Below, in pieces: positions 1-64,000 of a stretch of 64,000 nucleotides of DNA. The notes under the pieces were generated by a model. The model saw only the letters and a list, made by a program, of their open reading frames with translations. It made no database searches and had not been told where the DNA came from. The stretch is from contig OX359193.1 in assembly GCA_947172415.1 (NCBI GenBank), positions 7,961,501 to 8,025,500 on the forward strand. The letters are read 5' to 3'. The stretch's first letter is position 1. Each line of letters opens with the position of its first letter. A program made the position numbers and the translations under genes. The stretch is from Chondrosia reniformis (taxonomy: Eukaryota > Porifera > Demospongiae > Chondrillida > Chondrillidae).

Positions 1-1481
1 CATTTTGGAGGATATGGAGAATTCCATTTTCGCAACGACCTTTATCGTCTGAATCTGTCAAGCTTGCACTGGGAGAAGATACAACCAAAAACTGATTTGA
101 TGCCATTTCCAGTTTACCTTACTGTATTACTGCCCTTTGCTAACAGTCTTATTACCTTTGGTGGAATGTGTCCCGAGGTCCCGTCAAATGTGCTGAGTGA
201 AGTAGAATCAGAGTATTTTCAGCTCAAGTCAATCCCCTCATCCTCTGGCTCTCATAATGCATTTTGGGAGTTCAATACTGATCACAGTAAGGCATCGACA
301 TTATTAGTTTAAAGGGTCTCCATACAATATGAAGCTATGTTTTAAGAACCACATATCTAGTTTCTATGTACTCCGCTTTTTGCATTATGATATGATGATC
401 ACTAATTTAGTGCTTATTTATGTCAATTACTTGCTGTATGTGTCTTGTATTGTATATATAGTGAAATGGAGCCATCATTCAGTGGCTAATCGTATTAAAC
501 CGATTTATGGTCACCAGGCTACATGCTTTCACAAACAAGATGTATTAGTTTTTGGTGGCAAAATTTGTGATGTATTTTCGAATCACATCTATTTGTTGGA
601 TATGCAAGCAAAGGTAAGAGGCTCTTGGTTATATAGCTAGCTATTGGATCGTGACACATATTTAGATTCTTCTTTACAGGTTTTTAAGGGCCCTATTCAG
701 CCACCAGACGAGACATTTCCATGGCCCAACCCAAGAATACTCTTCTCTCTGTCCTGCCTTGTTGAGCCTGACCTAGTAGGAACTGAGATTAATGGGAAGG
801 AGGTTAAGCAGAACCTCTTGGTGGTGTGGGGGAAAGGTCCAGAGGTCAGAGATGATTGTTGGATCTTGACTGTGGACCAAGACTTGGAGGTCATCCATTG
901 GACAAAGGTTTGGCGATGGGATGGCGGTTGCATGTATATATATACGTATATGTACTGAGTATTTTTCCTTTGAATTGTACAGGTGTTGCTCCCTTTAGCT
1001 CCACGATATTGGCACTCTGCCACTGTGTGGTTAGATGCTGGCCTTGCAAAAGTGTTCTTGTTTGGAGGAAACTTTCCATCTAGCAGTGAAAGATTTGGAG
1101 ATATGCCAAGGACTGAAGGTGGCTACAGAAAGTGGAGAGGGGACTTCCGAGTACTTCAGTTTGGTGGGTTGTCTTGATTGGTCCTTTGGATGTCACATGC
1201 CCTTTTGAGGTACATCTCGTGTTTCTGTAGGAGTTCAGTCATTGTGGTCGCTATGTGCTAATGTGGTATGGAAGAATGGTCATATCAGACAGCATGCACT
1301 AAGAGTTATGAAGAAAGATTCTGCTATCTGTAAAAAAGTACTTGAGTTTGGTAGAAAATCAAGCTACTATAAACCAATTGGAATTCTTTCTGGTCTCCCT
1401 AAAGATCTCTCAGATGGGAGGGATGATCTCCAGCACCTCACTGGTGTAGGGTTTGGATGGAGGGAAATAATTATCAAATAA
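1..1481 (+). CDS. Kelch-repeat protein, copy 1 (5' end outside window)
   Basis: This is the 3' part of a kelch-repeat gene; the start lies left of the window and base 1 corresponds to base 43,362 of the complete copy at 43,035. Exons read from splice signals and phase are 1-286, 462-613, 680-907, 983-1163 and 1231-1481 (stop TAA). Visible kelch blades have the typical pattern of a hydrophobic strand, a GG pair and a later W: HIYLLD after VLVFGGK in exon 2, and RYWHSATVW...VFLFGGN in exon 4. Kelch propellers bind partner proteins; nothing here names the partner and there is no BTB or other added domain. The copy is about 99% identical to the one at 43,035. It faces the MFS gene tail to tail. 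Sure of family, unsure of role. Confidence 0.8.
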
Positions 1482-1663
1482 TAGTAGATGTGAGAAAGTC
1501 CACCCCCTAGTTCTTACATCATTTGTACATGTTGTAGTGACTTGTGTCTCCTGGATACTTCAAAGTATTTTCAAATGTAAATTGTACATCCTCCAGATGT
1601 TTTGGTATTAATATACATGAAACATTGTAATGTAATTCCAATATGTATTTCCTTTGTAATTAC

Positions 1664-1669
1664 AATAAA
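1664..1669 (+). terminator. Polyadenylation signal of kelch copy 1
   Basis: AATAAA lies 183 bases after the kelch stop codon in an AT-rich stretch, before the convergent MFS gene. The same hexamer is kept in the other copy at 45,025. Between 1482 and 1749 I see nothing else except the two convergent 3' ends. Confidence 0.5.
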
Positions 1670-1749
1670 AATATACTAATTAAAGGATTATTGATGAAAA
1701 TTATGTACTACATATGAAAAAGTGAAAGAATTTCTTAGCTGTGACAGAT

Positions 1750-3207
1750 TTAGTTCACATCGTTATTTTTCCTCTTGTTTGTTTTAACGCAAAAGATCAG
1801 CATTAGCAACCCAATAAAAGGCAGTGACCCAGTTAATAGGTAGAATCCAAACCATCCGATGGTAGGTAGGAGAAGTGAAGTTGTGAGTGCTGCAAAAAAG
1901 CTTGAGACACTGTACCCAACACACATAAGCCCATAGTTGGCTGTGGCATGCTTGCTACCAAAGAGCTCCTTCAACAGGACAATGTTAAGACTAATGAAGC
2001 CTCCACTTAAAAAGTCCAATAAAAGTATACATACTGCATACATTAGCAAACCCACCTGCCCACTAGCATAAAAAGTAAAATTTACAGCTGTTATTACACC
2101 AGCCATTGATACTAAAACTGTTTTCGTTGGCAGCTTGTCTGAAAGTACTCCAATCAGTATCATCCCAAAACCACAGCTAAGAGCAGCAAGTGAACCTACT
2201 ATCGACAGCATTCCATCATCAGTAGAGATTGTTTCTCCAAACACTTTGGTGAGAGACAAAGGAGGGTAAAGGCCAAATGTTATCAATACCTCTGATAGGA
2301 ACAAAAAAATAAAGTCTTTACTCAGTAAAATTTGTGATGGTCCTTTATCTGGTGTTTCATCTTTCTCTCCAATGTCTGCAACTTTGTTCATGTTTCTTGT
2401 CTTGTCCTTGATAATTTTCTCTTCAACGCACATGGATTGGTTACTGTAGTCTGATTTACAAGTTGCAGGCCGAAAGAGTTTCCAAAGTAATTTTCCAAAG
2501 TTCAATTTCTCTAAACTTTCAAAATTACTATGTTTTTCTATCAGCAGAGGTGTAGTTAAGGCATGAAGAATGAGAATAGCGATCCCGTGAAGTACAAAAT
2601 AAATGGGTATTCGGTCAAGTAGCTCTTTTTGTCTGTAATATACAAAATCAGTAATACTCTCAGTTCCTTCTTGGTTACTCGGATGAAGATTGGATGGATT
2701 AATAAAAGCAGTTTGTAATTTAATTGTAATCATTCCGCCTACACCAAAGAAGCTATTTATTATGCCGGATACAATGCCCGTGTGCCGCGGAAACCAACTC
2801 ACAGAGGCTTGAATACCAGGAGCCTGTGCTATTCCGACGCCGATACCAAAGAGAAAAGGGAAGACAAGCAAGCAAAGCCAGAAAGAGACGAGGAGTGAAA
2901 CTGGAGCTATAAGGTACGCTGCCGACGCGATGGCTGCAGCTATTAATCCAGTAGGCCTCGTACCAAACTTTCTAGCAAGTATTCCTCCCACGAGAACACT
3001 GCTGTTTCTGCCTAGTAGCAGAAATGCCAGAAGCCACATTATCTCTCCGTTGGTGATGTCTGTTGGATCAATGGCTCTACTCCTAACAAAGGACACTATG
3101 TAGGGGCCTATATTGGCCGTCGGGTCGATGTACCCCAAAGGCAGCACAAAGATACAGTTGGCAACGACCACTAGGATACCAACGATCTGGTCTCTTCTCA
3201 GTTTCAT
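1750..3207 (-). CDS. MFS transporter, OFA/monocarboxylate-like, copy 1
   Basis: A single-exon 485-residue membrane protein with about twelve hydrophobic segments in two groups of six, split by a hydrophilic loop near residues 230-290 that is rich in Lys, Asp and Glu. The N-terminal half has a motif-A-like GGILARKFGTR after the second segment and the C-terminal half has GVLSDKLPTK, the pattern of Major Facilitator carriers. The start of segment 1 and the NIGPYIVSF motif resemble the oxalate/formate antiporter and monocarboxylate groups, so a small organic anion is the likely substrate, but this is not proven. The gene has no intron, unlike its neighbours. It lies 324 bases downstream of the EGF/sushi/Ig gene on the same strand. 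Copy 2 at 45,111 differs at only a few residues, for example Pro versus Phe in the loop after segment 2. Confidence 0.85.
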   Translation of the reverse strand: MKLRRDQIVGILVVVANCIFVLPLGYIDPTANIGPYIVSFVRSRAIDPTDITNGEIMWLLAFLLLGRNSSVLVGGILARKFGTRPTGLIAAAIASAAYLIAPVSLLVSFWLCLLVFPFLFGIGVGIAQAPGIQASVSWFPRHTGIVSGIINSFFGVGGMITIKLQTAFINPSNLHPSNQEGTESITDFVYYRQKELLDRIPIYFVLHGIAILILHALTTPLLIEKHSNFESLEKLNFGKLLWKLFRPATCKSDYSNQSMCVEEKIIKDKTRNMNKVADIGEKDETPDKGPSQILLSKDFIFLFLSEVLITFGLYPPLSLTKVFGETISTDDGMLSIVGSLAALSCGFGMILIGVLSDKLPTKTVLVSMAGVITAVNFTFYASGQVGLLMYAVCILLLDFLSGGFISLNIVLLKELFGSKHATANYGLMCVGYSVSSFFAALTTSLLLPTIGWFGFYLLTGSLPFIGLLMLIFCVKTNKRKNNDVN

Positions 3208-3346
3208 ACTTAAACAAAGACTGGCTATACAGGTACGTACGTATGGACATCCTTTTAAAATTCTCTAGCATATGCTGTGTGTAGCAAATTTTACACATAA
3301 CACATGCTCGTACAAGGTACTGCATGATATGAACGATTGGTGGTCG

Positions 3347-3352
3347 TTTATT
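3347..3352 (-). terminator. Possible polyadenylation signal of EGF/sushi/Ig gene copy 1
   Basis: AATAAA on the minus strand, 180 bases past the stop codon at 3532 and 140 bases before the MFS start. The 3208-3531 gap must hold both this 3' end and the MFS promoter. The same hexamer is at 46,708-46,713 in unit 3. Confidence 0.4.
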
Positions 3353-3531
3353 GTTTGAGGTAATCCACAGTCACGTATTTGCAATGATATTAATAGAAAA
3401 ATCTGCACAAAGTGGCTATCTATGTAGTCTACACACACTGTTGTTCTTATCTGTAGTAGCACACACTAGTACTATTATAAACTACAAACCAGTAGGACCT
3501 ATACAATTATAACTAGGAAATAAACTGTTGT

Positions 3532-6500
3532 CTAAAGTCTCTTCACAGTTGTTGCAGATGCACTCAAAACACCTTGACGAATCATTTGTAGACTAATTGA
3601 GTAGGTTTTCCTTGGCCTGAGTCTGTTTATTAGGAATGCTCGGACTACAGAAGTTACTCTTACAGAGCTCACTATCCAATCATTTCTTCCTGAGAGGGTA
3701 ACAGTTAAAAAGAATCCTTCAATCTCATTTGAGAGTACAGATGGGATTCTCCACTGCACCAATATATTCTGTTGGCCAAGTCTTTTTACTGAGGTATACT
3801 CTGGGCTGGTCACACTCCATTCTATTATAATACATAAAAATGTATGACTAATCGAAATAATCAAACCCAGAGCATACATACATGTGATAATTTCAGAGAA
3901 AAGGAATTTTCACATCACTAGACTTACTGTAGACACAGGCTTCATCACTAATTGCCTCATTATACTTTCCAACCTTTCCTGGGCATGCAATACAAAATTC
4001 ATTTCCTTGACTTGACTGGTAATAGCCAGACTCACAGGGAATACACTTAGTGTATTCTACAGTAAATGGCCTCCCCCTGCCGTCAAGCTTTGTCATAGTC
4101 TGTACTTTTCCCGATTGGTACTTTCCAGGTAGACAATCAACTGTTTGTAAATGGAATGGTACATACCATTATAGTAATCTAGTGACAGTATTATTGATGT
4201 GGGTATAATATAGTATACTTATATACATATGTGCATGATAATTCTCTTTTTATATACACATATATACGAGAACAGATAATTAGTATATATTTTTGTTACT
4301 TACCACAGAGGATGTTATTTTCAGTGTCTAGTTCTTGTCCCAAAGGACACCTAAAAATGTACTTGTATTCAGATTCATCTCTTACAAAACATACATTTTC
4401 GTAGGAAGAGGGATTTTGAAAATCTGGTAAAACCACTTTGTAGCTTTTCATGAGACTTTGACGACTCACTGCAATCCTAGAAGAGATTACTTCCAAGGTC
4501 TCTGGAAACACTTCTGTGCTGGTTTCATTCTTTGCTATTAAGATGACACTTGCTACTGTTATATTATCACTCTTGGTGATCTGTAATTCTACCGAGTCAG
4601 CAGTCAGTGAGGCCTTCTCGAGTATTGCTTTGATTGTATCCCAAATCTCAGGTTCAGTGATGTTCTCCCCTGTGCATGATTCCAACTCAAATGTTAAAGG
4701 AATTGCCATAACTGAGACTGTAAAGTTCAGGATAGATACGTAAGCTGGCCTTGAGAAGCTGCTGCCAGCAGAGTTCCATGCCTCACATCTGTAGAAACCT
4801 TCATCCTCTTTCATGGGGGAATAGATCCAAAAGTTGTTACCAGTTCTATTCAACACTTGAGTGTAGTTAGCCTCACCGTTTGCTTTGTAGTACCACCTAA
4901 ATTGTGGATTGGGAGAGGCTGTGGCATTGCAGACCAGCATCACGTCATTCAGATCTCCAATCACTCTGGATACGTCTGATGGCTCGAAGTAGAACACTGG
5001 TGTTTGCTGTATTTCTAGGTAGGTCCAGCTGGACTTAGTTGTCCCAATGTGGTTACTTGCTTCACAGGTATAGAAACCAGTGTCTGATAGTGTGGTACTC
5101 CCAATTGTCAGGACATTGGAAGATTGCAGTGGGAGAAGGGAGTCATCCAGCTTCCACTGGAAGGTGATGGGGAATTCCGACTCTGCACCGCATTCTAGTG
5201 TCACTGTTGAGTTCTCCATTGCAGTGACATTAGTGTTAGGAGAAGCACTTATGTTTGGAGGATGAGCACACCAATAGTTGCTATCTGCTACATCTGCCAG
5301 TAATTCAGTAATGTTTCTCAGAAGATAGAGTGCTTCTTCAATTGTAATATCAGTAGAGGTTGAAAATTCAATTAAATCCTTCTCAGCTCTAGCAATTCTG
5401 TCATTAAAAGGCTGTGCTATTTCTGAAGGTGCTGAGTCCAGTACATCTTCCAAGTCAACTATCGATACTGGAAAGCAATCACCCAGGTTGTGGCACACTT
5501 GACTAAAACTACCACCAGTTTGATTCAAGACTGAATTAACTTGTGACTTCCAGGCTAAAAAGACCTCATTAGAGCTAGCATTTGCTACATTTTCTATTTG
5601 CTTGATTATGGCATTTTTGAGCTCTAATAATGCTTTAAGTTCATCATCTTGATGTGCCATCTTGCTGATTTCTTCAGATGAAACTGTCACATTAAAGTCT
5701 TCTGATGGTTGTAAATCTTCTATCTCAAAGGATGTAGTTTTTTCTTCGGTCAACTGAGAAGCAATCAGAGCAGCTGTAGCTTTCTCTACATCTGTAATAT
5801 TCTTGAGGGAAGTTAGAGATTGATGAATACTATTAAAGAATGTTATAAGATTATTCAGAGCAATACAATTATTTGTGAATTCATTCTCATTGAAATTCTC
5901 TGCACTTTGTCTCTTCTTTCGACCTCTAGTATGACCAAATGTTTCAAGAATAGATTGTCCAATTAATGTAGAGGCCGAATAGAGCGATATTTCCAAATTG
6001 CTAAAGTCAAATAAAGCAGTAACAGTGCTGGTCATTAGCTTTGCTGGAATATTAAAGGAAATCTGTAATGGAAATTCCTTTGGAGAATCCTTTGATATAT
6101 CAACTGTAAAATCTATGGCAGTTATCACGAATAAGCTGTTTCCTGATGTATTCAAAAGGGAAGCAACATCCAAAAGTGCCTTATTTTCTTCTACAATTTT
6201 CCTTAGGTTTTCTTCCAGAACTGTAAGATCAAGCATGTCATAGTTCATTTTAAGTTTCTTTAATTCCTTTTCTTTCTCCTTGACCTGAATTGCTAGATTA
6301 CTTTGTTGTGTTTCAATAGCCGCTTGTTCCTTCTTGGCTTGATCCAGCTCATTAAGAATGAAAGCTACATCATTTTGGGCACTTCTGAGGGCTTCGGATC
6401 TTCTAGTTCTACACACTGCATTCTTTTGGATGCATGCAGTGTCCCGGCTTCTTGTAGCACAGTCTGAGCGTACCTCACAAGTGTCTGTTCGTGTGACTAT

Positions 6501-9500
6501 CCTCTGCTCTGCAATGCAATCCTTCTCACAAGGGTAAAACCGGGTTGAACTAACTTTAATATATGCCCTTAGAATGCATTTGTCATGGCAACAGCAGGCA
6601 GGAGCAGTTGGGATTAGGGTGCAACTACAATCTAGGAAGTTTCCGCATCCGCACTGTCTCTGTACTGCATTGCTCCTTTGCCATGACTCACAATCAACAA
6701 TTGTTTCTTTTAACAACTTTGTTTCTTCAATGACTCTACTACATTCAGAAGGACATTTCCCTGGAATATCAACTACAGTCTGTTTCTGACATTGTGATTG
6801 CACCATTCCTGGATTGCATTTATCTGGGCAGTCTTGAATGCTACAAACTTGGTCATTCAGGTTAAGTTCCAATTGACTAGCTTCCTCTCCAACAAGAGTA
6901 AAGTTTTCCTGGAGCATTCGAATACGATTGTACAACTGGTAAAGCTCTAAATTTAAATCTTGCTTCACAAATAGTAATGCATCTAGTTCATCAGTAGTGC
7001 TGTTAATTTCTAGCTCCAATACTATTAATGAATCAGTTGCTTTCTCTAAAGCCATTTCTGCAACATTTCTCCTTACAACAGCCTGTTTTGTGATGCGGTT
7101 TAGGTACCTTTGAGTTGCATCTGTTATTCTGCTTTCAAGATCTGTTCCTGATGCATCACATACAGTGGAGCCACCTTTATATACTCCATACACTTTAAAG
7201 ACTAGTTCTTTCCAAGTGTTTTCTGCACTTCCTTCTAGTGTCAGCTGAAAGTTGTGTTTCTCATAGAGGCAGGCTTCACTCTTCATTTGGATATCAGCTG
7301 GGGTGAACATGAGTGGAGCTTTGACTGTGGTACCAAATAGCATGACCTCTGCATTTTGCAGTGTACCCTTAAACTCTCCTGTGGTGGGGTTTATGTATGT
7401 GTATCCTTGAGGACCACTGCCTTCTCCACTCAGTGAGACAAGGTTGCTGAGTCTGATGATATTTTGAGTGTACGAGGACATGAGAATCACTGGAAAGCCG
7501 GATGGAGGAGCATTGGGTACACATGGGAGGGAGGTTGGAGCTCCTAACAGTAGAGTATGGTTCATATTGCTAAAGAGAAGGTTGCCTACGTTGAGCTCAT
7601 GACAGAATGTATTCATTTCTACCCCAGAAAAGACACCTCTTGAGTCAGAGAGTATTTGAGCATTCCACGAACAGTCAAACTGATATCTATCTCCATATCT
7701 ATATAATGGAGGTATCGTAAATAGTTCGGTGAAAATTCCAGAGCCTCTTGAAAAAAGATTGTCATTGATATCTAATGTCATGAGAGGCACTCCGCAGGTA
7801 TCGGCAGCCATTTGATCCCATCCTCCCAAGTCAAGGCTTCCTATTCTGGCATTAAGCTTGTAATCGTCTAGCATGAGATCAATATGGCCCCTGACATATC
7901 CGGTAGCTTTAGCTGATAGACCAACCTTAATGAGCTACAGGTATAGTTTGTAATTACAAGAATTATATATATATATATATGCTTAACTTAGGAAGCATAA
8001 ACTCCTTTTTACTTACATTTTGCAAAGAGGCAATATTCAATCCAGCGAATCCATCCAGAAGAAGTGAAATTTGTACATCACTGAGAAGCACTCCTGTACT
8101 TAAAATTCCACTGATTACAATGTTATGGTCCCCAAAAACATTACTAAAGGGATCTATATTGGCCATGCTTATACCAAGCCAGGTGACTTCCCAACCACGA
8201 AGCAAGAACTCTTTTACCAGAGGAAGGTCTGCAAGTGTAAATTGGGCATTCCTCGGAATACTTACATGCAGAGCAGATCTGTTGCCTTCGCAAAGATCAA
8301 CAGCAAAGCAGTAGGGATCTTCTCCTGGTGAGTGTAATCCATGAGTGTCATTAATTGTTATCTGTAGAGCTCCTGAGTATATAAGTATACTATATGGAGT
8401 CTTAGTAGAGTACTCTTCTATAAAGCCTTTGCACTTTTCTACCCCTGTTATTCCTTCCTGAGACAATAGTGTTAGCTGGCTGTCACTAGAGTACAATCTA
8501 TCAGTGGCATTTGCTCTAAAGCTTAGCCAGGAAGGTAATAGTGTAGCTGTGTTTCTAAAGAAGGTGTTGCCTAAGGCTTCAGACTCCAGAAAGGCAACCT
8601 TATCAGCATTGCTAGGGCTGAGACAGTAGCATTTATCAGGTGAACCATACTCTTTACAGGTTCCAGTGAGTAATTCAGGGCATCTCTTACACTCAACATT
8701 ACCAAATGTATTAGCTTGAACGTTTATCATGCTAGAAGACTTTGCAATGGTAGCTCCATCAATTGATACTGGAAGGATCAGTCCATTGCCAGAGGAGAAT
8801 ACTATACCTGGGGTATGTTCAGCTGATCTATCGTCCTTAGTCTTTGCTCTGCTCCATTTACAAGTGGAAAGAAACCTAATTGAATTAGATTTAGCCGGAC
8901 ATGTAATAGTGGATATGCCGGCACAACATCCCTCGTCTATAATCCCAGTATCTAACTCTCTAGCACTGAAGTACTGGCTAGGGGCTCCAGATGGTTTTAC
9001 CACAGCCAGTAGTGGCACGGGCTTCTTGTAGAGGTCTTCTTCCTTACCTCCTAACTCTAATGACATTGTGTGAAAACCAGCACTTTTTGGATTTAGTGTA
9101 ACCATAGCAACAGGATTGCCTTTATTTAAGGTAATTCTAGAAGGCATGGGTTCCAACTGTGGTGATTTAAACTCAACTGTCAGTTCTGAATCGGGATGTG
9201 CCTCCACCTCTATTGTATGCAATGTTCCAACACTAAGCAAGGGAAGTTCCGGGATGGACAGAACACCCGTTTCACATGACCTGCCTGTGTATCCTGTACC
9301 CTCACAATCACATATATAGTCATCTTCTTCAGTGACAGAACAGATTCCTCCGTGGAAACAAGGATTAGAAGAGCACAGATCTCCCTCTGTAAATACATAT
9401 ATACACATATAGCAGACACCTTGATATTGGTCAATTAAAGTTACAAACCTTTACACTGAGGTTGTTCTGTCCATTCTACTGATGTTCCATTCTCATTCAG

Positions 9501-12500
9501 AACACACAAGATACTGGTCACAGACCCCATATCATCAACTAAAGTGTACCCTGAGGCACACTGTACAGTGCAGCTGGTGTTGAAGTCTCCACTGCAGGGT
9601 TGAAAGACATTTACAAATGGAGGTGGATCTTGAATGACGTCCTTGCATTTCATTGGGGAACACAGACTCCTAATACCAGACCAAGATACATTGGTTAGAC
9701 ATGTTCTGTTGGCAGAGCCCTCCAGATTGTATCCTAGGAAACAACTGAACTGACAGGTACTGCCAACTCTCAGAAAGTCAGAATCGCAGGCCAATGAACC
9801 ATGGACCAAGTCATTGAACTCAGAACAGGAGTATTCTGTCAGAAAAAGAAGCATTGTTGAGTTACCTACGTAGCGCTAGCATAAAAGTGTTGGTTACAGT
9901 GAGGTATGCCTGAGGATGATCTGATTTACATCGTATATACTTTATATATATCATTATTTTTTCATAGATTTATAGTATATTAATGACTTCCCTTTTTACT
10001 GATACAAAATGCAATGGATGTAATGTGTATATATGTACATATATATTAAATAATTGCTGACCTGTACATGAACGACTGTCTGCATTTAGGAAGAAATGCT
10101 GAGGGCAGGTACATGTAAAGCTTCCTTCAGTATTGGTGCAGCCATACTCGCACCCACCATTGTTTTGAAGACACTCATTAACATCTAATTATAATAGATG
10201 AACACAATTATATTGTATTAAGGCTTATGTGTGTATATCTATAAGTGCATATATAGAAAATATAAAACAATGTAGTGTATTAGAAAATTGAAAATATATC
10301 TACATGTAAATTGATAAACATTACAATTATTGAATGTTTTTAAGGATGCCATCATTATACAGTACATTTTCACTATATATAATGGAAGGTTTCCCAACTC
10401 ACCCAGACAACTTCTTTGATTCGTTACATTAAGAAAATAGCCTGGGAAACATTGACATTCAAATGATCCTGGAATGTTATTACATAACTGTTCACAACCA
10501 GAAGTACCAGCGGCACATTCATCAATATCTATAGGTATGAATACAGTCTTTATAATTATAATACATGTTTATATATGTATATATATATATATAATACTTG
10601 TATGACATGTCTATGTACAGTAATATATACCTTGGCAATCACTTCCATCTGCAGTTGGTTCATATCCATTTTTACAAGTGCATACAAAGCCTCCCTCAGT
10701 GTTTTGACAGTTTTGTCTGACTGTACAGTTATGCGTTTCTTGTGCACACTCATCAGTATCTGTGAATATACACAGTACGTTATATAATCCTAACAGCATA
10801 CCACTACATGTATGTACGTATAATACACATTGGTACTCTTTAGCTAAGTGATTCACAGGTGCGATAGCTACCTTCGCATGACAAGCCATCTGCTCTCAAT
10901 TGAAATCCTGAAGGACATTCACACATGTAAGAGCCAATTGTGTTCACGCAGTCATGTTGACAGCCACCATTGTATGTCAGACATTCATCTTTATCTGTAT
11001 AAACAGCAATTATGTACTATTATACATATACATACGGTTTATACTATTAGACAGTCAATCTGTAGAATTATACAGTACATGTACATATATATTTCACTAA
11101 TGGAAGTCATTTTCATATGAAGTTAAATGTATGTACTTTGCATGTGTGTAAGTGATTTGAATCTCAGGTGTTGAAACTACCAGATATATACATACCTATA
11201 CAAGCAAGTCCATCTGATTGATCCAGAGAATATCCATCTCTACATGCACACGTATAGCTCCCCTCACTGTTGATACAGATCTGTTGGCAACTATCAGTAC
11301 CTCTGCTGCACTCATCAATCTCTGCATTGAATTGAATAGGCTTTTGAAAGTGGAGATAAGTTATTTACCTAACAAACTAACCATTGCATCTTCTGGAGCT
11401 GTCTAACTCGTAACCATTGTTACACAAGCACTGATAACTCCCAGGTGTATTTCTACAGTCATGTGCACTTGGACAGGAGTGAGGGCACTCATTGACATCT
11501 AAAAGATACATACAGATTAGAATATTATGTAGCTACACCTGGTTCACAGATATGTCAACAGTCAACATGTACCAGAACTACAAGTAGATCCTGTCCATCC
11601 ACTTGGACACTGGCAGACTCCATTGTTATGATTGCACCATCCTCTGACACATGATGGGGAACAGGGTTCTATATATATAACATGGAGTACACGTACATTA
11701 TGAACACTAGTTATATATACACATGCTATAATGAAAGTAACAGTTTACATCAACATAACCACAATACTTACTGATGCATTGATTCCCAACTTCTCTGTAT
11801 CCTGAACAGCAATGAAGGACCTTTCTATATCTGGTTTCATAACCCACGTAATATTTATAAGTTCCTCGATACCTGTGCATATAGTGCCAATGAAATACAT
11901 AAAAGCTGAATAGAAACATTAGTATTATATATATAGAGAGACAACACTACCTGTAAGAAATATATAGTATGTAAATCTTGAAAATATAGATATAAGAAAG
12001 TGATAATATGTAGGTAGACCCTTAGCATACATGATATACTCATGATCACTTTTATGGCAATGGAACATACAGTATAGGATATATATATGTACGTACATAT
12101 ACCTGTACATGTAATACAACATTATATATTTTGTAGATAAACATCATTTTTAGGGTTGGATGTATAATTAGAGATCAGAAGAAACAAGGTGCATATTCCC
12201 TCAAATCATTGACCCCTGGTTATATAAATATCTGCTAGAGTAGGGATACCCATTTTGTATTTGGGTGAATGTAACATACCCTGGTATACATATTGGGATA
12301 TCGAAAATCAATATACAAGTTGTATGCCTTCCATGAGTTGCAGATTGCTGATAAGAGACATAGTAATGGCACACACTATATATACAAAAAGAATTACATT
12401 AATCAGTCATTCTAATTATATAATTGTGTCAGCCTTTTATATATACATTATATGTAAGTCTGCACTTATAAGCATACACATCTGTCACTTACATTCATTA

Positions 12501-12633
12501 AAGAGTAAAGAGTTGATAGTCTTTGTAAACTATACTTTACATAATACATACGTACATACCCTCTTGCTCCATCTGTTAAGGCATCTGTGGACGCCACCAG
12601 TACAGCGGCTGCCAGCAATGCTTGAACGAGCAT
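3532..12633 (-). CDS. Secreted EMI/EGF/sushi/Ig/FN3 protein, copy 1 (2,301 aa)
   Basis: I read fourteen exons: 12560-12633, 11772-11872, 11573-11668, 11382-11498, 11196-11321, 10872-10994, 10631-10759, 10403-10528, 10062-10184, 9449-9835, 8017-9386, 4304-7934, 3928-4140, 3532-3821. They sum to exactly 2,302 codons with agreeing phases. Order of parts: signal peptide (residues 1-20, [15 protein letters not shown]), EMI-like Cys segment with [13 protein letters not shown] (25-58), laminin-type EGF (59-90), six calcium-binding EGFs (91-338), two sushi modules (340-467), an EGF, a long unrecognised region (500-1220), coiled coil, Cys-rich block (about 1292-1435), coiled coil, furin-type site RGRKKR (about 1593), two Ig domains (about 1815-1990), Ephrin-receptor-like Cys repeats (2130-2205) and a terminal FN3. 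No membrane segment is seen, so it is probably secreted. It resembles multidomain adhesion or matrix proteins; I do not recognise a named orthologue. Confidence 0.85.
5904..5927 (-). other. Furin-type cleavage site in EGF/sushi/Ig protein copy 1
   Basis: The codons read RGRKKRQS, a multibasic proprotein-convertase site, about residue 1593 of 2,301. It sits between the coiled-coil/Cys-rich block and the Ig domains, so cutting would separate the EGF/sushi part from the Ig/FN3 part. The site is unchanged in copy 3 at 56,396-56,419. Confidence 0.55.
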
Positions 12634-12694
12634 CCTGCAGTTGATAGAACTCCAAGCAAGCAGTAGGCACCTGGTTTGGTTAGCTAAATCCTTC

Positions 12695-12703
12695 CTTTAT
12701 ATA
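12695..12703 (-). promoter_or_regulatory. TATA box of EGF/sushi/Ig gene copy 1
   Basis: TATATAAAG on the minus strand lies 62 bases before the ATG. The same box at the same distance is kept before copies 2 and 3, while more distant flanks differ more. That supports a real promoter and a very short 5' leader. Confidence 0.55.
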
Positions 12704-13555
12704 CCAGGTGCTTGTTTTAAAAGCATATTCATGGACTAATATACTAACTTGTGTACTGTGGAAGCCCAATAATCCTAGGACACCTTTATAGATTTCTTTT
12801 GGGATTCTTTGAAGCATCATAGTAACTTGTAAACCTACGTACATGGTTATATACACAAATGCATGGCAGACATGTACTGTTACTATATGAGAGTGAGAAA
12901 AAGATATTTAAAATACATATCCTGGCAAGGTCATTGAATTAAAGATAGGGAAATACACACACATATATATGTACATGTATGTATATACGTACGTATATAT
13001 ACGTATAGCTATATAGCTAGCTAGGGTTACAACAGCCAATGTACACATATGCACAACTTTTCATGTACACACACGCATGCATATATATAGTGGTGAAAGT
13101 AAGATTCACAGAACTAACACGAGTTGATATAGTGTAAATTGTAAATTAATAGGATGTACAGTGTATGTGGAAACAAACTTAAGCATTCGTTTTCTTTAAT
13201 ACTGGTGGCTTCTTTAGTCTCTGAAGCAAATCACATGCTAACCTTCACTTTTTAGCCATTTCAATCCTGGGCTGCCTGAATGCCATGGTAACAGGGCAGT
13301 TATACCCTGTCAACTCAGACTTTAGTGTAGATGCGTACATTGGTATATATAAGATGAGCTCTTTAATATAAAATGTCAAAACAAGCAGTCAATATCATTA
13401 CAAAAATGTTTAAACATGCTGTAATTATGCACTAAACTATTCCAATATATAAAGCAGCATCTTGTCTAAATAAGTTCATGCACAAACTAAAATTATGAAA
13501 ATAAATTAATAAGTAATTCTAAACATAAAGACATACAGCCTGTGTTTCAATGAAG
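12704..13555. other. Intergenic region between helicase copy 1 and EGF gene copy 1
   Basis: About 850 bases with no supported gene. It should hold the 3' UTR of the helicase (both genes are on the minus strand) and the upstream promoter of the EGF gene. Near 12,955-13,030 there is a run of alternating TA and ACGT palindromes. Most of the region is matched at 27,913-28,532 and 63,392-64,000. Confidence 0.6.
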
Positions 13556-16500
13556 CTACAATCTCTTCACTTGTTCTTCGATAGATGCAATCCAATTCTT
13601 AGAAGGAAAGTTTCGGGAGTCCTTAATAATATAACCATTTTTATTGTATCTTTTCCACAGACGTTCCCAAGTTTTGTCATAATTAAGAAGTACATTATTT
13701 CCTGCAAAGTATGATTTACAAAAAAAACAGAAAATTGAATATACAGTATGTACATACGTACGTACATACGTGCACATCTTGATTGATGCATGTGAACTCA
13801 CCAAGTATAATCATACCAACCCTCGCTCTGGTAATGGCAACATTGATGTGTCTTTTATCTGCAACCATTCCAAGGTGATCCTGTCGCCAACGTCGATCAG
13901 CTCCTACCTTCTTACGATCACAAATATGTTCTCGGGGTAGTGAGCGTACAGTGGATAAAATAACTATACCATACTGACTTCCTATAGCATGAGTGAAATA
14001 AAAGAATCATATATTAGTAATCATAGAATCAGATATGATCAGCACCTTGACTGGCATCCACTGTCTCAACAGTACAATCTTCATCAACTTTGAGACCTTT
14101 CTTCTCAAGTTTCTCCTTTATGCACTCCTTCTGTGCTTTATAGAAGGTCAGCACACCTATGGAGAAACCTCTTTCTTGGGACTTTGACACTTTTGCAGCT
14201 TTTCTAAGCACTTCAACAAGAGACACCTAAACACAGGAGCACATGTAGACACACTTTTATGTAAAGACAAAATGATTAATTACACTAATGATACTAGAAC
14301 ATACAGCTTTATCAGCTTCCTTTTCATTCTTGTAAGAGTGCTTTCTTCCACTTTCCTGACAGTCACCATATATAGGGCAAAATGCTATAGGATGCCTCAC
14401 ATCTAAATGAAGGTAATTTATAGTTTATCTTATCGTTTAAATCGATTAACAGATAAAAAGTGAAAAGCTACCTTTACGTGGCCAGAGATTTTGCAATTCC
14501 GTGAATTGTTGAGCTAAACCTAAGGTACTGTCAAATGCATCTTTCAACTTTCCTTGATAGAATTCATCAGATGGGAAAGCACTTAAACTTGCAGGCTGTA
14601 TAAAAATGATATACAATATGTATATAAAAAAGTGACACAGTACATTTACAAAATGCACACAATCACATACGTAGGCTACAGATACTTACCATCCTATATT
14701 GAGATTCCAAACATGTAAAATAAGGAAACTTTAAGTTATCAGTCCTCTTCTCAAATTCTGATGTTAATAATTCTGCATATCTTTCAAAAAGTGTATATTT
14801 CAAACCCTTTTCCTCAGCTAGCCTGCTGTGTATTATTGGCACCAACTGCTTATGGTCTCCAATTAGCACAACACGGTCAGCCAAGTTGATAGGAGCCATA
14901 GCCTCTGGTTCTGTACAGCGTGATGCCTCATCAATAACACACTGCACTGCATGAAAATATTTATTAATTCTGTCACCTGCTGCTTCATTACAGGTACAGA
15001 GAACAATATCAAATTTTCCCTCTTGGATTACAGCCTCTTCAGCTTCAGTAACCAGTTCACGATATTTCAGCCTATCTTTTAGAGAAGGCACTTCCCCAGC
15101 TTTTGCACAAGCACTAAACTGCCTCTCCAAGTCCTTAAGCAGCTTTGCATTTCCATGCTTATGAACAAGATGATGGAGTGACTCATCTTGCAAGGTAGCA
15201 TCAGGTTGAGCAGGTGTCTCTTCATCATGAAATAAAATCTTGTAAGCAGCTGGGCCTTCAAAGTCTTTTCTCTCAATACCTCTACCATACATACGGAGAA
15301 TTTTAATTCCATCTTCATCTCCAATCCTATTAATACTGACTTGCTTAAGCATTCCTATACAAAAAATTAAAATCTTTTGAATAATTATTCAATAGAAACT
15401 TTTCCACTGATCAGCTGACCTGCCACTATATCCACAGCTCTATTTGAAGGGGCACAATAAAGGACACATTTCATTAACTTTCTTTTGGTCTCTGAGTCAC
15501 TCTTTTTATGTTCCTCAGATTCAACTTCTTCTGAATCAGCAGATCTCTTTTGGGCTTCCCTATTCAGCATGGCAAAGGCATAAGCAATGTGAGCTCCTGT
15601 TACACTCTTTCCGGTTCCTAAGAGTTAACATGACATACGTAGTCATTATACCTAACTGGAGCTGTAGGTATCGCTTTATCACTAACCAGGAGGGCCTTGA
15701 ATTACTTCAAACACATTGTTTCAGGCACAATCTATAGCATGCCTTTGACTCTCATTGAGGAGGCCTCTGGAATCTCTAAATCCTTCATAATCTTCAAAAC
15801 TTTCCGAGTCATCATTTGTATCACCATCAGAAGCTTTAGCATCCCAAAGTTTATAAATACACGTATTTTCCATGACTACCTTTAAAACTATATGAGTTAA
15901 AATTAACAATTTGGTATAAATAATGTTAGTAGTTCACTGTATAATTAAATAATACTTTAAAACTTTGAGTACGTATATTGAAAGAAGTGGTTTCTACCTA
16001 CAACACTTGATCCCTTTTAAATATACCATTTGTGCTTGGAAAGTATTTAAGCAATAGATAAATGTTACCACAAAATTCATTTCCTTACACACACAGAATT
16101 AGGAAAGGTACACCATGCAGGGCAGGTTAATCAAATGTACATGTGAAAGTCTATTATAGTTACCTTGAGAGTCTGTAGTACACTCCAATTTGTGTAGTTC
16201 AGCAATATTTCCAAGAGCAATAATCTTAGATAATCTCTTCTTTCTCTGCTTTAAAGCATTGTAGACTCGTCTATAAAAGAAGAAAGGTAGTAATTCTTGC
16301 AGTAAGTCATATTAAATGGACTCTGTACTCACTTTACAGGAAGAGCCATAGGAATCAACTGTAATTCACAAGTGTAGATATTTTTCTCTAGTAATTCCTT
16401 TATCAGAGGAGAAACAAGAGTATTGTATTCTCCAACAGCTATAAAGCATATCTAGAAAGAAAAATGACTATTATAACACAAATATGTAACAGCACATATT

Positions 16501-19500
16501 AGGTATAGATTTAAACAGATATTACCATATAAGTAAAGATTGTCTTTGTCTATATACGTATATACACAACCTACATAGACAGTGTCATTTATCTTGCTAA
16601 TTTGTACGTATATTCATGTACATACATCATATATAAACTAAAAACTCAACCTAATGTATATGTACAATGTATGTAGATGCATATAAACATACACACGGCA
16701 ATAAGCCAATGTCCTATTGCTTTACAATACATAATGCCGTCTATATGTATACACGTACACAACCTACATTGACAGTGTCAGGATTCTGAAGACTATTACT
16801 CTCAGCCAAAGCAACCTCTTCAGTTTCATGAGGCAAATCTTTCCTTTTCTTGGTTACCTTGTCAATAATTAGATGAAGCACTGTGCGTGCATAACCATCA
16901 AAATTTGGTCCCAATTTGGACTCGTACTTTCTATACAACTTATCATTTTTATCCAAATAGATTTCATATCTAGCACACACTAAACATCCTCTTTCTATGC
17001 GAAACAATTCCTGAATACGTTGTACAAATTCTTTTGAAAGAGTGGCGGTAATACTGCCAACTGGTTTGTAGAGTTCTTCCCCATATGTGGTGTTAGGTAC
17101 TTCAAATCCTTCAAATTTTAGGTCAAAGTCTGTTATTACTAAACATCTGTTAGCTTTGCTCAACTTAGGACCATTCTTGGTCCCGTCGTCTGAAGTGGTG
17201 TCTTGAAAATCCTTCTGGATACTACTAGCAGCACCCTCAGCCAACAGAAGCTCTTCCCAGAATTCCCTATAAAGGTCCAAGCTTGACCATTGCTTTTTCC
17301 ATTTTACCAATTTAAAACCAGAAGTGAAACAGGCCTCCGGATTCTCCTGGTGCTGGAAACAGATTTTGAGATCAGGACTTAACTCAAGGAGCTGGATTTT
17401 TGGTTTAAGAATTGGTCCAGTTGGATTACAACCAATCCAAACATTGATTGGTTGTAGTGGTATCAATTCAAAAAGGTCTGCTATGATCAAAAAAGGCACA
17501 TCTTTATAGCAATGTGGCTCAAGGGGTTTCCTTTTATCCTCTTTACCTTGCACAAATTTGTTACATTGATTTGTTGGAATACTATAATCTTTACTTGTGG
17601 CTCTAAGCTTTGGATTAAACCTTGCTTTTTTCAGCAGTGATAATTTCTTTAACAAGGGACGACTAGTGCGTATTGAAGCATCTTTCAGAAAAGACAATAG
17701 TAATTCATATGTTTCTCTCCCCAGTGTAACTGCAGTTTTAGGATATTCAATTTCATACTTCAACTCATGCAATGTTTGCCTTGTATCTGGAGCAAATAGT
17801 TGCAAAGTATGCTTAGATAATTCCATTCTAGTTTGGTTTTGAGTTGCAGTTAGCAATCGAAACTGTCTCTCATTCTCTGAGATGTATCGAAAAGGGTTAC
17901 AGGTCCTAAACGAGGTTAATTTTGTGATGAACTGTAGGCACTGATTGGAGTGTGTTATCTGACCAATGTCTATTATAGCTACCCTTTCAGGTCTAAAATG
18001 TTCTAGACCTTTGTGACATAAGGAAAATTCAATGAAGCGCTCTTTCACATTATGTATTAATGCAGTACAACGAATTGAGGACTGTTGAACTTGTAAAGCA
18101 GTTTGGAGAAGTGACACATCTCGATGCAGCTTTTTGGAATTAGACCTGGCTACTGAGGAACGATAGGCCACCTCTGGAAGTATCTTGGCTAACCAGTTGC
18201 CATCTTTGCTTTTTGGACAGAATGACTCTGACAAGCAACATTGTGCATATATATCAAATATTGAATCAAAAGGCTGACAGTATGATGTTACAACGCCCTG
18301 ATACTTGTGATTAGAGTCTTTCCTTTGCCATTGTGTTTCATCTTTACTGGCACAGGTAAACTCTTCTTCTTGTATGACAGCTTCAAAGGCATCCAAGAGT
18401 GCAATGAATTCTGGATAGGAATCATAAGCCTTAAGAATGGTTTCAGCTTGCTCCAGGTTCGGTTCTTCTAAAAGCTTGATAACCTTTCCCAGAATATCAA
18501 ACCTAATCAGTGGACCACTCTTTGGAAATAAAGAGCGTTTAGGTTGATTGACTAATTTTTCTAATAACCAAGCAAAATCACTACCAATATTATAAACTTT
18601 TGAGAAATCCTTTATTAGTTCTTGAAACCTTTCATTGTAACTCTCGGGGCTCGGTTGAACATTTAGCAAAATATTCTTTGGCATATTTAAAGAAATGCTC
18701 TCAGCTGCTTGCATATTAGCAAATGTCAGAAAGGTATTGACCATTCCACCTACTAGCGGACATTCTGAAATGTCCTTTGGTACCTTACATAGGAACTGAT
18801 CATTTGGTTGCCAATTTCCAGCTAAATCTAGCAGCGTTTCTAATATATTTTCTTTGTAATCTTCTTCTGCTTCTTTTAAAGTATATCTCTTACAGCATCT
18901 GACCCTTGCTTGAAGGAACCTCATGGATGATGGTTTTTTGTCTGACTTAGAGAATGTAACAACAAAGGTTATTGTATTCTGAGTCTTATCTTTTGAGAAG
19001 GATAACTTCTTAATCATTTCAGTTGAAAGAACAGGATAGTAATTAGCATCATTATAAAATGAGGAAACAACGCTAAAACTATACCAATGCTTGAATTTAG
19101 CTTCATTGAATTCTGATGTTCTTGACAAAACTGATGCCACATTAGGAATGTGTACTTGGACTTCATAATTGTCCCTATTATCGGACAAGGAAAAGGCATA
19201 ATTGGCTGTGTCATGTTCAGAAGACATGCATATTGCAATGGCATCAGAATAGTCTGGAGTGTGGACAACTTCAGCAGTACCTAATTCCAAATTAATGGGA
19301 GAACGTTCTACTTGATATTGTGTATATAGAATCCGTTTGGCATTGCTAAAAGATGTACCTCGAGGAATCATGCCAATTACTGCTCCTTCTGGATAAGGCT
19401 CTGAAGGATTCCAAGCTAGTGGTCTTACTACAAAGAGAAGATCTTTGGCAAATTCAACTGAAAGAGTGTTACTAATTTTAGGTAGTCCATTTTTAATACT

Positions 19501-19680
19501 GCTCAGATCATAACATATTACGCTTTTTGTCTGTGGCTTTTCAAGTGCCACTTTGATATGGTCTATTTCCCTTTCTAGGAAGTATTTTGAGAGTCTAGGC
19601 AAGTTAGCTAATTTTGGACTTATACCATCAATTGGTATAAACAAGTGAGGATTGTCTACGTCAACTTCACAAATCACTGG
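13556..19680 (-). pseudogene. HELZ2-like helicase, copy 1, truncated at 5' end and with a nonsense codon
   Basis: The 3' half of a HELZ2-like gene. Exons matched to the complete copy: 16768-19680 (cut by the seam), 16333-16451, 16164-16270, 15687-15887, 15420-15617, 14690-15354, 14472-14595, 14305-14402, 14046-14226, 13802-13981, 13556-13701. It holds the RNB-like region and helicase domain 2 (GTGKS, IDEAS, SQYRM, VDASQG, then the motif VI region). Two defects: the 5' part with kinase, zinc-binding region and helicase 1 is gone, and codon TGA at 15721-15723 stands where the other copy has TTA, four residues before the QGPPG half of the Walker A motif. The last exon stops three residues earlier than the other copy. 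The first 14 codons of the open frame over the seam are antisense EGF-gene sequence. Probably a pseudogene; a stop-interrupted transcript is possible. Confidence 0.75.
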
Positions 19681-19684
19681 ACTT
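19677..19684. other. Rearrangement junction: helicase exon joined to EGF-gene exon
   Basis: Left of this point the sequence follows the helicase exon (like 35,020-35,040); right of it follows exon 11 of the EGF/sushi/Ig gene (like 8,888 onward). The change occurs inside two coding exons with at most a base or two of shared sequence, so it was not made by long homology. Reading from the EGF gene, the frame meets a stop (19,667) a few codons after the joint, so no fusion protein forms. Confidence 0.85.
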
Positions 19685-21380
19685 AGATTTAGCCGGACAT
19701 GTAATAGTGGATACGCCGGCACAACATCCCTCGTCTATAATCCCAGTATCTAACTCTCTAGCACTGAAGTACTGGCTAGGGGCTCCAGATGGTTTTACCA
19801 CAGCCAGTAGTGGCACGGGCTTCTTGTAGAGGTCTTCTTCCTTACCTCCTAACTCTAATGACATTGTGTGAAAACCAGCACTTTTTGGATTTAGTGTAAC
19901 CATAGCAACAGGATTGCCTTTATTTAAGGTAATTCTAGAAGGCATGGGTTCCAACTGTGGTGATTTAAACTCAACTGTCAGTTCTGAATCGGGATGTGCC
20001 TCCACCTCTATTGTATGCAATGTTCCAACACTAAGCAAGGGAAGTTCCGGGATGGACAGAACACCCGTTTCACATGACCTGCCTGTGTATCCTGTACCCT
20101 CACAATCACATATATAGTCATCTTCTTCAGTGACAGAACAGATTCCTCCGTGGAAACAAGGATTAGAAGAGCACAGATCTCCCTCTGTAAGTACATATAT
20201 ACACATATACTGTAGCAGACACCTTGATATTGGTCAATTAAAGTTACAAACCTTTACACTGAGGTTGTTCTGTCCATTCTACTGATGTTCCATTCTCATT
20301 CAGAACACACGAGATACTGGTCACAGACCCCATATCATCAACTAAAGTGTACCCTGAGGCACACTGTACAGTGCAGCTGGTGTTGAAGTCTCCACTGCAG
20401 GGTTGAAAGACATTTACAAATGGAGGTGGATCTTGAATGACGTCCTTGCACTTCATTGGGGAACACAGACTCCTAATACCAGACCAAGATACATTGGTTA
20501 GACATGTTCTGTTGGCAGAGCCCTCCAGATTGTATCCTAGGAAACAACTGAACTGACAGGTACTGCCAACTCTCAGAAAGTCAGAATCGCAGGCCAATGA
20601 ACCATGGACCAAATCATTGAACTCAGAACAGGAATACTCTGTCAGAAAAAGAAGCATTGTTGAGTTACCTACGTAGTGCTAGCATAAAAGTGTTGGTTAC
20701 AGTGAGGTATACCTGAGGATGATCTGATTTACATCGTATATACTTTATATATATTCATAGATTTAGTATATTAATGACCTCCCTTTTTACTGATACAAAA
20801 TGCAATGGATGTAATGTGTATATATGTACATATATATTAAATAATTGCTGACCTGTACATGAACGACTGTCTGCATTTAGGAAGAAATGCTGAGGGCAGG
20901 TACATGTAAAGCTTCCTTCAGTATTGGTACAGCCATACTCGCACCCACCATTGTTTTGAAGACACTCATTAACATCTAATTATAATAGATGAACACAATT
21001 ATATTGTATTAAGGCTTATGTGTGTATATCTATAAGTGCATATATAGAAAATATAAAACAATGTAGTGTATTAGAAAATTGAAAATATATCTACATGTAA
21101 ATTGATAAACATTACAATTATTGAATGTTTTTAAGGATGCCATCATTATACAGTACATTTTCACTATATATAATGGAAGGTTTCCCAACTCACCCAGACA
21201 ACTTCTTTGATTTGTTAATTACATTAAGAAAATAGCCTGGGAAACATTGACATTCAAATGATCCTGGAATGTTATTACATAACTGTTCACAACCAGAAGT
21301 ACCAGCTGTACATTCATCAATATCTACAGGTATGAATACAGTCTTTATAATTATAATACATGTTTATATATGTATATATA

Positions 21381-21760
21381 CAAGTAAAAATAAAAAACAT
21401 TTACAAAAATGATGTTAGAAGTAGAAATGGCAGTGTTCACTAATACATCTGCAAAAAGTATCGAAACAAGACACTGATTATATGATAAGGCTAATCATAC
21501 AGAAGTTGCATATATACTGAAATTTAAGTAACTTAACCATACACTTCTGTGTTTGGGCGCACTAACCTTAAGTAGGAATGGTGCGCCCAAACACAGAAGT
21601 GTATGGTTAAGTTACTTAAATTTCAGTATATATGCAACTTCTGTATGATTAGCCTTATCATATAATTAGTGTCTTGTTTCGATACTTTTTGCAGATGTAT
21701 TAGTGAACACTGCCATTTCTACTTCTAACATCATTTTTGTAAATGTTTTTTATTTACTTG
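21381..21760. mobile_element. Long hairpin (foldback) element, copy 1
   Basis: A near-perfect inverted repeat: left arm 21381-21562, right arm 21581-21760, about 18-base loop. The ends read CAAGTAAA...TTTACTTG. It has no coding capacity. It interrupts the intron between EGF exons in copy 2; copy 1 of the gene (near 10,580) lacks it. It resembles foldback or palindromic MITE elements; no target duplication longer than TA is visible. Confidence 0.8.
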
Positions 21761-22314
21761 TATTCCCCCTTTTTTCCTCTTAATATTACTTGTTTTAAAT
21801 TGATTTGAAAGTTTTCTTGGCGAAGATCTCAAAATAACGTCTTAGACAAGAGAAATATGCCGAAAACCATGATCTCTTAATTAAAAAATGGCGTCCGAGA
21901 AGACCACAATTTTCGCTCTTCACAATTAACATGTTTATTGTAGAGCGCATTCAGATTTAGGGCTGTCTATTCCCTAGTTCCGAAATATTTATGACGATTT
22001 ATAACTAGTACGTGCCCGCACAAGTTCGCATATTAGCGCTAGTCTATTCAATAAAAGAAGAAGAAGAAGAAAAAATGAATTTTGGAAGTGGGTCTATTCC
22101 TAGTTAGCCGCTTTTTGAACGCTATAGAGCGTGTAGAGCGTCGAAACATGTTTTGGCATTTAGGAAAGCGTGCATTAATCGCTGCAAATAACCGAATATA
22201 ACCGAAAATCGCTTCGTTGGCGATTTATTAGGTGTTGATTGCTAATACATTGGATAGGGCGGCCATTTTTTTTTCCGGCCATTCCTACTTAGAGAGTACT
22301 ACCGTACTCTCTGA
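21761..22314. mobile_element. Non-coding element tail with 3' terminal hairpin, copy 1
   Basis: A 554-base stretch directly after the hairpin element, repeated almost unchanged at 25230-25789. It includes a GAA run (22,065-22,080) and ends with a 9-base stem, 4-base loop hairpin (AGAGAGTAC TACC GTACTCTCT) followed by GA, then host sequence beginning with T. A terminal CTGA next to a hairpin with insertion between A and T is suggestive of Helitron or Helentron ends, but the hairpin is closer to the end than usual and no 5' TC is evident. Confidence 0.5.
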
Positions 22315-22921
22315 TATATAATACTTGTATGACATGTCTATGTACAGTAATATATACCTTGGCAATCACTTCCATCTGCAGTTGGTTCATATCCATTTTT
22401 ACAAGTGCATACAAAGCCTCCCTCAGTGTTTTGACAGTTTTGTCTGACTGTACAGTTATGCGTTTCTTGTGCACACTCATCAGTATCTGTAAATATGTAT
22501 ATATGTACTTGTACTGTATATATATAATAAACAGCATGTATATACAGTATATAATAATATCCATTGGTACTCTGTTTAGCTAAGTGATTCATAGGTGTGA
22601 TAGCTACCTTCACATGACAAGCCATCTGCTCTCAATTGAAACCCTGTAGGACATTCACACAAGTAAGAGCCGATTGTGTTCACGCAGTCATGTTGACAGC
22701 CACCATTGTACGTCAGACATTCATCTTTATCTGTATAGATAGCAAGGAAAATATATACATATATATAGACATTCAATCTGTACAATCATACAGTACATAT
22801 ATATATATATTTTGTATTTGACTAATGGAAGTCATTTTCATATGATTCAGAAGTTAAATTTAATATGTACTGTGTAAGTGATTTGAATCTCAGTGGTTGA
22901 AAATACCAGATATATACGTAT

Positions 22922-23143
22922 ATCCTGATTGTAATTAACACATGCAAGTTTATGCATATTTAAATTAACAGGTATTGTGCAATTTTTTTTGAAACCACAA
23001 GTGCTTCACTTGCATGTAATGGATTATATAAGTAGTATATACCAAGTTTATCACACCTATGAGCCCAAAAAGGATGAAACAACTGCCTGTGTCTCTTTTA
23101 TGATTTCAATTGTATTATAGGATTGAAGTCTTAGTGTATAAAA
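22922..23143. repeat. Direct repeat R1, copy 1
   Basis: About 222 bases nearly identical to 24746-24966, each followed directly by a copy of the hairpin element. The pair brackets the gene fragment at 23,662-24,445. No coding content seen. Confidence 0.75.
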
Positions 23144-23503
23144 CAAGTAAATAAAAAACATTTACAAAAATGATGTTAGAAGTAGAAATGGCAGTGTTCA
23201 CTAATCCATCTGCAAAAAGTATCGAAACAAGACACTGATTATATGATAGGGCTAATCATACAGAAGTTGCATATATACTGAAATTTAAGTAACTTAACCA
23301 TACACTTCTGTGTTTGGGCGCACTAACCTTAATTAGGAATGGTGCGCCCAAACACAGAAGTGTATGGTTAAGTTACTTAAATTTCAGTATATATGCAACT
23401 TCTGTATGATTAGCCTTATCATATAATCAGTGTCTTGTTTCGATACTTTTTGCAGATGTATTACTTTTAACATCATTTTTGTAAATGTTTTTTTATTTAC
23501 TTG
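23144..23503. mobile_element. Long hairpin element, copy 2
   Basis: Same inverted-repeat element as at 21381, but its right arm lacks about 24 bases near 23,462-23,465 and it is not followed by the hairpin-ended tail. The loop is at about 23,325-23,340. Confidence 0.75.
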
Positions 23504-23661
23504 TATATATTTAATTCATATAGCAGTATATTTAGTGCTGTAACTCTGTCCAATGGGCAAATACAGTATATGAATCTTGACCTGTGTGTCATCATTCACA
23601 GACATGTATAAGACATTTCCAATGAGTTTTATAACTGTAACACTTAATTTACCAATAGATT

Positions 23662-24445
23662 TTAAAAGTATTGAGAACAATCAATCTCCAAACAAATAAT
23701 ACAATAAATACTTCTCATATTGTCTGATACACGTTTGCATGGGAGGCAAACAGTTTTACAAATGTCTTCCATGTTTTCTTTGTCTGATCTTTCATTTCCA
23801 TTGGCCAACTGCAGGTCACCTGGATTCAAACCTGAGCCACTGCTATAAGAAACAGACTCAGTAAATAGCATGTCTGACTCATGCAATGATCCATGGCCAG
23901 TTTCATGAGATTTCATTTTGAATCCATCTTTTAGAGATGAGCTTTTAAGTTTTCTTGAGTGCTCTAGATCTCTCATATCTGTCCCTGTACACATAATAAC
24001 TATATTATACATTCATACAATGTACGTAATTGTATGTACATATACATATATTACACATATAAGTCTATAAGACTCACAAAAGATCAAGAAGAAGATAAAG
24101 ATTCCCAGGGTCACTGATGAAGGGTGGAATTGACAGAAACAGCTGCCAGGCCCAGCGGAGAGGAAGAGAAAGGAGAAGATATACATATACTGTATGTAAT
24201 AGTTGGGACACTCCTGTGACTGATAATATTAGATCACAGTCAAGTTCCCGACAGTCAGATTTATTGCAGTGTCCATCTACTGATAGTCCATCACCTGTGA
24301 CTGACAATAAGGCACTTTCAACACTATCCAAAGACTGACACAACGTCTCCATGCATGTCAGTGGAGGTGGAGGAGAAGAGGTAGGGAAAGGTGAAGGGGT
24401 GAAGATGTAAGAAGGTTGAGTGAAACCTGTTGATGCTGCAGGTGT
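23662..24445 (-). pseudogene. Two-exon 3' fragment of an unrelated gene (hydrophobic segment plus tail)
   Basis: Exon 23662-23984 (stop TAA) encodes about 107 hydrophilic residues rich in Ser, Lys and Glu with two CxxC-like pairs near the end. The upstream exon runs from an AG near 24,445 to a GTGAGT donor after 24078. In the frame that agrees in phase, its end encodes a short hydrophobic stretch (VTLGIFIFFLIF) preceded by GPGSCFCQF, so the pair looks like the membrane segment and inner tail of a receptor. That frame is not open across the whole upstream exon, so the fragment is partial or decayed. A similar 105-base segment lies at 53,917-54,022. I do not recognise the gene. It lies between the two R1 repeats inside copy 2. 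Confidence 0.4.
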
Positions 24446-24745
24446 AAATTGAAAAGTTTATAATTATAATTATTCCAAGCAATTTTTGATCATGATACGT
24501 ATATAAGTCTATATACTTTATGAAGTCCTAATAAATTGCTATATATAAATATTATATGCTTACTTACTGTAACCTACACTATTGTGAATAATCACATTTT
24601 GCTACTTAATGCATATACATACGTACTGCACATATATATACGTATATACTTAGATAAATATAGAAAGGATCTATTATTAGAAACTGCCTTATAATATTGA
24701 CGTACCAGAAAAGATGCATGGTATTTCCAAAGTTCAAATAAGGGA

Positions 24746-24966
24746 ATCCTGATTGTAATTAACACATGCAAGTTTATGCATATTTAAATTAACAGGTATT
24801 GTGCAATTTTTTTGAAACCACAAGTGCTTCACTTGCATGTAATGGATTATATAAGTAGTATATACCAAGTTTATCACACCTATGAGCCCAAAAAGGATGA
24901 AACAACTGCCTGTGTCTCTTTTATGATTTCAATTGTATTATAGGATTGAAGTCTTAGTGTATAAAA
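24746..24966. repeat. Direct repeat R1, copy 2
   Basis: Second copy of the 222-base repeat at 22922, differing mainly in the length of a T run. It is again followed by the hairpin element. Bases 24,446-24,745 before it show no gene. Confidence 0.75.
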
Positions 24967-25229
24967 CAAGTAAATAAAAAACATTTACAAAAATGTGATG
25001 ATGAACCATACACTTCTGTGTTTGGGCGCACTAACCTTAATTAGGAATGGTGCGCCCAAACACAGAAGTGTATGGTTAAGTTACTTAAATTTCAGTATAT
25101 ATGCAACTTCTGTATGATTAGCCTTATCATATAATCAGTGTCTTGTTTCGATACTTTTTGCAGATGGATTAGTGAACACTGCCATTTCTACTTCTAACAT
25201 CATTTTTGTAAATGTTTTTTATTTACTTG
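24967..25229. mobile_element. Long hairpin element, copy 3 (left arm deleted)
   Basis: Most of the left arm is missing: after about 35 bases it jumps to the region near the loop. The right arm is complete. It is followed by the 560-base tail as in copy 1. Confidence 0.75.
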
Positions 25230-25789
25230 TATTCCCCCTTTTTTCCTCTTAATATTACTTGTTTTAAATTAATTTGAAAGTTTTCTTGGCGAAGATCTCA
25301 AAATAACGTCTTAGACAAGAGAAATATGCCGAAAACAATGATCTCTTAATTAAAAAATGGCGTCCGAGAAGACCACAATTTTCGCTCTTCACAATTAACA
25401 TGCTTATTTTAGAGCGCATTCAGATTTAGGGCTGTCTATTCCCTAGTTCCGAAATATTTATGACGATTTATAACTAGTACGTGCCCGCACAAGTTAGCAT
25501 ATTAGCGCTAGTCTATTCAATAAAAGAAGAAGAAGAAGAAGAAGAAAAAATGAATTTTGGAAGTGGGTCTATTCCTAGTTAGCCGCTTTTTGAACGCTAT
25601 AGAGCGTGTAGAGCGTCGAAACATGTTTTGGCATTTAGGAAAGCGTGCATTAATCGCTGCAAATAACCGAATATAACCGAAAATCGCTTCGTTGGCGATT
25701 TTTGAGGTGTTGATTGCTAATACATTGGATAGGGCGGCCATTTTTTTTTCCGGCCATTCCTACTTAGAGAGTACTACCGTACTCTCTGA
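25230..25789. mobile_element. Non-coding element tail with 3' terminal hairpin, copy 2
   Basis: Near-identical to 21761-22314, with a slightly longer GAA run, the same terminal hairpin (25,766-25,787) and GA end, again followed by T of host sequence. The short antisense reading frame at 25,517-25,741 runs across the GAA run and is not a credible gene. Confidence 0.5.
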
Positions 25790-27903
25790 TAGATGAACAC
25801 AATTATATTGTATTAAGGCTTATGTGTGTATATCTATAAGTGCATATATAGAAAATATAAAACAATGTAGTGTATTAGAAAATTGAAAATATATCTACAT
25901 GTAAATTGATAAACATTACAATTATTGAATGTTTTTAAGGATGCCATCATTATACAGTACATTTTCACTATATATAATGGAAGGTTTCCCAACTCACCCA
26001 GACAACTTCTTTGATTTGTTACATTAAGAAAATAGCCTGGGAAACATTGACATTCAAATGATCCTGGAATGTTATTACATAACTGTTCACAACCAGAAGT
26101 ACCAGCTGCACATTCATCAATATCTACAGGTATGAATACAGTCTTTATAATTATAATACATGTTTATATATGTATATATATATATAATACTTGTATAACA
26201 TGTCTATGTACAGTAATGTATACCTTGGCAATCACTTCCATCTGCAGTTGGTTCATATCCATTTTTACAAGTGCATACAAAGCCTCCCTCAGTGTTTTGA
26301 CAGTTTTGTCTGACTGTACAGTTATGCGTTTCTTGTACACACTCATCAGTATCTGTGAATATACACAGTACGTTATATAATCCTAACAGCATACCACTAC
26401 ATGTATGTACGTATAATACACATTGGTACTCTGTTTAGCTAAGTGATTCACAGGTGCAATAGCTACCTTCACATGACAAGCCATCTGCTCTCAATTGAAA
26501 TCCTGTAGGACATTCACACAAGTAAGAGCCAAGTGTGTTCACGCAGTCATGTTGACAGCCACCATTGTACGTCAGACATTCATCTTTATCTGTATAGATA
26601 GCAAGGAAAATATATACATATATATAGACATTCAATCTGTACAATCATACATTACATGTACAGTATATATATATTTTGTATTTGACTAATGGAAGTCATT
26701 TTCATATGAAGTTAAATTAAATATGTACTGTGTAAGTGATTTGAACAATTTGAACAATCAACACATACCAGAACTACAAGTAGGTCCTGTCCATCCACTT
26801 GGACACTGGCAGACTCCATTGTTATGATTGCACCATCCTCTGACACATGATGGTGAACAGGGTTCTATATGATATATACGCATGTACGTATGTGCAAATA
26901 TAACATGGAGTACACGTACATTATGAACATTAGATAACATAACAACAATATATACTTACTGATGCATTGATTCCCAACTTCTCTGTATCCTGAACAGCAA
27001 TGAAGGACCTTTCTATATCTGCTTTCATAACATACGTGATATTTATAAGCTCCTCGATACCTGTGCATATATATGTAGTACTAATTGAAACATATGAAGA
27101 GGCTAAATAGAAACATTAGTATACAGAGACAACACAGGAGTGATATACGTAGTTGAGTAATGTACTCATGATCACTTTTTATGGCAATGGAACATACAGT
27201 ATGGGATGTATATACGTATGTACATATAATACAACATTATATATGTATTTTGCAGGTAAACATCGCTTTTAGGGTTGGAGGTATAATTAGAGATCAGAAG
27301 AAAAAAGGTGCATATTCCCTCAAATCATTTACCCCCCCCCCCCGAAACATCTGCTACAGTGAATGTAACATACCCTATGTGACATCTTCGGATAATCCAT
27401 CTCCATGTACAAGTTCTATATGCAGTGCGAGTATGCCTTCCATGAGTTGCAGATTGCTGATAAGAGACATAGTAACGGCACACACTATATATACAAAAAA
27501 GAATTACATTAGTCAGTCATTATAATTATATGCATGTATGTAATTGTGTCAGCCTTTTATATATATGTAAGTCTGCACTTATAATTATAACACAGTCACC
27601 AATATAGAGTGGGAATTTCATGCTATTTAAGCTCATTAACTTCTTAATCTTATATTACAGTACAAAACATTTTATAGCATACACATCTGTCACTTACTAA
27701 CATTCATTAAAGAGTAAAGAGTCGATAGTCTTTGCAAACTATGCTTTACATAATACATACGTACATACCCTCTTGCTCCATCTGTTAAGGCATCTGTGGA
27801 CACCACCAGTACAGCGGCTGCCAGCAACGCTTGAACGAGCATCCTGCAGTTGATAGAACTCCAAGCGAGCAGTAGACACCTGGTTTGGTTAGCTAAATCC
27901 TTC

Positions 27904-27912
27904 CTTTATATA
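27904..27912 (-). promoter_or_regulatory. TATA box of EGF/sushi/Ig gene copy 2
   Basis: TATATAAAG 62 bases before the ATG at 27,842, as in copies 1 and 3. The promoter seems intact although the gene body is broken. From 27,913 to 28,532 lies the shared intergenic stretch downstream of the helicase, without a gene. Confidence 0.55.
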
Positions 27913-28532
27913 CCAGTTGCTTGTTTTAAAAGCATATTCATTGGCTAATATACGTACAAACTTGAGTACTATGGAAGCCTTATAATCCTGGGACACCTTA
28001 TAGATTTCTTTTGGGATTCTTTGAAGCATCATAGCAACTTGTAAACCTAGCTACAAGGTTATATACACAAATGCGTGGCAGACATGTATATCTATATACC
28101 ATATACAAACAGTGTGAATTGCAAATTAATAGGATATATACATGTACAGTGTATGTGGAAACAAACTTATAGTGAAGTAATTCTTAAGCATTCATTTTCT
28201 TTAATACCAGCGGCCTCAGTCTTTGAAGCAAATCACATGTTAACCTTCCATTTCAATCCTGGGCTGCCTGAATGCCATGGTAACTGGGCAGTTATACCCT
28301 GTCAACTCAGACTTTAGTGTAGATGCGTACATTGGTATATATAAGATGAGCTCTTTAATATAAAATGTCAAAACAAGCGGTCAATATCATTACAAAAATG
28401 TTTAAACATGCTGTAATTATGCACTAAACTATTCCAATATATAAAGCAGCATCTTGTCTAAATAAGTTCATGCACACACTAAAATTACGAAAATAAATTA
28501 ATACGTAATTCTAAAGACACACAGCCTGTGTT

Positions 28533-31500
28533 TCAATGAAGCTGCAACCTCTTCACTTGTTCTTCGATAGATGCAATCCAATTCTTAGAAGGAAATTTTT
28601 TGGAGTCCTTAATAATATAACCATTTTTATTGTATCTTTTCCACAGACTTTCCCAAGTTTTGTCATAATTAAGAAGTACGTTATTTCCTGCAAAAGTATG
28701 ATTTACAAAAATAACAAAAATTGAATATACGTACACATCTTGATTGATGCATGTGAACCTACCAAGTATAATCATACCAACCCTCGCTCTGGTAATGGCA
28801 ACATTGATGTGTCTTCTATCTGCAACCATTCCAAGGTGATCCTGTCGCCAACGTCGATCAGCTCCTACCTTCTTAGGATCACAAATATCTTCTGGGGGTA
28901 GTGAGCGTACAGTGGATAAGATAACTACACCATACTGACTTCCTATAGCATGAGTGAAATAAAAGAATCATATATTAGTAATCATAGAATCAGATATGAT
29001 CAGCACCTTGACTAGCATCCACTGTCTCAACAGTACAATCTTCATCAACTTTGAGACCTTTCTTCTCAAGTTTCTCCTTTATGCACTCCTTCTGTGCTTT
29101 ATAGAAGGTCAGCACACCTATGGAGAAACCTCTTCCTTGGGACTTTGACACTTTGGCAGCTTTTCTTAGCACTTCAACAAGAGACACCTGAAAACAAGGC
29201 ATAATGTTTTGTATATACATAAATAAATAGTGAAATCTTGAATCATATTACAAATTACTATTACAGTATATGAGTATTATTGTTATTAATATTAGGGTTT
29301 CCTAGGCTTATATACAACAATTTCAAGAAAAGAGCCAACCATTTGTGGTTCAGGGACATTATATAGGTCTTAATTATTGTACTATTCCCTCAGGTTTGTA
29401 CATACAGCTTTATCAGCTTCCTTTTCATTCTTGTAAGAGTGCTTTTTTCCACTTTCCTGGACATCACCATATATAGGGCAAAATGCTATGGGACGGGTTG
29501 CATCTAAATAAACAGATTATATTTAAATAGACAAAGAAATACAATGCAATCCAAAGCAAATGAGGTACCATTTTGTGGCCAGAGATCCTTGAGTAATTCC
29601 TCACATTGTGGAGCTAAATTCTTTGCAACATCAAATGCATCTTTTAATTTTCCTTGATAGAATTCCTTTGATGGAAACTCACACAAAGCTGAAAGCTGTA
29701 TAAAAAGGATATATGTATGCAGAACAATTCAAACACTGTGGTTTAATGTTATTTGCCTTTAAGTAGCCACACTATGTGACATACCATTCTATACTGAGAA
29801 TCCAAACAAGTGAAGAAAGGAAATTTATAATCATCATCTACATGAATGCTTTGATCAAATTCTGATGTTAATAATGCTGCATATCTTTCAAAAAGGGTAT
29901 ATTTCAAACCCTTTTCCTCAGCTAGCCTGCTGTGTATTATTGGTACCAACTGCTTATGGTCTCCAATTAGCACAACACGGTCAGCCAAGTTGATAGGAGC
30001 CATAGCCTCTGGTTCTGTACAGCGTGATGCCTCATCAATAACACACTGCACTGCATGAAAATATTTATTAATTCTGTCACCTGCTGCTTCATTACAGGTA
30101 CAGAGAACAATATCAAATTTTCCCTCTTGGATTACAGCCTCTTCAGCTTCAGTAACCAGTTCACGATATTTCAGCCTATCTTTTAGAGAAGGAACTTCCC
30201 CAGCTTTTGCACAGGCACTAAACTGCTTCTCCAAGTCCTTAAGCAGCTTTGCATTTCCATGCTTATGAACAAGATGATGGAGTGACTCGTCTTGCAAGGT
30301 AGCATCAGGTTGAGCAGGTGTCTCTTCATCATGAAATAAAATCTTGTAAGCAGCTGGGCCTTCAAAGTCTTTTCTCTCAATACCTCTACCATACATACGG
30401 AGAATTTTAATTCCCTTTTTACGTCCAATCCTATTAATACTGACTTGCTTAAGCATTCCTATTCAAAAAAAATTAAAATCTTTTGAATAATTATTCAATA
30501 GAAACTTTTCCACTGATCTGCTAACTTGTGACTATATCCACAGCTCTATTTGAAGGGGCACAATAAAGGACACATTTCATTAACTTTCTTTTGGTCTCTG
30601 AGTCACTCTTTTTATGTTCCTCAGATTCAACTTCTTCTGAATCAGCAGACCTCTTTTGGGCTTCTCTATTCAGCATGGCAAAGGCATAAGCAATGTGAGC
30701 TCCTGTTACACTCTTTCCGGTTCCTAAGAGTTAACATGACATACGTAGTCATTATACCTAACTGGAGCTGTAGGTATCGCTTTACCACTAACCAGGAGGG
30801 CCTTGAATTACTTCAAACACATTGTTTAAGGCACAATCTATAGCATGCCTTTGACTCTCATTGAGGGAGCCTCTGGAATCTCCAGTACCTTCAAGAGTAT
30901 CAAACTCATCAGATTTTTTGTCTTCAGGAACTTCAGAATCCCAAAGATCATAAATAAATGCATTTCTTTTGAGTTTTGCTAAAGCTAAACAAAATACACA
31001 AAAATGATTAGTTCATTTTGTATATAACTGGGTAACCTTCAAAGCTTTATGCATTGAATGAATATACAGCTAAAAGGAAGGTGTTTGATCAATCCTAAAG
31101 TATGTATGTACGTATATATGGTCTTTTTACTCAAAATACACTTAGTGTTTGTAATACATTTGATCAAGACCCATACATTTAATTAAAACAAGTACATTCA
31201 TCTTTACTTTGTATATATATATATGAGCGCGATGCTAACCAAAATTTGAAATTATATAACCAAACATTTCGACAACTGAATTTTGGTTAGTGTCGCGCTC
31301 ATATATACAAAGTAAAGATGGATTGTCCTAACCATTCAGGTCTATATTAATACAATCATGTTTCACAAATGAATGAAAGATAAATGGAGAGAAACAAAAG
31401 TGAAAGTTTAACCTTGAGACTCTGTGGCTGTGGCAAACTCTCTGCAAAGCTTAGCAATGTCTCCAAGAGCAATAATAGAAGATAATTTGTTCTTCTTCTG

Positions 31501-34500
31501 TTTTAAAGCATTGTAGACTCGTCTACAAAAGAAGAGCTGTAGTGTAACTTTCTAATTTGATATTAAATGGACTTTGTACTCACTTTGTAGGCAGTGCCAT
31601 AGGAATCAACTGTAATTCACAAGTGTAGATATCTTTATCTAATAATTCCTTTATCAGAGGAGAAATAAGAGCATTGTGTTCTCCAACAGCTATAAAGCTT
31701 ATCTAGAAAGAAAAATTACAAACGTATGTACATACACAGAGAGGATATGGACAAAAATTAGGTACATTTTTCTAATTTGATATGTACTTTGATTTTTATC
31801 CACATTTACATTATATTCATATAATATATACAGCAGCTTACATACAACAAAAGTATACACTTCTTGTCAGTGATTCAAAGTATAATGTAAAGAGTTTGAC
31901 AGTTACATACTTTTTAACAGACTCATTAATTTATTTTATCATTTATCTTACAAATTAGTGTGTATATTCATGTACATAAACTAAAAACTCAATCTAAGGT
32001 ACTTATATGTACAATGTAGATGCATATAAACATACACACGGCAATAAGCCAATGTCCTATTGCTTTACAATACATAATGCCGTCTATATGTATACACATA
32101 CACAACCTAAGTACATTGAGAGTGTCAGGATTCTCAAGACTATTACTCTCAGCCAAAGCAACCTCTTCAGTTTCATGAGGCAAATCTTTCCTTTTCTTGG
32201 TTACCTTGTCAATAATTAGATGAAGCACTGTGCGTGCATAACCATCAAAATTTGGTCCCAATTTGGACTCATATTTTCTATGCAACTTATCATTCTTCTC
32301 TAAATAGATTTCATATCTTGCACACACTAAACATCCTCTTTCTATGGGAAACAATTCCTGAATACGTTGTACAAAGTCTTTTGAAAGAGTGGCGGTAATA
32401 CTGCCAACTGGCTTGTAGAGTTCTTCCCCATATGTGGTGTTAGGTACCTCAAATCCTTCAAATTTTAGTTCAAAGTCTGTTATTACTAAACATCTGTTAG
32501 CTTTGCTCAACTTAGAACCATTCTTGGTCCCGTCGTCTGAAGTGGTGTCTTGAAAATCCTTCTGGATACTACTAGCAGCACCCTCAGCCAACAGAAGCTC
32601 TTCCCAGAATTCCCTATAAAGGTCCAAGCTTGACCATTGCTTTTTCCATTTTACCATTTTAAAACCAGAAGTGAAACAGGCCTCCGGATTCTCCTGGTGC
32701 TGAAGACAGATTTTGAGATCAGGACTTAACTCAAGGAGTTGAATTTTTGGTTTAAGAATTGGACCAGTTGGATCACACCCAATCCAAACATTGATTGGTT
32801 GTAGTGGTTTCAATTCTAAACAATCTGTTAATATCAAGAAAGGTACATCTTTATAGTAATGTGGCTCGTGTTGATCCTTTTTACCTTTCACAAGATACTT
32901 ACACTGATCATGACTGGGTAGAGGCTCTATTGTACTTGTAGCTCTAGGTTGTGAAAAAAGCCTTGCTTTTTTGTACAAGGACAACCTATTTTGTAAGTTA
33001 GATTTCCTTTTATAAGAATTGGGTTCTTTAAGAAAAGCTAACAATATTTCATAGGTCTCTCTTTCCAAAGTTATTGCAGCTGTAGGATATTCAATGGCAT
33101 ACATTAATTCATGCAATGTTTCCTTTTCATCAGGAGCAAACAGTTGTAAGGTATGTTTAGGCAATTCCCTTGTATTTTGGTCTTTTTTAGATGTAACTGG
33201 TCGAAACTGTCTCTCATTCTCTGAGATGTATCGAAAAGGGTTACAGGTCCTAAACGAGGTTAATTTTGTGATGAACTGTAGGCACTGATTGGAGTGTGTT
33301 ATCTGACCAATGTCTATTATAGCTACCTTTTCAGGTCTAAAATGTTCTAGACCTTTGTGACATAAGGAAAATTCAATGAAGCGCTCTTTCACATTATGTA
33401 TTAATGCAGTACAACGAATTGAGGACTGTTGAACTTGTAAAGCAGTTTGGAGAAGTGACACATCTCGATGCAGCTTTTTGGAATTAGACCTGGCTACTGA
33501 GGAACGATAGGCCACCTCTGGAAGTATCTTCGCATAACAGTTGCCATCTTTTCTTTTTGGATACAATGACTCGAGCAAGCAACATTGTGCATATATATCA
33601 AATATTGAATCAAATGGCTGACAGTATGATGTTACAATACCCTGGTGCTTGTGGCTGAAAACCTTCTCTGGCCATCCCTTTTTAGGTTTGCTAGTACAGC
33701 TAAACTCTTCTTCTTGTAAAACACTTTCAAAAGCATCCAAAAGTGCAATGAATTCAGGAAATGAATCATAGGCTTTCAGTGTTATCTTAGCTTGCTCCAC
33801 ATTATTGCTTTCTAAGAGCTTAATAACCTTTTCAAGAATATCAAGCCTAATCAGTGGACCACTCTTTGGAAATAAAGAGCGATTAGGTTTTTGATAGACT
33901 AATTTTGCTAACCAAGCAAAATCACTACCAATATTATAAACTTTTGAGAAATCCTTTATTAGTTCTTGAAACCTTTCATTGTAACTCTCGGGCCGTGGTT
34001 GAACATTCAGCAAAACATTCTTTGGCATATTTAAAGAAATTCTCTCAGCTGCTTGCATATTAGCATATGTCAGAAAGGTATTGACCATTCCACTTACTAG
34101 TGGACATTCTGAAATGTCCTTTGGTACTTTACATAGGAACTGATTATTTGGTTGCATATTACTAACCAAATTCAGCAGTGTTTCCAATATAGAGTATCTC
34201 TTGTAGTCCTTCTCTGCTTCTTTCAAAGTTAATTTCTCACAGCATTTGACATTTGATAAATGGAAATCTCCTTGAAGAGGCTTTTCATTTGATTCGGTAA
34301 ATGTAATATCGAAGGTTATGGAACTTTGAATGCTTCCCTTTGAGAAGGATAACTTCTTTACATTTTCAGCTGAAAGAACAGGATAGTAAGTAGTTTCTCC
34401 ATTAAACAATGGTGGTATGTTAAAACTATACCAATGCTTGAAATTAGCTTCATTGAATTCTGATGTTCTTGACAAAACTGATGCCACATTAGGAATGTGT

Positions 34501-37500
34501 ACTTGCACTTTATAACTGTCCCCCCTTTTAGACAAGGAAAAGGCACAATTGGCTATGTCATGTTCAGAAGACATGCATATTGCAATGGCATCAGAATAGT
34601 CTGGAGTGTGGACAACTTCATCAGTGCCTAATTCCAAATTAATGGGAGAACGTTCTACCTGATATTGTGTGTATAGAATCCGTTTGGCATTGCTAAGAGA
34701 TGTACCTCGAGGAATCATGCCAATTACTGCTCCTTCTGGATAAGGCTTTGTAGGATTCCAAGCTAGTGGTCTTACTACAAAGAGAAGATCTTTGGCAAAT
34801 TCAACCGAAAGAGTGTTACTAATCTTAGGTAGTCCATTTTTAATACTGCTCAGATCATAACACACTACAACTGCCCTCTTTGGCTGTTCTAGTGCTGTTT
34901 TGATGTGTTCTATGTCCCTTTTAAGGAACTGGTCGGATATTCCTGGTAAGTTTGCTATTTTTGGACTTATTTGATCAATTGGCATAAAGAAGTCGGGATT
35001 ATCCACATCAACTTCACAAATGACTGGAAGCATGGATCCCTGACTCATTACTTTAGAAATATGACCAACTGTTTTATGCAATATTGGATTGCTCTTTTCC
35101 CAGTCTTCCTGAACTAGTACTTTTGCTCCATCAAAAGCTCCTCGACGCTGAGATGGGCCAATTATGCTAAATGGACCGCTTCTGCTTGTCTTCTCTATTG
35201 GTATAGCTAAACAGTGATCCCTGGATATTTGTCTCAAGTAGCATACTACCCCTGAACCAGTACTTTGTTTCTTTTGAGATTGAGTCTCTGATAGTTGTGC
35301 CATCCAGTGTAGGTCCCCTTCTATATCTCCTAAAACTAACTTGCAATTAGGATGATGGGATTCAAAGGCTCTGTGATAATCTGCTATAATATCGTCATTA
35401 TCTAGATCAGTAACAGTTGATTGTTTAAGTGATCCTTCCATGTTCCTAATGATTTTAGCTTCAATCTCAGAGTAACTGTCCCAATCCTTCTCTCTTTGGG
35501 AAGGAAACATTAATGACTTAGTTTCCCAGCAATGTCTCATATAGCTAAACCAACAGCTTTCTAGACTGTTCTTTTTGGGATAATTCTTATTTTCGATTTC
35601 AAGTAAACGAAATGGATTTCCAACAGCAACAATCATTGAAAGTGCACGTGTTATGACAGTATTAAATACAGCTGGATCACACAGACTCTTTGTCTTCTCC
35701 AAGGGAATGAAGTTTTGGGATACACGCTCACTAGTGCAGATGAATATAGCCTTGAACTCTCTTCCTACAGTATAAGAGAAGAAAGATGATCTACGTACAG
35801 TTAGTATCAATATTTTATAAAAATCTAACCTTGGATGAGATAGGCTGGAAGACAAGTGACTTTCTTCAAAAACGTGCCATACTTATTTTGTGATTCTTCA
35901 TAAACTAAATGCTTCCACATATTCTCCTGTAATAATTATACGTACATACGTAGTAACATATTATGTACATATTAAATAATGAATTATAAAATGAGGTAAA
36001 CACAATCACTGAAAGTAAGACAGTCCAAGTCACCAGGCAACAGGAACATTGTATAGATGCATACACACCTGTACTGTAGTTGAGCTACAAGTGGGTTATG
36101 CATACATTGCAACTTACTACTGATCTGTTTGGTGTAATAACACAAATGGAGTCTGCCTGCCTTTTTCCCCACTCTACCACTGGCCAATACTTGTAACAGG
36201 TTTTGACTAAGTTCATCAAAATATTCACTTCTTTCCAAGTTTGATCACTTAATTCTGATTCACCAGACCAAGCACAATTGGGGGGTCTTTCAGTAGAAGA
36301 AACAATAAAGTGCATTGGCTGTCTCCAGCGTGGATGAAGAGTACTTGAGGATCGACCCTACATGAAGGCGAATTCATTTATGGATGATAATTTTTTGGGT
36401 GATCAGTATGTAATGAAGTCCAAAGTTTGGTTGGACATATAACTACATGTACGTACATACATACGTATATGTATAGTATAGACAATGATATTCACCTCTA
36501 ACATATTCCCATAGAAGAGGCTGCTGGGTAGTCTTATTATTTCTGGGTGAGATCTGTAATTAGTCAAAAGCACTGCTGTATACCGTTTAGCATCCATTTT
36601 CTTATAGAGTGTGTACAGCCGAAACAACAAGGATTCTGTAAAGCCTTTTGAACGGGCCTTTTCACCAAGAACTGTGGTACCCGGACCAACCTAAACGGGT
36701 CATTAGTAATTTAACCACATTTACTTCATCATTAGCATCACTTAGAAAATCCACAAAAACAATTAAATTACTAGTAATAGAACCAATGACAGCTAATTTA
36801 GGCCACCAAGCATTACTCTGCTGTCAGTAATGATTGCTACAGTGCTTCTACAAAATACACATATATATATGTCTCTCCTTTATACCAAACTATGTAAAAA
36901 TTGCAATTAATGCACACAAGCTGGCCAGTAGTTACCCAGCTCAGCTCCTGAGAAAGGCCCATCTAAACTAATAAAGCACTTGCCACAGTTAACCACAGTA
37001 GAGCTGGTGAATACGTATATGAATAACCTATGTACGTATGTAGGTAATACAAACATTTTATACATCATATCATGTACATAAAATAACTGCACAGCATATA
37101 CATTAGCAGTTTATGTAGTACGTATATACTAACTTGTTTGTGGTCTCCAGCAATTACTATCTTTGTATTCTTGTAAACAAGATGAAAGGCAGCAACATTT
37201 TCTGGTTCACGAGCTTGGGCTCCTTCATCAACCAAAATGTGAGTAAAGTAACCTGGGTTAAGACGTAGGCTCTTGACTGACAGGAAACATAAAAATGTTG
37301 TTATTACTAAACGGTAGTCTTCAAATTTTAAGGTACTGTCAGGGCATTGAAAGTCAGAAACAGATTTAGCACAATCTTCTTGACTGCGATCATCTTTACT
37401 AACTAAGCGAAGTACCTTTCCAGCAAGTGGAGATTCTTCTTCTTCAAGCATTTTCTGACCAAAATAGTTATCAATGTATTCTCCAGCAGTAGGTATGTGA

Positions 37501-40500
37501 TGGGTTATAATGAGAATCCGGCTCTTCTTATCAGAGGTTAATATGTGGTTAGCAGCTGTTGCCAGTAGGCGTGTCTTACCAGTACCAAATGGACCAGTAA
37601 CTAGAAAGGGGGCATCTACTGGTGCTGAGAGTAGCTTCTTAAGTGCAGGCATCTGGTAGTCATCGTCCAAGTGAAAACGAGTGGGCAAAGATTTACGATC
37701 ATGTGTATCAATGTTACAACCCTGTGTAGAAGCAGTACCATGCTCTAGTTTTACTGGATTTAATTTGTGAACAGCAACGATAGGCAAATAAAGGAGTGCT
37801 TTGTGCATATTTCTGAAATATAGATGTCTAATATGGAAATTTACATCATGTTTTTCATTCTTTTGGATGGAAATTCCATCCTTTTTCCCATCAGAAAACC
37901 CAATTAACAGAAACTTTCTACCTCTCTCACCACAACGAGGTGCATACTTTAAAACTCTACCAGTGTATTTGTAGGATCTACAAGTAATTGTGACTCCATC
38001 TGCTGCTTGTCTGACTATATCAGCAATAGTCTGGTCAAGGTCAAGTGTGCCAAACCATTTGTACTTCTCCATCAGTTCTTTCTTCATACCAGTTGCTTCA
38101 TACATATTGAAACGGTAGCTACCGTCATAGCTACAAAGAAGGGATCATTATGCAAGTGAATAAAGGAGGTTAATAGAAACTTCTAGCTGAATTATTATTA
38201 CAGGCCTACGCACATGGTATTATCTACTGCACTAGGGACAAACAACTAACTACTTACTTGCATAACATTCTTATGTGCTCGTGTTCTTCCAAATCAATCA
38301 GGAAGTGTAGCTTTGTTTGGTAATTAATGGAGTCTAAGGGACAGTCCAAGAAGTTATGTTCCTCAAAGTACTCCAATTTATCCTCTTCTAATGGACCTTC
38401 ACTCCAAGTCTGTATATAAAGGTGATACGAATAAAAAGACTTGCTGAAATTGATAGTAGCATGTATCATAATCTGATTTATTTAGTATTTTGTATCTAAA
38501 TACACTATGAAAAATGGTACTGTACAATACCTTCAGAGAAAATTGCTGTCTAGCAAGAATTGTCATTAATATTCTCACTTTTTCTTTCTATAAACGAGTG
38601 AGAATTTACATGAAATGCAAGCATTTAAGCATTGATATACATATACTTACAGGAGGAACAGGAGACAATTTTAACTTCTGAAACACAGACCACACTTCTT
38701 CCTCTAATTCAGTATGAGGCTCATTACAATGGGTACCATTACGACAGTTAGCTTCACTGTGCCTTTTATAATAGTTTACTCTATCTCTAGGAAAGCGAAT
38801 GACAAAGATACTGCAGCTGCTCCCACAACAAATGACATCCTTCTCTTTGCTGTCATGGGAACCATCACTTTGAAGGCATCCCTTTATATAGAGCTTAAAT
38901 AAAAAGTCTTCAATGCTACTACTTGCAATTGCAGTACCTAAAGATTTATATGTGTATATATAGCATAATAAACGTACATAAAAATACAACATAAGTGGTA
39001 AAAGGAATGAAGAGGTTGACATTCAATTAATTAATGTGGTCTTAATTAAGTTAACTGCAATAATAAAACACAGACTCATTACTGTAAATGTACCCTAGAT
39101 GCATATACAATACCTTTCCATCGACTACTAGCAGTGTGTGTCAGCTGACTTGGTTCAGCATTCTGAAGGCAAACATGACAAACCAGTTTAAGCTCTGAAG
39201 GTTTACAAACAAATTTCTTCAGCTCAACATCCTTAGAAGTATCATCAGGAACTAACCACAAAAAACATACTTATAAAAATGGATTTCTAATACACATATG
39301 TACATACGTTATGTACATATATGCTAATCACTAGGCACACTTAGATTAATTTTGAAACTACATGTACAGACTTATTTTAAAACATGTAGTCACTCAAAGA
39401 GTGTTTGACATTTCTTTCCTCAACAAACTTTCTAACAATTCAGAGCACATACTTCTGTGTATATGGAATACTATACACATACCATCAGGTTCCTCGTCAG
39501 GACTATAGCCATCCCTGGGTATCATTGAGTCATATGGGATATCTGGAGCCAGTAAAGGTGGGGGATTATGTATTTTCTTTGTAGCTGGGGCCTGTGGGAA
39601 AATAGTTGATTTCCTAAGAATATCTCCTTCTTCATCCCCTATATCAAAATCCCCTGGATTTTCATCATTGTCAGAAGAAACAGATTCACTATCAGAAGAA
39701 TCATGAAGGGTATGCTCCGTAGGCCATTCCTGTTCCTGCTCCCGAAGTAAATGATACTATGTAAGTAGCTGTAGATAGTAAAAATTTAAGTTTCAAACTT
39801 ACAAAAGCTAATTGAGAATCCTGAGAATCTGTCTGTAGACCAGCTATTCTTGGTTGCTATAAAGGAAAGTAAGTTAAGTCTCTTGTACATCACACCTTTA
39901 CAGTACCCTACATGTTGTCCAGTTACATTGGCCTATCACGTATAATTCAGTCTAGTGTACAGTAACACAACATTGAACAACCTAAACAGTCATGATCAGT
40001 CCAAAAATTGTTTTACCTCAGAAATATTACTTTGTACAGCTCCTCCATTTGGATCATTATGAATAAGAACATGGGAACTGTCAATAGTACAGTTCTCTAA
40101 ATGAACACCATGATGATGATGTTCATGGTGTATATAATTCTTTATAATAGTAGGTGGAGCTGGTGCTGGAGCAAGTGAAATAGGCTGATTGCTGATAATT
40201 TGTGATAAACATTTCTTGATTTCACTCGGATCTGGCCTTTTTGAAGGAACATGTTCTATGCACCTTTCTATCAGTACTTTCAGCTCTTTATAATCCTTTG
40301 TGAGATCTTTCACACAGTCTTCATATCTTTGAAATTCAGTTAGGTAAAACGGCTCATTTTCAAAGTGAACTATCGACCCCTTAGGTGCGGGAAGCTTGCC
40401 CGTGAGAGTGTGAATAATGAGAACGCCATATGAATAGCAGTCAGTTTTTATGTGTGGTTCACAGCAAGCATCACGAACCTCAGGAGGCATGTAACAAGTC

Positions 40501-40838
40501 ATTCCTCGAGAGTAGGAACCGCTTGAATTACTTTGCAAACTAGAAAAACATTTGGCAAGGCCAAAATCTGAAATTTTCGCAGTAACCTCGTTGACACGTA
40601 CATCGACTAAGACATTGTTAGCCGTCAAATCCCCATGAGTGAGCTTATTCTTATTAAGAAACCGAAGACCATTGCACACCTGCATTAACACATTTAATTT
40701 CAAGCCCCCTTGCAACATTTCGGCATCTGGGGATTCTTCTAATGCCCTTGATAAACTTTTATTTATTATATATGGATTTACAACTATGAGCTTGCTTTTG
40801 GCAGTCCCTATAATCACTTTGTGCGAGTTGTTACTGGT
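28533..40838 (-). CDS. Kinase-HELZ2-like double helicase with RNB domain (about 2,979 aa)
   Basis: Exons: 40017-40838, 39803-39856, 39483-39756, 39114-39251, 38651-38937, 38258-38409, 38130-37134, 36496-36690, 36118-36357, 35830-35926, 32115-35764, 31584-31702, 31413-31522, 30793-30984, 30526-30723, 29785-30458, 29569-29695, 29406-29503, 29007-29187, 28763-28942, 28533-28687. After the kinase exon they sum to exactly 2,706 codons. Parts: kinase C-lobe (residues 1-230), His-rich segment, acidic linker, Cys/His-rich zinc-binding-like exons, helicase 1 (GPFGTGKT near 754, DEGAQ, GDHKQ, NYRSHPE), RNB-like region (about 1380-1800), helicase 2 (QGPPG/TGKS over an exon joint, IDEAS, QYRM, VDASQG, HINVAITRAR). 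Helicase-RNB-helicase with zinc-binding N-terminus is the plan of HELZ2, an RNA helicase/nuclease co-activator induced by interferon in vertebrates. The 5' end is uncertain: an AG acceptor at 40,839 implies upstream exons. Confidence 0.75.
31199..31320. mobile_element. Short palindromic MITE in a helicase intron
   Basis: A 122-base inverted repeat: left arm CATCTTTACTTTGTATATAT..., right arm ending ATATACAAAGTAAAGATG, with a core matching GAGCGCGA and GCTAACCAAAATT on both sides. The equivalent intron in copy 1 (15,888-16,163) lacks it. No coding content. Confidence 0.75.
40017..40838 (-). other. Protein-kinase domain exon of the helicase gene
   Basis: The exon begins at the strand that follows helix C of a kinase fold and includes the hinge (LIVVNPYI), catalytic loop HGDLTANN, DFG (KISDFGLAK), activation segment ending MPPE in place of APE, and the DCYSYGVLI helix. 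Arg of HRD is replaced by Gly; the catalytic Asp, the Asn and DFG are kept. The glycine loop and the ATP-holding Lys are not found in this exon or in the 2 kb upstream. It looks like a TKL-type kinase. After it come HHEHHHH and a segment with VLIHNDPN. The donor after GAG (phase 0) joins the next acceptor at 39,856 in phase 0. Confidence 0.7.
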
Positions 40839-43034
40839 CTATTTGGTCATGTTTATAGCTGGTTGTCATGTCCTATAAATTTTCTCCTACCATGCATAGT
40901 GTGTTAAACTGTGTACATTCTACCCAACAGTGTGTTGTTTAGCCATATTTTACTTGTATATATAATGTACATGCTTAAGTTTACCATTGTTTAGTATGAT
41001 ATCCTGTCCATTCCTTTAATGGTCCCTATCTCATACGAAGGCAGGTCTGATTTGAGGTAAAGTGACGCGCTGTTCTCTGGTGCTACGCCGGCGTGTCATG
41101 ATTCTCAATGAAGAAGGTTTGAGGTCCGCCAGGGTCGGGTCATTGTACACGTAGCATTTGTACCTTGATCTAGTAACTGGTCAATGGGCGGCTAGGTACG
41201 CCGAGCCGTTCCCGCGCATCTTCCTCCCCTCCTAGCTGGGAACGTGGAGCACTACTGGATGGAGTGGGGGGCACGATGTACTCCCACCTCCGCGTGGTGT
41301 GCCCCGGATTCAACTTTTCCATGGTTGAAGTTGATACAAAGAGGAGTACACAATATTCTCAAGAGAAATTATTTAAGCGAGTTCAGATCCATATTTTATG
41401 ATCCTTGTATATTTGTAAGCAATGTAGGCATAATTTCTCTTATATACATACTGCAGTTCATCAAATGTTCATCAAATGTCCCCTACTTGAGAAGGCTGCA
41501 ATGTATACATGGACGGTATCTCAAGGAAAGTAACCAAAGAAAACTCTGCTAGTAGTTTAACTCAGCAATTTTTTGAAAACTGTTTTTTGAAAAACTGTTT
41601 TTTGAAGTAAGTTAGCAAAGAAGTCATCTGTAAAACAGGAAATCTTTGACTAATTTAAATTTCAGTCATCATTCTCCATGTAATGTACTCTTTAATGCTT
41701 GTAAATTTGTCATTCTAGCTTATATATTTATTCTACTCCGTGCAGATTTGATGAAAAGTGATTAAAAATTGGTGGATACACTGAACTGGAAACTGATGAA
41801 TGTTTTGGATTATCCCAGGTTTATAGACAGTTAACTTGACTTAAACTGACATTAATTTTGATCTACAAATCTTCCAATCCTTTTTTATTCTATATCAAAA
41901 TACTTTAATTCTGTATTGCAATTGTTTATCTGTATTTCATGTGTCTCAAGTAAAAGTCTCATTATTATAATTATATTCTTTCACTCAGTTACAGACCATT
42001 TTATAGATTGCATGTGAACAGCAAATATTTATTAATACAGCTACTAACTTAACTTAGTACATGACATGCTTTTCAAAACCTCTATGGGAATTCCCTGAAT
42101 GACATCATATAGATATAAACCAGCAATTTTTTTAATATTTCACCTCTAGTATTTTGTCGACTCATTGTATCATCTTGATTTTCTAATCTTTTGAGCTTGT
42201 ACGGCATACAGTCTCTGTCTGTCTAATAGTATTAATAGTCTAAGACTTTTAAAACAATCATGATCAAATGGATACATTGACTTGCACACAGCCAATTTGC
42301 TTCCATAACTATGATTCTTAGGCTATAGGCTTGCAGCCATTTTGGCCCACCCTTAACTGTCTATTTCACTTTTCAAGTTTGAATTTAACCATTTCTGCAT
42401 GGCCTATTCTGAACTTTCATGTTTTTGAGCTGGCTGTCCGCTAGTCTATATTTGATTATCATTTCAGCTAGGCCATAGGCTCACATCACTTTGAGCTATA
42501 TAGTTGGAAGTTTAATCTCTAACTTAAAATGACATTTTGTATAAAAAAGTCATTCTATAGCATTTAGCATGCTTTGTATGTATCATGTTTGCCGAATCCT
42601 ATATACTGTGTAGATGTTTCCCATTTTATTTATAAATTAAAGTGGCTAATTATATATAAAACTAATGACTTTGTAAAACTGATAATTGTCTTAAATTGAG
42701 CTTCCAAATTTTAGACAGTGACTAAATTAAACTGCTTATTCTTAATGTACTTACAATTGCACAAGTTACAAAAAGTTTATCTACAATCTGTAAATTATTG
42801 CTGTATGCATCACTATGATGATCTCTAAAACCTGATGAGATATGAGGAATTGAAGGCTATTCTTTAACTCTAGCCTTCCTGGAAGAAAAACTATTACTAT
42901 CTGGTCACTTTAGTGATGAAATGTTAACACACGCCTATGCATGCCCTAAGCAATTATGTCACATTTTGGCTGAATACTCTCGCTATATTAGACTACATGG
43001 GATTTCCCCATAAATATTCCCCGAAAATTTCAAA
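40839..43034. other. Intergenic region between kinase-helicase and kelch genes
   Basis: About 2.2 kb between divergent genes. Most is AT-rich without a supported gene. A GC-rich island covers about 41,040-41,340; on its minus strand 41,170-41,322 is a 50-codon open frame starting MEKLNPGHTT. It could be a first exon of the kinase-helicase, but no splice pair to 40,838 in agreeing phase is certain. Near 41,566-41,610 is a short tandem repeat of AAAACTGTTTTTTG. No kinase N-lobe was found here. Confidence 0.5.
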
Positions 43035-44842
43035 ATGGCTGCTAGCCCACAATCTGAAGATATTCTGGCCCTGTTTGAGCGAAGGGCGCACTGTGCGGTC
43101 CATTACGAGGGGAAGATCTACTTCTGGGGAGGAATCATAGTGGAGACTGAATATATTAGAGTAGGAGACGACGAGTCGGAGAGCGAGTCAGACTCGGAAT
43201 TAGTTCTTGTTCGAACGAGAAAGAATCTTCCCCACACGGAGAAGAAGCTGATAGACGTGTACGACATCTGTAGCCAGCTGTGGTGGCAGTACCCCACCAC
43301 AGGAGATGCTCCTCCACCAGACTATGGGGCCAGTGTAGCTGTCCTACATGATCACATCTACCATTTTGGAGGATATGGAGAATTCCATTTTCGCAACGAC
43401 CTTTATCGTATGAATCTGTCAAGCTTGCACTGGGAGAAGATACAACCAAAAACTGATTTGATGCCATTTCCAGTGTACCTTACTGTATTACTGCCCTTTG
43501 CTAACAGTCTTATTACCTTTGGTGGAATGTGTCTTGAGGTCCCGTCAAATGTGCTGAGTGAAGTAGAATCAGAGTATTTTCAGCTCAAATCAATCCCCTC
43601 ATCCTCTGGCTCTCATAATGCATTTTGGGAGTTCAATACTGATTACAGTAAGGCATCAACATTATTAGTTTAAAGGGTCTCCATAGAATATGAAGCTATG
43701 TTTTAAGAACCACATATCTAGTTTCTATGTACTCCGCTTTTTGCATTATGATATGATGATCACTAATTTAGTGCTTATTTATGTCAATTACTTGCTGTAT
43801 GTGTCTTGTATTGTATATATAGTGAAATGGAGCCATCATTCAGTGGCTAATCGTATTAAACCGATTTATGGTCACCAGGCTACATGCTTTCACAAACAAG
43901 ATGTGTTAGTTTTTGGTGGCAAAATTTGTGATGTCTTTTCGAATCACATCTATTTGTTGGATATGCAAGCAAAGGTAATAGGCTCTTGGTTATATAGCTA
44001 GCTATTGGATCGTGACACATATTTAGATTCTTCTTTACAGGTTTTTAAGGGCCCTATTCAGCCACCAGACGAGACATTTCCATGGCCCAACCCAAGAATA
44101 CTCTTCTCTCTGTCCTGCCTTGTTGAGCCTGACCTAGTAGGAACTGAGATTAATGGGAAGGAGGTTAAGCAGAACCTCTTGGTGGTGTGGGGAAAAGGTC
44201 CAGAGGTCAGAGATGATTGTTGGATCTTGACTGTGGACCAAGACTTGGAGGTCATCCATTGGACAAAAGTTTGGCGATGGGATGGCCGTTGCATGTATAT
44301 ATATACGTATATGTACTGAGTATTTTTCCTTTGAATTGTACAGGTGTTGCTCCCTTTAGCTCCACGATATTGGCACTCTGCCACTGTGTGGTTAGATGCT
44401 GGCCTTGCAAAAGTGTTCTTGTTTGGAGGAAACTTTCCATCTAGCAGTGAAAGATTTGGAGATATGCCAAGGACTGAAGGTGGCTACAGAAAGTGGAGAG
44501 GGGACTTCCGAGTACTTCAGTTTGGTGGGTTGTCTTGATTGGTCCTTAAGATGTCACATGCCCTTTTGAGGTACATCTCGTGTTTCTGTAGGAGTTCAGT
44601 CATTGTGGTCGCTATGTGCTAATGTGGTATGGAAGAATGGTCATATCAGACAGCATGCACTAAGAGTTATGAAGAAAGATTCTGCTATCTGTAAAAAAGT
44701 ACTTGAGTTTGATAGAAAATCAAGCTACTATAAACCAATTGGAATTCTTTCTGGTCTCCCTAAAGATCTCTCAGATGGGAGGGATGATCTCCAGCACCTC
44801 ACTGGTGTAGGGTTTGGATGGAGGGAAATAATTATCAAATAA
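43035..44842 (+). CDS. Kelch-repeat protein, copy 2 (474 aa, complete)
   Basis: Five exons, 43035-43647, 43823-43974, 44041-44268, 44344-44524 and 44592-44842, sum to exactly 475 codons. The ATG follows an in-frame-clean leader and gives MAASPQSED. Kelch blades: RAHCAVHYEGKIYFWGG (about 18-34), an acidic insert DDESESESDSE (about 46-56), YGASVAVLHDHIYHFGG (about 95-111), ITFGGM, YGHQATCFHKQDVLVFGG and RYWHSATVW...VFLFGGN. That is enough for a propeller of about six blades and nothing else; it probably acts as a binding scaffold in the cytosol. The C-terminal 80 residues are not kelch. The exon 3 donor is AAAA|GT against AAAG|GT in copy 1, slightly weaker. The copy is divergent from the kinase-helicase gene upstream. 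Confidence 0.85.
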
Positions 44843-45024
44843 TAGTAGATGTGAGAAAGTCCACCCCCTAGTTCTTACATCATTTGTACATGTTGTAGTG
44901 ACTTGTGTCTCCTGGATACTTCAAAGTATTTTCAAATGTAAATTGTACATCCTCCAGATGTTTTGGTATTAATATACATGAAACATTGTAATGTAATTCC
45001 AATATGTATTTCCTTTGTAATTAC

Positions 45025-45030
45025 AATAAA
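45025..45030 (+). terminator. Polyadenylation signal of kelch copy 2
   Basis: AATAAA 183 bases after the stop codon, same position as in copy 1, ahead of the convergent MFS gene. Confidence 0.5.
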
Positions 45031-45110
45031 AATATACTAATTAAAGGATTATTGATGAAAATTATGTACTACATATGAAAAAGTGAAAGAATTTCTTAGC
45101 TGTGACAGAT

Positions 45111-46568
45111 TTAGTTCACATCGTTATTTTTCCTCTTGTTTGTTTTAACGCAAAAGATCAGCATTAGCAACCCAATAAAAGGCAGTGACCCAGTTAATAG
45201 GTAGAATCCAAACCATCCGATGATAGGTAGGAGAAGTGAAGTTGTGAGTGCTGCAAAAAAGCTTGAGACACTGTACCCAACACACATAAGCCCATAGTTG
45301 GCTGTGGCATGCTTGCTACCAAAGAGCTCCTTCAACAGGACAATGTTAAGACTAATGAAGCCTCCACTTAAAAAGTCCAATAAAAGTATACATACTGCAT
45401 ACATTAGCAAACCCACCTGCCCACTAGCATAAAAAGTAAAATTTACAGCTGTTATTACACCAGCCATTGATACTAAAACTGTTTTCGTTGGCAGCTTGTC
45501 TGAAAGTACTCCAATCAGTATCATCCCAAAACCACAGCTAAGAGCAGCAAGTGAACCTACTATCGACAGCATTCCATCATCAGTAGAGATTGTTTCTCCA
45601 AACACTTTGGTGAGAGACAAAGGAGGGTAAAGGCCAAATGTTATCAATACCTCTGACAGGAACAAAAAAATAAAGTCTTTACTCAGTAAAATTTGTGATG
45701 GTCCTTTATCTGGCGTTTCATTTTTCTCTCCAATGTCTGCAACTTTGTTCATGTTTCTTGTCTTGTCCTTGATAATTTTCTCTTCAACGCACATGGATTG
45801 GTTACTGTAGTCTGATTTACAAGTTGCAGGCCGAAAGAGTTTCCAAAGTAATTTTCCAAAGCTCAATTTCTCTAAACTTTCAAAATTACTATGTTTTTCT
45901 ATCAGCAGAGGTGTAGTTAAGGCATGAAGAATGAGAATAGCGATCCCGTGAAGTACAAAATAAATGGGTATTCGGTCAAGTAGCTCTTTTTGTCTGTAAT
46001 ATACGAAATCAGTAATACTCTCAGTTCCTTCTTGGTTACTCGGATGAAGATTGGATGGATTAATAAAAGCAGTTTGTAATTTAATTGTAATCATTCCGCC
46101 TACACCAAAGAAGCTATTTATTATGCCGGATACAATGCCCGTGTGCCGCGGAAACCAACTCACAGAGGCTTGAATACCAGGAGCCTGTGCTATTCCGACG
46201 CCGATACCAAAGAGAAAAGGGAAGACAAGCAGGCAAAGCCAGAAAGAGACGAGGAGTGAAACTGGAGCTATAAGGTACGCTGCCGACGCGATGGCTGCAG
46301 CTATTAATCCAGTAAACCTCGTACCAAACTTTCTAGCAAGTATTCCTCCCACGAGAACACTGCTGTTTCTGCCTAGTAGCAGAAATGCCAGAAGCCACAT
46401 TATCTCTCCGTTGGTGATGTCTGTTGGATCAATGGCTCTACTCCTTACAAAGGACACTATGTAGGGGCCAATATTGGCCGTCGGGTCGATGTACCCCAAA
46501 GGCAGCACAAAGATACAGTTGGCAACGACCACTAGGATACCAACGATCTGGTCTCTTCTCAGTTTCAT
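45111..46568 (-). CDS. MFS transporter, OFA/monocarboxylate-like, copy 2
   Basis: An intronless 485-residue transporter almost identical to the copy at 1,750. Residue changes seen: Pro to Phe in the GTRxTG loop after segment 2, Asn to Ser before the middle loop, Asp to Asn in that loop, and Thr to Ile near the C-terminus. None touches the motif-A-like sequences, and both frames are fully open, so both copies are probably functional. It lies 324 bases from the 3' end of the EGF/sushi/Ig gene on the same strand. Confidence 0.85.
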   Translation of the reverse strand: MKLRRDQIVGILVVVANCIFVLPLGYIDPTANIGPYIVSFVRSRAIDPTDITNGEIMWLLAFLLLGRNSSVLVGGILARKFGTRFTGLIAAAIASAAYLIAPVSLLVSFWLCLLVFPFLFGIGVGIAQAPGIQASVSWFPRHTGIVSGIINSFFGVGGMITIKLQTAFINPSNLHPSNQEGTESITDFVYYRQKELLDRIPIYFVLHGIAILILHALTTPLLIEKHSNFESLEKLSFGKLLWKLFRPATCKSDYSNQSMCVEEKIIKDKTRNMNKVADIGEKNETPDKGPSQILLSKDFIFLFLSEVLITFGLYPPLSLTKVFGETISTDDGMLSIVGSLAALSCGFGMILIGVLSDKLPTKTVLVSMAGVITAVNFTFYASGQVGLLMYAVCILLLDFLSGGFISLNIVLLKELFGSKHATANYGLMCVGYSVSSFFAALTTSLLLPIIGWFGFYLLTGSLPFIGLLMLIFCVKTNKRKNNDVN

Positions 46569-46892
46569 ACTTAAACAAAGACTGGCTATACAGGTACGTA
46601 CGTATGGACATCCTTTTAAAATTCTCTAGCATATGCTGTGTGTAGCAAATTTTACACATAACACATGCTCGTACAAGGTACTGCATGATATGAACGATTG
46701 GTGGTCGTTTATTGTTTGAGGTAATCCACAGTCACGTATTTGCAATGATATTAATAGAAAAATCTGCACAAAGTGGCTATGTATGTAGTCTACACACACT
46801 GTTGTTCTTGTCTGTAGTAGTACACACGGTTATAAACTACAAACCAGTAGGACTATGAACAACTATTAACTATATAGGAAATAAACTGTTGT

Positions 46893-49800
46893 CTAAAGTC
46901 TCTTCACAGTTGTTGCAGATGCACTCAGAACACCTTGACGAATCATTTGTAGACTAATTGAGTAGGTTTTCCTTGGCCTGAGTCTGTTTATTAGGTATGC
47001 TCGGACTACAGAAGATACTCTTACAGAGCCCACTATCCGATCATTTCTTCCTGAGAGGGTAACAGTTAAAAAGAATCCTTCAATCTCATTTGAGAGTACA
47101 GATGGGATTCTCCACTGCACCAATATATTTTGTTGGGCAAGTCTTTTTACTGAGGTATACTCTGGGTTGGTCACACTCCATTCTATTATAATACATAAAA
47201 ATGTATGACTAATCGAAATACTGTACATATCACAAGAAACTTTACAAATCCGACGAATTCCGCGCAGCTAACCTCGGCGTTACCATCTCTTGCCTTTCCG
47301 CGGAACGTCTCTTGCCTTTCCGCGGAACGTCTCTTCCCTGTCCGCGGAACGTCTCTGCTGTATCGCGACGCACACAAGGTTTGTACTGGTACGTATCTGC
47401 ACCTATTGGTCGAAATCAACGTGAAAGTATCCTTTATACGTATACGTACGTGCACACTTGAGGTGCGAGATTATCCCCAGATTGACTAAGGTTGAGGATG
47501 TATTTAAAGCATGCAGTTTCATCTACTCCTCTCTAATGTCTATTATGAATGAATAGAGCATTGCTGTGACAACTGTAGTTCAGTGACAGAGCACATGTCA
47601 ATTGAATATGAATTTTGTTATTCCTGCAATGTTAATGTATTGAAACACACTCTGTAGTATATAAATTACACAAGAGCACACATTACCTATTGTATATAGT
47701 TCCTATGCCTATATATGGAGTTTTATTCTTGGTCACACACTAATACACTAATTCTGTAAATGTTTGGTTTGGCACACTGGGATTTTATAATGTAGGAAAT
47801 TGAACCATAGAAGTGCTACTCTTCAACCAAGTGAGAGCAGTCTTCCCCAATCCACAAAGAAGGACAGGCACAGCGGCCATCTTTTAGACATGTACCTCCA
47901 TTTTGGCAGCTACAAGTATCTTGACAATCTTCATCAGGACCACATTCTGTTTGTGAAGATTAAATTAATATATATCTGTAATTATAATATGTATGAGGTC
48001 CTTTCAGAACAGAACAGACTCTCACTGATGAAGGGTGAAAATTGTGTATGTCATACCCGTCTAAGGTGATTATTAATAGAATAAGGATTTCTTCTAATTG
48101 TGTTAAACTTTTCTTTGAAAGGTTCCCGAAGGTCAAAACGTCTGACAATTGCAAGATAATGACCAACTGTGTCTCCAGACGGTCAAAAGTTAGAAAGGTG
48201 AACCTTTCAAAAGATAAGGTTAGTATTGTTGCTTTCTATCATCTATCAGAGAGTACAGCAATACCCACTAAGTGGGGGTGGGCATAACCTAGAGTTAGCT
48301 ACAACAGAACCACAGGATTACACAATGATGTAGTGGTTGATACACTGTATATTATCTGATATGAATATGTTAGCCAAAACCACATTGAATATGCTTTGTG
48401 CATAATTCCATACACTGTACATACAGTATATTCAAAGCATATTTTTTGTACGTATATATATAAAATACCTTCTACATTCTGGATGATTCCAATTGCAAAG
48501 TTTTTCCTACAAATGAGCTGTCCATTTTGAGGTACTATAGCAAAGTAGAAGTCTTCATCATCTTCTGGTAGCACGTCAGCAATGACCCTTACACTGCACA
48601 CAGTATTCCTAGCTCCTACTTCAAAACAACAGGTATTGTTGTCCACAGTGTAATCACTCCCATCTATATATATATACAGAGAGGAATATGTGTAGCGTAT
48701 ACATATGTATGTATACAACATCTCTGTTTCATGGTGTGATATTGATTATGACAACCTAGAAGACAAGTTTATCTTGAAATCCTCTTGGAAATGATAACTA
48801 AAATAAAAGAAGTTTCTACAGATTTATTGGACCCATATCTTACAAGTTGCATTTCCATTTCCAACTTTAAATTCAACACATTTCTGTTCCTCAGTAGTTC
48901 CACTTCTATGTATTCCGAAAGATAGCATTTCTGATGTCTCAAAGGCAGTAATAATGGTTTCTTCAGGACAGAATATTTCGACTATAAAGGGAGTAAACAG
49001 ATCAATAAAAGATATGGTGGTTTAGTACGTACATATATATGATAAATGTATATATATATGCACATACTTGCAACAGAATCCAGTTTCATTCCACCCGGGT
49101 AGCCATAAGAAGTTTCTCTTCCCCATGCATAAACTAACACACCAAATCTACTGTCTCCATTTTGACCATACTGTAGAATTGAGGTGTTAGAACTGAGCCT
49201 GTATTGGGCAGCACGGGCTACTGTCAATCCAGCTGAGTTAATGATATTTTTAAAGGTTACTGGAACTCTAACATCATTCACTAGAAGAACCTGGGCATCA
49301 AAGTATTCTTCAGGAATAAACACATTAATATATGGATCAAATCTAAGTGAATCGTCCGAGATACTCTCAAGTGGAGATAACAGGTTGTATTGTCTGCCAA
49401 GCTGTTCAATTGGCGGTACCATCATCATAAATGGATCTGCGCTATTTGAGCCTGTTGTATCAACATCATATGTGTACCCCAGTGAGAAAAGCATTACAAG
49501 AATTGGATGATTTGACTCTACATAACACCAGTAATTATTTGGGTATAGCCTGAAGACTGACTTTCCAGCATTTAGCAAAATTATTTCAGAGTGCACCCTA
49601 TTACAGGTGATTTGTATGGTAGTGCTATCTTTACTAGCAATCAGTTTGTATCCACTGGCTTCCCTTGTTGTGAGTGGCATCAGTACAAACCTAAACCCCC
49701 AGGTCTCAATTGGAGGTATCTGCTCAACCAAGTGATCACAAGCTGTTTTATCAGATGGAACAAATCCACATTGGTGTCCGGAGAGAAAGGTAATAGGTTT

Positions 49801-52800
49801 GTCTGCTATGACCCTTGTACCTGTTAGGTCCCCAGCTGAAGCAACAAAAGTATATACATCACCAGCCCTTGTCTTCCTTGCTCTTAATACAGCTGTCTCT
49901 CCAGCTGAAATAAAAATTTTTATTCCAAAGAAGGTGCTGACATCAGTGGATGGTGTTATGGAGAGCCTTGTCATGTCTTCATTTACAACTACAGTAACAA
50001 ATCCTCTAAAACTAAATCTGTGAGGCCCCCCTTGTTGTACAGAGACAGCTATGTATTCATAGCTTCCTGTAGTTGTTTCAAATTTTGGTAGGGCAAGAAA
50101 GCCATCAATTGATGCAGACTCTTCAATAAGTCCATATACAATTAGGTTTCTTCCATCACTAGACCTGACATTAATAGCTAAATCATTTCCTTGTGCCAAA
50201 AGGTTGTTTGGATTAATCTTGAATGTGTCATTAATGAGTACTTGAGTCACTTCTCCTTTAATGGCTACATATGTGACTGGTGTACCTGTTCTTCCTGACC
50301 GAACAGTGAATGGAACTGGACTATTCTCATCTGTAGTTATTAAAACTTGAGGTGGATAGACAATTCCACCACGTACAAGAATGTTATTTGGTGGAATGGC
50401 CAACCAAAATTCTTGTCCTCTATTGTCCTTAGCTAAGTCCTTTAAATCTAAAGAGATGCAATTATTGTTATTAAATACATATATAGATTTTTCTTATAAA
50501 TACTTACATGTACGTACATATATATTTGGAAAGGGTGTTTCATTACAGTGTCAGTATATATAAAATTGTGTATGTCTAAAGGCTGAAATGTGAAGCAATC
50601 ATAATAATAATGTTAAATCATTCAGACAACTGAGTGATATCACTATACTCTTTCTTCAATTAGTGCATGGTTGGACAAATATATAGTTATGTATACATAC
50701 GTAAGAGTTCACGCATACCAAGTACTGTACTTACTTTGACAATCCACTAGTCGCATGCACTTCCCCTCATGTAGTACCATTCCATCAGTGCAGAAACACC
50801 CTGTCTTACAAGGATATTCACCAATGACATCCTCACAAGTTGGAACTACTGATTGTCCACAAACTTTAAATGTCTGATCATCAGGACATGTTGGTACTGA
50901 GAGTGATATAACATTTATTAATTATACACATATATATATACAAGAAATGTGACCACAACTGTATATTTAATATATTTATAATCAGAGGCAAAGCTTCACT
51001 GACAGGTTAAATATTTTGTTTATGATGCAATGTTTATACCTATGTATGTATAATCTGAACACCATTTCCTACATACTACTAGTAAGAGCCTTGGATTAGG
51101 ATATAAGAGACCTTCTGCTCCACTGGGCCAGACAGCTCATCCTTAATCAGTGACCTTTGTGTGTCTTTCTGGAAGTTCTTCTTTGAATCCTTAGATCATG
51201 TAACTCATGACTGCACCAAATATACATCACACTCACCAGTACAGTTCCTTCCATCAATTGATAACAAGTATCCTTCTCTACAGCTACAGTTGAATGATCC
51301 TTCAGTGTTGATGCAATTATGCTCACATATATCCTCAATAATATCACACTCATCAATATCTGCAGTATGCATAGATTTACATTCATGTAAATATACTATC
51401 TAAACTCATAATAATTAACGATGTAGGTACGGTACATGTCACAAGAAACTTTACAAAATCCGACGAATTCCGCGCAGCTAACAAATATTGCGCATTAAAT
51501 AACTATCGATCGACTATTCTACGGCTACCCTTCGACGATTCCACGGCTACAGTAGCCCTGCGACGATTTCACGGCTACCCTTCGACAATTCCGCGGATGC
51601 CCTTTGACGATTCCGCGGATGCCCTTTGACGATACCACGGAACCCTTTGAGGAATCTGCGGATGTTCTTTGAAGATTCCGCGGAAGACGGATTTTGTAAA
51701 GTGACTTGTGACACGTACCGTAACTACGTACATACATATGTATAATTATAACAGCTAGTTATGTACCAGTGCAATTTCTTCCATTTTCTGACAGCTCATA
51801 TCCAATTTGACATCCACAGACATATGATCCCACAAGGTTGAAACACAATTGTTCGCAATCATTTATCATATTTTGCATTTGGCCACATTCATCAATATCT
51901 AATATAAAGAATATTATAAACAAATAAACAAACAAAAATACCGTAACAGAGGTGGGCTCAACTTTCAATAGCATGTGTTGATGTTAACAATGTAGTACAA
52001 AGGTAGGCAACTGTGCAAGACAGGCTCCGGTTCCAAAGGCCTCCCATTAACTATGGTCAACTTTTTTAACCTTCATTATATAAAGGTACAGCTAGTGCAA
52101 TAATTGAGTCAAAATTGAAAGATATACGTATACATATAACAACATATATTAACAATGTTTTGCATTTAAGATCACTGCATAAAAATGTCATATAATAGTA
52201 ATAGACCTTTTATTTCAATTATGTACATATATGGCAAAATCTGGTCAAACTTTTGTGTTAGTATATGTTGCACACAAGCACTTACCATTGCAATCTTTTC
52301 CATTTTCTGCCAGCTTATATCCATGGGGACAAGAGCAACTGTATGATCCCTTAGTATTAGCGCAGTCTTGTTCACATTCATGCTCTCCAGTGGTACATTC
52401 ATCAATGTCTTATTATTGCATGTAAAAAGAAATGTTAGAAATTCTTAACCTTAATTAATATATTATTCAAAAAGTGTTTCAAGTTGAGCCAATTAGACAT
52501 TAATATATACACATCCTATTGATCATTACCTTCACAATGGCTGCTTGAGTTCAAAACTAGAGTATACCCAGGATTACATCCACAATAGTATGATCCTCTG
52601 TTATTGTGACAGACTTGTTCACAATTATCATATTCCATTTGGCACTCATTTATATCTAACAATTTAAAAAAGTCAATCTAGTGAAATACGTAGTTATAAT
52701 TATAAGATAGCTCTCAAAATTAAAACACATTGAACACTTAGTCTAGTACTAATCAAAATTACCACTGCAATTTCTTCCATTTTCTGCCAGTTCATATCCT

Positions 52801-55800
52801 TTCATACAAGAGCAGTTGTAAGATCCTTCAGTATTATCACAGAGTTGTTCACATTCATCCAACCCACTTGCACATTCATCAATATCTATACATGTACATG
52901 TACAAAATGGGAGGCTTGGTTATAAACAGTTATATATAAGACCATTGTGTTTAAAGATATACAGGAATTAACTATATACGTATGTACATACATACATTAC
53001 ATCAACTGATAGTTACCTATTCCTGTAAATATATATAAACACATAATAATTAACTATGTAGGTAACTACATACATATGTATATAACAGCTAGTTATGTAT
53101 ATAACAGCTAGTTATGTACCAGTGCAATTTTTTCCATTTTTTGCCAGTTCATATCCTTTCATACAAGAGCAGTTGTAAGATCCTTCAGTATTATTACAGA
53201 GTTGTTCGCATTCATCCAAACCACTTGCACATTCATTGATATCTATACATGCACATGTACAAAGCACGGAATATACATATACATGTACGGAGGCTTGGTA
53301 ATATATTAAATCCTTTTTTTCACGAGTTATATAATATACTGTAAGACCATTGTATTTTAAAGATGTGCAGGAATCAACTATATATATGTATGTACGTACA
53401 TATACAATCCGTGTACAGTCTAATGTTACTGATTATATACATTAACTGACAGTTACCTTCACAGTTATTGCTTGCATTGCCAAACCCTAATTGGTACCCT
53501 TCAAAGCACTCGCAAACAAATGTTGCATTGAGAACTATACATATCTGGTCATGATCACAATCATGATAACCATCAGCACAAGGATCAATTTCTACAGAAT
53601 TTGGAATGAATTAACAATTTTACAAACAGTTACTATATAAATTAAACTTGGTGTGCTATATACATATTGTTATTATACCTAAACAGCTCCTTCCATTTTC
53701 CGCTAGTATGTAACCATCTGAACAGCTACAGTAGTATGACCTGTCAGTGTTTATACAATTCTGCTCACACAAGTGTTCTCCGGTAGCACACTCATCAATA
53801 TCTAAATATAGAAATAAGATATATGTTATCTAGAGAGTATCTTTACAGAAGTATATTCATATGTATAATGAAAAATAAATATATTATATACGTATATATA
53901 TATGACATGCATGCCAAGGATTCACAAAAGATCAAGAAAAAGACAAAGATTCCCAGGGTCACCAATGAAGGGTGGAATTCCCAGAAACAGCTGTCTGGCC
54001 CAGTGGAGCAAAAGAAGAAAGAGAAGACTCCTGTATCTTCATCCAAAGCCTTTCCGCAGAACGTCTCTTCCCTGTCCGCGGATCGTCTTTGTCCTTATCC
54101 GCGGAACGTCTCTGCTGTACACAAGGTTTGTACTGGCACACTATTGGTCGAAATCAACGTGAAAGTATCCTTTATACGTATACGTACGTGCACACTCGAG
54201 GTGCGAGATTATCCCCACATCTGCACACGATTCCGCGGAACCCTTTGAGGAATCTGTGGATATTCTTTGACGATTCCGCGGAAGAGCCGCGGATTACCTA
54301 CGCGGCAGATCCGTGGATTTTGTGAAGTTACTTGTGACACGTACCGTAATCAAACCCATATATACGTACATACATGTGATAATTTCAGAGAAAAGTAATT
54401 TTCACATCACTAGACTTACTGTAGACACAGGCTTCATCACTAATTGCACCACTATACTTTCCAACCTTTCCTGGGCATGCAATACAAAATTCATTCCCTT
54501 GACCTGACTGGTAATAGCCAGACTCACAGGGAATACACTTAGTGTATTCTACAGTAAATGGCCTCCCCCTGCCGTCAAGCTTTGTCATAGTCTGTACTTT
54601 TCCCGATTGGTACTTTCCAGGTAGACAATCAACTGTTTGTAAATGGAATGGTACATACCATTATAGTAATCTAGTGACAGTATTATTGATGTGGGTATAA
54701 TATAGTATACTTATATACATATGTGCATGATAATTCTCTTTTTATATACACATATATACGAGAACAGATAATTAGTATATATTTTTGTTACTTACCACAG
54801 AGGATGTTATTTTCAGTGTCTAGTTCTTGTCCCAAAGGACACCTAAAAATGTACTTGTATTCAGATTCATCTCTTACAAAACATACATTTTCGTAGGAAG
54901 AGGGATTTTGAAAATCTGGTAAAACCACTTTGTAGCTTTTCATGAGACTTTGACGACTCACTGCAATCCTAGAAGAGATTACTTCCAAGGTCTCTGGAAA
55001 CACTTCTGTGCTGGTTTCATTCTTTGCTATTAAGATGACACTTGCTACTGTTATATTATCACTCTTGGTGATCTGTAATTCTACCGAGTCAGCAGTCAGT
55101 GAGGCCTTCTCGAGTATTGCTTTGATTGTATCCCAAATCTCAGGTTCAGTGATGTTCTCCCCTGTGCATGATTCCAACTCAAATGTTAAAGGAATTGCCA
55201 TAACTGAGACTGTAAAGTTCAGGATAGATACGTAAGCTGGCCTTGAGAAGCTGCTGCCAGCAGAGTTCCATGCCTCACATCTGTAGAAACCTTCATCCTC
55301 TTTCATGGGGGAATAGATCCAAAAGTTGTTACCAGTTCTATTCAACACTTGAGTGTAGTTAGCCTCACCGTTTGCTTTGTAGTACCACCTAAATTGTGGA
55401 TTGGGAGAGGCTGTGGCATTGCAGACCAGCATCACGTCATTCAGATCTCCAATCACTCTGGATACGTCTGATGGCTCGAAGTAGAACACTGGTGTTTGCT
55501 GTATTTCTAGGTAGGTCCAGCTGGACTTAGTTGTCCCAATGTGGTTACTTGCTTCACAGGTATAGAAACCAGTGTCTGATAGTGTGGTACTCCCAATTGT
55601 CAGGACATTGGAAGATTGCAGTGGGAGAAGGGAGTCATCCAGCTTCCACTGGAAGGTGATGGGGAATTCCGACTCTGCACCGCATTCTAGTGTCACTGTT
55701 GAGTTCTCCATTGCAGTGACATTAGTGTTAGGAGAAGCACTTATGTTTGGAGGATGAGCACACCAATAGTTGCTATCTGCTACATCTGCCAGTAATTCAG

Positions 55801-58800
55801 TAATGTTTCTCAGAAGATAGAGTGCTTCTTCAATTGTAATATCAGTAGAGGTTGAAAATTCAATTAAATCCTTCTCAGCTCTAGCAATTCTGTCATTAAA
55901 AGGCTGTGCTATTTCTGAAGGTGCTGAGTCCAGTACATCTTCCAAGTCAACTATCGATACTGGAAAGCAATCACCCAGGTTGTGGCACACTTGACTAAAA
56001 CTACCACCAGTTTGATTCAAGACTGAATTAACTTGTGACTTCCAGGCTAAAAAGACCTCATTAGAGCTAGCATTTGCTACATTTTCTATTTGCTTGATTA
56101 TGGCATTTTTGAGCTCTAATAATGCTTTAAGTTCATCATCTTGATGTGCCATCTTGCTGATTTCTTCAGATGAAACTGTCACATTAAAGTCTTCTGATGG
56201 TTGTAAATCTTCTATCTCAAAGGATGTAGTTTTTTCTTCGGTCAACTGAGAAGCAATCAGAGCAGCTGTAGCTTTCTCTACATCTGTAATATTCTTGAGG
56301 GAAGTTAGAGATTGATGAATACTATTAAAGAATGTTATAAGATTATTCAGAGCAATACAATTATTTGTGAATTCATTCTCATTGAAATTCTCTGCACTTT
56401 GTCTCTTCTTTCGACCTCTAGTATGACCAAATGTTTCAAGAATAGATTGTCCAATTAATGTAGAGGCCGAATAGAGCGATATTTCCAAATTGCTAAAGTC
56501 AAATAAAGCAGTAACAGTGCTGGTCATTAGCTTTGCTGGAATATTAAAGGAAATCTGTAATGGAAATTCCTTTGGAGAATCCTTTGATATATCAACTGTA
56601 AAATCTATGGCAGTTATCACGAATAAGCTGTTTCCTGATGTATTCAAAAGGGAAGCAACATCCAAAAGTGCCTTATTTTCTTCTACAATTTTCCTTAGGT
56701 TTTCTTCCAGAACTGTAAGATCAAGCATGTCATAGTTCATTTTAAGTTTCTTTAATTCCTTTTCTTTCTCCTTGACCTGAATTGCTAGATTACTTTGTTG
56801 TGTTTCAATAGCCGCTTGTTCCTTCTTGGCTTGATCCAGCTCATTAAGAATGAAAGCTACATCATTTTGGGCACTTCTGAGGGCTTCGGATCTTCTAGTT
56901 CTACACACTGCATTCTTTTGGATGCATGCAGTGTCCCGGCTTCTTGTAGCACAGTCTGAGCGTACCTCACAAGTGTCTGTTCGTGTGACTATCCTCTGCT
57001 CTGCAATGCAATCCTTCTCACAAGGGTAAAACCGGGTTGAACTAACTTTAATATATGCCCTTAGAATGCATTTGTCATGGCAACAGCAGGCAGGAGCAGT
57101 TGGGATTAGGGTGCAACTACAATCTAGGAAGTTTCCGCATCCGCACTGTCTCTGTACTGCATTGCTCCTTTGCCATGACTCACAATCAACAATTGTTTCT
57201 TTTAACAACTTTGTTTCTTCAATGACTCTACTACATTCAGAAGGACATTTCCCTGGAATATCAACTACAGTCTGTTTCTGACATTGTGATTGCACCATTC
57301 CTGGATTGCATTTATCTGGGCAGTCTTGAATGCTACAAACTTGGTCATTCAGGTTAAGTTCCAATTGACTAGCTTCCTCTCCAACAAGAGTAAAGTTTTC
57401 CTGGAGCATTCGAATACGATTGTACAACTGGTAAAGCTCTAAATTTAAATCTTGCTTCACAAATAGTAATGCATCTAGTTCATCAGTAGTGCTGTTAATT
57501 TCTAGCTCCAATACTATTAATGAATCAGTTGCTTTCTCTAAAGCCATTTCTGCAACATTTCTCCTTACAACAGCCTGTTTTGTGATGCGGTTTAGGTACC
57601 TTTGAGTTGCATCTGTTATTCTGCTTTCAAGATCTGTTCCTGATGCATCACATACAGTGGAGCCACCTTTATATACTCCATACACTTTAAAGACTAGTTC
57701 TTTCCAAGTGTTTTCTGCACTTCCTTCTAGTGTCAGCTGAAAGTTGTGTTTCTCATAGAGGCAGGCTTCACTCTTCATTTGGATATCAGCTGGGGTGAAC
57801 ATGAGTGGAGCTTTGACTGTGGTACCAAATAGCATGACCTCTGCATTTTGCAGTGTACCCTTAAACTCTCCTGTGGTGGGGTTTATGTATGTGTATCCTT
57901 GAGGACCACTGCCTTCTCCACTCAGTGAGACAAGGTTGCTGAGTCTGATGATATTTTGAGTGTACGAGGACATGAGAATCACTGGAAAGCCGGATGGAGG
58001 AGCATTGGGTACACATGGGAGGGAGGTTGGAGCTCCTAACAGTAGAGTATGGTTCATATTGCTAAAGAGAAGGTTGCCTACGTTGAGCTCATGACAGAAT
58101 GTATTCATTTCTACCCCAGAAAAGACACCTCTTGAGTCAGAGAGTATTTGAGCATTCCACGAACAGTCAAACTGATATCTATCTCCATATCTATATAATG
58201 GAGGTATCGTAAATAGTTCGGTGAAAATTCCAGAGCCTCTTGAAAAAAGATTGTCATTGATATCTAATGTCATGAGAGGCACTCCGCAGGTATCGGCAGC
58301 CATTTGATCCCATCCTCCCAAGTCAAGGCTTCCTATTCTGGCATTAAGCTTGTAATCGTCTAGCATGAGATCAATATGGCCCCTGACATATCCGGTAGCT
58401 TTAGCTGATAGACCAACCTTAATGAGCTACAGGTATAGTTTGTAATTACAAGAATTATATATATATATATATGCTTAACTTAGGAAGCATAAACTCCTTT
58501 TTACTTACATTTTGCAAAGAGGCAATATTCAATCCAGCGAATCCATCCAGAAGAAGTGAAATTTGTACATCACTGAGAAGCACTCCTGTACTTAAAATTC
58601 CACTGATTACAATGTTATGGTCCCCAAAAACATTACTAAAGGGATCTATATTGGCCATGCTTATACCAAGCCAGGTGACTTCCCAACCACGAAGCAAGAA
58701 CTCTTTTACCAGAGGAAGGTCTGCAAGTGTAAATTGGGCATTCCTCGGAATACTTACATGCAGAGCAGATCTGTTGCCTTCGCAAAGATCAACAGCAAAG

Positions 58801-61800
58801 CAGTAGGGATCTTCTCCTGGTGAGTGTAATCCATGAGTGTCATTAATTGTTATCTGTAGAGCTCCTGAGTATATAAGTATACTATATGGAGTCTTAGTAG
58901 AGTACTCTTCTATAAAGCCTTTGCACTTTTCTACCCCTGTTATTCCTTCCTGAGACAATAGTGTTAGCTGGCTGTCACTAGAGTACAATCTATCAGTGGC
59001 ATTTGCTCTAAAGCTTAGCCAGGAAGGTAATAGTATAGCTGTGTTTCTAAAGAAGGTGTTGCCTAAGGCTTCCGACTCCAGAAAGGCAACCTTATCAGCA
59101 TTGCTAGGGCTGAGACAGTAGCATTTATCAGGTGAACCATACTCTTTGCAGGTTCCAGTGAGTAATTCAGGGCATCTCTTACACTCAACATTACCAAATG
59201 TATTAGCTTGAACTTTTATCATGCTAGAAGACTTTACAATGGTGGCTCCATCAATTGATACTGGAAGGATCAGTCCATTGCCAGAGGAGAATACTATACC
59301 TGGGGTATATTCAGCTGATCTATCGTCCTTAGTCTTTGCTTTGCTCCATTTGCAAGTGGAAAGAAACCTAATTGAATTAGATTTAGCCGGACATGTAATA
59401 GTGGATATGCCGGCACAACATCCCTCGTCTATAATCCCAGTATCTAGCTCTCTAGCACTGAAGAACTGGCTAGGGGCTCCAGATGGTTTTACCACAGCCA
59501 GTAGTGGCACGGGCTTCTTGTAGAGGTCTTCTTCCTTACCTCCTAACTCTAATGACATTGTGTGAAAACCAGCACTTTTTGGATTTAGCGTAACCATAGC
59601 AACAGGATTGCCTTTATTTAAGGTAATTCTAGAAGGCATGGGTTCCAACTGTGGTGATTTAAACTCAACTGTCAGTTCTGAATCGGGATGTGCCTCTACC
59701 TCTATTGTATGCAATGTTCCAACACTAAGCAAGGGAAGTTCTGGGATGGACAGAACACCCGTTTCACATGACCTGCCTGTGTATCCTGTACCGTCACAAT
59801 CACATATATAGTCATCTTCTTCAGTGACAGAACAGATTCCTCCGTGGAAACAAGGATTAGAAGAGCACAGATCTCCCTCTGTAAGTACATATACACATAT
59901 AGCAGACATGAATTACCTTGCTATCATGTCCATTAAAGTTACAAACCTTTACACTGAGGTTGTTCTGTCCATTCTACCGATGTTCCATTCTCATTCAGAA
60001 CACACGAGATACTGGTCACAGACCCCATATCATCAACTAAAGTGTACCCTGAGGCACACTGTACAGTGCAGCTGGTGTTGAAGTCTCCACTGCAGGGTTG
60101 GAAGACATTTACAAATGGAGGTGGATCTTGAATGACGTCCTTGCACTTCATTGGGGAACACAGACTTCTAATACCAGACCAAGATACATTGGTTAGACAT
60201 GTTCTGTTGGCAGAGCCCTCCAGATTGTATCCTAGGAAACAACTGAACTGACAGGTACTGCCAACTCTCAGAAAGTCAGAATCGCAGGCCAATGAACCAT
60301 GGACCAAGTCATTGAACTCAGAACAGGAGTATTCTGTCAGAAAAAGAAGCATTGTTGAGTTACTTAGGTCAATGGTGCATGTTGGTTACAGTGAGGTACG
60401 TATATACATGAGAAAGGTCTGATTTACATATGTACGTATCATTATTTTTAAATAAACCAACTTCTAATTGTATATAGTATATTAATGACTTTTCCTTTTG
60501 ACTGATACAAAATGCAATGGATATAATGTATGTATAATAAATGCTGACCTGTACATGAACGACTGTCTGCATTCAGGAAGAAATGCTGAGGGCAGGTACA
60601 TGTAAAGCTTCCTTCAGTATTGGTGCAGCCATACTCGCACCCACCATTGCTTTGAAGACACTCATTAACATCTAATTATAATAGATGAACATAGTTATAT
60701 TGTATTAAGGCTTATGTGTGTATATCTATAAGTGCATATAGAAAATATAAATGTATTAAAACAATGTAGTGTATTAGAAAATTGAAAATATATCTACATG
60801 TAAATTGATAAACATTACAATTATTAAGGATGCCATCATTATACAGTACATTTTCACTATATATAATGGAAGGTTTCCCAACTCACCCAAACAACTTCTT
60901 TGATTCGTTACATTAAGAAAATAGCCTGGAAAACATTGACATTCAAATGATCCTGGAATGTTATTACATAACTGTTCACAACCAGAAGTACCAGCTGCAC
61001 ATTCATCAATATCTACAGGTATGAATACAGTCTTTATAATTATAATACCTGTTTATATGTAGATGTATTTATAATACATCTACATATAATTAAAATATGT
61101 CTATGTACAGTAATATATACCTTGGCAATCACTTCCATCTGCAGTTGGTTCATATCCATTTTTACAAGTGCATACAAAGCCTCCCTCAGTGTTTTGACAG
61201 TTTTGTCTGACTGTACAGTTATGCGTATCTTGTGCACACTCATCAGTATCTGTGAATATGTATATATACAGTACTTACATTATATACCACTGCATGTATG
61301 TACATATATACAATATCCATTGGTACTCTGTTTAGCTAAGTGATTCATAGGCTATAGCTACCTTCACATGACAAGCCATCCGCTCTCAATTGAAACCCTG
61401 AAGGACATTCACACAAGTAAGAGCCGATTATGTTCACACAGTCATGTTGACAGCCACCATTGTATGTCAGACATTCATCTTTATCTGTATAGATAGCAAG
61501 GAAAATATATACATATATATAGACATTCAATCTGTACAATCATACAGTACATGTATATATACATTTTGTATTTGACTAATGGAAGTCATTTTCATATGAA
61601 GTTAAATTAAATATGTACTGTGTAAGTGATTTGAATCTCAGTGGTTGAAAATACCAGATATATACGTACCTATACAAGCAAGTCCATCTGATTGATCCAG
61701 TGAATATCCATCTCTACATGCACACGTATAGCTCCCCTCATTGTTGATACAGATCTGTTGGCAACTATCAGTTCCTCTGCTGCACTCATCAATCTCTGCA

Positions 61801-63318
61801 TTGAATTGAATAGGCTTTTGAAAGTTTAGACAAGTTATTTACCTAACAAATTAACCTTGGCATCTTCTGGAGCTGTCTAACTCGTAACCATTGTTACACA
61901 AGCACTGATAACTGCCAGGTGTATTTCTACATCCATGTGCACTTGGACAGGAGTGAGGGCACTCATTGACATCTAAAAGGTACATACAGATTAGAATATT
62001 ATGTAGCTACACCTGGTTCACAGATATGTCAACAGTCAACACATACCAGAACTACAAGTAGATCCTGTCCATCCACTTGGACACTGGCAGACTCCATTGT
62101 TATGATTGCACCATCCTCTGACACATGATGGGGAACAGGGTTCTATATGATATATACGCATGTACGTAGGTGCAAATATAACATGGAGTACACATACATT
62201 ATGAACATTAGATAACATAACCACAATACTTACTGATGCATTGATTCCCAACTTCTTTGTATCCTGAACAGCAATGAAGGACCTTTCTATATCTGGTTTC
62301 ATAACCTACGTGATATCTATATACTCCTCGATACCTGTGCATATAGTGCCAATGAAATACATAAAAGCTGGAACATTAACATTTCAAATAAAAGAGAGCA
62401 TTGAGATAGCACTACTTAAGAAATACATAGTAATACTTATAAAGCATATATTATATATAAGGAAGTGAGCTACAGATAAGCATTTCAAACACAATATACG
62501 TACGTACACAGTGTATTTGAGTAAACTAGCCGTGTACATCACTTTATGGAGGGAATGCAAGGCAAAGTGTATGGGGTAGCTACATATGTATATTATAAAC
62601 ACATTTGTAAATAATGGTTCATATATAGTGGAGAAGAAGATGAAAGAAGGAAGAAAAGACTCCTGTATCTTCATCCAAAGCTCTCTTCAGGTTTAGTTCC
62701 CCTATAGGCTCTTTTACAGAATAGGCATAGCATGTAGGAAAAATGGTATCTTAGATTTTTCATATAACCAGCTAGGATCAAATAGTGGAGTTGTACTTCA
62801 GTGTCTAATAGTCCACTATACACATATATGTACACATAAAAAGGAACAAAAAGAATAGCCTGGGTGGAGTGTAACATATATACGTACGCTGTGTAACATC
62901 TGTAGGACCACCATGTTCCTCTACAAGTTGTATATGATTCACGACTATGCCTTCCATGAGTTGCAGATTGCTGATATGAGACATAGTAATGGCACACACT
63001 ATATATACAAAAAAGAATTATATTAGTCAGTGTATTTATATGTAAGTCTGCACTTATAATAATTATAACACAGTCAACAATATACGTAGAGTGGGAATCT
63101 CATGCTATTTCACTCATTAACTTCTTAATCTTACGGTGCAAAACATTTTATAGCATACACATCTGTCACTTACTAACATTCATTAAAGAGTAAAGAGTCA
63201 ATAGTCTTTGCAAACTATGCTTTACATAATACATATGTACATACCCTCTTGCTCCATCTGTTAAGGCATCTGTGGACACCACCAGTACAGCGGCTGCCAG
63301 CAATGCTTGAACGAGCAT
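46893..63318 (-). CDS. Secreted EMI/EGF/sushi/Ig/FN3 protein, copy 3, with a 7.1-kb intron insertion
   Basis: Exons: 63245-63318 (signal peptide), 62234-62334, 62047-62142, 61856-61972, 61670-61795, 61362-61484, 61121-61249, 60887-61012, 60549-60671, 59947-60333, 58509-59878, 54796-58426, 54420-54632, and FN3 exon 46893-47182. All lengths and phases match copy 1, giving 2,301 residues with the same domain order and the same furin-type site. Exon 12 and its flanks are base-for-base the same as copy 1 as far as I can read (54,505-59,034), while other exons differ by about 1%. The last intron is enlarged by the element at 47,221-54,346, which brings 13 phase-compatible exons on the same strand. 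The gene therefore has two possible 3' ends: FN3 as in copy 1, or the inserted exons (3,209 residues). Confidence 0.8.
47315..47479. repeat. Subterminal direct repeat of the insertion, left copy
   Basis: About 165 bases (CCGCGGAACGTCTCT units, then a segment through GTGCGAGATTATCCCCA) repeated in the same orientation at 54049-54217. No end sequence of the opposite side follows it, so this is not a complete miniature element. Confidence 0.75.
47816..53801 (-). CDS. EGF/TIL/IgGFc-binding/Calx-beta gene part inside the insertion (no start exon seen)
   Basis: Thirteen exons: 53679-53801, 53457-53591, 53120-53242, 52763-52885, 52530-52655, 52286-52408, 51767-51898, 51237-51359 (eight EGFs, most calcium-binding with xIDEC starts), 50735-50896 (Cys-rich TIL type), 49068-50447 (IgGFc-binding N-terminal type, with GHQCGFVP and [10 protein letters not shown]), 48844-48981 and 48469-48663 (one Calx-beta-like module, SDYTVDN and [10 protein letters not shown]), 47816-47946 ([17 protein letters not shown], stop TAG). 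All internal borders are phase 1 and with one base from an upstream exon they make 1,005 codons. No ATG exon with signal peptide is seen upstream within the insertion. The set is the 3' part of another extracellular protein gene. It can be joined in frame to host exon 54420-54632, whose donor is also phase 1. Two of the EGF exons (53,120 and 52,763) are near-duplicates. Confidence 0.75.
51430..51720. mobile_element. 291-bp MITE nested in the insertion
   Basis: Inverted ends CGGTACATGTCACAAG and CTTGTGACACGTACCG with TA on both sides (51428-51429, 51721-51722). The ends match those of the 7.1-kb insertion. The interior is a degenerate minisatellite of about 22-24 bases with core TTCCGCGGATGCCCTTTGACGA. 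It lies in an intron between two EGF exons. No coding content. Confidence 0.85.
53917..54022. repeat. 105-base segment shared with the unit 2 gene fragment
   Basis: Similar (roughly 85% by eye) to 24,073-24,180. In both copies the minus strand can be read as VTLGIFxFFLIFCE, and several differences are silent in that frame, hinting at a once-coding membrane segment. The following 26 bases (54,025-54,050) recur at about 62,659-62,684. Confidence 0.45.
54049..54217. repeat. Subterminal direct repeat of the insertion, right copy
   Basis: Same-orientation copy of 47315-47479, with a few substitutions and an extra CCGCGG unit. It is followed by 130 bases rich in TTCCGCGGAACCC-like units up to the right inverted end. 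Confidence 0.75.
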
Positions 63319-63382
63319 CCTGCAGTTGATAGAACTCCAAGCGAGCATATATAGACACCTGGTTTGGTTAGCTAAATCCTTC

Positions 63383-63391
63383 CTTTATATA
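63383..63391 (-). promoter_or_regulatory. TATA box of EGF/sushi/Ig gene copy 3
   Basis: TATATAAAG about 65 bases before the ATG at 63,318, kept in all three copies. A short insertion (ATATATA near 63,347) makes the leader slightly longer than in copy 2. Confidence 0.55.
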
Positions 63392-64000
63392 CCAGTTGCT
63401 TGTTTTAAAAGCATATTCATTGGCTAATATACGTACAAACTTGAGCACTATGGAAACCCTATAATCCTGGGACACCTTATAGATTTCTTTTGGGTTTCTT
63501 TGTAGCATCATAGAAACTTGTAAACCTAGCTACAAGGTTATATACACAAATGCGTGGCAGACATGTATATCTATATACCATATACAAACAGTGTGAATTG
63601 CAAATTAATAGGATATATACATGTACAGTGTATGTGGAAACAAACTTATAGTGAAGTAATTCTTAAGCATTCATTTTCTTTAATACCAGTGGCCTCAGTC
63701 TTTGAAGCAAATCACATGTTAACCTTCCATTTCAATCCTGGGCTGCCTGAATGCCATGGTAACTGGGCAGTTATACCCTGTCAACTCAGACTTTAGTGTA
63801 GATGCGTACATTGGTATATATAAGATGAGCTCTTTAATATAAAATGTCAAAACAAGCGGTCAATATCATTACAAAAATGTTTAAACATGCTGTAATTATG
63901 CACTAAACTATTCCAATATATAAAGCAGCATCTTGTCTATGCACACACTAAAATTACGAAAATAAATTAATACGTAATTCTAAAGACACACAGCCTGTGT
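63392..64000. other. Intergenic region before a third helicase copy
   Basis: Matches 27,913-28,521, the region between the EGF gene and the 3' end of the complete helicase, with an offset of about 35,479. The helicase stop codon would fall about 12 bases past the window end. No gene within the stretch. Confidence 0.7.

What the first reader, a model, noticed from the sequence alone, without database searches (positions are those of the whole stretch)
47221..54346. Transposon-like insertion of 13 host-type exons with a known empty site
The segment has inverted ends, a duplicated TA, and an exact unoccupied site in the paralogous intron at 3858-3859. Instead of a transposase it carries exons for EGF, TIL, IgGFc-binding-like and Calx-beta-like modules. 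Gene capture by TA-targeting elements is known in plants (Pack-TIRs) but such a clean, dated case in a sponge-like genome would be notable.
Basis: partly seen in the sequence, partly recalled or inferred. Interest (0 to 1): 0.9.

Follow-up and report, generated by a model that had tools for sequence, protein, structure and literature searches.

The report
Transposon-carried 13-exon gene trap in sponge
In a kidney-sponge chromosome, a Tc1-type jumping element carries the last 13 exons of another gene, with its stop codon and a likely end-of-transcript signal, and sits in an intron of a different gene so that the two could splice in frame into a new hybrid protein: a recent example of exon shuffling, not yet shown to be expressed.

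Summary
Window 47221-54346 is a 7,126-bp segment with imperfect inverted ends between TA and TA; paralogue copy A (3858-3859) is its exact empty site. I paired ends at 23 other loci; the 13 read hold no host exons, and three of them hold transposase frames. The cargo (47595-54046) matches a donor gene 0.88 Mb away (C5:7122747-7129109), introns included: 92-95% over half of it, 77-89% in other pieces, 0.7 kb unmatched. No element ends were found around the donor in the 15 kb read. Host and cargo genes run in the same direction; the host intron and all 13 predicted cargo acceptors are phase 1. Joining the upstream host exon to E1-E13 gives an open frame ending at the donor's own stop, followed by AATAAA; the host's old last exon (Fn3) would be bypassed. 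The chimeric frame is intact in copies B and C. This is a Pack-TIR-type capture, known in animals but usually tiny (published median 224 bp); size, phase match and gene-trap layout are unusual. Not shown: expression, selection on the chimera, or whether capture preceded insertion.

The parts
47221..54346 (.). loaded Tc1-type non-autonomous element (Pack-TIR), 7,126 bp
   Evidence: exact empty site at 3858-3859; family ends elsewhere in the genome
47219..47220 (.). TA target-site duplication, left
54347..54348 (.). TA target-site duplication, right
3858..3859 (.). empty target site (single TA) in paralogue copy A
47221..47482 (.). left arm: terminal repeat, GC-rich tandem array and segment m of the element family
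54048..54346 (.). right arm: second direct copy of array and m, followed by the right terminal repeat
47595..54046 (-). captured gene segment with 13 exons and introns, matching the donor locus C5:7122747-7129109: 92-95% over 47595-50930, 77-89% in other pieces, about 0.74 kb around E5/E6 without a close match
47482..47593 (-). stretch between left arm and main cargo, 84% to C5:7138151-7138259 downstream of the donor gene; probably captured with it
53679..53801 (-). captured exon E1 (EGF), phase-1 acceptor that would join the host exon
53457..53591 (-). captured exon E2 (EGF)
53120..53242 (-). captured exon E3 (EGF)
52763..52885 (-). captured exon E4 (EGF)
52530..52655 (-). captured exon E5 (EGF); no match in the present donor
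52286..52408 (-). captured exon E6 (EGF); best donor match only 76%
51767..51898 (-). captured exon E7 (EGF)
51237..51359 (-). captured exon E8 (EGF)
50735..50896 (-). captured exon E9 (TIL)
49068..50447 (-). captured exon E10 (IgGFc_binding)
48844..48981 (-). captured exon E11 (Calx-beta, first part)
48469..48663 (-). captured exon E12 (Calx-beta, second part)
47816..47946 (-). captured terminal exon E13 with the donor's stop codon; EGF-like by my reading, no Pfam best stretch reported on it
47722..47727 (-). AATAAA (candidate poly(A) signal) carried with the cargo, also at donor 7128977
51430..51720 (.). 291-bp element of the same family nested in the cargo, TA-flanked; empty in a paralogous intron of the cargo and absent from the donor
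54420..54632 (-). host exon (Ephrin_rec_like) just upstream of the insertion, phase-1 donor
46893..47182 (-). host's original last exon (Fn3) with stop, downstream of the insertion
54791..58426 (-). host gene large open frame with Ig domains

Best explanation
A non-autonomous member of a Tc1-type (DD34E) TA-targeting transposon family acquired a genomic segment holding the 3' part of a modular extracellular gene: eight EGF exons, TIL, IgGFc-binding, two Calx-beta exons, a last exon with stop, and an AATAAA. The loaded element lies in a phase-1 intron of another modular gene, in the same transcriptional direction, and would work as a natural gene trap: the host's upstream exon splices in frame to E1, the transcript ends at the captured signal, and the host's original Fn3 last exon is bypassed or becomes an alternative end. 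The locus was later copied in tandem (B and C). Shown: element ends, TA duplication, empty site, donor match, no element ends around the donor in the 15 kb read, phase-compatible predicted splice sites, open chimeric frame in two near-identical copies. Inferred: direction from donor to element, use of the trap in RNA, function. The route of capture is open: either two neighbouring copies with complementary losses formed one hybrid element in the donor region that then moved as a unit, or a break inside a small element already in the host intron was filled by template switching to the donor.
For: Exact empty site and TA duplication. Ends paired at 23 other loci (my pairing). Transposase frame in a 3.27-kb member, DDE_3 E=3e-20; D-to-E spacing 34 counted by me on the translation. 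Donor DNA match including introns, from the edge of the right arm to 47595; E10 protein 96% to the donor, against 61% for the best partial and 56% for the best long match elsewhere outside B and C. Donor region 7120001-7135000: element-end matches only at E 0.38 or worse, m at E 0.008. All 14 acceptors considered (13 cargo exons and Fn3) are AG and phase 1, and 13 of 13 donors (host exon, E1-E12) are GT; chimeric frame open with one terminal stop, also in C (2 of 1,075 positions differ). AATAAA about 88 nt after the stop in cargo and donor. dN/dS 0.39 for donor versus B (24.5 synonymous, 34.5 nonsynonymous changes) over 8 of 13 exons. Of 18 donor/B differences in E10, 3 are derived in B, 4 in the donor, 11 unclear.
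Against: No RNA or protein evidence was available. Splice sites are predicted by eye. A dN/dS of 0.39 is not clearly below the 0.5 expected if only the donor branch were constrained (my reasoning, not tested), so constraint on the cargo is only suggested. A single AATAAA in AT-rich DNA is weak by itself. The present donor locus lacks E5, matches E6 at only 76%, has six copies of the E3/E4-type exon and an E2 with a lost acceptor, so the true source was an earlier state or a sibling of this locus. B and C are near-identical (6 of 6,856 in the insert), so two intact copies are not independent evidence. No outgroup roots copy A as ancestrally empty: beyond A, B and C the Fn3 exon has only two 34% matches.
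Confidence: 0.85

Rival explanations
1. Route A (within the best explanation): in-place filling. A small element (about 0.4 kb) inserted in the host intron first, and a later break inside it was repaired by template switching to the donor gene, so the 7.1 kb never moved as a unit.
For: Single-copy capture from the same chromosome fits the gap-filling pattern in Tan et al.. Outside the tandem array the two arms differ by 3 or 4 substitutions plus a 10-bp and a 9-bp gap (my count on the alignment), similar to donor-cargo divergence in two of three non-coding stretches (2.7% and 3.9%; the third is 11.7%), so the arms could have been one sequence at capture.
Against: No copy of the site with an unloaded element was found. 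A simple gap fill predicts loss or no change of element sequence, not a direct duplication of about 190 bp on both sides of the cargo. Over their whole length, array included, the arms are only 83.9% alike.
Confidence: 0.45
2. Route B (within the best explanation): hybrid element, then transposition. Two element copies in the same orientation flanked the donor segment, lost complementary ends and jumped as one unit into the host intron.
For: Anatomy is left end-array-m, gene, array-m-right end: the left unit lacks its right end and the right unit its left end, the arrangement reported for plant Pack-CACTA formation (passage in PMC13317346). Copy A is empty to the base.
Against: No remains of either element around the donor in the 15 kb read; only one insertion site is known, B and C sharing flanks.
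Confidence: 0.45
3. The loaded state is ancestral for A, B and C, and copy A lost the element by precise excision.
For: No outgroup host gene was found to root the site.
Against: Copy A has a single TA and no footprint; Tc1-type excision usually leaves one (recalled). Even if true, the capture and gene-trap reading stands.
Confidence: 0.08
4. Not a transposon event: ancestral exons of the host gene lost from copy A by deletion.
For: Donor and host genes share module types such as EGF and Ephrin_rec_like.
Against: Between window 42000 and 63000, DNA similarity to the donor (E 1e-8 or better) is confined to 47595-54046; the boundaries coincide with ends of a genome-wide element family and a TA duplication.
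Confidence: 0.02

Closest known systems
Animal Pack-TIRs (Tan et al. 2021, PMC8277862)
   Same: non-TE sequence between ends of a TIR element, parental copy identified, single capture, often on the same chromosome as the parent (59.8%); 115 of 370 are TcMariner; chimeric transcripts reported
   Different: published median cargo 224 bp and 13.4% exonic; here about 6.5 kb with 13 exons, in-frame phase-1 joint, stop and AATAAA, donor 0.88 Mb away where 56.9% of theirs lie within 15 kb; 'sponge' and 'Amphimedon' do not occur in its main text
Plant Pack-MULEs and Pack-TYPE elements (as told in PMC8277862 and PMC13317346)
   Same: TIR elements carrying gene fragments and contributing exons to host transcripts
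   Different: other lineages; Pack-MULE median 305 bp as quoted in PMC8277862
Turmoil-1 transduplication in C. elegans (PMC2572040, abstract)
   Same: animal DNA element with captured coding pieces
   Different: fragments of two genes inside its inverted terminal repeats, not the 3' half of one gene between the ends
Exon shuffling of class 1-1 modules (PMC8001218, passages)
   Same: extracellular modules bounded by phase-1 introns
   Different: there inferred from module and intron patterns and ascribed to intronic recombination; here vehicle, donor and empty site all survive

Membership tests
Tc1/mariner element family | TA target-site duplication | tested here: met
   TA/TA and empty site with one TA; nested copy has its own empty site in an intron inside the cargo. 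Of 13 other elements read, 9 have TA on both sides; L017a, L017b and L021 lack the left TA and the right end of L022 is unclear
Tc1/mariner element family | terminal inverted repeats shared with other copies | tested here: met
   paired ends at 23 other loci; the 13 read, chosen by end matches, have recognisable ends, that of L022 altered on the right
Tc1/mariner element family | DDE/D transposase, Tc1-type DD34E, in autonomous relatives | tested here: met
   frame in L026, DDE_3 3e-20; also open in L025, broken in L028; spacing counted by me, label recalled
Tc1/mariner element family | mobilised by that transposase | not testable with these tools
   needs an excision assay
Pack-TIR | non-TE sequence between the two ends of one TIR element | tested here: met
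Pack-TIR | identifiable parental copy elsewhere | tested here: met
   C5:7122747-7129109; no element end found within 7120001-7135000
Pack-TIR | short microhomology at capture breakpoints | tested here: inconclusive
   at most 1-2 bp by eye at either junction
Pack-TIR, transposition-dependent (multicopy) type | copies at several sites with different TSDs | tested here: not met
   only B and C, which share flanks by tandem duplication
Exon shuffling (class 1-1) | inserted modules and recipient intron all phase 1 | tested here: met
   on predicted exon boundaries; the terminal exon E13 has no second intron
Functional chimeric gene | chimeric transcript | not testable with these tools

The most novel reading that the evidence does not exclude
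A DNA transposon has recently performed textbook exon shuffling in a sponge: it delivered 13 phase-1 exons plus a transcription end into another modular gene, swapping the C-terminus of an extracellular multi-domain protein in one step; the chimera is expressed, kept by selection and multiplied by tandem duplication, showing a concrete vehicle for the class 1-1 module shuffling that built animal extracellular proteins.
Probability: 0.4. Interest if true: 0.88.

Novelty: new variant of a known kind. Interest (0 to 1): 0.76.

Why it matters
Exon shuffling of phase-1 modules is argued to have built much of the animal extracellular toolkit (PMC8001218, passages), but the vehicle is usually long gone. 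Here the transposon ends, the unoccupied site, the donor gene, phase-matched predicted splice sites and transposase-bearing relatives are all present in one early-branching animal, at a few percent divergence in parts. That turns 'can a cut-and-paste transposon bring a multi-exon cassette in frame into a new gene?' into a test with existing RNA and long-read data. It also extends animal Pack-TIR cargo from a published median of about 0.2 kb to about 6.5 kb.

Tried and rejected
Other loaded elements: of 23 paired loci, 13 were read. Compared with each other, 11 of 13 have no stretch of 60 bp or more outside family sequence; L017a holds one of about 0.36 kb that has 34 further match rows in the genome (probably another small element), and L021 one of about 0.6 kb that looks retroelement-like to my eye (no search run). 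I saw no host exons in the 13, but ran no protein-family search on them apart from the two L026 frames.

Ancestral exons lost from A: rejected on boundaries and on absence of DNA similarity between host and donor outside the insert. End-bypass at the donor in its simplest form: no element ends found there.

Dating: abandoned. A-B right flank shows 0 of 3,750 differences after the first 250 bp, while A-C and B-C differ by about 2% there, so exchange has reset it.

The 113 bp between left arm and main donor match looked at first like filler; a genome search placed most of it at C5:7138151-7138259, 9 kb beyond the donor breakpoint.

dN/dS: E2 (1-nt difference at the acceptor) and E3-E6 (no one-to-one partner in the donor) were dropped, leaving 8 of 13 exons. 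Fn3 A versus B gave 2 synonymous and 6 nonsynonymous changes, too few to read. One of three non-coding donor-cargo stretches (53370-54046) gave 11.7% against 2.7% and 3.9%; it borders the EGF exon array and is not explained.

Literature: searches only. PMC8277862: parts 1-2 of 10 and found passages; PMC12181767, PMC8001218, PMC13317346: found passages; PMC2572040: abstract and outline. That no comparable sponge case is in print rests only on the listings.
Full report
Where it is. The window is G000:C5:7961501-8025500 of a 117,379,552-bp, 15-contig genome. Ten of its 15 contig lengths were returned. Nine agree to the printed digits with the published table for the kidney sponge Chondrosia reniformis, odChoReni1.1 (1: 10.41, 2: 10.29, 5: 8.8, 6: 8.73, 7: 8.46, 9: 7.7, 10: 7.66, 11: 7.63, 12: 7.52 Mb), and C4 is 8.954 against 8.96; the total (117.37 Mb, 14 chromosomes plus mitochondrion) also fits (PMC12181767, found passages). 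The identification is mine; no tool named the genome.

The observation. Segment 47221-54346 is absent from paralogue A, whose single TA (3858-3859) is the meeting point of both flanks. The ends are imperfect inverted repeats, 23 of 28 alike (my count). In the 144 kb read there are three copies of the region around the site: A (empty), B (this one) and C, 35 kb further on, loaded with the same insert; other copies of parts of the host gene also exist. In C the left arm is interrupted by 4.65 kb with 1,148-bp direct repeats at both ends, 99.9% identical, probably an LTR retrotransposon. B and C differ at 6 of 6,856 aligned sites of the insert from 47490 on, so one is a recent duplicate of the other.

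The element family. A query over left flank, left end and array start gave 42 match rows and a right-end query 35 rows, several per locus and both lower bounds. By coordinates, 23 loci outside this cluster have both ends in the right order, 0.1 to 3.4 kb apart; in two of them the left match starts inside the element, and for one the right end comes. I read 13. Nine of the 13 have TA on both sides; three lack the left TA and one right end is unclear. Three (L025, L026, L028) are 2.8-3.3 kb. L026 and L025 hold an open transposase frame and L028 a broken one. The L026 frame matches Pfam DDE_3 at 3e-20, and its last catalytic spacing, counted by me on the translation, is 34: Tc1 type (label recalled). 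A second frame on the other strand of L026 weakly resembles a BEN domain (18.9 bits, below the 23.2 cut-off). The insert under study is thus a non-autonomous, loaded member. A 291-bp member (51430-51720) is nested in the cargo; an intron inside the cargo (53040-53110) shows its empty site, and it is absent from the donor.

The cargo and its source. The frame of the IgGFc exon (503 aa) matches C5:7126131-7127627 at 96% protein identity; outside B and C the next are a partial match of 61%, one of 56% over residues 23-395, and otherwise 54% or less over long matches. DNA of the insert from 47595 to 54046 matches C5:7122747-7129109, introns included: 92.3% (47595-48356), 95.3% (48414-50930), 89.3% (50931-51434), 76.5% (51756-52005) and 82.9% (53117-54046), gaps counted. 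Exceptions: an EGF exon array with different copy number, about 0.74 kb around E5/E6 without a close match, and the stretch 47482-47593, which matches C5:7138151-7138259 at 84%. Between window 42000 and 63000 nothing outside 47595-54046 matched the donor region at E 1e-8. Element-end queries found nothing better than E 0.38 there, segment m nothing better than E 0.008. Frames upstream of the matched part of the donor include two with Ephrin_rec_like domains, so the cargo looks like the 3' part of a longer gene; I did not verify that gene's transcript.

Why it looks like a gene trap. The host gene runs on the minus strand (EGF, sushi, Ig, Ephrin_rec_like, then Fn3 with stop) and so does the cargo. 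With the exon boundaries I chose, the host intron is phase 1 and so is every acceptor from E1 to E13. Joining host exon 54632-54420 to E1 through E13 gives one open frame, 1,074 residues for that part, ending at the donor's own stop; joining it to Fn3 instead gives the original short end. E13 has no evident phase-1 donor site before its stop (my reading), and AATAAA follows at 47727-47722 as in the donor. So the cargo brings acceptor, coding exons, stop and a candidate poly(A) signal; the host would supply promoter and N-terminal modules (its start was not read). Domains gained: eight EGF-type exons, TIL, IgGFc_binding and Calx-beta, and a last EGF-like exon by my reading.

Is it kept? The frame is intact in B and C, but these are near-copies. 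Donor versus B over 8 of 13 exons: dS 0.049, dN 0.019, ratio 0.39 (a simple binomial test of the nonsynonymous deficit gave p = 0.0003, which does not separate the donor branch from the cargo branch). In E10, of 18 donor/B differences, 3 are derived in B, 4 in the donor and 11 unclear against nine paralogues. This suggests, but does not prove, similar constraint on both.

How the element was loaded. The cargo is flanked by two direct copies of the array-m segment (83.9% alike in all; 3 or 4 substitutions and two gaps outside the array): the left unit lacks a right end and the right unit lacks a left end. That is what fusion of two neighbouring elements with complementary losses would leave, a route described for plant Pack-CACTA (passage in PMC13317346); break repair with template switching and overlap could leave it too. 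Single-copy capture from the same chromosome favours gap filling by the animal survey (PMC8277862). I leave this open.

Timing. Donor-cargo non-coding divergence is 2.7% and 3.9% in two stretches and 11.7% in a third beside the exon array; A-B flanks, counted as non-coding there, are 1.4-3.4%. But A and B are identical over 3,750 bp starting 250 bp from the site, where C differs from both by about 2%, so exchange between copies has reset the flank clock.

Verdict. In kind it is a Tc1-type Pack-TIR. It is unusual for its cargo size (about 6.5 kb against a published median of 224 bp), for carrying a phase-matched 3' gene half with its own termination, and for preserving donor, vehicle and empty site together. 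Expression and function are untested.

Noticed in passing
L010-L011, window-scale coordinates 82890-87538: Probable LTR retrotransposon (1,148-bp direct repeats, 99.9% identical) inside the left arm of copy C; recent insertion.
   Followed up: no
L026:2222-3214 (-): A 3.27-kb element of this Tc1-type family carries a second, antisense frame weakly resembling a BEN domain (18.9 bits, below cut-off); unusual for a Tc1 element as far as I recall.
   Followed up: partly
3860-8000 versus 54349-58480: Copies A and B are identical for 3,750 bp starting 250 bp from the insertion, while C differs from both by about 2%: recent exchange that stops near the insert.
   Followed up: partly
C5:7123454-7124684 (L046): Donor gene has six near-identical copies of the E3/E4-type EGF exon where the cargo has two, and lacks E5: fast turnover of EGF exon number.
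   Followed up: partly
C5:7123176-7123329 (L046): Donor exon E2 lacks the AG acceptor at the aligned position (alignment with one gap) and has a cysteine-to-phenylalanine change, while cargo E2 is intact.
   Followed up: no
21378-23506: Cluster of short inverted and direct repeats between host gene copies.
   Followed up: no
L017:1771-2132: Stretch inside one 1-kb family element with 34 further match rows in the genome: probably another small element nested in it.
   Followed up: partly
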